The translations under genes were made by a program, and so were the position numbers. A stretch of 50,450 bases of DNA from NCBI GenBank assembly GCA_021157525.1, contig JAGGWK010000022.1:1-50450 (forward strand). The letters are read 5' to 3'. The DNA is from Candidatus Cloacimonadota bacterium. GTDB lineage: Bacteria; Cloacimonadota; Cloacimonadia; Cloacimonadales; TCS61. Below the pieces are notes generated by a model, which did not search any database, was not told the origin of the DNA, and saw only the letters and a list, made by a program, of their open reading frames with translations. Positions 1 through 50,450 of this stretch are shown one piece after another (the first letter of the stretch is position 1; the number at the start of each line of letters is the position of its first letter).

Positions 1-131
1 TACAGCCGAAAATTCTTTTTCGGCAGCTCGAAGAAGAATGTATTTTATCCTCTCTTTTTTCCGTTGCATATCTCACTCCAAATCAAAAGGGGTTTCAAGG
101 TTCTTGGGCCTTCTCCCCGATAAAACTATTT

Positions 132-3100
132 TCACTCCAGCGATACAGTGATTTCTAAAAACTGAGATTTTACCGAATAGTCGCTGGCGGCAGGAATTTT
201 CCGCATAATCTCCTCATAGGTGATCAGCTGTTGCTCATCATGATGACGACCGGTTTTATAGTCCACAATCAGCATCGTTTTTTTGGCGGTATTTATCTGC
301 AGCCTGTCGATGCGATATTCCCGGCCATTGGCATCGAAAACGGTGTACTCGGTAAATACCCGATCCCAGAGTGCAGCATCGAAGAGAGACCGGTGAGCGG
401 ACAGAAGTGCTTCAGTCTGTGCAAAAACCCTCTGCAACTGGGAGCTGGGCAAAAGGGTACCATAGAGGGCGGTGGTGCGCTTGCGGGCACGGTTCAGGTT
501 GGATGCATCCAGGTATGGTATGTGGGACAGAAATTCATGCACAATGTTTCCCACCAATACACTTTTGTTGTACAAAAATTCCTGCCGCATTCCGGCCGGG
601 CTCTCTGCCTCGATATCGGCTGCGGTGCGGAAATCTTGGAGGCCGATGAAATCGCCAAAGTCCACCGATGCTTCGCCTTGTGCCTCGATCTCGCCACGGT
701 CCTCACAACTCAGTTCTCCCAGAGTGAGTATCTGGGTGTCGGCTTCGGGATTTTGCCACTCTTCCAGCGTCCACACCGCTTCCAGAAGCCGTTTTGGTAC
801 AGAGGTTTTGGCTGCGTCTTTTTTGAGAAGCTCATCCACGCCGCCTTTTTTATTGAAATGCAGGCAGACAAAGAGATTACGTTTTGCCCGGGTGAGAGCT
901 ACGTAGATAGTGTTGAGCTCTTCGGCGGCTTCTCTATTGGCCACGGCATCCAGGAGTTCTTTTTTGTGGCTGTTTTGCAGGATGCGGCCAAAATTGAGGG
1001 TGATGGCCAGATCATCGAGATGCATGAAATCATCGGAAAATTGATGGTACAGGGAGAGGCCACCGTGGTTACCGCTGTGGGATGTGATATCAAAAAAGGT
1101 ACAGACGGTCTCGAATTGCAGACCTTTGGATTTATGGATGGTAAGCAACGTGATGGCATCGTTGTGAGCTTGGCCAACTTGGGAATATTCGTCGCGATTT
1201 TCCAGGTTGTGAATGTATTCCAAAAAACCGCCAAGAGTTTGTGGATGCGGTGTCTGTTGAAATTCCAACGCCACCTGTACCAGCCGATGCAGGTTTATCA
1301 TATCGCTTTCTTCCGGGTAAATTGTCGGGTAGTTAAACAGCTCCATGATGCGCTGAATCAGCAGCGCTACAGAGGGTTGCTGCTGCCACAGGACACCAAT
1401 ATTTTGCAATGCGGGAAGGTCACTTAATGCTGCAAAAAAGGGCTCCAACGAGGAATTGCTTTTCCAGGTCTGCATCACCTTCTTCAACTGCGTCGTTCCC
1501 ATCAACACGGCATCACTGCGCAAAAAGGCGAGGAGGGAAATGGGATCTTCATAACACAAGAACTTCAGCAACTCCACAACCGGATGCACCGCATCATGAA
1601 CAAAAAGTGAGCCGGAAGATTGAAGCGCATAGGGAATATGCTCTTCTTCCAGCACCGCAGCCATTTCATCCAGGTCTTTGTTGCGCCGCATCAAGATGGC
1701 GGTATCGGCGGGGTTTATGGTTTTTGCATCCAGAGCAGGAACAAGCCGGTTTGCCACAAATTCTCGATAGACATCGATGGTACTATGCTTGGGCTGGCTT
1801 GCATCCCGGGGTGTACGATTGGTTAGCTGCACCTGCACATACCCGCCAGCAGTTTGTGCGCAAGACACCGGCACGTAGTCCCAATCGGGATCTCGGGTAA
1901 AGCTGGGAGACGCAAAGAGCCCATTGAGCCACTCCATCAAGAGGGGTTTGCTGCGGTAGGATGTGGTGAGTTGGTGCTGATCGATGGGCAAGCCCAACAA
2001 CGAATCGAAGTGACTGAGAAGCCGCCGCTCGCCGCCGCGCCATCCATAAATCGCCTGTTTTTCGTCACCCACCACTATCAGGTTGCCATAATCCTTTTGG
2101 CCTTCGCCGCTGAGGGTCTCGTAAATGAGAGGTTTAAAAATGCTCCACTGCAACACGCTGGTATCCTGAAATTCGTCGATAAGAATGAAGCGGGTGGTGT
2201 AACTGAGCTGCTCATAAAAGAGATTGAGCACGCTGTGGCGATTTATCAATGACAGCTCGGGATCGTACAAAAACCTGAAGGTGTAATAGCTTATGTCGCT
2301 GTGGGTGAATATTTTATCCCGAAATTTCAACTGATCATACTTCGCCAGACACACCGCCGCCAGTGAGATAATCTGGGATTGCTCGGTGATGGCCCGAGAC
2401 AGGAAAAGGTACTCACCCAGCGCGTTACGCATAATGGCTGCCGCCTCTTTCAGCTCGGGATTTCGTATCCGCGTGCCATTCCAAATGCCACCCTTTTCTT
2501 CCAGAAGCAGGTTAAAATGTTCGTCCAAAGAGGCTTCGGAAGTAAGGAAATCCAGGAACACCGGCAGGCTGGATGCAGCGACGAATGGGACGTCATCCAG
2601 CATTGGGCTCAGGAGTTGCAGATATTTTTTAGCGATTACATCCTTCCAGGAAACGCCGCCCTTTTTCTTATGCCAATACTGCTCAAGCTGTTTGCACAGG
2701 AGAGTGCAAAATTCTTCGGTGGTTTTGTGGTAATGCCGGCGGGCTGCATCGATGCGATTTTCCAGATTTTCGCTATCCAGATGGTGCGGCTCGATAAATT
2801 CAAAGATCCAGCGTTGGTCTATGATCTGGGTGATGAGGGAATCGAAGCCTTTGAGGTTACGCTTGGCTGCGGTGTGAAACAGCTCTTCGTAGTGCTGGCG
2901 ATTCTCTGCATCCAGGATGTGCTCATACAGCTCCGGCAGATATTCTTCGTTAATGCCGTTATCGATGGTGAACTGGCCGAGATTGTGGTAGGGCGCAATG
3001 ACGCCGCTGAAAATGCGATTGATAAATGAATCGATCGTGCTGATGGAGACGTCGGCTTTGTGGGTGAGCATCCGCTGGTAGGTTGCTGCCAAAAACCCCA

Positions 3101-3365
3101 TGGCGTCGGCATCCAGCCGTAAGTCAGGATTGATCTCTTCGGTAAGACTTTTGCAGATTTCCGCACCTTTCGGGGTGCCTTTCACGATGTGCTGAATCTG
3201 TAGAAAAATCCGCTCCCGAATCTCGGCTGTGGCTTTTTTGGTGAAGGTGATCACCAGAATCTCGTCGAAATCCACCCGATGAGTAAGAAGAACATTGATA
3301 AATTCCAGAGAAAGGCGGTAGGTTTTGCCGGTGCCTGCGCTGGCGCGTATTATCAGCGGTTTCAT
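132..3365 (-). CDS. addA: AddA-type UvrD/RecB-family helicase-nuclease
   Basis: This is an SF1A DNA helicase of 1077 residues that should process double-strand DNA ends for RecA-dependent repair together with the AddB-like protein encoded just upstream. Visible motifs are Walker A ASAGTGKT (residues 8-15), motif Ia ITFTKKA (about 39-45), the DEFQDT box (397-402), GDEKQAIYGWRGG (433-445), a motif IV-like SYRSKP (469-474), HKSKGLQFE near 760 and VALTRAKR near 840. A C-terminal PD-(D/E)xK nuclease signature, IVDYKTG, lies near 1040. The length fits AddA. The start ATG overlaps the addB stop as ATGA, which implies translational coupling. Known family behaviour: AddAB responds to Chi-like octamer-type words, which matters for the over-represented word in this window. 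It could equally be named RecB-like; the pairing with an AddB-type partner favours AddA. Confidence 0.88.
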   Translation of the reverse strand: MKPLIIRASAGTGKTYRLSLEFINVLLTHRVDFDEILVITFTKKATAEIRERIFLQIQHIVKGTPKGAEICKSLTEEINPDLRLDADAMGFLAATYQRMLTHKADVSISTIDSFINRIFSGVIAPYHNLGQFTIDNGINEEYLPELYEHILDAENRQHYEELFHTAAKRNLKGFDSLITQIIDQRWIFEFIEPHHLDSENLENRIDAARRHYHKTTEEFCTLLCKQLEQYWHKKKGGVSWKDVIAKKYLQLLSPMLDDVPFVAASSLPVFLDFLTSEASLDEHFNLLLEEKGGIWNGTRIRNPELKEAAAIMRNALGEYLFLSRAITEQSQIISLAAVCLAKYDQLKFRDKIFTHSDISYYTFRFLYDPELSLINRHSVLNLFYEQLSYTTRFILIDEFQDTSVLQWSIFKPLIYETLSGEGQKDYGNLIVVGDEKQAIYGWRGGERRLLSHFDSLLGLPIDQHQLTTSYRSKPLLMEWLNGLFASPSFTRDPDWDYVPVSCAQTAGGYVQVQLTNRTPRDASQPKHSTIDVYREFVANRLVPALDAKTINPADTAILMRRNKDLDEMAAVLEEEHIPYALQSSGSLFVHDAVHPVVELLKFLCYEDPISLLAFLRSDAVLMGTTQLKKVMQTWKSNSSLEPFFAALSDLPALQNIGVLWQQQPSVALLIQRIMELFNYPTIYPEESDMINLHRLVQVALEFQQTPHPQTLGGFLEYIHNLENRDEYSQVGQAHNDAITLLTIHKSKGLQFETVCTFFDITSHSGNHGGLSLYHQFSDDFMHLDDLAITLNFGRILQNSHKKELLDAVANREAAEELNTIYVALTRAKRNLFVCLHFNKKGGVDELLKKDAAKTSVPKRLLEAVWTLEEWQNPEADTQILTLGELSCEDRGEIEAQGEASVDFGDFIGLQDFRTAADIEAESPAGMRQEFLYNKSVLVGNIVHEFLSHIPYLDASNLNRARKRTTALYGTLLPSSQLQRVFAQTEALLSAHRSLFDAALWDRVFTEYTVFDANGREYRIDRLQINTAKKTMLIVDYKTGRHHDEQQLITYEEIMRKIPAASDYSVKSQFLEITVSLE

Positions 3366-6082
3366 TGGATATCTCCTTGTTTGTCCCGGCGGGTAATGTC
3401 GGTGCGTTCGTAGGGTGCTCGGCGCGGGGGAATGACAAAGCCATCCTGCTCAAGTCCGTCCCACACTTCCAAAATGGCCTCTTCCAGCGAGATGCGATTG
3501 GTTATCCGGTGCATCTGCTTCTGCTCGATAAACCACAGATAGGATTCCAGATCCTCACCTCCTGTGCGTTGCGGGTAGAACATCAGCTCATAGAATTGCA
3601 GCTGTTCCGTGTATTTTTTCAGGCGGGATGCATCCATGGCTCCGGTTTTGTAGTCGATGATGATTCTGGCACCATTTTCGGTGTGTATCCGCAGGTCTGG
3701 ACGGCCGGTGAAGCGGATGATGACACCATGGGGCATGGCCAGGGAAAATCCCGCATCATCACGACCTTCGATGAACACTTCCAGAGGAGTATCCGAGAGA
3801 TGTAACTGATTATGCAGGGCATAAAAGAAGCGTTCTACACCCCGTTGCAAAAGGGGAATAAACACCTTATGAAAGTAGATGTCGGAATAATTGTGGGGTG
3901 AATAATAGCGGAAATTGCGATCGTAGGTGAGGTAGTGCTGAATGCCTCGGAGGGCATGATTTCGGGCGGTATGCAAAAAGTTATGATGCATTTTGTTACC
4001 TTCATATACCTCGATAAGACGTTGCCAGATATTTTCAAAAACCCCATGCGAGATGATGCCGGTAAGCCGAGCGGTGTAGTCGGTATCCAGCCGCGGCGCC
4101 CGCTCCCGCAATGAGCCTATATACTGGATGTAAAATTCAAATGGATTGGCCGCCAGCTGCTGCCAACTGGTGGGCGACAGGGGCAGCGTGTTTTCTGCCA
4201 GTTCGCCAGGGTCAAAGGTAAAACTGAAAAAATCATCCTCTAGCTGACAGGGTGCATATTTGGCATCCGCGCTGCCCAACAGTGCTTTGCAGGCAGCAGC
4301 ATTGGCTGACGGGAGCGGTGGCGATGGCTGCTCAGCAGCCATACCCTGCAGCAGCAGTTCCTCAACAAATGAGCTCACTTCGATGTTTTTCTCGCTATTG
4401 AGTCGGGTAAAAAGTACCGATTTCCCACTGCCGGCGAGCAACCGATAAAAGTAGTATTTATCCCGTAAACGGATATCACCATAGGTCTTCAGTCCCAGGG
4501 TTTTGCGCTGTTGCTCGCTGAGGAGGAACTGCTGCTGCCGCGCCGCTGGTAATATCCCTTCTACTACATTGAGAACAAAAACCAGGGGATAGTTCATATT
4601 ACGAGTATCTTGGAGAGAGGTGCATTGGATGCGGTGTTTAGGCAGATCGTCAAAGTGATAACGCAACTTTTTGGCTTTGAGATAATCCAGAAAAAGCCGG
4701 AGGATCTGAGCGCCGGTATGGGTGGGGAAAATCCTTTTCCATGAAATGATAACAGCCGCTTCGTCGAGGGTTGCAAAGTCTGCCAGTGACGCATAAAACT
4801 GGGTGTAGATATCGGTTTTCCCCGCATCTGATGCCAGAAGGACGTCTGCCCGAAAATCCTGTAAAAGCAAGGATGTAAAGGCCGGGATGTCTGTGACGTC
4901 ATCCAGCCTGCGCACCAGATGAAATACCTGCATAATGGTGGAGCGCACTTCCGGCGCTTCCCGCTCCAGGGCCCGGAAATCGATGAATTGGTAGCTTCTT
5001 TCGATAAAATAAAAGAGTCGCTGCCGGATGGATTGCCGCACTTCGGCCTGTGGTGCCATGGCGCTGACGGCTGTATCTGCGTTAAAAAGCTGCACCAGGG
5101 CAGGAAGACTGAGGAGGAAAGGAGAACCGTCAAAGACCCGACTGTGGTACACATCCAGAACTAGCTGCAAAAACTGATACAGCGCGGTGGCAGCAAAGGT
5201 GGTGTCGGCGGGCTGAGAAAAGATTTTGGGAGACAGCATCCCGGCATAGGGCTGGCGGTTTGGCTTAAAGTCGATCATCAGCGGATGGCCGGATTTACTG
5301 AGTTCTGCCATTCGGGCCAGCATTTCCCATTCGTCTGCAGAGGTGATCACGGTAATCCGTTCTTTGCAATCCAGTGGCAGGCAGTGTGCGCCAAAATCCT
5401 CGGTGAGTTGCATACGATCGCTGTCGTAGCAGCTGGATGGCCCTTGCACGTAGATGGTGACGATCTCGTCGAAGTGGCTGAGTAGCTGCTTTTCCAGTGC
5501 GGTAAAATAGAATTGATTTACTACTCGAATCTCGGCAAAATCGCTACTGAGCGTGGGCACATCAATGGCGGAAAAAATAGCATCGGTGGCATGTATGTCA
5601 TCCAGCTTTGCCCGGTAGGCATCCCGTATGGAGCACATCCGCTGAAAGGTTTGCCACTGCCAATCTCCGGCGGTTTGTTTTTGCAGAAGCACCTTTTCCA
5701 CGCTGTCCATCTCCACGCATTCCTCTGCCAGCTCCTGCCAAAAATCAAAAAACTGGTGAGCCAGCTCGATGGACAGAAAATAATCATGGCAATGGAAAAA
5801 ATCTTTGTCCTCATCGCTGAGGCTCTGATAGAGTGTGAGGGTGCGCTTTTCTTCCCGCAGCAAAGGTCGATCGTGCTGCTGCAAACTTTCTTTCCATTCA
5901 TCCATGGTAAAAAAAACGTGAGGAGTAAAATCCCATCTGGGCTGGAACATCTGCATACCCCGCAACTTGCTCTGCCGTGTGGGAAATAGCATCAGCACCG
6001 GTTTTGCGGCCAATCCATCCAGGGCGCGAACAATGATGTCTTCGGTAAAATCTACAAACTCGGTTTTCATGATACCATCCAT
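3362..6082 (-). CDS. addB: AddB-type PD-(D/E)xK nuclease, partner of AddA
   Basis: The product is 906 residues from the ATG at 6082, which I prefer because AGGA lies 5 bases upstream; the frame stays open up to 6181. No intact Walker A is visible near the N terminus, as expected for the inactive helicase half of many AddB/RexB proteins. The C terminus carries a RecB-type nuclease signature: a GRPDLRI strand, then IIIDYKTG about 100 residues from the end, followed by the QLQFYELM helix (QxxxY motif). I see no C-terminal four-cysteine cluster, so the Fe-S cluster of Bacillus AddB is probably absent, as in RexB-like forms. The order addB-addA with a 4-base overlap is the usual one for this complex. 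The exact subfamily is less certain than the nuclease function. Confidence 0.8.
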   Translation of the reverse strand: MDGIMKTEFVDFTEDIIVRALDGLAAKPVLMLFPTRQSKLRGMQMFQPRWDFTPHVFFTMDEWKESLQQHDRPLLREEKRTLTLYQSLSDEDKDFFHCHDYFLSIELAHQFFDFWQELAEECVEMDSVEKVLLQKQTAGDWQWQTFQRMCSIRDAYRAKLDDIHATDAIFSAIDVPTLSSDFAEIRVVNQFYFTALEKQLLSHFDEIVTIYVQGPSSCYDSDRMQLTEDFGAHCLPLDCKERITVITSADEWEMLARMAELSKSGHPLMIDFKPNRQPYAGMLSPKIFSQPADTTFAATALYQFLQLVLDVYHSRVFDGSPFLLSLPALVQLFNADTAVSAMAPQAEVRQSIRQRLFYFIERSYQFIDFRALEREAPEVRSTIMQVFHLVRRLDDVTDIPAFTSLLLQDFRADVLLASDAGKTDIYTQFYASLADFATLDEAAVIISWKRIFPTHTGAQILRLFLDYLKAKKLRYHFDDLPKHRIQCTSLQDTRNMNYPLVFVLNVVEGILPAARQQQFLLSEQQRKTLGLKTYGDIRLRDKYYFYRLLAGSGKSVLFTRLNSEKNIEVSSFVEELLLQGMAAEQPSPPLPSANAAACKALLGSADAKYAPCQLEDDFFSFTFDPGELAENTLPLSPTSWQQLAANPFEFYIQYIGSLRERAPRLDTDYTARLTGIISHGVFENIWQRLIEVYEGNKMHHNFLHTARNHALRGIQHYLTYDRNFRYYSPHNYSDIYFHKVFIPLLQRGVERFFYALHNQLHLSDTPLEVFIEGRDDAGFSLAMPHGVIIRFTGRPDLRIHTENGARIIIDYKTGAMDASRLKKYTEQLQFYELMFYPQRTGGEDLESYLWFIEQKQMHRITNRISLEEAILEVWDGLEQDGFVIPPRRAPYERTDITRRDKQGDIQ

Positions 6083-6132
6083 AAAATTCCTATCGCCACC
6101 AGCAATGCCGGAAGCATGTTCATTACCCGTAT

Positions 6133-6234
6133 TTATTTTATATTCAGGATGCGTAAACCCATGCCCAGAAGCAAGATGCATCCAACAACGAAGATTTCGG
6201 TTATCATCTCTGCTTCAAACCATACCTTCTTCAT
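6133..6234 (-). CDS. possible 33-residue single-pass membrane peptide upstream of addB
   Basis: This short frame has an ATG at 6234 preceded by AGAGG at 5-base spacing. It encodes a charged N terminus (MKKVWFEAEM) followed by a hydrophobic stretch, ITEIFVVGCILLLGMGLRIL, that could span a membrane once. Its stop lies 50 bp before the addB start, so the two could be cotranscribed. I recognise no family. The support is only the ribosome binding site, the hydrophobic segment and the position; conservation in relatives would be needed to accept it. Confidence 0.35.
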   Translation of the reverse strand: MKKVWFEAEMITEIFVVGCILLLGMGLRILNIK

Positions 6235-6580
6235 TGCAACCTCTTTCAGCTGAGATTTGGGAGGATGGATATTTGGGCAAGGACTTTTTCGGAATGGGGT
6301 TGCAGCAGCATTGAAGTCGTCGAAGTAGATTGGCGCCGCAAAACCACATCGACCTCCTCGGAGTTTTGCCAACGTCAGAGATTTTATGGAACATCATCCG
6401 GCAGTGGCGGCACCACTGCCACCCCACCCAATATTGTGTGACAAGTCTCTGCTCTAAAAAAGACGATGCATAAATCCTGCGAGAAGAAGCTGATTGCATG
6501 GAGTATTCAGGGATATTGCACAATCCCCGCATCTTGCTGTGTCGCGGCGTATCGGCTTTAGCCTGAGAAGACTGATTTTT
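6235..6580. other. non-coding stretch with one perfect hairpin
   Basis: I find no convincing gene in this interval. An 8-bp perfect stem (GGCAGTGG / CCACTGCC, loop CGGCA) lies at 6400-6420 with no T-run on either side, so it does not look like a terminator. The rest shows nothing I can name. Confidence 0.5.
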
Positions 6581-7035
6581 CGGTGTTTTCGGTGCCTTCA
6601 GTGGATAAAATCAAATGGTACTTCTCAGATGTTTGTAATCTTACTGGGTTATAAATCCTAATCAGAAAAATATGCCATTAGAAATTACAAAAATCTATTT
6701 CCCTTACAAGGGGGTCTGATCCGTGTTTTCCCTCGTATTAATTCGTGTTCATTCGTGGTTTCTTATTTCCGGCTCGGTGTTTTCGGTGCCTTCAGTGGCT
6801 AAAATCAAATGGTACTTCTCAGATGTTTGTAATCTTGCTGGGTTATAAATCCTAATCAGAAAAATATGCCATTAGAAATTACAAAAATCTATTTCCCTTA
6901 CAAGGGGGTTTGATCCGTGTTTTCCCTCGTATTAATTCGTGTTCATTCGTGGTTTCTTATTTCCGGCTCGATGTTTTCGGTGCCTTCAGTGACTAAAATC
7001 AAATGGTACTTCTCAGATGTTTGGAACCTTGCTGA
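6581..7035. repeat. 194-bp tandem repeat, two full copies and a partial third
   Basis: Copy 1 is 6581-6774, copy 2 is 6775-6968, and a truncated copy 3 runs from 6969 to about 7035, ending just before the tRNA-Val terminator. I see only three differences between copies 1 and 2. Each unit starts with CGGTGTTTTCGGTGCCTTCA and ends near ATTCGTGTTCATTCGTGG; both pieces show a faint internal period of 9-11 bases. The unit has no sustained reading frame, no terminal inverted repeats and no spacer structure of a CRISPR. Confidence 0.9.
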
Positions 7036-7044
7036 CAATGATAC

Positions 7045-7073
7045 AAAAAAAGCCGGTTGTTTTCACAATCGGC
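7045..7073 (-). terminator. terminator of the tRNA-Pro / tRNA-Val transcript
   Basis: Read on the minus strand, a 9-bp stem (GCCGATTGT / ACAACCGGC, one G-T pair) is followed at once by seven T residues. It lies 6 bases beyond the encoded CCA of tRNA-Val. Confidence 0.85.
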
Positions 7074-7078
7074 AAAGA

Positions 7079-7154
7079 TGGTGGGCGTTGAGGGACTTGA
7101 ACCCCCGACATCCTGCTTGTAAGGCAGGCGCTCTCCCAACTGAGCTAAACGCCC
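7079..7154 (-). tRNA. tRNA-Val (anticodon UAC)
   Basis: A complete cloverleaf is visible on the minus strand: acceptor GGGCGTT pairs with AACGCCC, the D arm contains AGCTCAGTTGGGAGAGC, the anticodon stem CCTGC/GCAGG encloses CTTACAA (anticodon TAC), and the T arm has GGTTCAAGTCC. The discriminator is A and CCA is encoded. It follows tRNA-Pro by 53 bases with no terminator between, so the two are probably one transcript. Confidence 0.97.
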
Positions 7155-7207
7155 ATTTTATCATTCTCACTTCTATCTTCTGCAACTTTTGGGAAGTTGC
7201 CGATTAA

Positions 7208-7285
<78 letters not shown>

Positions 7286-7297
7286 TATTGAGTTGCC

Positions 7298-7326
7298 ACC
7301 TAAAAAAGAGGGGTTTTCAGCGTCAA
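7298..7326 (-). promoter_or_regulatory. probable promoter of the tRNA-Pro / tRNA-Val unit
   Basis: TTGACG lies at 7326-7321 on the minus strand, 35 bases before the mature tRNA-Pro, the same distance as in the other two tRNA units of this window. At a 17-base spacing the downstream hexamer is TTAGGT, preceded by a run of T; the -10 assignment is weak. Confidence 0.5.
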
Positions 7327-7432
7327 GAATTTTATCGGAGGTGGCCAATAAAATCAGGTACCTTTCGTACACTCCGTCTTCACACTCCTATTTCAAAAAA
7401 GAGCAGGCTGTTAAAACGGGGTAAAGGTTGAG

Positions 7433-9655
7433 CTAGAAGGTCGTCCCCATCTGGAAATGAGGTTCCCATGTATCGGTTTCAAAGTTGTATGCATAGTCAA
7501 ACCCGATGAGGCCCATGGGACTGCGTACCCGCAAGCCTGCACCAGCCCCTTTTTTCATTTCCCAGAAGTTAAACCGCTCCAGCTTGTTGTAGCTGTTTCC
7601 TGCATCAAAAAAGAGTAATCCCACGACGGTATCTCCGGCAATGGGTGCACTGTATTCGGTAGAGAATATCACCTCACGCAAACCGCCTTCGGTGGGTCCA
7701 ATCGAGTTATCGGTATAGCCACGGATGCCGTCCGGCCCGGTGCCTCCCAGGTAAAACCGTTCGTCTGGCGGCACTTCTTTACCATTGTATCCTTCCACAT
7801 AGCCAAAGCGCCATTTGGTGCGTAGCGTAAGTTCCCAAATGGTTTTGGTGTACCAGCTCACTTGCAGTATTTGCTTATAATAATCGAAGTCTCCCTGCAA
7901 TGGCCCGCCAGCCAATTCGTTAAACACGGTGATATTGGAACCCGATGTGGGGAAAAATACATTGTCGCGGCTATCACGGGTGAGAGTGGCTGAAATGGAG
8001 CTTGTAGTCTGCCAGCCGGTTGCATCCAAACTGACTAAAGAAGAAGAGACATCATCCACATCTACGTCGTCCAGGATGCGATATTTCTTTTGGTAATAGC
8101 TGTATCCAAAGACCAGCTTGGAGAAATTGAGAAACGTAAGAGGGGTACCGGTGCGGATGGTTCCACCATTGGTGTAAAGCTCGTAGGTGGTATATTCTTT
8201 TTGGGTGTGATATACATCAAATCCCATGAGCACATTGCTATCCATGAAGTAGGGATTGGTAAAGTTGAGACGGAAATTCTGGACACTTTTCCCAAACTCC
8301 CATTGGACGCCAGCCTGCCAAGCGTTACCGAAGAGGTTTTTGTGATCCAGTGCCAACTGGCCATAGATGCCGTCGGAGCTGTTCATGCTTACTCCCCCGT
8401 TTGCCGAGCCAGACACCCGATCGCTCACGTGCACGGTGAGGTCGATATCGCCATTGGTGTTTATCTGATCAAAGGTAGGATAGAGGTCTGCCTCAAAGAG
8501 TCCCATGTTGTAGATGTTTTGCTGGGTCTGAATCACCTTTGACTGCCGGAAATAATCTCCCGGTGAAATAGAAAGATGGCGACGAATCACCTTTTCTTTG
8601 GTGCGACGATTGCCTACGATGTTTATCTTGCGCACTTTCGCCCGGGTGTTTTCCGTAATCTTCAGCTTCACATCAATGCGATCGCCTTTCTTCTCCAGTT
8701 CATGATCGAAGTTTGAATAGATAAATCCCTCTTCATAGTACATGGATGCAACGCTACTTAGCTGCTTATTGAATTTTTCCAGGTTAAACTTTTCGTTTTC
8801 TTTAAAGCGGAAGTTGCTGATAATGCTTTCGTCATTAAAGCGCTTGTTCCCCTCTACCGAGACAGAGCCAAAGAAGTAGGACTTCCCTTCAAAGAGATAG
8901 ATATCTATCGCATAATTACCATTTTTCAAGTTCACTTCACTGGATTTCACCTGGGCATCGATATACCCTTTTTTGTTGTAATAATCCACAATGCGTTGCA
9001 AATCTTCTTCGAATTTTTCCTCATCATACTTACCAGAGCGCAAGAGGCTGGCCTTTTTGGTCCTCATGATGCCGCGAATCTTTTTGGTGCTCACATCCTT
9101 GTTACCATGGATGTTGATCGACTTGATGACCACTTTATTCCCCTCATCAATGTTGATGATGACATCCACATAGTTGTTGTCCAAAGTTTTGGTTTCAAAT
9201 TCCGTCTGAACCAAGTGATATCCTTTCTTCACATATTCGTCTGCTATTTTTTCGCGAATCTCAACTTCTGAGAAAGGAGACCAATAGCTGCCATATTTCA
9301 GATTGGTCACTTCCAGAATCTTGCTGTTGCTCAACTTGTCATTCCCCTTGATCTTTACCTCGTTCACGATGGGGAACTCCGTTACATTTATCGTGATGCG
9401 TACACCTTGCGCAATATCCTCACTGTTTATGGAGATATCTTTAAATACCCCAAGTTGATTGAGATTCTTATAGGTCTTGGCTACATTGTCGCCGCTGAGA
9501 TAATCACCCACTTCCAGAGTGATCAACGACTGGATAAGATCTGTTTTGATGTTGCTGTTTCCCTGAATTGAAACTTCTAATATGAGGGAATTTTGTGCAA
9601 TGAGAACGCTGCTGATAATCACGAGCAGAACCACGAGTGTTGCTTTCACGTTCAT
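7433..9655 (-). CDS. bamA: outer membrane assembly factor BamA
   Basis: BamA inserts beta-barrel proteins into the outer membrane. The 740-residue product has a signal peptide (about 1-20) followed by five POTRA-like modules, each beginning with a 'V.I.GN' strand: EVSIQGNSNI near 28, EVKIKGNDKL near 98, SINIHGNKDV near 180, SVSVEGNKRF near 268 and KINIVGNRRT near 347. Residues from about 420 form the 16-strand barrel with the conserved loop motif GPDGIRGYTDN near 650, and the protein ends in Phe (beta signal FQMGTTF). GGAGG lies 4 bases before the ATG. The gene is not next to the usual ompH/skp and lpxD genes; tRNAs follow it. Confidence 0.95.
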   Translation of the reverse strand: MNVKATLVVLLVIISSVLIAQNSLILEVSIQGNSNIKTDLIQSLITLEVGDYLSGDNVAKTYKNLNQLGVFKDISINSEDIAQGVRITINVTEFPIVNEVKIKGNDKLSNSKILEVTNLKYGSYWSPFSEVEIREKIADEYVKKGYHLVQTEFETKTLDNNYVDVIINIDEGNKVVIKSINIHGNKDVSTKKIRGIMRTKKASLLRSGKYDEEKFEEDLQRIVDYYNKKGYIDAQVKSSEVNLKNGNYAIDIYLFEGKSYFFGSVSVEGNKRFNDESIISNFRFKENEKFNLEKFNKQLSSVASMYYEEGFIYSNFDHELEKKGDRIDVKLKITENTRAKVRKINIVGNRRTKEKVIRRHLSISPGDYFRQSKVIQTQQNIYNMGLFEADLYPTFDQINTNGDIDLTVHVSDRVSGSANGGVSMNSSDGIYGQLALDHKNLFGNAWQAGVQWEFGKSVQNFRLNFTNPYFMDSNVLMGFDVYHTQKEYTTYELYTNGGTIRTGTPLTFLNFSKLVFGYSYYQKKYRILDDVDVDDVSSSLVSLDATGWQTTSSISATLTRDSRDNVFFPTSGSNITVFNELAGGPLQGDFDYYKQILQVSWYTKTIWELTLRTKWRFGYVEGYNGKEVPPDERFYLGGTGPDGIRGYTDNSIGPTEGGLREVIFSTEYSAPIAGDTVVGLLFFDAGNSYNKLERFNFWEMKKGAGAGLRVRSPMGLIGFDYAYNFETDTWEPHFQMGTTF

Positions 9656-9768
9656 TAAACCTCCACCTGAATTAACTGAACAATTTGTACTCCAATAATT
9701 AAAAGACGAGTATGTCGTAAAGTTATTTCTAGCACAAGAAGCATTTTAGCAGGATGGATACAAAAGTC

Positions 9769-9797
9769 TTGACGCATCGGTGGGCCTTTTCTTTTTG
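9769..9797 (+). promoter_or_regulatory. probable promoter of tRNA-Ala
   Basis: TTGACG (9769-9774) is followed after 17 bases by TTTTTG (9792-9797), 12 bases before the mature tRNA. The -35 matches the tRNA-Pro and tRNA-Thr units in sequence and distance; the -10 is T-rich instead of TATAAT. Confidence 0.55.
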
Positions 9798-9809
9798 TAC
9801 TCACGTTGT

Positions 9810-9885
9810 GGGGCATTAGCTCAGCTGGGAGAGCGCTACACTGGCAGTGTAGAGGTCAGCGGTTCGAGCCCGCTATGCTCCACCA
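9810..9885 (+). tRNA. tRNA-Ala (anticodon GGC)
   Basis: Acceptor GGGGCAT pairs with ATGCTCC, the D arm is AGCTCAGCTGGGAGAGC, the anticodon stem CTACA/TGTAG encloses CTGGCAG (anticodon GGC), and the T arm has GGTTCGAGCCC. The discriminator A is followed by an encoded CCA. Confidence 0.97.
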
Positions 9886-9894
9886 TTAGTTTAC

Positions 9895-9921
9895 GCCACT
9901 TCGAAAGAAGTGGCTTTTTTT
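9895..9921 (+). terminator. terminator of tRNA-Ala
   Basis: A perfect 8-bp stem GCCACTTC / GAAGTGGC with a GAAA tetraloop is followed by seven T residues, 9 bases after the tRNA. Confidence 0.93.
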
Positions 9922-10289
9922 GATGCCCCCACCCTGCTTGCCATCCGCTGAGATATCCCCATCTGGTCGTAACATTGCTCCCTGTGAGTTGTGCTCAATG
10001 AAGGCTCAAATCTGCGGGTGGCCAAAATACACCTGCGTAATCAAAAAACAGAATTGACACATACAAAGCCAAATCCATCCTTGACTATGGTATTACCAAA
10101 CCAAGGGAGATAGTATAAGTTGTGCCGTGGAAAGTCACACCTATCGGAAAAAACGGTAACGAATGGGAAAGAGATGCTTCAAAACAGGTTTGACGTCCAC
10201 GAACATATTGTCCCGGGTTCAACAAGAAGAGAGCCAGGAATCATTGCGGCATACGTCAGACATTTGCTGCAATATCAGAGGAGGAGAAA
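9922..10289. other. non-coding leader region before the beta-helix gene
   Basis: No gene is supported here. A TTGACA at 10054-10059 could be a -35 box, but no matching -10 is visible. GAGGAGG at 10276-10284 serves as the ribosome binding site of the following gene. Confidence 0.5.
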
Positions 10290-13130
10290 ATGAAAACATT
10301 CATGACGTTTTTTTGTTTGGTTTTTGTTTTGCATATATCTGCCATCATCATCAACATCCCTGCAGATCAGCCGACAATTCAGGCGGGTATAAATGTTTCT
10401 GTGGATGGAGATACAGTTCTGGTACAGCCTGGTTTATATTCGGAGCTCATAAACTACAATGGGAAAAACATCAAAATCGCTTCATATTATCTAACAACTC
10501 AAGATACATCATACATTTCCCAAACCATTATCGACGGAAATAACAACGAGAGAATTGTCTCTTTTACAAATGGCGAAACCGGAGAAGCAACACTGATCGG
10601 ATTTACAATTAGAAATGGCTATGGAACATATTACGGGCAAAATAATGCCTGTGGAGTAGGAATTTATATTATCGATAGTTCCCCATCCATCGAGCATAAC
10701 ATCATAGAAGACAATAACAGCTTCTGGTATGTAAACGGTTGTGGAATCGGCATACAAAACTCTTCGGCTAAAATCAGCAATAACATTATCAGAAGTAATA
10801 ATGGTGCCTATAATGGCGGAGGAATTTATGTATACCAATCTGATGGCGTTGAGATAGACAGCAATATCATACACGATCATCAAACAGAAAGTGGAAATGG
10901 AGTTGATTATGGGGCAGGGATCTGTTTGTGTGAAGCGACAAATATTACTATTAAAAATAACCTGATTTACAATAATACTGTTGATTTCAGCGGAAGTGGA
11001 ATAGCGGTAAAAGCTTATAGCTCTGCTATTTTGACAAATAATACGATAACAGAAAATAGTGGATCAGCCGTATATTGCACATCTCAAACTTCAGAAATAG
11101 AAATCATCAATACCATTGTCTGGAACAATCAGCCTAATACAATCGCACAAGTATGTGGAGAAAACATCATGGTAAATTACTGCGATATCCAAAATGGTTT
11201 TCCCGGGATAGGCAATATAAACAGCGACCCATTATTCGAAATTCCTGCAAATGGTAATTTTAATTTAACTCTGCAATCTCCCTGCATCAATGCCGGTGAT
11301 CCAGAGTATCAGCTTGATCCTGATGGCACCATCGCCGATATCGGTTATCGATATTTTGAAATGAGTGATTATGGCTCAATAAACGGGAATGTCAGTCTCT
11401 CAGGTGGCTATGGCAATATCGAAAATGCCGTTATTGACTGTGGTGAATTTCAAACCAGTCCTGATGAAATCGGGAATTACTTTTTCCATTTATTACCGGG
11501 ATTTTATAACCTGACTGCTTCTCTAGAAGAATATGAAAATTCTGAGATCACTGATGTTGAGGTTCTGCAGGGACAAATTACTTCCAATATTGATTTTGTT
11601 CTCCAATTCACTGGTTCGAACGGAATTATCAATATTGCTCAGAACGGAACCGGTGATTTTACTACTATACAGGACGGAATTAATGCGGCAATTAATGGAG
11701 ATACTATTCTTGTTCATCCTGGCACATATCTTGAAAGCGTGAATTTCAATGAGAAAAACATCGTGTTGGGAAGTCTGTTTCTTACAACTCAAGACAGTTC
11801 ATATATTGAGACGACCATTATTGAAGGCACGGGAAGTGATCACACGATCAAACTGGAAAATAACACAAATAACATTACCCAAATTTGCGGATTCACAGTG
11901 TTAAACTCTTATAACTATGTAAATTGTATCTATGGTTATAATGCTTCACTGAACATCAATAATAATGTAATCACGAATACTGGCGGTGGTGCATGTTCGG
12001 GAGTAAATATCAATTTTTCATCAATGCTATCAATTAGTGATAATTACTTTGTATATTGTGCAAATAAAGGTTTGAAAATCAATAATTCAAATAATGTTAT
12101 CATCGAAAATAATCTTTTTAATGAAAATAGCACTGGATTAAGTTGTTATGATTCCGAAGCAATGGTAAGAAACAATACGTTTATCAATAATATTTGGGGA
12201 GTTTCGGGAAATAGTACAGGGACTATTATCAAAGGGAACCATTTCACAAATAATTTAGATGGAATAAGTTGTCATGATTTCTCTCCTGTTATTGACGGTA
12301 ATTATCTCTGCAACAATCAGAATGGCGTTTATATCTCTCATTCAGATCCGTTAGTTGTGAATAATTTAATTATGGAAAATGAAGATGATGGCATAATTTG
12401 TTTAGGTCCATCTTCACCGGTAATAGTCAATAACACGATCGTTAATAACAATGAAGGGCTTTCGTGTCATTACAGTTCCGGCTCACCTCAGGTCATCAAT
12501 TGCATAATTTATTTTAATGATGCAAGCTTCGATGATTACTGGGATGATACCGTTACAACTATTGCTTACTGCTGTGTTGAAGACAGCATTCCCTACAATG
12601 CCATAAATGGAGGTGGAAACATCTTTATTAATCCCGAATTTTCAACAAATGATGATTTCCAGTTATCTGAATACAGCCCTTGCATCGATGCCGGAATCCC
12701 GGATACAACCGGTTTATATCTTCCTCTCTGGGATTTGCTGAACAATCAAAGGATCTGGGACGGCGATAATAATGGAAGTGCAATTATTGACATGGGTTGT
12801 TATGAATTTGGAGCAGATTCGGTTGGAGTAATCCAAAATCCAATACTCAACACCTTTTACCAATTAACCAATTACCCAAATCCCTTCAACCCATCTACGA
12901 CTATTTCTTTCCAGCTTCTAGAAGATGGAAAGATAAATATCTCAATCTTTAACATCAAAGGTCAAAAAGTTAGAACTTTAATTGATAAAAGATGTCCCAA
13001 AGGGGATCACTCTCTTATTTGGGATGGCAAGAACGATTATGGCAATCCAACCGCTTCAGGAGTATATTTCTACAAATTGAAAGTAGGAAATAAAACCAAA
13101 GCTGTGAGGAAGTGTCTGCTTTTGAAATAA
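10290..13130 (+). CDS. secreted right-handed beta-helix protein with C-terminal sorting tail
   Basis: This 946-residue protein has a signal peptide (about 1-18) and two tandem parallel beta-helix regions, each opened by the same module: PTIQAGINVSVDGDTVLVQPG near 30 and TTIQDGINAAINGDTILVHPG near 456, followed by many short N-rich rungs such as IENNLF and VNNTIVNN. Between them (about 365-440) lies a carboxypeptidase-regulatory-like Ig fold. The last 85 residues carry the secretion tail NYPNPFNPSTTISF ... SGVYFYKL ... RKCLLLK. It is probably exported and surface attached, and may bind or act on polysaccharide; no catalytic residues are evident. The ribosome binding site GAGGAGG is strong. The DNA is clearly richer in A and T than neighbouring genes and lacks the GGATGCA word, which suggests later acquisition or different selection. 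Confidence 0.85.
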   Translation: MKTFMTFFCLVFVLHISAIIINIPADQPTIQAGINVSVDGDTVLVQPGLYSELINYNGKNIKIASYYLTTQDTSYISQTIIDGNNNERIVSFTNGETGEATLIGFTIRNGYGTYYGQNNACGVGIYIIDSSPSIEHNIIEDNNSFWYVNGCGIGIQNSSAKISNNIIRSNNGAYNGGGIYVYQSDGVEIDSNIIHDHQTESGNGVDYGAGICLCEATNITIKNNLIYNNTVDFSGSGIAVKAYSSAILTNNTITENSGSAVYCTSQTSEIEIINTIVWNNQPNTIAQVCGENIMVNYCDIQNGFPGIGNINSDPLFEIPANGNFNLTLQSPCINAGDPEYQLDPDGTIADIGYRYFEMSDYGSINGNVSLSGGYGNIENAVIDCGEFQTSPDEIGNYFFHLLPGFYNLTASLEEYENSEITDVEVLQGQITSNIDFVLQFTGSNGIINIAQNGTGDFTTIQDGINAAINGDTILVHPGTYLESVNFNEKNIVLGSLFLTTQDSSYIETTIIEGTGSDHTIKLENNTNNITQICGFTVLNSYNYVNCIYGYNASLNINNNVITNTGGGACSGVNINFSSMLSISDNYFVYCANKGLKINNSNNVIIENNLFNENSTGLSCYDSEAMVRNNTFINNIWGVSGNSTGTIIKGNHFTNNLDGISCHDFSPVIDGNYLCNNQNGVYISHSDPLVVNNLIMENEDDGIICLGPSSPVIVNNTIVNNNEGLSCHYSSGSPQVINCIIYFNDASFDDYWDDTVTTIAYCCVEDSIPYNAINGGGNIFINPEFSTNDDFQLSEYSPCIDAGIPDTTGLYLPLWDLLNNQRIWDGDNNGSAIIDMGCYEFGADSVGVIQNPILNTFYQLTNYPNPFNPSTTISFQLLEDGKINISIFNIKGQKVRTLIDKRCPKGDHSLIWDGKNDYGNPTASGVYFYKLKVGNKTKAVRKCLLLK

Positions 13131-13198
13131 AAATGATGCTGCTAGCCCACGACTCTACAGCCAGGTAAGAAGGATCGGTTCAACTGCCAAGACGATAT

Positions 13199-13762
13199 CA
13201 TGAAAAAAAAAGACAATCACTTCTGTGGTATGTTATACTTCCATGTAAGGAGATACCCTGCATCCAGATATAACATGGAAATCCCGCCAATATACAAAAA
13301 CTGCGGTACATAAATTGAGGGAAATTTCGGAAACCCGCAAAGCCTTTGCCCGGAAACTTGGCGCAGATGCCATTATAGACCCCAAACAAGAGAACATGAC
13401 AGAAGTCATAAAGGCCATGAATGATGGCGGATGTTTCTATCGAATGCGTTGGGCTGGATATCACCCTTCAGCAGGCACTGGCAGCTACCATAAAGAGGGG
13501 TCGCATCGCTGTTGCCGGTATTTTCTCCCATCCAACCAGCGACATGGAGATGAATGACATTGTCATCGGAGAAAAGGAAATCATCGGTGTTATCGGTTAC
13601 AATTATTATTTCCAGACAGCCATCAATCTGGTTTCCAAAGGAATCATCAATGCCAATGATTTCATCACAGCTAAGATCGATATCGACGACATCGTAGAGA
13701 AAGGGTTCAAAGAACTCATCACAGACAAAGACAATCACATCAAGATTCTGGTTCATCCATAA
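13199..13762 (+). pseudogene. decayed zinc-dependent alcohol dehydrogenase
   Basis: Only the C-terminal 145 or so residues of a medium-chain dehydrogenase (2,3-butanediol / threonine dehydrogenase-like) can be read, in two frames. From 13315 the frame gives EISETRKAFARKLGADAI, the strand-helix after the Rossmann glycines. Near 13425-13435 it shifts, and the other frame continues with DVSIECVGLDITLQQAL, GRIAVAGIF and the C-terminal KGFKELITDKDNHIK. The catalytic zinc ligands and GxGxxG are missing. An upstream piece reading MLYFHVRRYP (13229 onward) may be a remnant of the N terminus, which would imply an internal deletion plus frameshifts. The left border is a guess. Confidence 0.75.
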
Positions 13763-13770
13763 CGAGACAA

Positions 13771-13797
13771 AGCCCCGAGTAATCGGGGCTTTTTTTA
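13771..13797 (+). terminator. terminator after the dehydrogenase remnant
   Basis: A perfect 8-bp stem AGCCCCGA / TCGGGGCT with loop GTAA is followed by six further T residues. It lies 15 bp beyond the end of the opposing MBL gene and may work in both directions. Confidence 0.92.
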
Positions 13798-13811
13798 TCT
13801 CATTATTTTTC

Positions 13812-14438
13812 TTACATTTTCACAAAGGGGTTATTTCGCTTCTCTTCCCCGATTGTTGTGGGCTCTCCATGGCCGGGATACACCACGGTTTCATCGGCTA
13901 GAGTATAAAGTCTGCTGCGAATACTGCTGTTCAACTGATCAAAATTCCCGTCCGGTAAGTCAGTACGCCCGACGCTGCCGGCAAAAAGGGTGTCGCCACT
14001 AAACACCACTCCCGGAGAAAACAGGCTGATGCATCCAGCAGAATGGCCCGGGGTGTGAAGCACGGTAAAGGTAATATTTCCCAGCGTAAGGATGCATCCT
14101 TGTGTGAGGGGAATGTCCATGGGGTCGCTGTAAATGGGAGTACCCATAAAGGTGCTGAGATTTGCTTTGGCATCCACCAGCTTGAGCGCATCTGCAGGAT
14201 GGATGCAGATGGGGGCACCGGTTTTTCCTCTGATAAAGCTATTCCCGCCGATGTGGTCTGCGTGCCCATGGGTGTTTACGATATATTTCAGCGTAATTCC
14301 CTTATTTTCTATTACGTTCCATACTTCATCAGATGGCTTTGCCAGGTCTATTATCATGGCTTCCCGAGTTGTTTCATCCCACACCAGGTAGGTATTTGTG
14401 CCAAATTGTGGCAGGACTATAAAGGATTCAATGCGCAT
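13812..14438 (-). CDS. MBL-fold metallo-hydrolase, glyoxalase II-like
   Basis: The 208-residue protein has the full metallo-beta-lactamase metal site: THGHADH (56-62), HTPGHSAG near 130, FSGDTLF near 150 and YPGHGEPT near 190. These patterns, the length and FAGSVGRTDLPDGN match the small hydroxyacylglutathione-hydrolase-like family common in anaerobes, whose true substrate is often unknown. There is no signal peptide, so it is cytoplasmic. The start lies 6 bp after the stop of the PP-loop gene, suggesting cotranscription. The hydrolase fold is certain; the substrate is not. Confidence 0.9.
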   Translation of the reverse strand: MRIESFIVLPQFGTNTYLVWDETTREAMIIDLAKPSDEVWNVIENKGITLKYIVNTHGHADHIGGNSFIRGKTGAPICIHPADALKLVDAKANLSTFMGTPIYSDPMDIPLTQGCILTLGNITFTVLHTPGHSAGCISLFSPGVVFSGDTLFAGSVGRTDLPDGNFDQLNSSIRSRLYTLADETVVYPGHGEPTTIGEEKRNNPFVKM

Positions 14439-14444
14439 TTTTCC

Positions 14445-15440
14445 TCACATTATCAGATATTTTTCCACGATTTCCGGCGCCATTTTTGGCACTTTTACCA
14501 CACTGTTCATTGCTTCTTTCTGGCCCCATTGCACTTCTCCTTCTGTCTGGATGGCTTTTACGTAGCGCAATAGCATGGATGCAGCCACTTGAAGCTCTTT
14601 TTCCTCAGGCGGCTTTTGACAACTCAGCACACCCAGAGGACCTGGATGCTCAGGAGATTTCATCACAATTTCATCAGTGACCATGGCGATAAGCCTCTCG
14701 TTTTCTTCATAGTCGCGGCCCAGGATGAGTTTGCAGTTGGGAGAAAGGCGATAATGGCGGGCAAGAGCGAGAAATTCTATGTTTTCCAGAGAAAACTGTT
14801 TATGAATGACAAGGTCTTTAAGTCGCAGAGAATAGATTTTTTCCGTGAGCATACAGCCGCCGCCAGCATTTTCATATTCAGTGATACCCAGCTCTTTTGC
14901 CAGAGCCATCTGCCGTTGACGACCACGGCCTTGGATATCCAGCATATCAGCTTTGTTTACCCAGCCTTCTCGTATAGGCAAAGTATCGGTCAGGAGTTTC
15001 TGGCAGAGGGGCCGCACCAGAAGGTCTTTTACGCTGCTGAGTTTGGCCACGGAATTCATGGCATCATGGCGCTGGGACATGGGTCGTTGCGCCAGGACTT
15101 CTCCAGAGATGAGGAAATCCACTTTATATTCCTGCATCAGGCTGGCGGCCATGCGAAACATCAGTCCATGGCAATCGATGCAGGGATTCATGCCTTTGCC
15201 GTAGCCATACCGCGGATGTTGAAGCATTTCCAGGTGTTCTGGAGTGATGTCATGAACTATCAGCTCCACTCCGATGTGGTTGGCTGCGGTGAGAGCTTTG
15301 GCAGGCCCGAAAAAAGGGGTCTGAAAAAAGATAGGCAGCACGTCATAGCCCAGCTGCATCATATACCGTACCGCCAGCATGCTATCCAGGCCTCCGGAAA
15401 ATAGCGCAAAACAGCGCCGTTTCTTCTCTGTATGTATCAT
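14445..15440 (-). CDS. PP-loop ATPase, tRNA thiolation-like (MnmA/ThiI-related)
   Basis: This 331-residue protein has the PP-loop SGGLDS (15-20), which adenylates a substrate, and a GMNPCIDC motif (C87 and C90) very like the catalytic-cysteine region of MnmA. The middle part contains GRGRQRQMALAKELG and a GGGCMLTE stretch. The C-terminal third (about 215-331) resembles the small RNA-binding domain found with such PP-loop proteins, though I cannot confirm it. The expected role is sulfur transfer to tRNA. The ATG is preceded by AGGAGAGG. The gene begins immediately after the terminator of tRNA-Thr, so it may be expressed by read-through from the tRNA promoter. It is shorter than MnmA and lacks its central and C-terminal layout, so I give no symbol. 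Confidence 0.75.
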   Translation of the reverse strand: MIHTEKKRRCFALFSGGLDSMLAVRYMMQLGYDVLPIFFQTPFFGPAKALTAANHIGVELIVHDITPEHLEMLQHPRYGYGKGMNPCIDCHGLMFRMAASLMQEYKVDFLISGEVLAQRPMSQRHDAMNSVAKLSSVKDLLVRPLCQKLLTDTLPIREGWVNKADMLDIQGRGRQRQMALAKELGITEYENAGGGCMLTEKIYSLRLKDLVIHKQFSLENIEFLALARHYRLSPNCKLILGRDYEENERLIAMVTDEIVMKSPEHPGPLGVLSCQKPPEEKELQVAASMLLRYVKAIQTEGEVQWGQKEAMNSVVKVPKMAPEIVEKYLIM

Positions 15441-15451
15441 GATCCTCTCCT

Positions 15452-15478
15452 AAAAAAAAGGGGCAATATGCATTGCCC
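15452..15478 (-). terminator. terminator of tRNA-Thr, adjacent to the PP-loop gene
   Basis: On the minus strand GGGCAAT / ATTGCCC with a 4-base loop is followed by a C and then eight T residues. The ribosome binding site of the PP-loop gene starts right after the T-run. Confidence 0.88.
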
Positions 15479-15484
15479 AAAGTA

Positions 15485-15560
<76 letters not shown>

Positions 15561-15571
15561 AACACGTCACT

Positions 15572-15600
15572 GAAAAAATGGGGCCGGTTTTTTACGTCAA
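15572..15600 (-). promoter_or_regulatory. probable promoter of tRNA-Thr
   Basis: TTGACG at 15600-15595 and TTTTTC at 15577-15572 are separated by exactly 17 bases, ending 11 bases before the tRNA. The arrangement matches the tRNA-Ala promoter and the one before the YbbR gene. Confidence 0.6.
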
Positions 15601-15611
15601 GGGGTTTTTCC

Positions 15612-16622
15612 CTAAATGCGGCGTACTCCCTTGGTAGAGAAAGCGTTGAGGTCGAGGGGAGCAAATTTCTTGCGATGCCATTTATCTACTGCCGCAGCTC
15701 CTATCATCGCAGCGTTATCCATGCAATATTGCATCTCTGGGAAAAACACCTCTATTCCGAGTCGTTTTGCTCGGGATGTCATCTCGCTACGCAGACAGCT
15801 GTTGGCCGAGACTCCTCCAGCGACGATAATGGTATCGATTTCAATCATCCGTGCATAGGCAATGGTTTTTGACACCAGGCTGTCCACGATGGCTTTTTGC
15901 ACCGATGCAGTGATGTCTGGCAGATGTGCTTCGATAAAGGCGGAGTTCTGTTTCGCCAGGTAATTGCGTACCGAGGTTTTAAAGCCGCTGAAGCTGAAAT
16001 CAAAATTGCCTTTGCGATTGAGGGCTCGGGGAAATTCGACAAAATGAGAATCGCCGCCTTTTGCAATGCGATCTACCAAAGGTCCGCCAGGATAGCCCAG
16101 CCCAAGAAGTTTGGCCACCTTGTCAAAGGCTTCACCGGCAGCATCGTCACGGGTGCGTCCTGCTATATCAAAGTCCTCATTTCCTTTAAAATGCACCAGC
16201 TCGGTATGGCCGCCGGAAACCACCAGGGCCAGATATGGCGGCATCATTTCTGGGTGAGAGAGGCGATTTGCGTAGATGTGCCCCAGCATATGATTCACGG
16301 CGATAAGGGGTTTATCCAGGCTGTATGCCAGACTTTTGGCAAAGGAAACACCTACCAGCAGAGCGCCTATCAATCCGGGATTTACAGACACTGCGATGGC
16401 ATCGATATCATCAAAACTAAGCTGTGCTTTATCCATGGCTGCCTTGGTTAGTTGCATGATGTTTTTGAGGTGAAGGCGGGATGCCAGCTCCGGCACCACA
16501 CCGCCAAAGTCGGCATGCGTTACCTGGGATGAGATGAGGTTTACATATACATGATAATCGGTATCTATCACTGCCACAGAGGTGTCGTCGCAGGAAGTTT
16601 CAAAGGCTAATATTTTGTTCAT
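15612..16622 (-). CDS. tsaD: tRNA N6-threonylcarbamoyladenosine transferase TsaD
   Basis: TsaD transfers the threonylcarbamoyl group from TC-AMP to A37 of tRNAs that read ANN codons. I choose the ATG at 16622 (336 residues) over the upstream TTG at 16658, because it places the metal-binding histidines of HMLGH at 111 and 115, as in characterised TsaD proteins. Other signatures are SCDDTSVAV at the N terminus, SGGHTEL, DDAAGEAFDKVAKLLGLGYP and VAGGVSANSCLR, plus a C-terminal DNAAMIGAAA. The gene overlaps the 3' end of the ybbR-like gene by 23 bp. The tRNA-Thr promoter lies just past its stop. Confidence 0.96.
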   Translation of the reverse strand: MNKILAFETSCDDTSVAVIDTDYHVYVNLISSQVTHADFGGVVPELASRLHLKNIMQLTKAAMDKAQLSFDDIDAIAVSVNPGLIGALLVGVSFAKSLAYSLDKPLIAVNHMLGHIYANRLSHPEMMPPYLALVVSGGHTELVHFKGNEDFDIAGRTRDDAAGEAFDKVAKLLGLGYPGGPLVDRIAKGGDSHFVEFPRALNRKGNFDFSFSGFKTSVRNYLAKQNSAFIEAHLPDITASVQKAIVDSLVSKTIAYARMIEIDTIIVAGGVSANSCLRSEMTSRAKRLGIEVFFPEMQYCMDNAAMIGAAAVDKWHRKKFAPLDLNAFSTKGVRRI

Positions 16623-17508
16623 TTTTCTGTATTTGTAGCTTTTTAGGAGTGTATTCAATTATTTTCACGCCGGCAGGAACGTCGAAAGTCACGGTTCCCT
16701 GATTGTTGATCCACATTTGTGACATGTTCAGGGTTGCCTTGATGGAGCCTGCTGTCATCTTATTTACAATTTCTTCGGGGCCCCGCACCATCAGCGATAC
16801 TTTTTGAGGTATCACAGAGATGTTCATGTTATGGGGGTAATCCACCGGTATGAGGGAGAAAGTGCGGTTGATCTGCTTGGACGTAATGACCAGAAGGGTT
16901 ACCTGACTTTTATCCAGGGAGACCAGTTGACTGGGTTGCACCAAGTTCACGGTGAGTTTATTTTTATCTACCATTTTCCGCGAGAGGGGAATCGTTTTCA
17001 CTCTGGCTATCTGAGATACTACTTTTTCAGGGCCCGTGATAATCACGGTATGATTGCTGACATCCACACGGTTCTTAATAAAATATTCTTCGTCTTTGGT
17101 TGAGGCATATTCCAGTTCCAAACCACGTTTTTTGGAGATAATACGATCCAGAAAAATGGTTTTTTCATTTCCCTCTTCCCCATACGCAATATCCAACGAC
17201 ACAATTTCAGGAACAATCAGATCTCCTTGGTTAACGGTTATCTTATTTCTCCCATAGGTCATATGGCCTGCAGGAACCAGAAAGAAATGGTCGCTGAGCA
17301 TGGTTATCATCAGATCAAAGCCGCTCCCCTTCAGGGTAACGGGAATTGTGAGAGGTTCTGAATTGTCATACACCAGATCAGCTGGGAGGTCTTGCAACAC
17401 CACCGGCAGATCAATATCGGTACTCTGCTGTTTGGTAAGGGTAAGATGCAACCACAGTACCAACGTGATCAGTAGCACGATTATTTTAGCTATTGTATCT
17501 GATTTCAT
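16600..17508 (-). CDS. YbbR-domain membrane-anchored protein (CdaR-like)
   Basis: The 302-residue protein has one N-terminal membrane segment (about 7-25) and an extracytoplasmic part made of repeated YbbR-type beta domains, each with a pattern like LPADLVYDNSEPLTIPVTLKG and, later, ISVIPQKVSLMVRGPEE. In Firmicutes such proteins (CdaR) regulate the diadenylate cyclase CdaA, but no cyclase gene is visible here; the neighbour is tsaD. No ribosome binding site precedes the ATG, and a promoter-like TTGACA-N17-TTTTTC ends 5 bases before it, so the mRNA may be leaderless. Family assignment is good; function in this organism is unknown. Confidence 0.8.
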   Translation of the reverse strand: MKSDTIAKIIVLLITLVLWLHLTLTKQQSTDIDLPVVLQDLPADLVYDNSEPLTIPVTLKGSGFDLMITMLSDHFFLVPAGHMTYGRNKITVNQGDLIVPEIVSLDIAYGEEGNEKTIFLDRIISKKRGLELEYASTKDEEYFIKNRVDVSNHTVIITGPEKVVSQIARVKTIPLSRKMVDKNKLTVNLVQPSQLVSLDKSQVTLLVITSKQINRTFSLIPVDYPHNMNISVIPQKVSLMVRGPEEIVNKMTAGSIKATLNMSQMWINNQGTVTFDVPAGVKIIEYTPKKLQIQKNEQNISL

Positions 17509-17513
17509 GCAGT

Positions 17514-17542
17514 GAAAAAAAGATAGCTCAGTAGATTGTCAA
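17514..17542 (-). promoter_or_regulatory. probable promoter of the ybbR-like gene
   Basis: TTGACA (17542-17537) and TTTTTC (17519-17514) are 17 bases apart. The ATG at 17508 begins 5 bases beyond, so a transcript starting about 7 bases after the -10 would start at the start codon. Confidence 0.55.
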
Positions 17543-18415
17543 TTAAATATTACCGTTGTGTGAATGTGCTCTTTTACTGGATTCTGATAGTGGGCCAATG
17601 TCGAGTATCTTACCCAATCGCTCGCCCATATGACGCACATAATCATTCTCATCATTCATCCAGTCTTCTATCGTTTGTGTCGTGAGAATCACAAATTCGT
17701 TGTATCTGTCCCGACGATTTTTCTGAACCACAATGTTGGTAAGTTTTTTCATGGAAACCCAGATGGTTTTAATCCGTTTGTCTTCCCCTTCGATGAGCCA
17801 TTCGCGGATGTAAGGGAAGGCGATAATGGGATTTACCCGTGCCACCTGCGTAAGGATGTGGGTGATCTTCTTTTGCACATCTACCGAATCGTCATCAATG
17901 GCATAGGAAATAAAGTCCATAATATAGCCGGGGTCATTTTCAGAAACCGCTTCCATCCCGTGAAATGCCAGAGCGCGTTGTCGCTCGTTGTCAGATTTCA
18001 CCCATTGAATCATGGTACGCTTCATCAGCTCAGGATCCCGCTTCCACATCTCATTTATCAGCCCTTCCACTTCCCAGGGTACGCTCTCGAAATAGCGCGT
18101 GATGAGCTCGACAATCTTATCGGTTTGGGTGCCATACTTCTCATAAAAATAGAAAAGCCCAGTAGCCCTAACGCCATATATCTTATGATCCATCATGCGC
18201 TGAGCAATTGGATCTACCAGTGATAAATCGTGGTATCCAACCAGATGCTTGCCGATGTATTCTCGAACAAAATAATTCGGAGTCTTTGATAGGGTAATGA
18301 GTTTTTCCTCAACTTCTTTGAGTTTCCGATCATCAAAAAGCTCAAAAATCTCATGCATGATGTGATCGAGCTCACTGATAGCTTCGGTGTCTAATCTTCC
18401 AATTTTCTTTAACAT
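17543..18415 (-). CDS. HEAT/DNA-alkylation-repeat-like helical protein
   Basis: This 290-residue protein has no signal peptide or membrane segment. It reads as a series of paired amphipathic helices with features of the HEAT-like repeats of DNA alkylation repeat proteins (for example YFVREYIGKHLVGY, GLINEMWKRDPELMKRTMIQW and a C-terminal DWMNDENDYVRHMGERLGKI). Related proteins include AlkD-type glycosylases and non-catalytic relatives; I see no residue that decides catalysis. AAGGA precedes the ATG by about 7 bases. It is separated from the upstream 5'-nucleotidase by hairpins and is probably its own unit. Confidence 0.55.
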   Translation of the reverse strand: MLKKIGRLDTEAISELDHIMHEIFELFDDRKLKEVEEKLITLSKTPNYFVREYIGKHLVGYHDLSLVDPIAQRMMDHKIYGVRATGLFYFYEKYGTQTDKIVELITRYFESVPWEVEGLINEMWKRDPELMKRTMIQWVKSDNERQRALAFHGMEAVSENDPGYIMDFISYAIDDDSVDVQKKITHILTQVARVNPIIAFPYIREWLIEGEDKRIKTIWVSMKKLTNIVVQKNRRDRYNEFVILTTQTIEDWMNDENDYVRHMGERLGKILDIGPLSESSKRAHSHNGNI

Positions 18416-18565
18416 GTTTTATCCTTAGTTCTTGTTTGCTTCCAGATTTCTTAAAATGCTGAAATTTCATAGTTTCTAACATCTCTAATTCAAAATGCGA
18501 CACAACAAAACCAACGGGGAACAAATCCGTCAATGAGTTTTTCACTTGCGGATGACAAAAGCAAC

Positions 18566-18599
18566 AAAAGAGGGGCACACTATTGTCTGCCCCCCTTTT
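18566..18599 (-). terminator. likely terminator of the HhH-OMP-nucleotidase operon
   Basis: AAAAGAGGGGCA pairs with TGCCCCCCTTTT (12 bp, one A-C mismatch, 10-base loop) about 40 bp beyond the 5'-nucleotidase stop. A second 7-bp hairpin (ATAAGGG / CCCTTAT) sits at 18612-18632. The T-run is only partial on the minus strand. Confidence 0.6.
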
Positions 18600-18636
18600 A
18601 CAAAGGAATGTATAAGGGACAAAAGCCCTTATTTTT

Positions 18637-20250
18637 CTAGTCTTTCTGAACCCACCGATTGTCTATCTTTGCAGTAACAGGCGAATTTTTCCGAATATAT
18701 TCCACAATGGCATCCCGAAGATTCATTTCATACCGGGTAACCTGTTCCTCAGGAACTTTGGTAAGCATTGAGAGACCAGCGTTTCCCTGGAGCAGAAAAT
18801 CGGTAGTTACCACCCGGTAGATCTTATCAGGATCCAAGGGCTCTCCACCTACCAGGAGCTTTGTTACCCGGTCGAAGTTCTTACGCTTCTTGGAATATTC
18901 CACAGTTACCCCGGCTACCCGCAAGCCATGCCGCCCGCCAGATACACGAAATTCGATGATTTCCTTTAAAAAGGCTCCGTTGATTTCCATCATCACTATC
19001 TGATTATCAAAGGGCATCACATTAAAGACATCCCGATAGCTAATTGGGCCCATCTTCAGTTCACCCCGAACACCACCCAGGTTTAAAAAAGCAAAATCGG
19101 CATCGGCATAGTCAAGCATGGATTCACATACCAGATTTCCAATCAGGCTCTGGGCTCCATTACCGAATTTACTCAGATGCATGGCAGCTTCACCGACGAT
19201 ATCATCCATACCTTCTTCGGCAATTGCCTGGTTGGCAGCAATAGAAGAGGCAATCTCGGCATCGGGTAAAAATTCATCTTCAAACAGCGTAAGTAATGCC
19301 CCTTCTCTGATGGCAGGAAGTTGATATCCAGCCAGAGTTTTGGTAACGGGATCTATCTTCAATGTGATGTGTCCGATACTGCTGCCATAGGCCCATCCCT
19401 GAATCACCAGGGTGTGAGTGTCGGGATCTTCCCAAGGTTTGGAGACCCCTTTGTGCATGTGGCCGCCAAAGAACACATCGATGCCCTTTACTTCGTGTGC
19501 CAATTCCTGTGCATCATAGCCCCATCGACGCTCTCCACTGTAGGTACGGCCACTGAGGTACCGACGATCATAGGCCGGCTGAGGATCGTATGGAAGACCC
19601 ATATGCCCCACCACAATCACTACATCCACACTGTCCTTAATGAGATCAACGTATTTTTGCAATTCCACTTTAGCAGGAAGAAAGTCCACATTCTTGATGT
19701 TCTCGGGAAAGCTCATCTGCTGTGTATCGGTGGTGGTCACGCCGATTATCCCAAACTTCACCCCCATCTTTTCACGGATGATGTAGGGAGTAACGTAGGG
19801 AACCAGCTCTTTGGTGCCTTTGCGAACAATGTTGCAGGAAAGCACCGGTAGCTTAATCTTGCTGTAGGTTTCCATAAGCGCTTCTTCACCGATGTCATAT
19901 TCATGATTGCCTACCACGGTAAGGTCGTAGCCAATCTGATTGAAGTATTCTACCACATAGGCGCCTTTTGATACGGTACCCACCGGATGCCCCTGAAAAA
20001 AGTCTCCGGCATCCACTAAAAAATTATCTCGGGTTCGCCCATTGCTCATCTGGCGCACATCCTTGATATAGGTAGCAGCAGAGCCACCACCACCTAACTG
20101 CGGTGGAAAATCCGGGTTGATAAAGGTGGCAGCGTAGGAATCTATGCCTCCATGGATGTCATTGGTAAAGAGCACATCCAGCAGCAAATCATCGGCCTGC
20201 ACCATCGCCATCGTCATAACAAGGGCGAGGAAAATCAGTAAACCTTTCAT
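18637..20250 (-). CDS. secreted 5'-nucleotidase / bifunctional metallophosphatase (UshA-like)
   Basis: The 537-residue protein carries a signal peptide (1-19) and the calcineurin-like metallophosphatase motifs FTNDIHG (28-34), DAGDFFQGHP near 80, VVGNHEYDIG near 120, VVGHMGLP near 215 and GGHMHKG near 260. The C-terminal 5'-nucleotidase substrate domain follows (about 340-510, with LNLGGVRGEL and MPFDNQIVMMEING). Such enzymes act outside the cytoplasmic membrane and release nucleosides and phosphate from nucleotides or cleave UDP-sugars. It is the last gene of a tight operon: its start is 7 bp after the stop of the outer-membrane protein gene, with AGGTG overlapping that stop region. In this setting it could feed on nucleotides from imported or degraded DNA; this is inference. 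Confidence 0.9.
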   Translation of the reverse strand: MKGLLIFLALVMTMAMVQADDLLLDVLFTNDIHGGIDSYAATFINPDFPPQLGGGGSAATYIKDVRQMSNGRTRDNFLVDAGDFFQGHPVGTVSKGAYVVEYFNQIGYDLTVVGNHEYDIGEEALMETYSKIKLPVLSCNIVRKGTKELVPYVTPYIIREKMGVKFGIIGVTTTDTQQMSFPENIKNVDFLPAKVELQKYVDLIKDSVDVVIVVGHMGLPYDPQPAYDRRYLSGRTYSGERRWGYDAQELAHEVKGIDVFFGGHMHKGVSKPWEDPDTHTLVIQGWAYGSSIGHITLKIDPVTKTLAGYQLPAIREGALLTLFEDEFLPDAEIASSIAANQAIAEEGMDDIVGEAAMHLSKFGNGAQSLIGNLVCESMLDYADADFAFLNLGGVRGELKMGPISYRDVFNVMPFDNQIVMMEINGAFLKEIIEFRVSGGRHGLRVAGVTVEYSKKRKNFDRVTKLLVGGEPLDPDKIYRVVTTDFLLQGNAGLSMLTKVPEEQVTRYEMNLRDAIVEYIRKNSPVTAKIDNRWVQKD

Positions 20251-20257
20251 TGTTCAC

Positions 20258-21616
20258 CTACCATTTATAGCTTATAGAGGTTGTAAGTCCCACAGTGGTT
20301 TCTTTTACCGTATCCGGCTTATCCCAGCCACGATCCGCCGGCTCTATCTCGTTCCACAGTTCAGGATAATCATAAAAACTATCCATAAAAAGATCCAGAC
20401 ATTCGTAGGTACGATAGTTAAACTGAGCCGCTACATCCACGGTTACCTTGGGCAACACGGCAAATCCGGTACCCAAAGAAAATCCCGGTGTCGTGATTTC
20501 CTGACCATACACTATGCCGTCTTCATCGACGGTGGTGTAGGTAGTTTCGTACATGAAGCCCATGCGCAGTGGCAGGCTGGATGCAAAACGATGCTCCACA
20601 CCACAGTAATAATTCAGCACATCATCATAGCGGCTGGAAACGTCTGACCACTTCACAAAGCGCACATCGGCATTGAAGTACGTGCGCATGATGTTGCGGG
20701 GTTCGTAGCGCACACCGGCGCGGATTTCTGCCGGCAATGTGTAGGTATCATAGGCATCATGCAGGTTGGATGCCGTTGCTAATGAATCCAGCAGCACGCC
20801 ATTTTCGTTGCCACTGAGGGTTGCATCCAGTTCGGTCTTGGCAGTGTAACTGCCCGCCAGAACAAAACGTTGGCTGACGCGATAGGTTATACCCCCACTT
20901 AATTGGATGGCTGCATCAAAATCCCGTTTCAAAGAAAAATCGGCATCCTGAAGATTTGTACTGCCGGACACCAGATCGTAGGCGGCATCAGCCCACACAA
21001 TGCGGCGTCGAAGAGATGTATCGCCATACAGGTAATTCACACCGATACCAGCTGAAATCATATCGGTATAGCTCAGAGCGATCTGCATCCCGCCTGCCTG
21101 AATGCGCCCTTTCCCATCGATGCTGTTGCGGGCAATGATGGGAGGATATTCTTCATAATTGGAATTGGCGTCGTTACGCACCTGCTCGTCATATTCACTG
21201 TAAAAATTCACCACAGGACGATGGGACAGCGCCACCGCCAGACGAAGGTCATCCAGCTGAAGAGCATACTTCAGAGCGAAGGTATAATCGTCGAAGAAAT
21301 TGGCATTGGTGGCATAGGTTGCATCGCCCACATAGCTATCAAAGAAATTGTACATAGGTAAGGAGCGATCATCGTTGTTTTTGGCCACATAGGCACTGGC
21401 CTGCAATTGCAGCGCTGCATCCATAAGGCCGATATTGGCGGGATTTACCACGCCATCCAGCAATGAGAGCCCTCCAGCTACCGAAGCACTTCCCATACCG
21501 GCTGTGCGGGCATCAAAGTTCCGCACCATATCACCGGCTTCCCGATTGAGTAATGAGTAGCCAAATCCTGCCTGCATCAGGCCTATCAAAAGTGTTATTG
21601 CTATCAGTCGTTTCAT
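20258..21616 (-). CDS. FadL/PorV-like outer membrane beta-barrel protein
   Basis: The 452-residue product has a signal peptide (1-19) and an N-terminal plug-like segment, RNFDARTAGMGSASVAGGL, followed by VNPANIGL, a pattern common to OmpP1/FadL/PorV-type proteins of the FCB group. The rest alternates hydrophobic and polar residues as in membrane beta strands and ends in an aromatic residue (SISYKW). FadL relatives transport hydrophobic molecules, while PorV is part of type IX secretion; the sequence does not decide between these. GGAGG lies 4 bases before the ATG. It sits 10 bp after the HhH protein gene, so the two are cotranscribed. Confidence 0.7.
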   Translation of the reverse strand: MKRLIAITLLIGLMQAGFGYSLLNREAGDMVRNFDARTAGMGSASVAGGLSLLDGVVNPANIGLMDAALQLQASAYVAKNNDDRSLPMYNFFDSYVGDATYATNANFFDDYTFALKYALQLDDLRLAVALSHRPVVNFYSEYDEQVRNDANSNYEEYPPIIARNSIDGKGRIQAGGMQIALSYTDMISAGIGVNYLYGDTSLRRRIVWADAAYDLVSGSTNLQDADFSLKRDFDAAIQLSGGITYRVSQRFVLAGSYTAKTELDATLSGNENGVLLDSLATASNLHDAYDTYTLPAEIRAGVRYEPRNIMRTYFNADVRFVKWSDVSSRYDDVLNYYCGVEHRFASSLPLRMGFMYETTYTTVDEDGIVYGQEITTPGFSLGTGFAVLPKVTVDVAAQFNYRTYECLDLFMDSFYDYPELWNEIEPADRGWDKPDTVKETTVGLTTSISYKW

Positions 21617-21626
21617 CTGTCCTCCA

Positions 21627-24257
21627 TTAAAATTTCCAGTCTAACTGCAAGCGCAGCGTATGATCTTCCCGTTCTACCCGATCGAAATAATCGGCCATCC
21701 CGGGCTCGGGCTCGTTCCACCAAGCGCGGAATTCATACTCGTTGGTTACATATTGTTTGATTTTGTATTTCATCGTTACGTAGAGATTATCGGATATTTT
21801 GTCCTGAATGGAAAACCAGTATTTCAGACCCTGTTCACCCATAAAGTCGATCTCAATATCTTCCCAGTCCCAGTGGCTCACGCCATTGCCATCCCACACC
21901 ATAAAGGCACCCTGAACTTTGAGGTTGCTGTTGAAATTGTGGGTATAATCCACAGCGATGTAATCCCCGTGTGTAAGCACGTTTCCAGCCACCAGTGTGT
22001 TTCCCGGGTCTGGATCGTTTGTAAGATACGGGTAGGGCGGTTGCCACACGGTGAGATAGCGATATTCCATAGAAATGCGGTCCATCGCAGAGAGAAAGAA
22101 TCGTACCGACAGTGTGGTTTCATCGGTTTTGGAAACAGCCCGATCGGCGGTATCGTCATAGCGATTTGTCTGGTGTTTGTATTTTGCCCGCAGACTCAGC
22201 TGGTGTATGGGACGGAAGTCCAGTTCACCTTGGAAGCGTACGCTCTTGCGGGAATCGGCCTTACGTTCCCACAGGTCGAGGTAAGTACGATTCAGGGTAA
22301 GATACTTATTTATGCGATAGCGAGCTTCCAGATAGACCCCTTTTTCGGCCTGAGCCTGAGCGGAGTTTATTGCCATATCGGCGATGAGGGGATTGGCCAT
22401 GGCATAGCCGTAACTATCCAGCGCTGTACCGTCAAAGCGCTCATGTTCGCTAAAACCACGGGCGTAGGGATTATCAAATCCCAGATCGTAATCCCGATAC
22501 AGCGAGATGAGATAGAGATTATCGAATTGGCTGTAGGAACTCAGGATCAGCGCTTTGGGATCGTCGCCAAGTTTGGCCTCTTTCCCATCTACGCTCAGCT
22601 CGGCATACTCACCCTGGATGGATGTGTTGTTGAGCACAGTACGCCAGTCGAAACCGATAACCCGACGATAATCCCGATCGTAGCCAGAGGTTTTGGTGCT
22701 ATACATCGATTCGATTTCAGAATTGATGGTTTTGTATTTTTCCGCTGCATCTTCTTCATACATAAAGAGGAGCGCTTTGAGGGAATCATTTTGAGGTACG
22801 GAAATATCGCGATCGTACACCGCTTCATAGCCGGTAAATCCCAGATGGGTTCCCACCCATGGACTGTATTCCAGATGAGCACCCAAAATCTGTTCTTCCA
22901 ATGCATCCAGCCGTGGCGCAATATTGATGTCATGTGTAATCTTAACAAATCCATCCTGCGTATATTCATTATAAAAGGTTTCACTCTCTTCCAAGTCGTC
23001 ATTGGAAAAGCGGTTTGTCATGGTGATGTAGCCCAGTACATCGTCGTCGTCATCCAGCACGCCGTCGCCATTGGAATCATACACCACAGCATCTTTGTCA
23101 TCATGAGAAAAGAAGAAAGCGGCGTTGAAATGGGGATTATCCCATTGGGCGGCGATGCCGTTGAGGGCATATTCCTGCGAGCGGGACAAATCTTCGGTGA
23201 TACCGGTGATCCGTTTGCTGAAACCATAGCCGGTTTTTCGGGAACTGAAGAAGTCGGTGTTTTCCATCACCAGTCCTTCGGCGAAAGTGGCCCGGTAGTT
23301 TCCGGCAATCACTTTTATTCTATTGGATGCATCCAGCTGTTTTTCATAGGATGCAAAATATTTCATGTTCACGCCATCTTCAAAGAAGTCGGCTTGTGGC
23401 AGAGGATTACGGTATTTTTCGGTATATTGCAGAACCCCGGCTTTGATGTCTCCGCCATAGCGCATGCGCAATTTATTGATCACCTGGGGCGTATTATTCT
23501 CCAGGTCAAAATAGCCCCAATATCCCTGCTTCTTGATTTTTGGTGTAGTGGAATTGGGATCATAACCACCACCGCTTTCGACTTCATGCAGATTGATGAA
23601 TGAGGTGTTGTACATATCCCAGGCAGCTTCGTCATACTCGTTGGTGTTGTATTTCATCTGGTAATCGAAATAGATCCGGGGCGCCTGAGCTTTATCGGCA
23701 TAATAGACGTAGTGTCGCAGGTTGGATGCACCGTAAAAGGAGATGCCCGGAGACTGGCGCATATCCCGATAACTGCTGAGGGTATCGCCCAAAACCCGCC
23801 GATTGAGGATAGCGGCTGCATCCAGCGGAGAGGTATTTGGCATATTCAGAATCTCGTTGAAGGTCATGTAATTGATATTCCGCGGGGTGGTAAGATAATC
23901 TTCCCACACATCGCTGAGACCCTCTTGAAATCCTTCGTTGGCTCCCAGGCGCTGGATAAGATAAAAGATCTCGTTCCGTCGCTCTGCCGCCGCATCATTG
24001 GTGGTAAAATGAGATACCGACACCAGCGGCTTGATTTTGAGCAAAGTTACCTGATCGATTGAGGTGATATTCCGCAGGTCATAAAGACTCTCGAAATAAC
24101 CGATGTACGTACGATAAGCGTAGATATCATCGGCCTGTTGCGCTGTGATTGGCAACTGACCCAAATCCTCCCGGGAGGCCTCATTGATATCTATCAAAGC
24201 AGACGCTACCGCCATTATCATACACAATCCGAGAAAAATGAAAACTCGTTTCTTCAT
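21627..24257 (-). CDS. outer-membrane protein with N-terminal helix-hairpin-helix (ComEA-like) DNA-binding motifs
   Basis: The 876-residue protein has a signal peptide (1-20), then a ComEA-like HhH module at 21-80 (INEASREDLGQLPITAQQ ... FESLYDLRNI) and a second HhH-like module at 131-185 (MTFNEILNMPNTSPLDAAAI ... ISFYGASNLRHY). From about 190 it consists of long alternating strands rich in Y, W, N and D, and it ends LRLQLDWKF, an outer-membrane beta-barrel signature. ComEA-type HhH modules bind double-stranded DNA non-specifically in the periplasm during transformation. A barrel preceded by such modules is known as a domain arrangement in the FCB group, but its role is not established as far as I know. 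It opens an operon with an outer-membrane protein and a 5'-nucleotidase, and faces a pilin-like gene. AAGGA precedes the ATG. Confidence 0.75.
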   Translation of the reverse strand: MKKRVFIFLGLCMIMAVASALIDINEASREDLGQLPITAQQADDIYAYRTYIGYFESLYDLRNITSIDQVTLLKIKPLVSVSHFTTNDAAAERRNEIFYLIQRLGANEGFQEGLSDVWEDYLTTPRNINYMTFNEILNMPNTSPLDAAAILNRRVLGDTLSSYRDMRQSPGISFYGASNLRHYVYYADKAQAPRIYFDYQMKYNTNEYDEAAWDMYNTSFINLHEVESGGGYDPNSTTPKIKKQGYWGYFDLENNTPQVINKLRMRYGGDIKAGVLQYTEKYRNPLPQADFFEDGVNMKYFASYEKQLDASNRIKVIAGNYRATFAEGLVMENTDFFSSRKTGYGFSKRITGITEDLSRSQEYALNGIAAQWDNPHFNAAFFFSHDDKDAVVYDSNGDGVLDDDDDVLGYITMTNRFSNDDLEESETFYNEYTQDGFVKITHDINIAPRLDALEEQILGAHLEYSPWVGTHLGFTGYEAVYDRDISVPQNDSLKALLFMYEEDAAEKYKTINSEIESMYSTKTSGYDRDYRRVIGFDWRTVLNNTSIQGEYAELSVDGKEAKLGDDPKALILSSYSQFDNLYLISLYRDYDLGFDNPYARGFSEHERFDGTALDSYGYAMANPLIADMAINSAQAQAEKGVYLEARYRINKYLTLNRTYLDLWERKADSRKSVRFQGELDFRPIHQLSLRAKYKHQTNRYDDTADRAVSKTDETTLSVRFFLSAMDRISMEYRYLTVWQPPYPYLTNDPDPGNTLVAGNVLTHGDYIAVDYTHNFNSNLKVQGAFMVWDGNGVSHWDWEDIEIDFMGEQGLKYWFSIQDKISDNLYVTMKYKIKQYVTNEYEFRAWWNEPEPGMADYFDRVEREDHTLRLQLDWKF

Positions 24258-24323
24258 AGACTTTCCTTCTATTTCCTTTTAACTTTGTACGTTTCTACAC
24301 AATCCCCAACGTAAGGGGAAGTA

Positions 24324-24352
24324 AACAAAATAAACCGGCTTTGTCTTGTCAA
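24324..24352 (-). promoter_or_regulatory. probable promoter of the HhH-OMP-nucleotidase operon
   Basis: TTGACA (24352-24347) is followed after 17 bases by TTTGTT (24329-24324), giving a leader of about 60 bases with a ribosome binding site. A small CCCC/GGGG hairpin (24304-24318) lies in the leader. Confidence 0.55.
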
Positions 24353-24387
24353 AGTGTTTTCCATAATGAGGCTCTGGGAAAAATTGT

Positions 24388-24416
24388 TTGACAACAGATA
24401 TTCGGTTCGAATTCTT
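24388..24416 (+). promoter_or_regulatory. probable promoter of the pilin-like gene
   Basis: TTGACA (24388-24393) is followed after 17 bases by ATTCTT, or after 18 by TTCTTT; the -10 is T-rich and weak. It lies back to back with the promoter of the divergent operon. Confidence 0.45.
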
Positions 24417-24440
24417 TGCTATGAAATTTATGGAGGGAAC

Positions 24441-24953
24441 ATGGATAATAATTCTTCAATAGAACAAAAGAGCAAGTTTTCATTAATTGAGCTCTTGATG
24501 ATCATCATGATCGTAGGCATTGTATTCACCCTGATTATACCTATTCGAACGGACAGAGTTAATCAGGAGAAAGTGAAAGAAGCAATAAAAAATCTACAAA
24601 TCATTGCACGGGCTGATGTCGCCTGGAAAAACGATGTTGATGGCGGAGACGGCTCTTATATGTTTGAGCACACAGTGGTACGGTATGAGCCAGCTGCAAA
24701 AGATTCTATGGGAAACATCATTCCTCCACAGGAAGCTGGAGAAGACCTGCTTTATGTAGCAGATAAACTGGAAAAAACAGGTGAATTCTTCTTCTTTGAT
24801 TATGCCATTACCGATTCTTCTGTCGTCGCTATATCCAATCAAAATTTTGGGACAGAAGGCGTAAAGATTCAGTATTTTCTTCCTCGGGGTCCATTCCAGG
24901 CCGGGAAAGATGCTGTAACCAAAAGCATCATTGACGTTAATTGGTTACCATAG
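24441..24953 (+). CDS. type IV pilin-like protein with atypical processing site
   Basis: The start is the ATG at 24441, preceded by GGAGG; the frame extends upstream but without a ribosome binding site. The 170-residue product has a short polar leader, then FSLIELLMIIMIVGIVFTL, the class III N-terminal helix with Glu at position 5 of the mature form, followed by a 130-residue soluble domain (RADVAWKNDVDGGDG ... IQYFLPRGP). The residue before Phe is Lys (QKSK/F) rather than the Gly normally required by prepilin peptidase. It could be a minor pilin or pseudopilin of a type IV pilus or type II secretion-like machine. No other pilus gene is in the window. It is divergent from the HhH outer-membrane operon and followed by a strong hairpin. 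Confidence 0.75.
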   Translation: MDNNSSIEQKSKFSLIELLMIIMIVGIVFTLIIPIRTDRVNQEKVKEAIKNLQIIARADVAWKNDVDGGDGSYMFEHTVVRYEPAAKDSMGNIIPPQEAGEDLLYVADKLEKTGEFFFFDYAITDSSVVAISNQNFGTEGVKIQYFLPRGPFQAGKDAVTKSIIDVNWLP

Positions 24954-24973
24954 TTTTGAAGCGACCAATTTTC

Positions 24974-25006
24974 AAAGAACCTTGTAGCCCATCTGCAAGG
25001 TTCTTT
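24974..25006 (+). terminator. strong hairpin after the pilin-like gene
   Basis: AAAGAACCTTG / CAAGGTTCTTT is a perfect 11-bp stem with an 11-base loop. The following sequence (CTTGT) is only partly T-rich. It ends 5 bases before the ATG of the next gene. Confidence 0.75.
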
Positions 25007-25011
25007 CTTGT

Positions 25012-26565
25012 ATGATCACTCCACTTTTTGCCAGTTACGCAGAGATTCATTATCATCTGCCTCTGCTCTATCCCGCCTATTTCCGGCGGTATCCCGAGAT
25101 CATTACCGACGTTCCTACCCGGGTGATCCGCCCAACAACAGCAGGCATTCCGGTCGCTCTTATTATCAAGGATGCACACCGCTACCCCTGCACTGTTGTC
25201 TCTCTTCTGGTGCGTATCTCCGGGAGTGAGCAGCAACGCACCAAACTATTTGATCTCAACATATCCCTTTCACAACCCTACTTTGCCAAATGCTTTTTCC
25301 TGCCCCACGGTTCCTTTGCTGCGGAGCAATATCTTCACATCGAAACGGAGATCGTCGTCCGGATCAAAAATCGCACAAGACGCTTTAAACAGGATAGCTA
25401 TCCCGGATTGCGAACACCTTTTTATTCCACTTATCTCACCGATTCACCCCTTCCATTCCCCCCAACCTGGTTCGCCGGAGATCCCCATTACCACAGCATC
25501 TTCACCCAAGATCAGGTGGAGTTTGGTGCAGACCTGGTCACCACCAGAATCATGGCCCAAGCCCTGGGACTTTCCTGGTATTTTGTTACCGACCACTCCT
25601 ACGACCTGGATGACTGCATCGATAGCTACACAAAAAACGATCCTGCTCTGCCTCTATGGCACAGGATGCAGGAAGCGGTGGGCCACGCAGACAGTGCAGC
25701 GGTGCGGATTATCCCGGGGGAAGAAGTTTCGATAGGAAATTGCAAAGAGCACAACGTTCATCTGCTGGCGATACAGCATCAGGATTTTTTGCCCGGCATG
25801 GGGGACAGCGCAGAGGAATGGGGTAAAAATACCCCAACCACACCTCTGCGGGATATCGCCACCAAACATCATCCCACCAATCTCTTTATCGCAGCACATC
25901 CCGCAGAACCGGCACCTCTATCTCAAAAGTTGCTCCTCAAACGCGATCACTGGCACGAGCAGGATTTTATCGACGGAGCCATCACTCATGGACAGTTCAT
26001 CAATTGTAACGAAACTCCGGATGTTTTGCGGGGAATAAAGGCATGGACGGCGTTACTGCTCAAAGGGCACCACATCTTTTTAATGGCGGGAAATGACGCC
26101 CATGGAAACTTTAATTTCATGCGCCAGATCAAGCTCCCCTTCCTCACGTTGTTCGTAGCAAAAAAACAAACCTTCGGCGCAGTTTTCACTGTCTTCCAGC
26201 ATCAGAGTAACGACCCGGTAGCCGGATTGAAAGGGGGAAAAATCATCGTCAGCAATGGCCCTTTTATCACTTTTGAATTACGCACAGACCACGGCATCTA
26301 CCCCATGGGATCCACAGTTTCCGCTTCCGTTGCCACAGTGCATTATCAGGCTGCATCCATGGCTGAAAAGGGAGAAATCTCGGAAATAGTGCTTCATGTG
26401 GGCAATGTAGAAACCGGCATAGAAAACGCGACACCGGCACCACCGGATGGCTCATCCATCCAGTTGCCACCAGAGGGTTACCTTCGTATGGCGCTGTACA
26501 CACAAAAAAAGGGACTGGCTTTTACCAACCCCATCTGGATAAAGGCAAAATCTACCAAAATCTGA
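25012..26565 (+). CDS. CehA/McbA-type PHP-fold metallohydrolase
   Basis: The 517-residue protein has PHP metal-binding motifs: GDPHYHS near 157, WYFVTDHSYD near 190, IPGEEVS near 235, NVHLLAIQ near 248, AAHPAEP near 300 and AGNDAHG near 365. An N-terminal beta domain (about 1-150) precedes it, and a beta-sandwich tail follows (about 400-517). Members called CehA/McbA include a carbaryl hydrolase, but most have unknown phosphoesterase or ester substrates. No signal peptide is visible. No ribosome binding site precedes the ATG; the terminator-like hairpin of the pilin gene ends 5 bases upstream, so the start or the mode of expression is unclear. The 3' end overlaps the convergent tamB by 14 bp. 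Confidence 0.8.
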   Translation: MITPLFASYAEIHYHLPLLYPAYFRRYPEIITDVPTRVIRPTTAGIPVALIIKDAHRYPCTVVSLLVRISGSEQQRTKLFDLNISLSQPYFAKCFFLPHGSFAAEQYLHIETEIVVRIKNRTRRFKQDSYPGLRTPFYSTYLTDSPLPFPPTWFAGDPHYHSIFTQDQVEFGADLVTTRIMAQALGLSWYFVTDHSYDLDDCIDSYTKNDPALPLWHRMQEAVGHADSAAVRIIPGEEVSIGNCKEHNVHLLAIQHQDFLPGMGDSAEEWGKNTPTTPLRDIATKHHPTNLFIAAHPAEPAPLSQKLLLKRDHWHEQDFIDGAITHGQFINCNETPDVLRGIKAWTALLLKGHHIFLMAGNDAHGNFNFMRQIKLPFLTLFVAKKQTFGAVFTVFQHQSNDPVAGLKGGKIIVSNGPFITFELRTDHGIYPMGSTVSASVATVHYQAASMAEKGEISEIVLHVGNVETGIENATPAPPDGSSIQLPPEGYLRMALYTQKKGLAFTNPIWIKAKSTKI

Positions 26566-29500
26566 AGGAACGCTCCAGGGAAACTTCGTGAATCAATTCA
26601 TCTTTTTCGGGGTCAATCTCTATCGAGTAAATCAGGGATAATTTCCAGGGTAACGTATAGCGCAAGGATGCATCATGATAGATACCGATGTCCGGTTCAA
26701 GATTGATATCTGCGGGCTTTTGAAACTTCACTTCATAATCGAAAAACAGCTTCCGGGATATAAATTTACCCATCCGTATTGAGAGATTATTGAGAAATGT
26801 GTCTGCGCTGAATTTAGTGGTACTGGCGCGATTTGATTCCATCACAAACCCTTCCTGGCTGGTCTCGCCGGTGTAGTAAGTGGCGAAAATATTCTGGATG
26901 ACTTCGGTTCGCAGTTGCACCACATCCAATCGTAACCACCGGCGCAAGTTGTTTTCCACAGGAGAGATCAGAGGATCCAGGATCACGCTGTTTATGCCCA
27001 ATCCGGCCATCTGCACCATATCATCCCGAAACAGTGCATTTCGCTCGCTGTCGGATATTTCTGTGGGACGGCGACCATAGCGCAAAAGGTAAAGGATGTC
27101 GGTGATGTTAGATTGATCCCCTTTATCGCTGTGCAGAGTAAAACGTAAGTTGCCAAGTGAATAGCCTTTACGATCTCTGTCAGTAAACACATCCATCAAT
27201 ACCCGTGTACCGTCGGGAGTGTCTTTGTAAAACGTGCCATTTATCTTGATGCCCTGGCCGGATTCAGCCAGATGCTTGCTGATGCTGATTTCGGCAAAAT
27301 CCAGGGTGAGATCGGTTCCAAACATGTTTGCCGACCCCGAATCCGATGTAAAAAGGGCGTCAGGCACCGACCACTGGCCATCCTTGTAGGATAAATTGAG
27401 ATAGCTCCCGGGTTTCACCAGGATATCTACAGGATAGGTTACGTAGCGCACATTGTCGTTAAAATGCAACATCATGTCCAGTGTGAAAGGCAGGCCGGCG
27501 GACTCTTCGCTCCGTTTTTCCGGCCGAGACCTGGTAAATATCTTCAAAAGATTTTCTGTGCCAGCCGGGTAAATGGCGTTGCCGTTGGAAATCACCACAT
27601 CTCCCAAAATCTGCAGATCGTCAAAGGGGCCGGAAACCTCCATCTCCTCACTGTCTCTCCCCTGGATAATAACACTGGCAACCCCGTTATCGGGGATGTA
27701 TCCCGGCATATGCAGCAACACGCCGTCGTCGATGGTTTTGATGTAAAGATGCCCGATTTTCAGAGGTCCGAAGATAAAATCGTTTTCATCATCCAGCACC
27801 TGATTTCTGATGTTTACAGAACCGGGGCCCAGCTGAGCTCTCAAACGCTGAATATCCAGAACATTGTTGTTAATTACCCCATGGAAACGGATTTTTTCCA
27901 AGGCTTCCTGCTGACTCTTCAATACCACTCTACCCTTGGAAATCTGCAGATCCCCCTTGGGCACACAGAGCCCCTCATCATTGGTACCGATGGTAAGGGA
28001 ACAGGTTCCGGCGGAATAGGCAGAGAGCACTTCGGTAGAAATCTGAGCCAGGATGCCAAGGTAATTCCCATCCAAAGATAGTTGCACCCTGCTTGAATCG
28101 GCAAAAACCTGGCTGGAAAACATGTTGTATCCCAAAGCACCATCACCGGAAAAAGTGAGTCCGTTGGCTAATTTTGCCCGGACAAAATCCACTGTCAAAA
28201 GCGAGTCCCGCTGATGAAAAGAGCAGTCGGCAGACGTTACCACTATCCCTGCATAGGAGAGATTTTTTGCATCCGCAGATGCATCCAGCAATTTTCCATG
28301 GGCAGTATCTATTTCCATCCGGCCATTGAGTTGCCCCGAGAGTGGAACTTCCGGCAGGATGCCCTCCAGTTGCACATCCCGCACCACACCACGGGCGGCC
28401 ACGGCAAACTGAGGGGACAGTGCGACGCTACCCACAGCAGAAAGCAGATGCTGGGTTTTGGTACTCACATCCAATGTGGTAACATCCAAAGAATCCCGGG
28501 TTCCGGCAATTTTCATGGATGCGGTCAGAGGCACGGTGGTGCCGTTGGTCACATCGGAGAGGGCAATATTTCCCGCCACACGGTTATCTTTGTTAAAATT
28601 GTAATTCAGGTCCAAATCCAGAAGTCCGGTGGTATTTTCCGCCACATAGGAGGGCGCAAAATAGCGCAGGATGTCCCGGATGTGGAGCCGCCGGGTGCGT
28701 AGTGCCACACCATAATCAAATTGGGGCGTGAGACGCATCCAGCCATCGATCATCACCTGGTCGTTGATGGTGCAGAAAGTTGTTTGGAGGCTGTCCATGG
28801 TGCCTTCGGCCAACAGATGCATCCGGATGGGTGTGTAGTTGAATTTGCCGTTTTCAAAAGCCACTGAGAGCTTTGAATGGTTTTGGTCGCGATTGGCCAC
28901 CAGCCGCGTGGTCATGATGCCATCGTATTTACCATATCGTTGGTCGTAAATATGAATGTTTCCATCCACAAGGACGGTGGCCGGCGAGTATGTAGCCTGC
29001 AATGTTCCGGAAGCCATGGGCAGACTCAGGGAAGAATTGGCGGTATCCAGACGAAATCGGCTGAATGAAATGTCAGCAGTATGCTCATTGGTTTTCAGAT
29101 TGCCGTGGAATTTGGCATCCAGATTGGTTTTTTGTTTCAGCCGAAGATGGTATTTCTGTTTTTCAAAGGCAACGGATCCCGTGAGGTCATGCACTTCCAC
29201 AGGTCCAATCTTTACCATGCCGTCGGAAAATTCGGCATTCACCACAACATCATTTTTGTAGGAAATTTCTGCCGCAACAGTGCCCTTGAGTCGCAATCCG
29301 CCAGTGGTATAGTTTATGTTCATCGGCTTGATGGAAGCATGCATATCTTTGCCATAGATATAATAGCCTGATGCCCTGATGGCGTTATCCTCCCAAAGGC
29401 CCCGTATCGACGTCACATCCAGGCGTTTTGGAGAAGCGATTCCCGCTATCCGGACGGTAGATATCTGCTGTTTGGCTACCTTCAGTCTATTGGACTGCAA

Positions 29501-30517
29501 AGAAAATTCAGCCCGGATGTCATTCAGGGGGCAATCGAAGTGAGCTACTGTAGCCACCTTGGCATCCAGCAGGGGCACATAGGTTTTTATTTCCATCTGT
29601 GGCACCTGCACCGAGCCCTGAAGCCATGGAGAACTAAAGGGATGAAGCACATCGGCAGCCACCATTACGGCAGCACCATTAACCTGGGGTTGAACTGCGG
29701 CGAGAGATGCCAATGCGTCATTCCCGCTGATTATCAGAGAATCTGCCCGAATCTCCTGTTTGGCCACATCCACCGCCACATCCTGTATGGAAAAGCGATA
29801 TGCCAACGAATCCGGACGGTAAGAAGCTGCGGCATCCAGCACAAAATCGAGATGATCCAAGGCCGCAATTTTCACCTCTGGATGCAATTGATTGACCGAG
29901 ATAGATGCCTGTTGCAGCGCACCCTTATCAAAAGCGGCGGATACCTGAAGCGTGGCATTGCTGTCCTGCATCGCACTGAGGTCTATGCGGAGAACCGGAC
30001 CATTCCGCAGATCCAACTGAACATTTTGCAGCGCCAGATGAAGGGTGCCAGCGTCGGCCAGCACGATGGCATCCAGAGTACCATTATGGAGTTTTACCCG
30101 TTTGAAATAGGTTTTCAGATCTGGCATCACGAAGGAAGGAGACTCACCATCGGACTGCTTAATGGGGATGCGAAGCTGAAAATCGGGATCGTAAATATTG
30201 ATATTTGAGATGGAACTGAAATCCCGGAAACGATGCAGCAGGAAGGAAAAAAGATCATATTCTATGTAAATCTGCCGAATAATCCCCGACACCTTGCCAT
30301 CTGCCGTGCGCAGCGTAATATTGGAAACATTCACCTGTTTATCATTGAAATCAAAGCTGCCGATCTGTACATCCATGTCCAGTTTATCGGCCAACAGCCG
30401 AGTGATCTTATGTTTCACCAGTGCATCCACCTGGGTGAGGTGCAACGCTATAAAGACGGCGATATTCAGCAAAACCACCGTTGCAATCAAGATCAGGAGC
30501 CACTTCTGTTTTTTCAC
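26552..30517 (-). CDS. tamB: TamB-like translocation/assembly protein with AsmA-type N terminus
   Basis: TamB-family proteins bridge the inner and outer membranes and carry lipid or help assemble barrel proteins. The 1321-residue product has one N-terminal membrane anchor (about 7-27), an AsmA-like segment (for example VQIGSFDFNDKQVNVSNITL), and about 1000 residues of repeated beta strands expected to form a lipid-holding groove. The C-terminal DUF490-type domain (about 950-1321, with DILVKPGSYLNLSYKDGQW and NPLR-like loops) ends in FRFW. It lies 9 bp after lolD, so it is cotranscribed with the Lol transporter. It is the only gene here linking these two lipid-handling systems. Confidence 0.82.
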   Translation of the reverse strand: MKKQKWLLILIATVVLLNIAVFIALHLTQVDALVKHKITRLLADKLDMDVQIGSFDFNDKQVNVSNITLRTADGKVSGIIRQIYIEYDLFSFLLHRFRDFSSISNINIYDPDFQLRIPIKQSDGESPSFVMPDLKTYFKRVKLHNGTLDAIVLADAGTLHLALQNVQLDLRNGPVLRIDLSAMQDSNATLQVSAAFDKGALQQASISVNQLHPEVKIAALDHLDFVLDAAASYRPDSLAYRFSIQDVAVDVAKQEIRADSLIISGNDALASLAAVQPQVNGAAVMVAADVLHPFSSPWLQGSVQVPQMEIKTYVPLLDAKVATVAHFDCPLNDIRAEFSLQSNRLKVAKQQISTVRIAGIASPKRLDVTSIRGLWEDNAIRASGYYIYGKDMHASIKPMNINYTTGGLRLKGTVAAEISYKNDVVVNAEFSDGMVKIGPVEVHDLTGSVAFEKQKYHLRLKQKTNLDAKFHGNLKTNEHTADISFSRFRLDTANSSLSLPMASGTLQATYSPATVLVDGNIHIYDQRYGKYDGIMTTRLVANRDQNHSKLSVAFENGKFNYTPIRMHLLAEGTMDSLQTTFCTINDQVMIDGWMRLTPQFDYGVALRTRRLHIRDILRYFAPSYVAENTTGLLDLDLNYNFNKDNRVAGNIALSDVTNGTTVPLTASMKIAGTRDSLDVTTLDVSTKTQHLLSAVGSVALSPQFAVAARGVVRDVQLEGILPEVPLSGQLNGRMEIDTAHGKLLDASADAKNLSYAGIVVTSADCSFHQRDSLLTVDFVRAKLANGLTFSGDGALGYNMFSSQVFADSSRVQLSLDGNYLGILAQISTEVLSAYSAGTCSLTIGTNDEGLCVPKGDLQISKGRVVLKSQQEALEKIRFHGVINNNVLDIQRLRAQLGPGSVNIRNQVLDDENDFIFGPLKIGHLYIKTIDDGVLLHMPGYIPDNGVASVIIQGRDSEEMEVSGPFDDLQILGDVVISNGNAIYPAGTENLLKIFTRSRPEKRSEESAGLPFTLDMMLHFNDNVRYVTYPVDILVKPGSYLNLSYKDGQWSVPDALFTSDSGSANMFGTDLTLDFAEISISKHLAESGQGIKINGTFYKDTPDGTRVLMDVFTDRDRKGYSLGNLRFTLHSDKGDQSNITDILYLLRYGRRPTEISDSERNALFRDDMVQMAGLGINSVILDPLISPVENNLRRWLRLDVVQLRTEVIQNIFATYYTGETSQEGFVMESNRASTTKFSADTFLNNLSIRMGKFISRKLFFDYEVKFQKPADINLEPDIGIYHDASLRYTLPWKLSLIYSIEIDPEKDELIHEVSLERSFRFW

Positions 30518-30526
30518 CGGGTACCT

Positions 30527-31198
30527 CTAGGCAGGATGCAATATCCCGTCAGCCAGTACGTAATGGATTTTCACCCCTGCTGCAATATTCATATCGTGAG
30601 TAACCACTACCAGAGTCTGCTCCCGGGTGCGATTGTACTGATGCAGCAAATCAACCAATTCCGAGCTATGAACCGGATCCAGGTTTCCGGTAGGCTCATC
30701 AGCCAGCAAAATTTCCGGGCTGTTGATCATGGCCCGAGCCACCGCTACCCGCTGTTGTTCCCCACCGCTCAATTGGTTTGGATAGTGCTCCCGCCGATCG
30801 TACAGACCAAGCTCCTTCAGCAGTTCCCGCGCCTGTTTCAGGCTTTTGGTAAAATTATGGGATGCCAGAAATTGTGGCATGGCAATGTTTTCTTCAGCTG
30901 TGAAATCTTCCAACAGATAATGAAATTGGAAGACAAAGCCGATGTGTCGATTGCGAAACTCATGGATGGTTTTATCTTTGATGGATATGGGTTTATCCTG
31001 AAATAAAATGGTGCCGCTATCAGCATGATCCAGCATACCCAACACATGAAGCAGAGTAGATTTACCGCATCCAGACTGGCCGGTGATAGCAAGCATTTCT
31101 CCCGCTTCAATGGTCAGATCAAGACCTCGCAACACATCCAACCGCCCGTGAGCTTCTTGGTAGGATTTCGATAGATTTTGTGCAATTAACAGACTCAC
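30527..31198 (-). CDS. lolD: ABC transporter ATPase, LolD family
   Basis: The 223-residue ATPase has Walker [10 protein letters not shown] (40-48), the signature [15 protein letters not shown] near 143, Walker [13 protein letters not shown] near 163 and the switch histidine in VVVTHD near 195. LolD powers the release of lipoproteins from the inner membrane; MacB- and FtsE-type ATPases share these motifs. The adjacent LolC/E-type permease (10-bp spacing) supports LolD. Confidence 0.9.
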
Positions 31199-31208
31199 CA
31201 GTTCTCCT

Positions 31209-32438
31209 TTATTCTTTCCGCAGAATGGCTGTAACTTCCAGCTGAGAAATCCGCCGCAGTGGTATCTGAGCAGTAAGGTAAACGATCAACAAAGCAACCA
31301 CAGAGGTAATTCCCAGATTTTGCCATGGAAATGCTACATTTATTTTATCGAGGAAATAGACATCACCCTTCAACAGGAAAAAGTGCTGGGCTTCCAAAAA
31401 AGAGCCGATGCCCACACCAACCAGCAATCCCAGAATGATAGAAACCACCGAAACGATGAGAGATTTGCTGAGATAGATTTTTTTCAGCAAACGGTTTGAT
31501 GCACCACAGGCCTTGAGAATGCCGATTTCCCGTCGCTTTTCCAAGATCGTGGTACTCACGCTACTCACCACATTAAAGGCCGCCACCAACACCAAAAAAC
31601 TCAAAATGATGAAAACCGTCCACTTCTCTACATTGAGCAGAGCAAAAAGATTGCCGTTAAAATCGATCCAAGAACTTATCTGATATTGATTGCCAAACTC
31701 CTCTGACCAGCGATAGGCTAGAAAATCCGCTGAATCTACCGCATCATCCGTCAACTTCACTTCCATCATGGAATATTCTTCGGGATGCAACGTAAATGCC
31801 GCTGCCACCGAAATGTTGAGAAATACATACTTGGTGTCATACTCATACATCCCTGACTGATATAATCCCACAATGCGACAACGAAACTCGGTTGGGCTCA
31901 TCCCCAACGGCGTCACTTTGGAGTTCAGCGGACTTATCAGCGAGATGGTATCTCCCACCGTTACACCCAGTTGTGAAGCCAGTTTTGCGCCAATCACGGT
32001 ATCGTTTTTCTGCTCCAGATGGGAGGTACCCCGGGTGACAAAGCCGTGATATCGAGTGGGTAATTCCGGCCGTGTCCAGTCGACACCTCTGATGAGACAT
32101 CCTTTAATTCTGGTGCCTTTTGTGGCCATGGCCGAGCTCATAATAATGGGTGCAACCACCGTCACCTGTGGCTGACTGAGCAAGAAGTCAGAAAGTTCCT
32201 GCACCGATTCTTCGCTGAGATTTTCGTGTCCCGGCTGAAAAACGTAGATATGAGAATTTACATCCAGAATAGTCTGCTTGAGGGTAGCTTCGTACCCTTC
32301 AAACAGCGCCAGCGCCACGGTAACCGCAGCCACCGAGATCACGATGCCCAAAATAAGGAACATCGAATCGTAACGCAACCATTCGCGCCGACGGGAATAG
32401 ATATATTTTTTGAGAAAAAATCCTACTATCTTTATCAT
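31209..32438 (-). CDS. lolC: lipoprotein-releasing ABC permease, LolC/LolE family
   Basis: The 409-residue permease has the LolC/E layout: an N-terminal membrane helix (about 24-46), a large periplasmic domain (about 50-270) and three C-terminal membrane helices with the FtsX-type signature EKRREIGILKACGASNRL near 305. With a single permease it may act as a homodimer, as LolF-type systems do. No ribosome binding site precedes the ATG; the promoter-like TTGACA-N17-ATGATT ends 7 bases upstream, so the transcript may be leaderless. It is the first gene of the lolC-lolD-tamB operon. Confidence 0.88.
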   Translation of the reverse strand: MIKIVGFFLKKYIYSRRREWLRYDSMFLILGIVISVAAVTVALALFEGYEATLKQTILDVNSHIYVFQPGHENLSEESVQELSDFLLSQPQVTVVAPIIMSSAMATKGTRIKGCLIRGVDWTRPELPTRYHGFVTRGTSHLEQKNDTVIGAKLASQLGVTVGDTISLISPLNSKVTPLGMSPTEFRCRIVGLYQSGMYEYDTKYVFLNISVAAAFTLHPEEYSMMEVKLTDDAVDSADFLAYRWSEEFGNQYQISSWIDFNGNLFALLNVEKWTVFIILSFLVLVAAFNVVSSVSTTILEKRREIGILKACGASNRLLKKIYLSKSLIVSVVSIILGLLVGVGIGSFLEAQHFFLLKGDVYFLDKINVAFPWQNLGITSVVALLIVYLTAQIPLRRISQLEVTAILRKE

Positions 32439-32445
32439 AAGTGAT

Positions 32446-32474
32446 AATCATTTCCATGGATGTTTTTCTGTCAA
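32446..32474 (-). promoter_or_regulatory. probable promoter of lolC-lolD-tamB
   Basis: TTGACA (32474-32469) is followed after 17 bases by ATGATT (32451-32446), and the lolC ATG at 32438 begins 7 bases later. TTATCA overlapping the next bases is an alternative -10. Confidence 0.5.
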
Positions 32475-32591
32475 TGGAGATAAACGCTGAAGCTGCATTT
32501 CCAGGTCATCCCTTGGCGTCACCTTCATCCTCCGGAATATTTGCCATTGACACACCAGCAGCTTATATCACCTTTCACAAAGGAGGAAACC

Positions 32592-35564
32592 ATGAATCAT
32601 CACGTCGCCTGGATTCTCGTTTTTTGCAGCGTTGTGGCCCTGTTGTCAGCCATGCCCCGCAGCATCGTTATCGCCGATTTCGACAGCGGTTTTGCTCCCT
32701 TCTATTCCTATCCCGGTGAAGATATAGAGCCAAACAGTGCTTCCCTGGATAACACCACCACCTTCAATAATTCTCCCTTTGCCCTCCACATCACCGGTAA
32801 TAGCTGGAAACTCCTGGATATCTCCCCCACTTCTCTGGATGCAAAGGGACTGTGGAGCATCGCCGTAAACTACCGGAATACAACCAATATCAGCGGATTT
32901 TTACTGAGCGATGGCATCCATGAATTACGCTATAGTTTTGCTGGCGAAGAGGTGGTATCTATCGACCAATGGGTTACCGTGTACCAAGGTGCACAGCCGG
33001 AAGAAGAATGGTTCTCTTATATGTTGCCTGTCGGTCATGACTGGCTGGCCCGCTTCGATACCCTTACCACCATCACAACCATCGGATTTATCAATGACGA
33101 AGACAACTACAGCACCGGGGAAGTCTATTTTGATGAAATTCTCGATATCACCGATGAGGCATCCATTGCTCCCTCCGTTCAATTCACCAATTTTTCCCGT
33201 TCAGCCAGGGATGCAGGAAGCAGAAGCGTTTCAGTACAATTCAGCTCTCGTGTGCGAGATCCCGACAGTGACAGCTTCTCCTGGTTTTGGGATTTTGGCG
33301 ACGGCGGTACCGCCATTTCGCCCAATCCGCAACACAACTTTACGATAGCTGATGACCATGATTACCGTGTGTTGCTGCGGGTTACCGATGATACAGGGCT
33401 TATAGGTCTGGCATCCCGCAGAGTGCTGGTCGATCCGGGGATTTCCTCATTACCTCTGAAGATCAATTTTACGGGAGATATCATGCTGGCTCGGAACATC
33501 TTCACCCAAATCGTTGAGCCCAACCAAAGTGCCGATGCGGTGTTTGAACCTACGTTATCTATCCTGGGTAATGCTGCCGACATCACAGCGGTAAATCTGG
33601 AGTGCCCCTTCACTAATGCTACCGTGCATCACCCCACCAAATCGATTTATTTCAAGTCGGTACCCTATGCTGCATCCAGCCTGACCTACGCTGGAATAGA
33701 TTACGCAACCCTGGCAAACAATCACATCATGGATTATTTGGAGCCGGGGATGCAAGAGACCTTCACCGTGTTGGATTCGGTGGGTGTAAAGCACAACGGA
33801 GCCGGGGAAAATAGCACGATCGCCGGGGAACCGATATTTATCAATTCCAAAGGTATCACCGTGGCTTTTTGCGCATCCAGTGATCGCACCGGTCAATACA
33901 ACAATGCGCAACCCTTTCTGGATGCCGGATACGATAAGCCCGGCTTCGCTCTGATGACCCCCTACAATATTCAGCAACAGATTTCTCAGGTGCGAGATGA
34001 TGCCGATGTTGTGATAATGCAGTTTCACGCCGGTAGTGAATACTCGCTGGTGCCCGGCGAAGACTACGACAATTCCGACTATCTTACCGATGAAAATTGG
34101 CGGCTGGACATCCCTCACATGTGGGACATCCAGATGCGACACTTTGCCATAGATGCAGGAGCAGACGCTGTTATCGTGCATCATCCTCATATCATTCAGG
34201 GAATCGAGGTGTATCATGGCAAAGTTATCGCCCATTCTTTGGGGAATTTTGCCTTTGACCTCTCCTATCTGGAAACCATGCCATCGATGATCCTCAATGC
34301 AGAAATCGACCACCAGGGAATTCACAACTACAGCATCACGCCGGTGTTTATCAGAAATTACATCCCACAGCCAGCAACCGGTGAATTGGGTGCGTACATA
34401 CTGCGCTACCTGGCATTTCGCTCCCGTCAGCTCAATACCATCCTCAGCGTGGATACCGCCAATAACCGAGCCACCGTCCTTCTGGATGGAACTGGAGCTC
34501 AGCGATTTTTCAGTGATCATACTGCCGGCACAAATAGCATCGTTACCGAAGACGGCTACTTTGTTTCGGCTCCCATGGCCCTTACCTTCCGCGGTTCTAT
34601 TCATCACATCACCAGCGCACAACCGGCTGCATCCTGGCAAATACGGCTGGGCAGTGAACAGCTATGGCAGGCAAACATGGAAGATGAAGGAGCCGATTTA
34701 TGGTCGCTAAACAGCCAGTACGAGGGATACTGTAGCGATGAATCATATCGGGGCGAGCGGTCGCTGGCTCTGGCCATTCCCAGCAATTATCCCGGCAACA
34801 TCATATCCACCCTTCGCTACAAAATCAAACGGCGCCCCGGTTTTGAATACACTCTGCACGGATGGGTGAAAGCCCAAAACGCCACTCACGCCACTATCGC
34901 TGCCCGCACCTACTCCAGCCGCTATGCCAATCATCAAAGCTATATCACACATCAGGATCCCGATGTGTATCTGGATGGCGATACCGATTGGACGCCGCTA
35001 TTCAAAGATCTATCGCTTTCTGATAATGCCCGGTATTTCGACATCCGTTGCGATAACTACCCCAGCACGGCGGATACGTCACGGGCCTGGTTTGATGATG
35101 TGGGCTTGATCCAATGGGGAGAGTGGCACAATCTGGATAGCGATTTTCTCATCGATTTTCCCAACGCATTTTCCCACGCACAAATGCGAACAACCACACC
35201 GGTAACCTCTGCACAGTTTGGCTACACCACGGTTTCATACGCCGCCTCATCACGGGAATCAAAGCCAGATCCCGGAAATGCGCAATCTCTTTATAATGTG
35301 AGGAATCATCCAAATCCCTTTAATCCTGTGACCATGATCTCGTATCAATTGCCAGAAGCAAATGAGGTATCGATAACCATTTTTAATGTAAAGGGACAGC
35401 GGGTGAAAAAACTCCTTCATGAACAGCAGGCACCGGGATTTTATCGCATCCTCTGGAATGGTACAAACGACGAGAATATAGCTGTGTCATCGGGAGTATA
35501 TTTCTATAAAGTGAGCATCGAAGGTACGCAGGATATCGTGAGGAAGTGCCTGCTGCTGAAATAG
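32592..35564 (+). CDS. secreted CapA-family (PGA_cap) protein with PKD domain and sorting tail
   Basis: The start is the ATG at 32592, preceded by AAAGGAGG; product 990 residues. It has a signal peptide (about 1-21), a sugar-binding-like beta domain (about 25-185), a PKD domain (about 195-285, with FWDFGDGGTAISPNPQHNF), and a CapA-type metallophosphatase-like domain (about 290-600) with NFTGDIML, NLECPF, LANNHIMDY and AHSLGNFAFD. A second beta-sandwich region follows, and the last 80 residues are the secretion tail (NHPNPFNPVTMISY ... SGVYFYKV ... RKCLLLK). CapA/PgsA proteins take part in capsule or poly-gamma-glutamate synthesis, but most secreted relatives have no known substrate. The tail marks it for export past the outer membrane. 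Confidence 0.82.
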   Translation: MNHHVAWILVFCSVVALLSAMPRSIVIADFDSGFAPFYSYPGEDIEPNSASLDNTTTFNNSPFALHITGNSWKLLDISPTSLDAKGLWSIAVNYRNTTNISGFLLSDGIHELRYSFAGEEVVSIDQWVTVYQGAQPEEEWFSYMLPVGHDWLARFDTLTTITTIGFINDEDNYSTGEVYFDEILDITDEASIAPSVQFTNFSRSARDAGSRSVSVQFSSRVRDPDSDSFSWFWDFGDGGTAISPNPQHNFTIADDHDYRVLLRVTDDTGLIGLASRRVLVDPGISSLPLKINFTGDIMLARNIFTQIVEPNQSADAVFEPTLSILGNAADITAVNLECPFTNATVHHPTKSIYFKSVPYAASSLTYAGIDYATLANNHIMDYLEPGMQETFTVLDSVGVKHNGAGENSTIAGEPIFINSKGITVAFCASSDRTGQYNNAQPFLDAGYDKPGFALMTPYNIQQQISQVRDDADVVIMQFHAGSEYSLVPGEDYDNSDYLTDENWRLDIPHMWDIQMRHFAIDAGADAVIVHHPHIIQGIEVYHGKVIAHSLGNFAFDLSYLETMPSMILNAEIDHQGIHNYSITPVFIRNYIPQPATGELGAYILRYLAFRSRQLNTILSVDTANNRATVLLDGTGAQRFFSDHTAGTNSIVTEDGYFVSAPMALTFRGSIHHITSAQPAASWQIRLGSEQLWQANMEDEGADLWSLNSQYEGYCSDESYRGERSLALAIPSNYPGNIISTLRYKIKRRPGFEYTLHGWVKAQNATHATIAARTYSSRYANHQSYITHQDPDVYLDGDTDWTPLFKDLSLSDNARYFDIRCDNYPSTADTSRAWFDDVGLIQWGEWHNLDSDFLIDFPNAFSHAQMRTTTPVTSAQFGYTTVSYAASSRESKPDPGNAQSLYNVRNHPNPFNPVTMISYQLPEANEVSITIFNVKGQRVKKLLHEQQAPGFYRILWNGTNDENIAVSSGVYFYKVSIEGTQDIVRKCLLLK

Positions 35565-35742
35565 TGAAGTCAAACCAGTAACCATCAAAAGAGCAGAGAA
35601 GCCGTTCGTTATCGAACATCCGAGCATAAAAGCAGTGCGCTTTTTCTCAGGTTAGCGGTTAAAATACCTCATTTTGAGAAATTTGGCCTAGGAATAACAA
35701 TTGCGTTGGATGAAATAAAAGAATGAAAAAGGAAATGGTTTT

Positions 35743-38700
35743 ATGAAGAAAAAGGTGCTGATTTTACTCATAAGTGTTTCAATCCTATACTTGTGGGCAA
35801 TAGAATGGAATCTCACATCCACAGGAGGCACCATCACCGGACGTTTGCCCCAGGCCCAAATTACACTGGTCAAAGACAAAACCGTGATTGCCATGGAAGG
35901 TAGCGTTCCCGGTGGTCAAGCCGGTGCATACGCCTGGCCGGTGATCAGTCATATGGTTTCTCTGGATCCACAGGGAACCCTCGCCATTTCTCACCAATCG
36001 TTCCAGTTTGAAGAGATCATCCTGGATGCGCCACTGGCACCTTTCAACTGGCAAGATGACGATGAAACCGATGCCGTCATCTCCACTCAGGATGCCTGGT
36101 TTCCCAGCAACCAACTGATCATCGCCGATCCGGCAATTATGCGAGGTATCCGCTTTACCACCGTCACTCTGCATCCGGTGCAATACAACCCAGCCCGCAA
36201 TGTTATCCGCGTTATTTCAGCGATAGATTGCACTCTCTCCCAGGATTCATCCAACATAAATCCCATCCGCTCCACTTCGTTACGCACTCCCGGTGATTTT
36301 GGCCAAATGGCCGCTGCGGCAATGAATTACACGCCATCCACACGGGAAGAAGCCCCATCCAGCTACCTCTTTATCTGCCCCGACAACACGGTTCAGATCA
36401 TCCAGACACTGGCTGAGTGGAAACAAAAATTGGGATTTTTTACCACCATCACACCAATGTCGGAAATCGGCACGACCAATACCGACCTGCAAAACTACCT
36501 GCAAAACGCCTATGACACCTGGACAATCCCACCCGAATACGTGATTCTGTTCGGTGATGAGTCGGGTAATTTCCTCTGCCCCACCTACTACATCCTTGGG
36601 GGGTTTGGCTGGATGGATGCCACAGACCACCCCTACACAATGCTGGAAGGTGATGACTATTTTCCCGACATCTTTTTAGGACGCATCAGTTTTCAAAACC
36701 AGATGCAGTTGATGACAGCCGTCAGCAAAATCATCAATTACGAGAGTAATCCCTACCCGGGAGAATGGGCAAATTCCTCTTTGAGCCTGAGTTACGTACT
36801 TCCATCCTACAATATTTACTCCCATCGGGAAACCGTCATGGGCGTTCGCAACTTGCTGATAGCCGATGAGTTTGCTGTCTGCGATACCTTCATCCATCCC
36901 TACCAGCATGGCAACGACACCCTGGCCGACATGATAAATGACGGTTATTCCATCCTCAACACCCGGGTAACCGGCAGCCATGACCACTGGGTAAACTACA
37001 CGGGATATGAGTTTTTTGACATCCAGGATGTGGAAAATCTGGCCAACGGATTTATGCTCCCCTTTGTTGCCAGTATCACCTGTGGCGGCGGTGACTTCGC
37101 CTCCCATTGGGAACCCACAAACTTTGGAGAAACCTGGCTCACCGCCGGAACACCAGCCCAGCCAAAGGGCTGTATCGCCTTCATCGGTCCCACCGAATAC
37201 GACACCCAGACAGCATGGAATAACGTGCTTGATACCGGTATTTTCGATGGCTTTACCAATTACGATCTCCGCCGCTGCGGCCAGATGCTACTTCATGGAA
37301 AAATGGCGTTGTACAACAATTATCCCTACTGCCACGAGATGGGAAATGCCCACAATTCCGACCAATTTTACTTCCATGTATATGGATTGCTGGGAGATCC
37401 CGGCCTGCAAGTACTCTCCAAAGCACCTCAGCATCTCACTCTCTCCGCACCCGATTCCCTCTCTTGGGGAACCACCTATCTGGATGCAGGAGTTTCGTTG
37501 CCCGATGGTGCCCCTTTGGCCGGAGCGGTAATTGCCCTCACCAGAAAGGCTGAGCTCATCGCCACCGCTACCACTGATGAAAACGGCATGGCCCGCATCT
37601 ATGCCAGCTTTTTAGATAAAGGCATCTATACCCTCACGGCCTCCTGCTACAATCAGCGGCCAGAAAGCCGTGAAATAGTGGTGGGACAACCATCTGCCTT
37701 AGCACTGGCAGATATAACCGTATTGGGCCCCTTGTCACCAAACAGCACATCTCAGGCTCACTTCTGTCTGGAAAACAAGACCTTGGATACAATCAGCGGA
37801 ATGACGTTAGACCTTGCCACATCTCTGCCGGGAATAACCTGTTCACCAGCATCAATCTCCATTGATTCCTTGGCGCCAAATACCAGCGAAGATATTCAAA
37901 TATCCATCCAGTGTAATGGATTGTGGCATCCTGACACGAAGGTAGATTTTGCTATTTCCGTAGAGAGCTCGGTTGGGATGCAAGAGTTTCACACGCTGTT
38001 GCAACTCCATGCCCCTGATGCTGCACTGGTAGATTACAGTATTCCCGGCCCGGACACCTGCCTGGTACAAAATCTTCAAACTGACATCCAACTACAATTA
38101 TATAATGCCGGAGATGTGGTGAGCGATGATTTCTCCTGCGTTGTTTCTTCTCTCGATGACAACTGCCAGTTAGTGCAATCTACAGCATACTTTGGTTCTA
38201 TTCCCAATGGAGAATCTGCTTTTGGAAGCATCATAACGCTGCTGCCTGGCGATGTTATCACCGGCCAGATGGCTCATCTTCACCTCAGTATTGTTCAGGA
38301 CAACGTGGAAGTGTTTGTCACAGAAGCATCCATTCCTATCGGTCACATCTCAGAGGACAGCCCCACATTCGGGGCTGGTGGCTACATCGCCCTGGAAAGC
38401 TCTGATAACGGGCATCCATACATACCTCAATACAATTGGATAGAAATCGATCCGACTCTGGGAGGGCCGGGTGCAGAAATGGGCGCTGACCACAGCACAA
38501 CCGATGGCTTTACTAAAATAGTCCAACTGCCCTTCGCCTTTACCTATTTTCACCAGTTTTTTCAGGACATTTCCATCCATTCCAATGGATGGATCGCCAT
38601 GGGGCAGGACGACGGCGTATTCTTCCGCAACCGAACCATTCCCTGCAGTACCGGCCCCGCAGGAATGATCGCTCCCTTTTGGGATCATCTGAACAGCGGT

Positions 38701-40614
38701 AATGTCTATTTGTGGCATGATGCAGAGAATCACCAGTTTATTGTTGAGTGGAGTGGCTGGTATATGGCCGATTCATACAATGCCGATGTCGAGAATTTTC
38801 AGGTGATTTTGCGGGACCCGCAGTTCTACCCAAGCTCCTCAGGCAATGGAGAAATCCTGATTCAGTACAAAGATATCACCAATGCCGACAGTGATGGGAA
38901 CTATGCCACCATCGGTATTGAGGATCCCACGCAAACCCAGGGATTACTGCTCACTTTCGCCAATTTTGATGCGCCGACCTTTCATCCCATTGCACCTGAA
39001 ATGGCCATTCTCTTTACCTCCATCTCCACACAACCAATCCCTATGCTCAGCACTTTTGAGCAAAATTTTTCCGTGCAGGCGCAAGCTGGTGATACCCTCA
39101 CCCGCCAAATAAATCTGAGCAATGAATCACCTGAAAACATCTCCTATAATCTGCATTTCTCCCATTTCCTACCCAATGGTGATACACGGAGCTCCCGCTC
39201 TATTGAAAACGACAATATCTTTCTCATGGGAAATTCCTTTGTGCACTACATCCAAAACGATCTCCTGCTTTACCTCATTCACAACAGCCCTGATGGCGAA
39301 GCCATCTACGGCGTTCAACTGGAGTTTCCCGATGGTGTGGAACTGACAGGTGCTACCGATATTGGGACTCTGCATTTTAATGGAGAAGTGGGAAATGCTG
39401 CTACAGCCTCCTGGGGATTTGGCAATGGGGCACCAATTAGCCCCACAGTACCGCAGAATTTCACACTTCACTGTTTTGTGGATGCCAGCATCACCAACCC
39501 CATCACTGTTAACTGGCTAATTCAGGGAGATGAATCCGGCGCTGAGCCCCACACAAAAACAGGAGACTTCACCCTGGTTCCCTCTGGAGAGTCCTATATC
39601 TGGATTCACTACCCCAGTGGCGGTGAACATTTTATGTATGGATTGCAGGACAGTGTGAGCTGGCAGCATTACGGCAATTTTGATACGGTGAATCTGGATT
39701 ATTCTGCTGATGAGGGACATAATTGGACGACCATCCTTGAAAACATGCCAAACACAAATCACCTGACATACACCATTCCCGCTCCCCTCACAACCATGGG
39801 AAAGCTGAGGTTGCGGGCTGGAGATGACTCTTGCAGTGGAATCAACAACGGCTTGTTCTCCGTATCTGCGCTTACTATTACTTACCCAATCCGGCAAACC
39901 ACCATGTTTTATGAATCTACCGACAGCCTGTGCTGGCAGGATATCGGCGGCATCGAAACCGTTAACGTTCAGCTTACACGAGATGATGGGATTTCCTGGG
40001 AAACCTTAGCTTCTGCAGCACCAAATATCGGGATATTCACCTTCACAGTTACCAGCCCCCCATCAGAAATGTGCCAATTGCGCATCACTTCTGAGGATGG
40101 TGAAATTCAGCAAACCAGCTCACGTTTTGAAATCGCTGACTGCCCAGTAGCATGGGTAAGCAGTTCTATCTCATGCAATACCCTTACGCCCGGTGAGACC
40201 GAATCCATCCAGATCACCTTCAACACGGCAGGCCTGGATGTTGGTGACTACACGTCTTACTGCATCATCACCAGCGATATCGGGCAAATCATCACTATTC
40301 CTATCACTCTTACGGTACGCACCACGGCCCCATTCACAGCTCCAATCCTGGAGCAAAATCGTCCCAATCCCTTCAATCCCTTTACACGCATCGATTACCA
40401 ATTGACCGCCGAAGCACGGGTAAAACTGAAAATCTACAACAGTTGCGGTCAGTATATACGAACATTGGTAAATAATACGATGAGTGCCGGGACGCATTAT
40501 GCCTACTGGGATGGAAATGATGCTCACGGGAATCGCTCTCCCAGCGGAATTTACTACTATCAGCTTGCCGCTGGCAACAAGAAACAGACGAAGAAAATGA
40601 CGCTGTTGAAATAA
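35743..40614 (+). CDS. secreted C25 (gingipain-family) cysteine protease with sorting tail
   Basis: The 1623-residue protein has a signal peptide (1-19), a propeptide-like N-terminal region (to about 215) and a C25 caspase-like catalytic domain (about 220-560). Supporting motifs are YVILFGDES, DDYFPDIFLGRISF, the candidate nucleophile Cys447 in SITCGGGDF and GETWLTAGTPAQPKGCIAFIG. The candidate histidine is 413 or 415 in TGSHDHW. Several Ig-like and adhesin-type beta domains follow, with a cohesin-like stretch near 1150-1280, then the tail NRPNPFNPFTRIDY ... SGIYYYQL ... KKMTLLK. It is predicted to be exported and surface bound, where it would digest proteins for food or process other surface proteins. 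AAGGAAA precedes the ATG. It follows the CapA-like gene by 178 bp. Confidence 0.85.
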   Translation: MKKKVLILLISVSILYLWAIEWNLTSTGGTITGRLPQAQITLVKDKTVIAMEGSVPGGQAGAYAWPVISHMVSLDPQGTLAISHQSFQFEEIILDAPLAPFNWQDDDETDAVISTQDAWFPSNQLIIADPAIMRGIRFTTVTLHPVQYNPARNVIRVISAIDCTLSQDSSNINPIRSTSLRTPGDFGQMAAAAMNYTPSTREEAPSSYLFICPDNTVQIIQTLAEWKQKLGFFTTITPMSEIGTTNTDLQNYLQNAYDTWTIPPEYVILFGDESGNFLCPTYYILGGFGWMDATDHPYTMLEGDDYFPDIFLGRISFQNQMQLMTAVSKIINYESNPYPGEWANSSLSLSYVLPSYNIYSHRETVMGVRNLLIADEFAVCDTFIHPYQHGNDTLADMINDGYSILNTRVTGSHDHWVNYTGYEFFDIQDVENLANGFMLPFVASITCGGGDFASHWEPTNFGETWLTAGTPAQPKGCIAFIGPTEYDTQTAWNNVLDTGIFDGFTNYDLRRCGQMLLHGKMALYNNYPYCHEMGNAHNSDQFYFHVYGLLGDPGLQVLSKAPQHLTLSAPDSLSWGTTYLDAGVSLPDGAPLAGAVIALTRKAELIATATTDENGMARIYASFLDKGIYTLTASCYNQRPESREIVVGQPSALALADITVLGPLSPNSTSQAHFCLENKTLDTISGMTLDLATSLPGITCSPASISIDSLAPNTSEDIQISIQCNGLWHPDTKVDFAISVESSVGMQEFHTLLQLHAPDAALVDYSIPGPDTCLVQNLQTDIQLQLYNAGDVVSDDFSCVVSSLDDNCQLVQSTAYFGSIPNGESAFGSIITLLPGDVITGQMAHLHLSIVQDNVEVFVTEASIPIGHISEDSPTFGAGGYIALESSDNGHPYIPQYNWIEIDPTLGGPGAEMGADHSTTDGFTKIVQLPFAFTYFHQFFQDISIHSNGWIAMGQDDGVFFRNRTIPCSTGPAGMIAPFWDHLNSGNVYLWHDAENHQFIVEWSGWYMADSYNADVENFQVILRDPQFYPSSSGNGEILIQYKDITNADSDGNYATIGIEDPTQTQGLLLTFANFDAPTFHPIAPEMAILFTSISTQPIPMLSTFEQNFSVQAQAGDTLTRQINLSNESPENISYNLHFSHFLPNGDTRSSRSIENDNIFLMGNSFVHYIQNDLLLYLIHNSPDGEAIYGVQLEFPDGVELTGATDIGTLHFNGEVGNAATASWGFGNGAPISPTVPQNFTLHCFVDASITNPITVNWLIQGDESGAEPHTKTGDFTLVPSGESYIWIHYPSGGEHFMYGLQDSVSWQHYGNFDTVNLDYSADEGHNWTTILENMPNTNHLTYTIPAPLTTMGKLRLRAGDDSCSGINNGLFSVSALTITYPIRQTTMFYESTDSLCWQDIGGIETVNVQLTRDDGISWETLASAAPNIGIFTFTVTSPPSEMCQLRITSEDGEIQQTSSRFEIADCPVAWVSSSISCNTLTPGETESIQITFNTAGLDVGDYTSYCIITSDIGQIITIPITLTVRTTAPFTAPILEQNRPNPFNPFTRIDYQLTAEARVKLKIYNSCGQYIRTLVNNTMSAGTHYAYWDGNDAHGNRSPSGIYYYQLAAGNKKQTKKMTLLK

Positions 40615-40664
40615 GCACATCATTCCATCATTGCCTTGTGCAGATGTGGGACTTTTGGTATTTT

Positions 40665-42119
40665 CTATTGTGGGGGTTTAATGGTTTTTATCAGCCGTTT
40701 AAGCTCGTTGAATGAAAAGATTCTGAGCACAAATAGAAGTACGGCAAAGACAGCAACCAGAGCTAATTTAACAAGGATCGATAAAGCAATCGTGTGAACA
40801 TTGACCAACCCCTGAATTGCCACTATTGCGCCAGCCAATGCCAACATTGCGCCGACAGTGTGTACTTTGTACTTTACCGGATACAGTTTGGAAGAATAAT
40901 AGTAAAATGCTGACGCAAGGGCCACCGAAGAAATCACGGTAGAAATTGAGGCACCCCAGATGCCCCATCGAGGAATGAGCATAAAGTTCAAAAGGAAGTT
41001 GAGGATAACACCGCCGAAAACGATGAGCGCATTGTACCTGGTTTTTTTTACATAATGAAATCCCAGGGAATAGATGTATTGCAGTCCCTTAAAAACAAAG
41101 GTAAAAGCTAACAGTGGAACGAAGGCCGCTGCCGCTAAATAGGCGTCATTCCGGACAAAGAGAGCCAGCACTTCCCGGGAAAACAAAGATAGCAACAGTG
41201 CGGCGACCACCAACAAACCGGCGAAATAGGTGTGTACCCGGATGAAAAAAGCTTTGCCGTCGCTGCGTCCAGACATCCTGTATGCCACCGGTAAAAAACC
41301 GAGGGTGAAGGATTGAATGAGAAACACATTGATTACCCCGGCGATTTTGTATGCCAGACTGTAAATGGCTACGTCGTCATAGGTGAGATAATATTTAAGG
41401 ATGAAGCGGTCTCCCATGCTCAGCAATTGCACCGAGATGGCGGTGAATACCAGCGGCAAACTGTATTGCACCATCTGTTTCAGGGAATTCATGCGAAATT
41501 TGTAATAGCTGTTTTTGATGATAATCGGAATTGAGAGCAGCAGTAAAAGACCGTTTGCACATACATGACTCAGCAAAATCCCATCAATTCCTCGATGCGC
41601 ATACCCGATAAAATAGATGTTCAGTGAGAGAGCGGTGAGCATTTTCAAGGAAAACAACACCACATACTGTACTGATTGTTGTCTGAATCGCAACACATTC
41701 ATGGGTATGGAATTGATAATTTCCAGACCCACATTGATAAATAACAGGGTAAAGTAAAAGTTGAAATCTGCCGTGTGAAAGAAAATTTGTGACCAAGTAC
41801 TCCGCAATGGTTGGAATATAAGGTTGAGTACAAGGGCCAAAGCGATCATTGCCAGGTAAGAAGTAAAGATAATGGAGCCCTGCTCTTTTTTGTCCTCCGT
41901 ATCCGAGCACCAACGCATCATTCCCGAAACAAGACGCAATCCGCAAACCATGATGAAAAACTGCATGGTCACTTCCAAAATGGCGAATTGACCATAGTTT
42001 TCTACGGTGAGTTTGGCCGTGTAGAGGGGAAGCAAAACAAGACCGATGAGTTTGGTCGAGAGATTCCCAATGCTGTATATCACAGTATGCCTTGCCGTAT
42101 AAATCAGTTCTTTACGCAT
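40665..42119 (-). CDS. Wzx-type polysaccharide flippase
   Basis: I start the gene at the ATG at 42119 (MRKELIYTARHTVIYSIG), giving 484 residues; the upstream extension is polar and lacks a ribosome binding site. The protein has about 12-14 hydrophobic segments and the polysaccharide-export N terminus YSIGNLSTKLIGLVLLPLYT, matching the MATE-like oligosaccharide flippases. It should move lipid-linked glycan repeat units across the inner membrane. It is the last gene of a run that starts at ligA and includes two glycan genes and the Lpt permeases. Confidence 0.88.
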   Translation of the reverse strand: MRKELIYTARHTVIYSIGNLSTKLIGLVLLPLYTAKLTVENYGQFAILEVTMQFFIMVCGLRLVSGMMRWCSDTEDKKEQGSIIFTSYLAMIALALVLNLIFQPLRSTWSQIFFHTADFNFYFTLLFINVGLEIINSIPMNVLRFRQQSVQYVVLFSLKMLTALSLNIYFIGYAHRGIDGILLSHVCANGLLLLLSIPIIIKNSYYKFRMNSLKQMVQYSLPLVFTAISVQLLSMGDRFILKYYLTYDDVAIYSLAYKIAGVINVFLIQSFTLGFLPVAYRMSGRSDGKAFFIRVHTYFAGLLVVAALLLSLFSREVLALFVRNDAYLAAAAFVPLLAFTFVFKGLQYIYSLGFHYVKKTRYNALIVFGGVILNFLLNFMLIPRWGIWGASISTVISSVALASAFYYYSSKLYPVKYKVHTVGAMLALAGAIVAIQGLVNVHTIALSILVKLALVAVFAVLLFVLRIFSFNELKRLIKTIKPPQ

Positions 42120-42213
42120 TTTTTCTTTCTCTTTGAAGCAGAATAAAGCGACATAACAATCACACTTTTTATCGCCATTATCCAATAAAATATTCGACCT
42201 ATCATGTGTTTTA

Positions 42214-44691
42214 TCATCTGATTTCCTCAACAATATATTCCAGAGGAACCATTGCTTTTTTCTCCAGTTCCGGAAGAATTTTCTTCAACTCCTCTGATAC
42301 TTTTTCCCGTCGCTCATAAAGGTCATCAAAGAGTTTGCACACATCCTTTTTTTCCAGCTGCCAATATTGTACCAGCGCATCGTTCAACTCAAACCATCGG
42401 TTCGTCTCCTCGTATTTCCAGTGCCACCCAATAGTGAGAGTGGGTACTGCGCTGGAGAGTGCGGCAATCACCGCATGAAAGCGGGATGCCACCACAAAAT
42501 CGCAAGCCCCGATGAGCGCTTTCGTCTCGCCGGGAGTATAGTCAAACTCGCTGTCTATACGCACCCGGGAGGGATCCGGACAATATGACGCAATGCGATT
42601 ACACAGGCTGAGATCGTCATTATTCCCCGCACTTTTCTTCTCGATCATATGAGGCATGAAGAGCAGATGAATATCTGGATAGGTGCGCTGAATGTGAGTG
42701 CAAAGCCTTATCAGAGCCGGGATATAACGATTTTTTTCATCCAGCCGCTCACACACGATATTGGGCACGATGCCGATTGTCCTGTGCTTCCGGGTAATCT
42801 CATTCATCTTCTGCACCCGTTTTGTGCAGGATGCATCCAGCGTGAGAGCGATATCCGGCACAGTCGTCACATTCTGTTCTATGCCCAAGTCTGACAGGTT
42901 TTGCCGAGAATGGTATCCACGGGCAAAAAGATGATCTGCCCAAGGCAACGTGAGAGATGCGATACGTTTGTTATAGGCTGTAGAAAAGGGACCAAATGAC
43001 TGAGTGAACTTAATTACCGGAATCCCTAGCAGTAGCGGCAACTGAAGGAATTTGCTGAAGTGGTAGAGTTTTATCATGCCGAAATCTTCGTTAAAGCTGA
43101 TGCCCGATGCGCTCACCACCAGATTGGCTTTGCGGTACGCAGCGATCACCGGGTTGTTCAGCAATCCATTGGCAGGAATATGGATTTTTTTCAGCAGCCA
43201 CCACAGCCATACCCGCACCAAGGAAACATCAAAAGTTTGGTCTTTATCATGAATCACGGTAACATCAGGCAAATCTGGCGCCCGGGAGACAAATTGCGAG
43301 GTGACAATAAACTGCGCGTGGGGCACCTCTTTTTTTACATAGTTCAGGATGCAATAAAGCATGGCCACCGCGCCCTTATTACCCACCACATCAGCTTCGG
43401 TAATCATCACAACCGCCCCGCTGCTCGGTTGCAAAGATGCTGCGTTATTCCTGTCCCACCGCTTTACCAGATGATGTTCCAACATGCCTTTGAGCTTTGT
43501 TAACCGTCGTAGGGCAGCTAACGATCGGTTACCCCACGAGAACTGACAACTTTCTAAAAAAGCCAGAACATAATGCCGTAGCGCGGGTATAATCCGCTGA
43601 TCATACTTTTGAAGGGGCAGGGGCATGCCCCGTCTCTTTGCCATAAACCGATTTGCTTTGGTATATTTCTGTCGCCGACTGGTTAAGCGATGTGAGTGAT
43701 AGAGAATTTCCGGTGACAATTTACGAACTTCGAGTCCATCTAAAAAGGGAAGAATCGCCGCATTACGGACGATTGCCAGACTCTCTCCATGGCCATTGTC
43801 TTCGCTCCAGTTATCCCCCACGGATACGTCGGCGAGGTCATTGAGAAGATCATTGCAGACAAAACAGCGGGAGAGATAAAAAGAGCGGAACAATGGCGGA
43901 CGTTTGATCAGGTGGATATTCCCATCAGAGGTGGTTATCTTCATTCTTCCCGGCCACGTACCGGTACGAAACTGCACCGATTGAACATCCGCCACCGGCA
44001 ATGAAAGCAACTGGGCGGCTTTTTCGATTATGGCCGTTTTGTAGGTACCTCCACACATCAAACCAATAGTGAAGATTACGTTTTGCTTCAACGAGGGAAA
44101 TTGGTTGAAGCTTTTATGCAGCGAGTGCAGATGACAGGGCAATGCCACCACTGCTACTTTTTTATCGGTTCCAATCACCTGTTTCAGAGCACGTAAAATC
44201 GGCACATTGAGATACATCGAACGCTGAAAATCCAGAAGATCAGCAGGAGCCGTAACCAGATGGCCTGCCAGGGAAACACCTTTGCGCCAGGTTGTGTCGG
44301 CCACGAGCACTGCATCAACGGTGTGGGATTGTAACAGATTTTGCAGCAGAGTGGTCACAAATCCTCCCGACGCAGCACGGCTGTGCACATCTTCAGAAAG
44401 GGATGAAGCGGCCAAAACAGAGTAAACTGTTCCTAAAAATGGATATTTTGCCAATGCGCCATGTTTCTCCTTTTGCAGAAGGGGCATGTTTTCTTCCCAG
44501 CCGCCGCAGGTTTGCAGACAGTTGCCACAATGCACACAGAGATCGAGGTTGATTTTTGGTTCAAAATGGCCATGGGATGGATTCATCCATAATTGTATTG
44601 CCGCTGTCGGGCACACTACTTCACACATTCCGCAACCCATGCACAGGTCGGCGGAAACCACCTTTTTTACATTATCTTTTATCAAGTTCAT
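42214..44691 (-). CDS. fusion: FrhB-like ferredoxin/flavin domain plus polysaccharide pyruvyl transferase
   Basis: The 825-residue product joins two families. Residues 1-410 contain two [4Fe-4S] motifs (C17-C20-C23-C27 and C52-C55-C58-C62) followed by the F420-hydrogenase beta-subunit (FrhB) fold, with RAASGGFVTTLL, VVALPCHLHSL, LMCGGTYK and SVGDNWSEDNGHG. Residues from about 430 form a WcaK/CsaB-type polysaccharide pyruvyl transferase, starting VGNKGAVAMLYCILNYV and ending with ASRFHAVIAALSSAVPTLTI near 730 and GWHWKYEE. FrhB-like and pyruvyl transferase genes often occur side by side in glycan loci; here they are one chain. The C terminus should place ketal-linked pyruvate on a sugar; the role of the redox half in glycan synthesis is unknown. 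The gene overlaps the glycosyltransferase by 20 bp. Confidence 0.85.
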   Translation of the reverse strand: MNLIKDNVKKVVSADLCMGCGMCEVVCPTAAIQLWMNPSHGHFEPKINLDLCVHCGNCLQTCGGWEENMPLLQKEKHGALAKYPFLGTVYSVLAASSLSEDVHSRAASGGFVTTLLQNLLQSHTVDAVLVADTTWRKGVSLAGHLVTAPADLLDFQRSMYLNVPILRALKQVIGTDKKVAVVALPCHLHSLHKSFNQFPSLKQNVIFTIGLMCGGTYKTAIIEKAAQLLSLPVADVQSVQFRTGTWPGRMKITTSDGNIHLIKRPPLFRSFYLSRCFVCNDLLNDLADVSVGDNWSEDNGHGESLAIVRNAAILPFLDGLEVRKLSPEILYHSHRLTSRRQKYTKANRFMAKRRGMPLPLQKYDQRIIPALRHYVLAFLESCQFSWGNRSLAALRRLTKLKGMLEHHLVKRWDRNNAASLQPSSGAVVMITEADVVGNKGAVAMLYCILNYVKKEVPHAQFIVTSQFVSRAPDLPDVTVIHDKDQTFDVSLVRVWLWWLLKKIHIPANGLLNNPVIAAYRKANLVVSASGISFNEDFGMIKLYHFSKFLQLPLLLGIPVIKFTQSFGPFSTAYNKRIASLTLPWADHLFARGYHSRQNLSDLGIEQNVTTVPDIALTLDASCTKRVQKMNEITRKHRTIGIVPNIVCERLDEKNRYIPALIRLCTHIQRTYPDIHLLFMPHMIEKKSAGNNDDLSLCNRIASYCPDPSRVRIDSEFDYTPGETKALIGACDFVVASRFHAVIAALSSAVPTLTIGWHWKYEETNRWFELNDALVQYWQLEKKDVCKLFDDLYERREKVSEELKKILPELEKKAMVPLEYIVEEIR

Positions 44692-45847
44692 GATATATTC
44701 CGGTAAGGGTAAAAGCTGCGGAAGTCCAATTATAGCGTTCTTCGACGGCTTTCCTGGCTTTTTCCCCCATTTGGTCGATGTCGGTTGACGCGCGCATAAT
44801 TTCTATGCATTTGATAAAGGCATCCACATCTTCTGCGGGGAACGACATCCCGGCTCCTGCATTTTCCACCACCTGCTTTTGCGCAGGGCAATCACTTACG
44901 ATCTGCGGTTTTCCACAGGCCATGTATTGGAATATTTTATTGGCATAGGTTGTGTCGTGATGGATATTCCTTTGCAGGGGGCACACTCCCACGGTGCCTG
45001 CTTTTATATATTGGATGGCAGTAGTAAAGTCAACCCATCCCGGTAAAAGAACGTTTTTCAGCCGGTGCTTTCTCACCCAGTCTTCAATGAAGGATTGCTC
45101 TTTGCTGCTGCCAACAATGCAAAATATAACATCCGGAAGTTTTTGTGCAGCCAGAAGTAGAGTCATTATGCCGCGGCGCAATCCGGTGTCACCCACATAA
45201 ACCACCGTGAAGCGGCCGTTGAATTGCTTTTCCAGCACTGGATTTGGTTCAACAGCATCGATCTGACGGAAATCCACATAATTGGGTACAACACGGATAT
45301 TGCCCTCCGGGGCAATGTAGTGCCCCTCGTAATATTTTTGCGCTTCGCGAGTTACCAGAATGAGCCTGTACGCCAATGAAGCATAGCGCTTTTCATAGCG
45401 TTTCCATGCATCCAGCTTGATTATGCGATTGCCAGGAAACCGCTGAGTGTGACGGTAGAGTTTCATTATTTCCGGAAGATTTTCATGCCAGTCGGCAATT
45501 AAGGGAAGGTGGTATCTGTTGGCAAATTGTTCCGCTACTTTAATCAGTGGTAGATCATGCAGATGTATCGCATCATATTTTTCCTGTGCCAACTCTCTGC
45601 CCAAGGTATGGTGCCACCACCAGAAATAAAAGGGAAATGTGAGGGCATAGGCACGCATCCTGTATATAAATGAAGGAATCCATCGCCGCTTGATAATAAA
45701 ATCGGTGTGGGCTTCAAAACGGGGCTGCAACGACCGGGTCGTGCACAGAAGTGTGATGCTATAACCGGCTTCCAGCAGCGACACAATCTCTTTTTCCACC
45801 CGCACATCCGGCGGAAAAGAGCCTTCCAAAACCATGAGAATGTGCAT
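44672..45847 (-). CDS. GT-B glycosyltransferase, family 4-like
   Basis: This 391-residue protein starts MHILMVLEGSFPPDVRVEKE, the N-terminal Rossmann fold of GT4 enzymes, and has YVGDTGLRRGIMTLLLAAQ near 215 and the donor-binding helix region near 300-345 (TYANKIFQYMACGKPQIVSD, then ENAGAGMSF). It should transfer a sugar from a nucleotide donor to a lipid-linked acceptor on the cytoplasmic face. Its ATG follows the stop of the upstream Lpt permease directly (TAGATG). Confidence 0.9.
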   Translation of the reverse strand: MHILMVLEGSFPPDVRVEKEIVSLLEAGYSITLLCTTRSLQPRFEAHTDFIIKRRWIPSFIYRMRAYALTFPFYFWWWHHTLGRELAQEKYDAIHLHDLPLIKVAEQFANRYHLPLIADWHENLPEIMKLYRHTQRFPGNRIIKLDAWKRYEKRYASLAYRLILVTREAQKYYEGHYIAPEGNIRVVPNYVDFRQIDAVEPNPVLEKQFNGRFTVVYVGDTGLRRGIMTLLLAAQKLPDVIFCIVGSSKEQSFIEDWVRKHRLKNVLLPGWVDFTTAIQYIKAGTVGVCPLQRNIHHDTTYANKIFQYMACGKPQIVSDCPAQKQVVENAGAGMSFPAEDVDAFIKCIEIMRASTDIDQMGEKARKAVEERYNWTSAAFTLTGIYHELDKR

Positions 45848-46932
45848 CTATACCTCGGCTTTGGCTACAAACAAAGAGCCCACAGCCAGGAAAATCAGGT
45901 TAGGCATCCAAGCGGCAAGTGCCGGTGATAAAACGCCGTTATGCCCAAGGCTCTGGCAGATGCGCAATACCGAAAGGTAGAGGAAGCATACCAGCAGACC
46001 AAGACCGAAAATAATGCCGCGCCCTTTGCTGCGAGTGGATGCGGAAACCAGCGGGATGCTGAACAACATGATGATAAAATTGGCAAAAGGAAAGGATATT
46101 TTCAGATAGAGCTCAACCAGCTCGCTGCGGTAATTTTCACCGATTTTCTTTAACCGATTGATGTAATCCCGGAGTTCGTAATAATTCATCTGCATTGGTT
46201 TTTTTGCGCTTTTGATAAAATCGATAGGAGTTACATCAACCTCCTCGATGGTGGTAGTAGGAAAGTATGTGGCATCTGAACGTCCATCGGGATGAAACGT
46301 GCGGATGTGACAATTTTCAAAAACCCAGTTACTATCACTCCATGATGCAGAATTTGCGGTGATTTTCCGCTGGATACGTCCCGCATCCCCGTCAAAAGTG
46401 GTGATGTCTATGGTTTTGAGGGTGTTACGATAACCATCGAAAAAATCGATATAGTAGAGATTGTTGTCACTCCCGATGTAGTGAATGTGACTCCGGAGTT
46501 TTTTATCCTCAACCTTCATCTTTTTTATTTTTTCGGTGTAGATGACATGACGCATTTCTTCCGCCTTGGGCAATACCAACTCGCCAAATATCATCACCAC
46601 GCCGCTGAAAAAAAGACCGAAAAGCAACAGTGGCAAAACCATCCTGAAAATACTGATGCCTGCCGCCCGAATGGCTATGGATTCGCTGTACTTAGAAAGG
46701 GCATCCATCAAAAAAAGCCCTGATAACAACACCACTACCGGCGATGTGAGAGTGAACAAATAGGGCAACCGCAGCATAAAATAGGAGAACATATCCTGCA
46801 TTGTAGCACCTTTGCGCAGAAGCCGAGGCATCCTGTCTGATATATCGATAACCAGAAACAAGACGGAAAATGCCATGGTGATGATGAGGAATATTTTCAC
46901 ATATTCCCAAATGATGTAGCGGTCGAGTAATC

Positions 46933-46936
<4 letters not shown>
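45848..46936 (-). CDS. LptF/LptG-family permease (second copy)
   Basis: The 362-residue protein has the YjgP/YjgQ layout: three N-terminal membrane helices (about 12-125, with LRLPYLFTLTSPVVVLLSG), a periplasmic beta-jellyroll (about 130-270) and three C-terminal helices. Together with its neighbour and LptB (not in the window) it would extract lipopolysaccharide-like lipid from the inner membrane. Its start overlaps the stop of the first permease as ATGA. By order it would be LptG, but sequence alone does not settle which is F or G. Confidence 0.9.
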
Positions 46937-50303
<3,367 letters not shown>

Positions 50304-50413
50304 CTATTTTTCTGGATGCAGGAAGCATGTTTTGACCAGAAGCGAGACCTATTCAGGATGGTTCCGATAATCTTACTTCTCAGACGGGTATGTGTCGTCA
50401 TCCATAAACGCAC

Positions 50414-50436
50414 AAAAGCTCCCGTTGGGAGCTTTT
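50414..50436. terminator. terminator-like hairpin near the right edge
   Basis: AAAAGCTCCC / GGGAGCTTTT is a perfect 10-bp stem with a 3-base loop, flanked by A residues on one side and four T residues in the stem on the other. It could end a transcript on either strand. The gene it serves lies outside the window or is not visible. Confidence 0.7.
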
Positions 50437-50450
50437 AAAATAGAAAGAGA

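Follow-up and report, generated by a model that had tools for sequence, protein, structure and literature searches.

A conserved outer-membrane operon and a candidate DNA uptake word in a Cloacimonadota genome

The window, i.e., the whole stretch of 50,450 nucleotides that was analysed, belongs to a Cloacimonadota MAG, and close homologues are found in Candidatus Cloacimonadota MAGs. Three genes on the minus strand form an operon for an outer-membrane protein with HhH-derived modules (HhH-OMP), a FadL-family barrel and a 5′-nucleotidase, and a pilin-like gene is transcribed away from them. The features are listed by position.

18571..18632, minus strand: candidate terminator hairpins at the 3′ end of the operon (18612-18632 by scan, ~18574-18599 by eye)
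18637..20250, minus strand: ORF for a predicted exported 5′-nucleotidase of the UshA/CD73 type (537 aa)
20258..21616, minus strand: ORF for a FadL/Toluene_X-family barrel (452 aa)
21627..24257, minus strand: ORF for HhH-OMP (876 aa)
20579 (plus), 20822 (minus), 21084 (minus), 21416 (minus), 22902 (minus), 23325 (plus), 23328 (minus), 23349 (plus), 23724 (plus) and 23817 (minus): ten GGATGCA words in the operon (range 20579..23823)
24258..24440, no strand: intergenic region from which HhH-OMP and the pilin-like gene diverge (183 bp)
24441..24953, plus strand: ORF for a pilin-like membrane protein (170 aa; start set by homologues)
25012..26565, plus strand: gene for a CehA/McbA-family PHP-type metallohydrolase (NF038032, 88.2 bits, cut-off 80)

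The operon genes lie where the initial annotation had placed them or close by, and the gaps between them are exactly the 10 and 7 bp that it gave. It had also described back-to-back promoters: the HhH-OMP and pilin-like genes do diverge across 183 bp, but promoter-like matches in this region are not above shuffled expectation. Similarly, the number of hairpins found by scanning the operon 3′ end is not above that in shuffled sequence. The pilin-like CDS is taken to start at ATG 24441 (170 aa) and not at GTG 24354, because the homologues begin there.

HhH-OMP starts with a signal peptide, followed by two HhH-derived helical modules (~20-185) and a ~25-strand barrel (~195-875). The modelling that had been proposed for this protein gave, with AF2, the two helical N-terminal modules and then ~25 beta strands (pLDDT 73.6, pTM 0.69). 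Pfam detects module 1 only (HHH_3, 5.8e-9), module 2 being recognised from the model and the alignment. With TIGR01259 (ComEA), HhH-OMP scores 36.8 bits (E 3.3e-9) against a cut-off of 152.35, below which the canonical ComEA of the genome also falls (113.5 bits). The initial annotation had presented the protein as an outer-membrane protein with two ComEA-like DNA-binding modules. The outer-membrane protein and its two modules stand, but the features expected for DNA binding do not. The Gly-hydrophobic-Gly (GhG) hairpin, through which HhH domains touch the DNA backbone, occurs in 0 of 34 homologues, in module 1 and module 2 alike, where the hairpin consensus reads LPITExQA and IxSIDQxT, and the N-terminal region is acidic, with a charge of -7.3 in this protein and a median of -9.4 among the homologues. 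DNA binding is known for some HhH domains lacking ideal hairpins. Judging from these sequence features, the modules of HhH-OMP have probably lost DNA binding, and the lesson of this protein is that an HHH_3 match alone is no evidence of it. A fold search with the model against solved structures returned generic barrels only (ushers, TonB receptors and MtrB), with a query-normalised TM of at most 0.31. Long HHH_3 proteins of relatives were dropped as paralogues since they appear by eye to be Tex proteins. The Riemerella HhH transformation gene was also set apart from HhH-OMP by its description, its product being periplasmic with three HhH domains (PMC8459023).

The second barrel had been called FadL/PorV-like. 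Its membership of the FadL family is upheld by PF03349 (Toluene_X), for which it passes the gathering score (33.2 against 29.7 bits; E 2.7e-8), but it is not a PorV by the NCBIfam cut-off. Its profile weakly matches solved BamG, TbuX and PorV chains, with the best E for the BamG chains of two Bacteroidota BAM complexes (3.8e-6) and 8.6e-4 for PorV; the FadL-type transporters TbuX and CymD score similarly to BamG. With NF053685 (BamG, cut-off 250 bits), the operon protein scores 51 and a copy at G000:C5:39475-40581 scores 105, and no Cloacimonadota copy passes the cut-off. The operon gene was rejected as BamG, a stronger candidate being that copy on contig C5, and its product is classed, on sequence grounds, as a predicted paralogue of BamG, not identical with it.

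The secreted 5′-nucleotidase was confirmed as annotated. Besides its signal peptide, it contains both expected domains (5_nucleotid_C, 3.4e-34; Metallophos, 1.1e-13) and invariant metal-site residues (N30, D31, H33, D83, N115, H116, H216, H264 and H266), and its closest solved relative is 3ivd (1.6e-72). It is a predicted member of the UshA/CD73 superfamily, scoring 178.7 bits against a UshA equivalog cut-off of 600.

A homologue of the HhH-OMP barrel (45-64% identity) is present in 52 of 59 genomes drawn from the family and the order. The conservation of the operon in related genomes, which had been put forward for checking, is borne out: the three genes occur together, arranged and oriented alike, in all 20 relatives examined, from several families. 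The HEAT-YbbR-TsaD genes downstream are kept mainly within the family. In other families of the order the operon sits among unrelated neighbours, and it is therefore a self-contained unit. The links that had been expected with the pilin neighbour and with comEC were not recovered. In the 59 genomes, where MAG incompleteness adds noise to presence counts, the barrel and the pilin-like gene co-occur at chance level (both in 37, barrel only in 15, pilin only in 5, neither in 2; odds ratio 0.99), and the barrel shows no association with ComEC beyond chance (both in 41, barrel only in 11, ComEC only in 6, neither in 1; odds ratio 0.62). Four of the seven genomes from which the barrel is absent are at least 90% complete. 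The barrel is missing but ComEC, T4P ATPases and a secretin are present in G009, G014 and G044, all three of them genomes with a completeness above 90%.

The pilin-like protein has a weak GspG score (6e-6) and no Pfam pilin match. In its family F13 is nearly invariant and E17 invariant, corresponding to Phe/Met at +1 and Glu at +5, and all 23 members carry K or E at -1 (K in the window protein), where every major pilin read from pilus clusters in 19 genomes has G. The hydrophobic helix spans 15-63 in the model, the soluble part is acidic (pI 4.6), and a fold search using this low-confidence model as query gave no match at E 0.001. In the relatives examined, the gene is usually accompanied by one for a CehA/McbA-type metallohydrolase, and in G044, which belongs to another family and lacks HhH-OMP, this pair directly adjoins the T4P cluster. 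Its partner is the CehA/McbA neighbour and not the three-gene operon, and its position next to the operon therefore carries no functional link. For the gene initially described as type IV pilin-like, the divergence, a Glu at +5 and the helix were found, but not Gly(-1), a Pfam pilin match or a tie to the operon. The protein may well be part of pilus biology.

Of the competence genes whose presence had been in question, comEC and dprA were found, outside the operon. ComEC is encoded on contig C23 and DprA on contig C72. ComEA, which has four GIG hairpins and is anchored in the membrane, is encoded on contig C35. Contig C82 carries a T4aP cluster, in which profiles identify PilD, PilC, PilB, a PilQ-type secretin, PilO, PilM, PilT and PilA, and in which PilN/P-like proteins and minor pilins were assigned from their position.

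The word GGATGCA had been singled out in the initial annotation, and the genome bears out the choice strongly and specifically. The window has 56 copies, where shuffled sequence has 12.4. The 2.23 Mb genome has 2080 (1036 and 1044 by strand), about one per kb and mostly inside genes, compared with 140 (71 + 69) of the reversed control word. A count over 1.14 Mb of coding sequence gave 559 and 493 copies by strand, where shuffling synonymous codons within genes leaves 190 and 128 (z 35-39), an excess of 3-4 times. For words with C at -2 the ratio is 4.2-4.4. This C is present in 55% of the flanks, which are also rich in T between -13 and -5. The extended word C-N-GGATGCA reaches 517/Mb in this genome, a MAG and the only one of its genus in the comparison, and none of 124 further Cloacimonadota genomes exceeds ~70/Mb; k-mer scans of five relatives (~95 kb each) revealed no dominant dispersed word. 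For the operon, the genome-wide rate predicts 5.2 copies, and the ten seen there are not a striking excess (P 0.04). Since the operon is found across the order but enrichment of the word in this genome alone, the operon cannot explain the word, and the proposal that both form one uptake system is not supported.

Several candidate receptors for the word were considered, and none held up. The pilin-like protein is not supported as a ComP-like receptor: it is acidic, it is devoid of Gly(-1), and its distribution spans the order while that of the enriched word is confined to a single genome. In the C82 cluster, PilA has a sub-threshold ComP_DUS match and is alike in all relatives. The minor pilins of this cluster are basic here, but also in some relatives without the word, and this genome is not an outlier.

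The uptake reading is most likely wrong for the operon locus, yet it leads to a real feature of the genome. The interpretation preferred here, to which a probability of about 0.5 is given, is that the operon is an outer-membrane transport or salvage module, that DNA uptake is carried out by a separate canonical machine with C-N-GGATGCA as its uptake sequence, and that the pilin-like protein goes with CehA/McbA. The two operon barrels would assemble into a putative outer-membrane complex transporting a presumed substrate, and the nucleotidase would strip phosphate from nucleotides entering the periplasm, allowing nucleoside and phosphate salvage. DNA uptake would most likely depend on the T4aP (C82), ComEA (C35), ComEC (C23) and DprA (C72). 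C-N-GGATGCA would probably be the sequence recognised by this machine during uptake, and was probably spread by transformation bias, by analogy with Neisseria and Haemophilus. That a Cloacimonadota lineage has sequence-marked transformation, with a T4aP-ComEA-ComEC machine that prefers C-N-GGATGCA, a third independent origin of uptake sequences, outside the Proteobacteria, and no involvement of the operon, is judged somewhat better than an even bet.

The main rival to the transport module, and equally provisional, is that the two barrels form an outer-membrane complex for protein secretion or assembly, comparable to SprA-PorV or BamA-BamG, with the FadL-family barrel as the lateral partner of the large one. 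BamG and PorV are partners of large barrels (PMC12611786, PMC12578637), both are among the solved matches of the FadL-barrel profile, and the very high conservation of HhH-OMP (mean column identity of 53% in the family alignment) would fit a housekeeping machine. However, the better BamG candidate on contig C5, the similar scores of TbuX and CymD, the absence of the barrel from 7 of 59 genomes, including four that are at least 90% complete, and the lack of an obvious role for a nucleotidase in such a complex make this reading doubtful.

For the word, the alternative is that GGATGCA is an abundant HIP1-like or methylation-linked word and not an uptake sequence, which is considered unlikely. The FokI site GGATG and the SfaNI site GCATC overlap GGATGCA, which favours such an origin, as do the near-random spacing of the word (CV of 1.11 against 1.02 +/- 0.03 for random, even spacing being a secondary DUS/USS feature and not a strict requirement) and the abundance of palindromic GGATGCATCC (82 copies in 1.31 Mb). 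Yet the palindrome excess is estimated to lie within ~twofold of what two independent sites would produce, and the asymmetric extended context, with its C at -2 and T-rich flank, recalls extended uptake sequences. The complete set of competence genes also argues for the uptake sequence, as does the low GC of several of the longest tracts free of the word, islands in which the ORFs resemble, by eye, type I restriction genes or foreign genes of other kinds; other long word-free tracts hold core genes, e.g., the T4P cluster.

It is improbable that the operon itself serves DNA uptake or scavenging, with the barrel as DNA channel, the HhH modules holding periplasmic DNA and the nucleotidase finishing its digestion: the HHH_3/ComEA similarity of module 1, the wide barrel of the model, the co-encoded nucleotidase (which would also suit the digestion of food DNA beside the barrel) and the competence genes of the genome are outweighed by acidic modules devoid of GhG, the absence of a nuclease from the operon, the persistence of ComEC and T4P in genomes without the barrel, the canonical ComEA and PilQ-type secretin that already fill these roles, and a pilin that is not associated.

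As an outer-membrane module, the HhH-OMP operon extends across the order and has no solved counterpart. An uptake-like word in an uncultured, distant phylum would add a separate example in which to study how such sequences came to evolve and by which protein they are read.

Several known systems provide points of comparison. Like UshA and CD73, the operon nucleotidase has both domains, all metal-binding motifs and a signal peptide, but it lies under the UshA equivalog cut-off. The operon barrel shares with the FadL/TodX/BamG/PorV superfamily the PF03349 match, with BamG, TbuX and PorV as nearest solved sequences, and differs in falling below the NCBIfam BamG and PorV cut-offs. As in SprA-PorV and BamA-BamG, a large barrel is encoded together with a FadL-family barrel, although the searches made showed no relationship of HhH-OMP to SprA or BamA in sequence or specific fold. 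Module 1 of HhH-OMP aligns with ComEA across the full HhH_3 unit; unlike ComEA, HhH-OMP is acidic, lacks the GhG hairpin and is fused to a ~25-strand outer-membrane barrel. The pilin-like protein resembles type IV pilins and GspG in its hydrophobic N-terminal helix, its Glu at +5 and, in the low-confidence model, its beta-rich C-terminus, and departs from them in the K/E at -1, a conserved C-terminal WLP and its CehA/McbA partner. Uptake motifs are known only in the families Neisseriaceae and Pasteurellaceae according to a 2025 paper (PMC12616744), and a search of the literature available found no report of one in Cloacimonadota. GGATGCA differs from the DUS of Neisseriaceae and the USS of Pasteurellaceae in its host phylum, its shorter core and its weaker fold-enrichment, but resembles them in its density of ~1/kb, its occurrence on both strands and mostly within genes, its extended flank and the presence of competence genes in the same genome.

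The word GGATGCA occurs 56 times in the window, and its extended form C-N-GGATGCA is in excess in the source genome (G000) only, where its flank is rich in pyrimidines. The following features, in the window or in other stretches read (L numbers, with local coordinates), are considered here.

Window 17543-18415: HEAT-repeat protein of 290 aa, with a DNA_alkylation (PF08713) match
Window 25012-26565 and L195:5016-6539: CehA/McbA-type metallohydrolase, paired with a pilin-like protein
L192:4383-19225 (G000, contig C82): T4aP cluster with PilD, C, B, secretin, PilO, M, minor pilins, PilT and PilA
L087 (G000, contig C11): second cluster, pilus- or Tad-like, with ATPases of 605 aa and 418 aa and a secretin of 394 aa
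L201:8047-17761, L208:1-5549 and L211:1-5909: word-free, low-GC stretches

The position of the HEAT-repeat gene downstream of the operon is kept within the family. The genes for the metallohydrolase and for a pilin-like protein lacking Gly(-1) are conserved as a pair, which in one case adjoins the T4P cluster. The T4aP cluster on C82 also encodes two large accessory proteins (683 aa and 695 aa).

By eye, ORFs in the low-GC word-free stretches resemble foreign genes, those for type I restriction among them. On C11 (L087), two word gaps of 7.5 kb and 8.1 kb occur in succession. The 1.31 Mb read of the source genome contains 82 overlapping GGATGCATCC palindromes. Another genome, G002, contains only 7 copies of C-N-GGATGCA in 1.8 Mb, and the extended word is apparently depleted there. 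C-N-GGATGCA looks like a DNA uptake sequence, here outside Proteobacteria.
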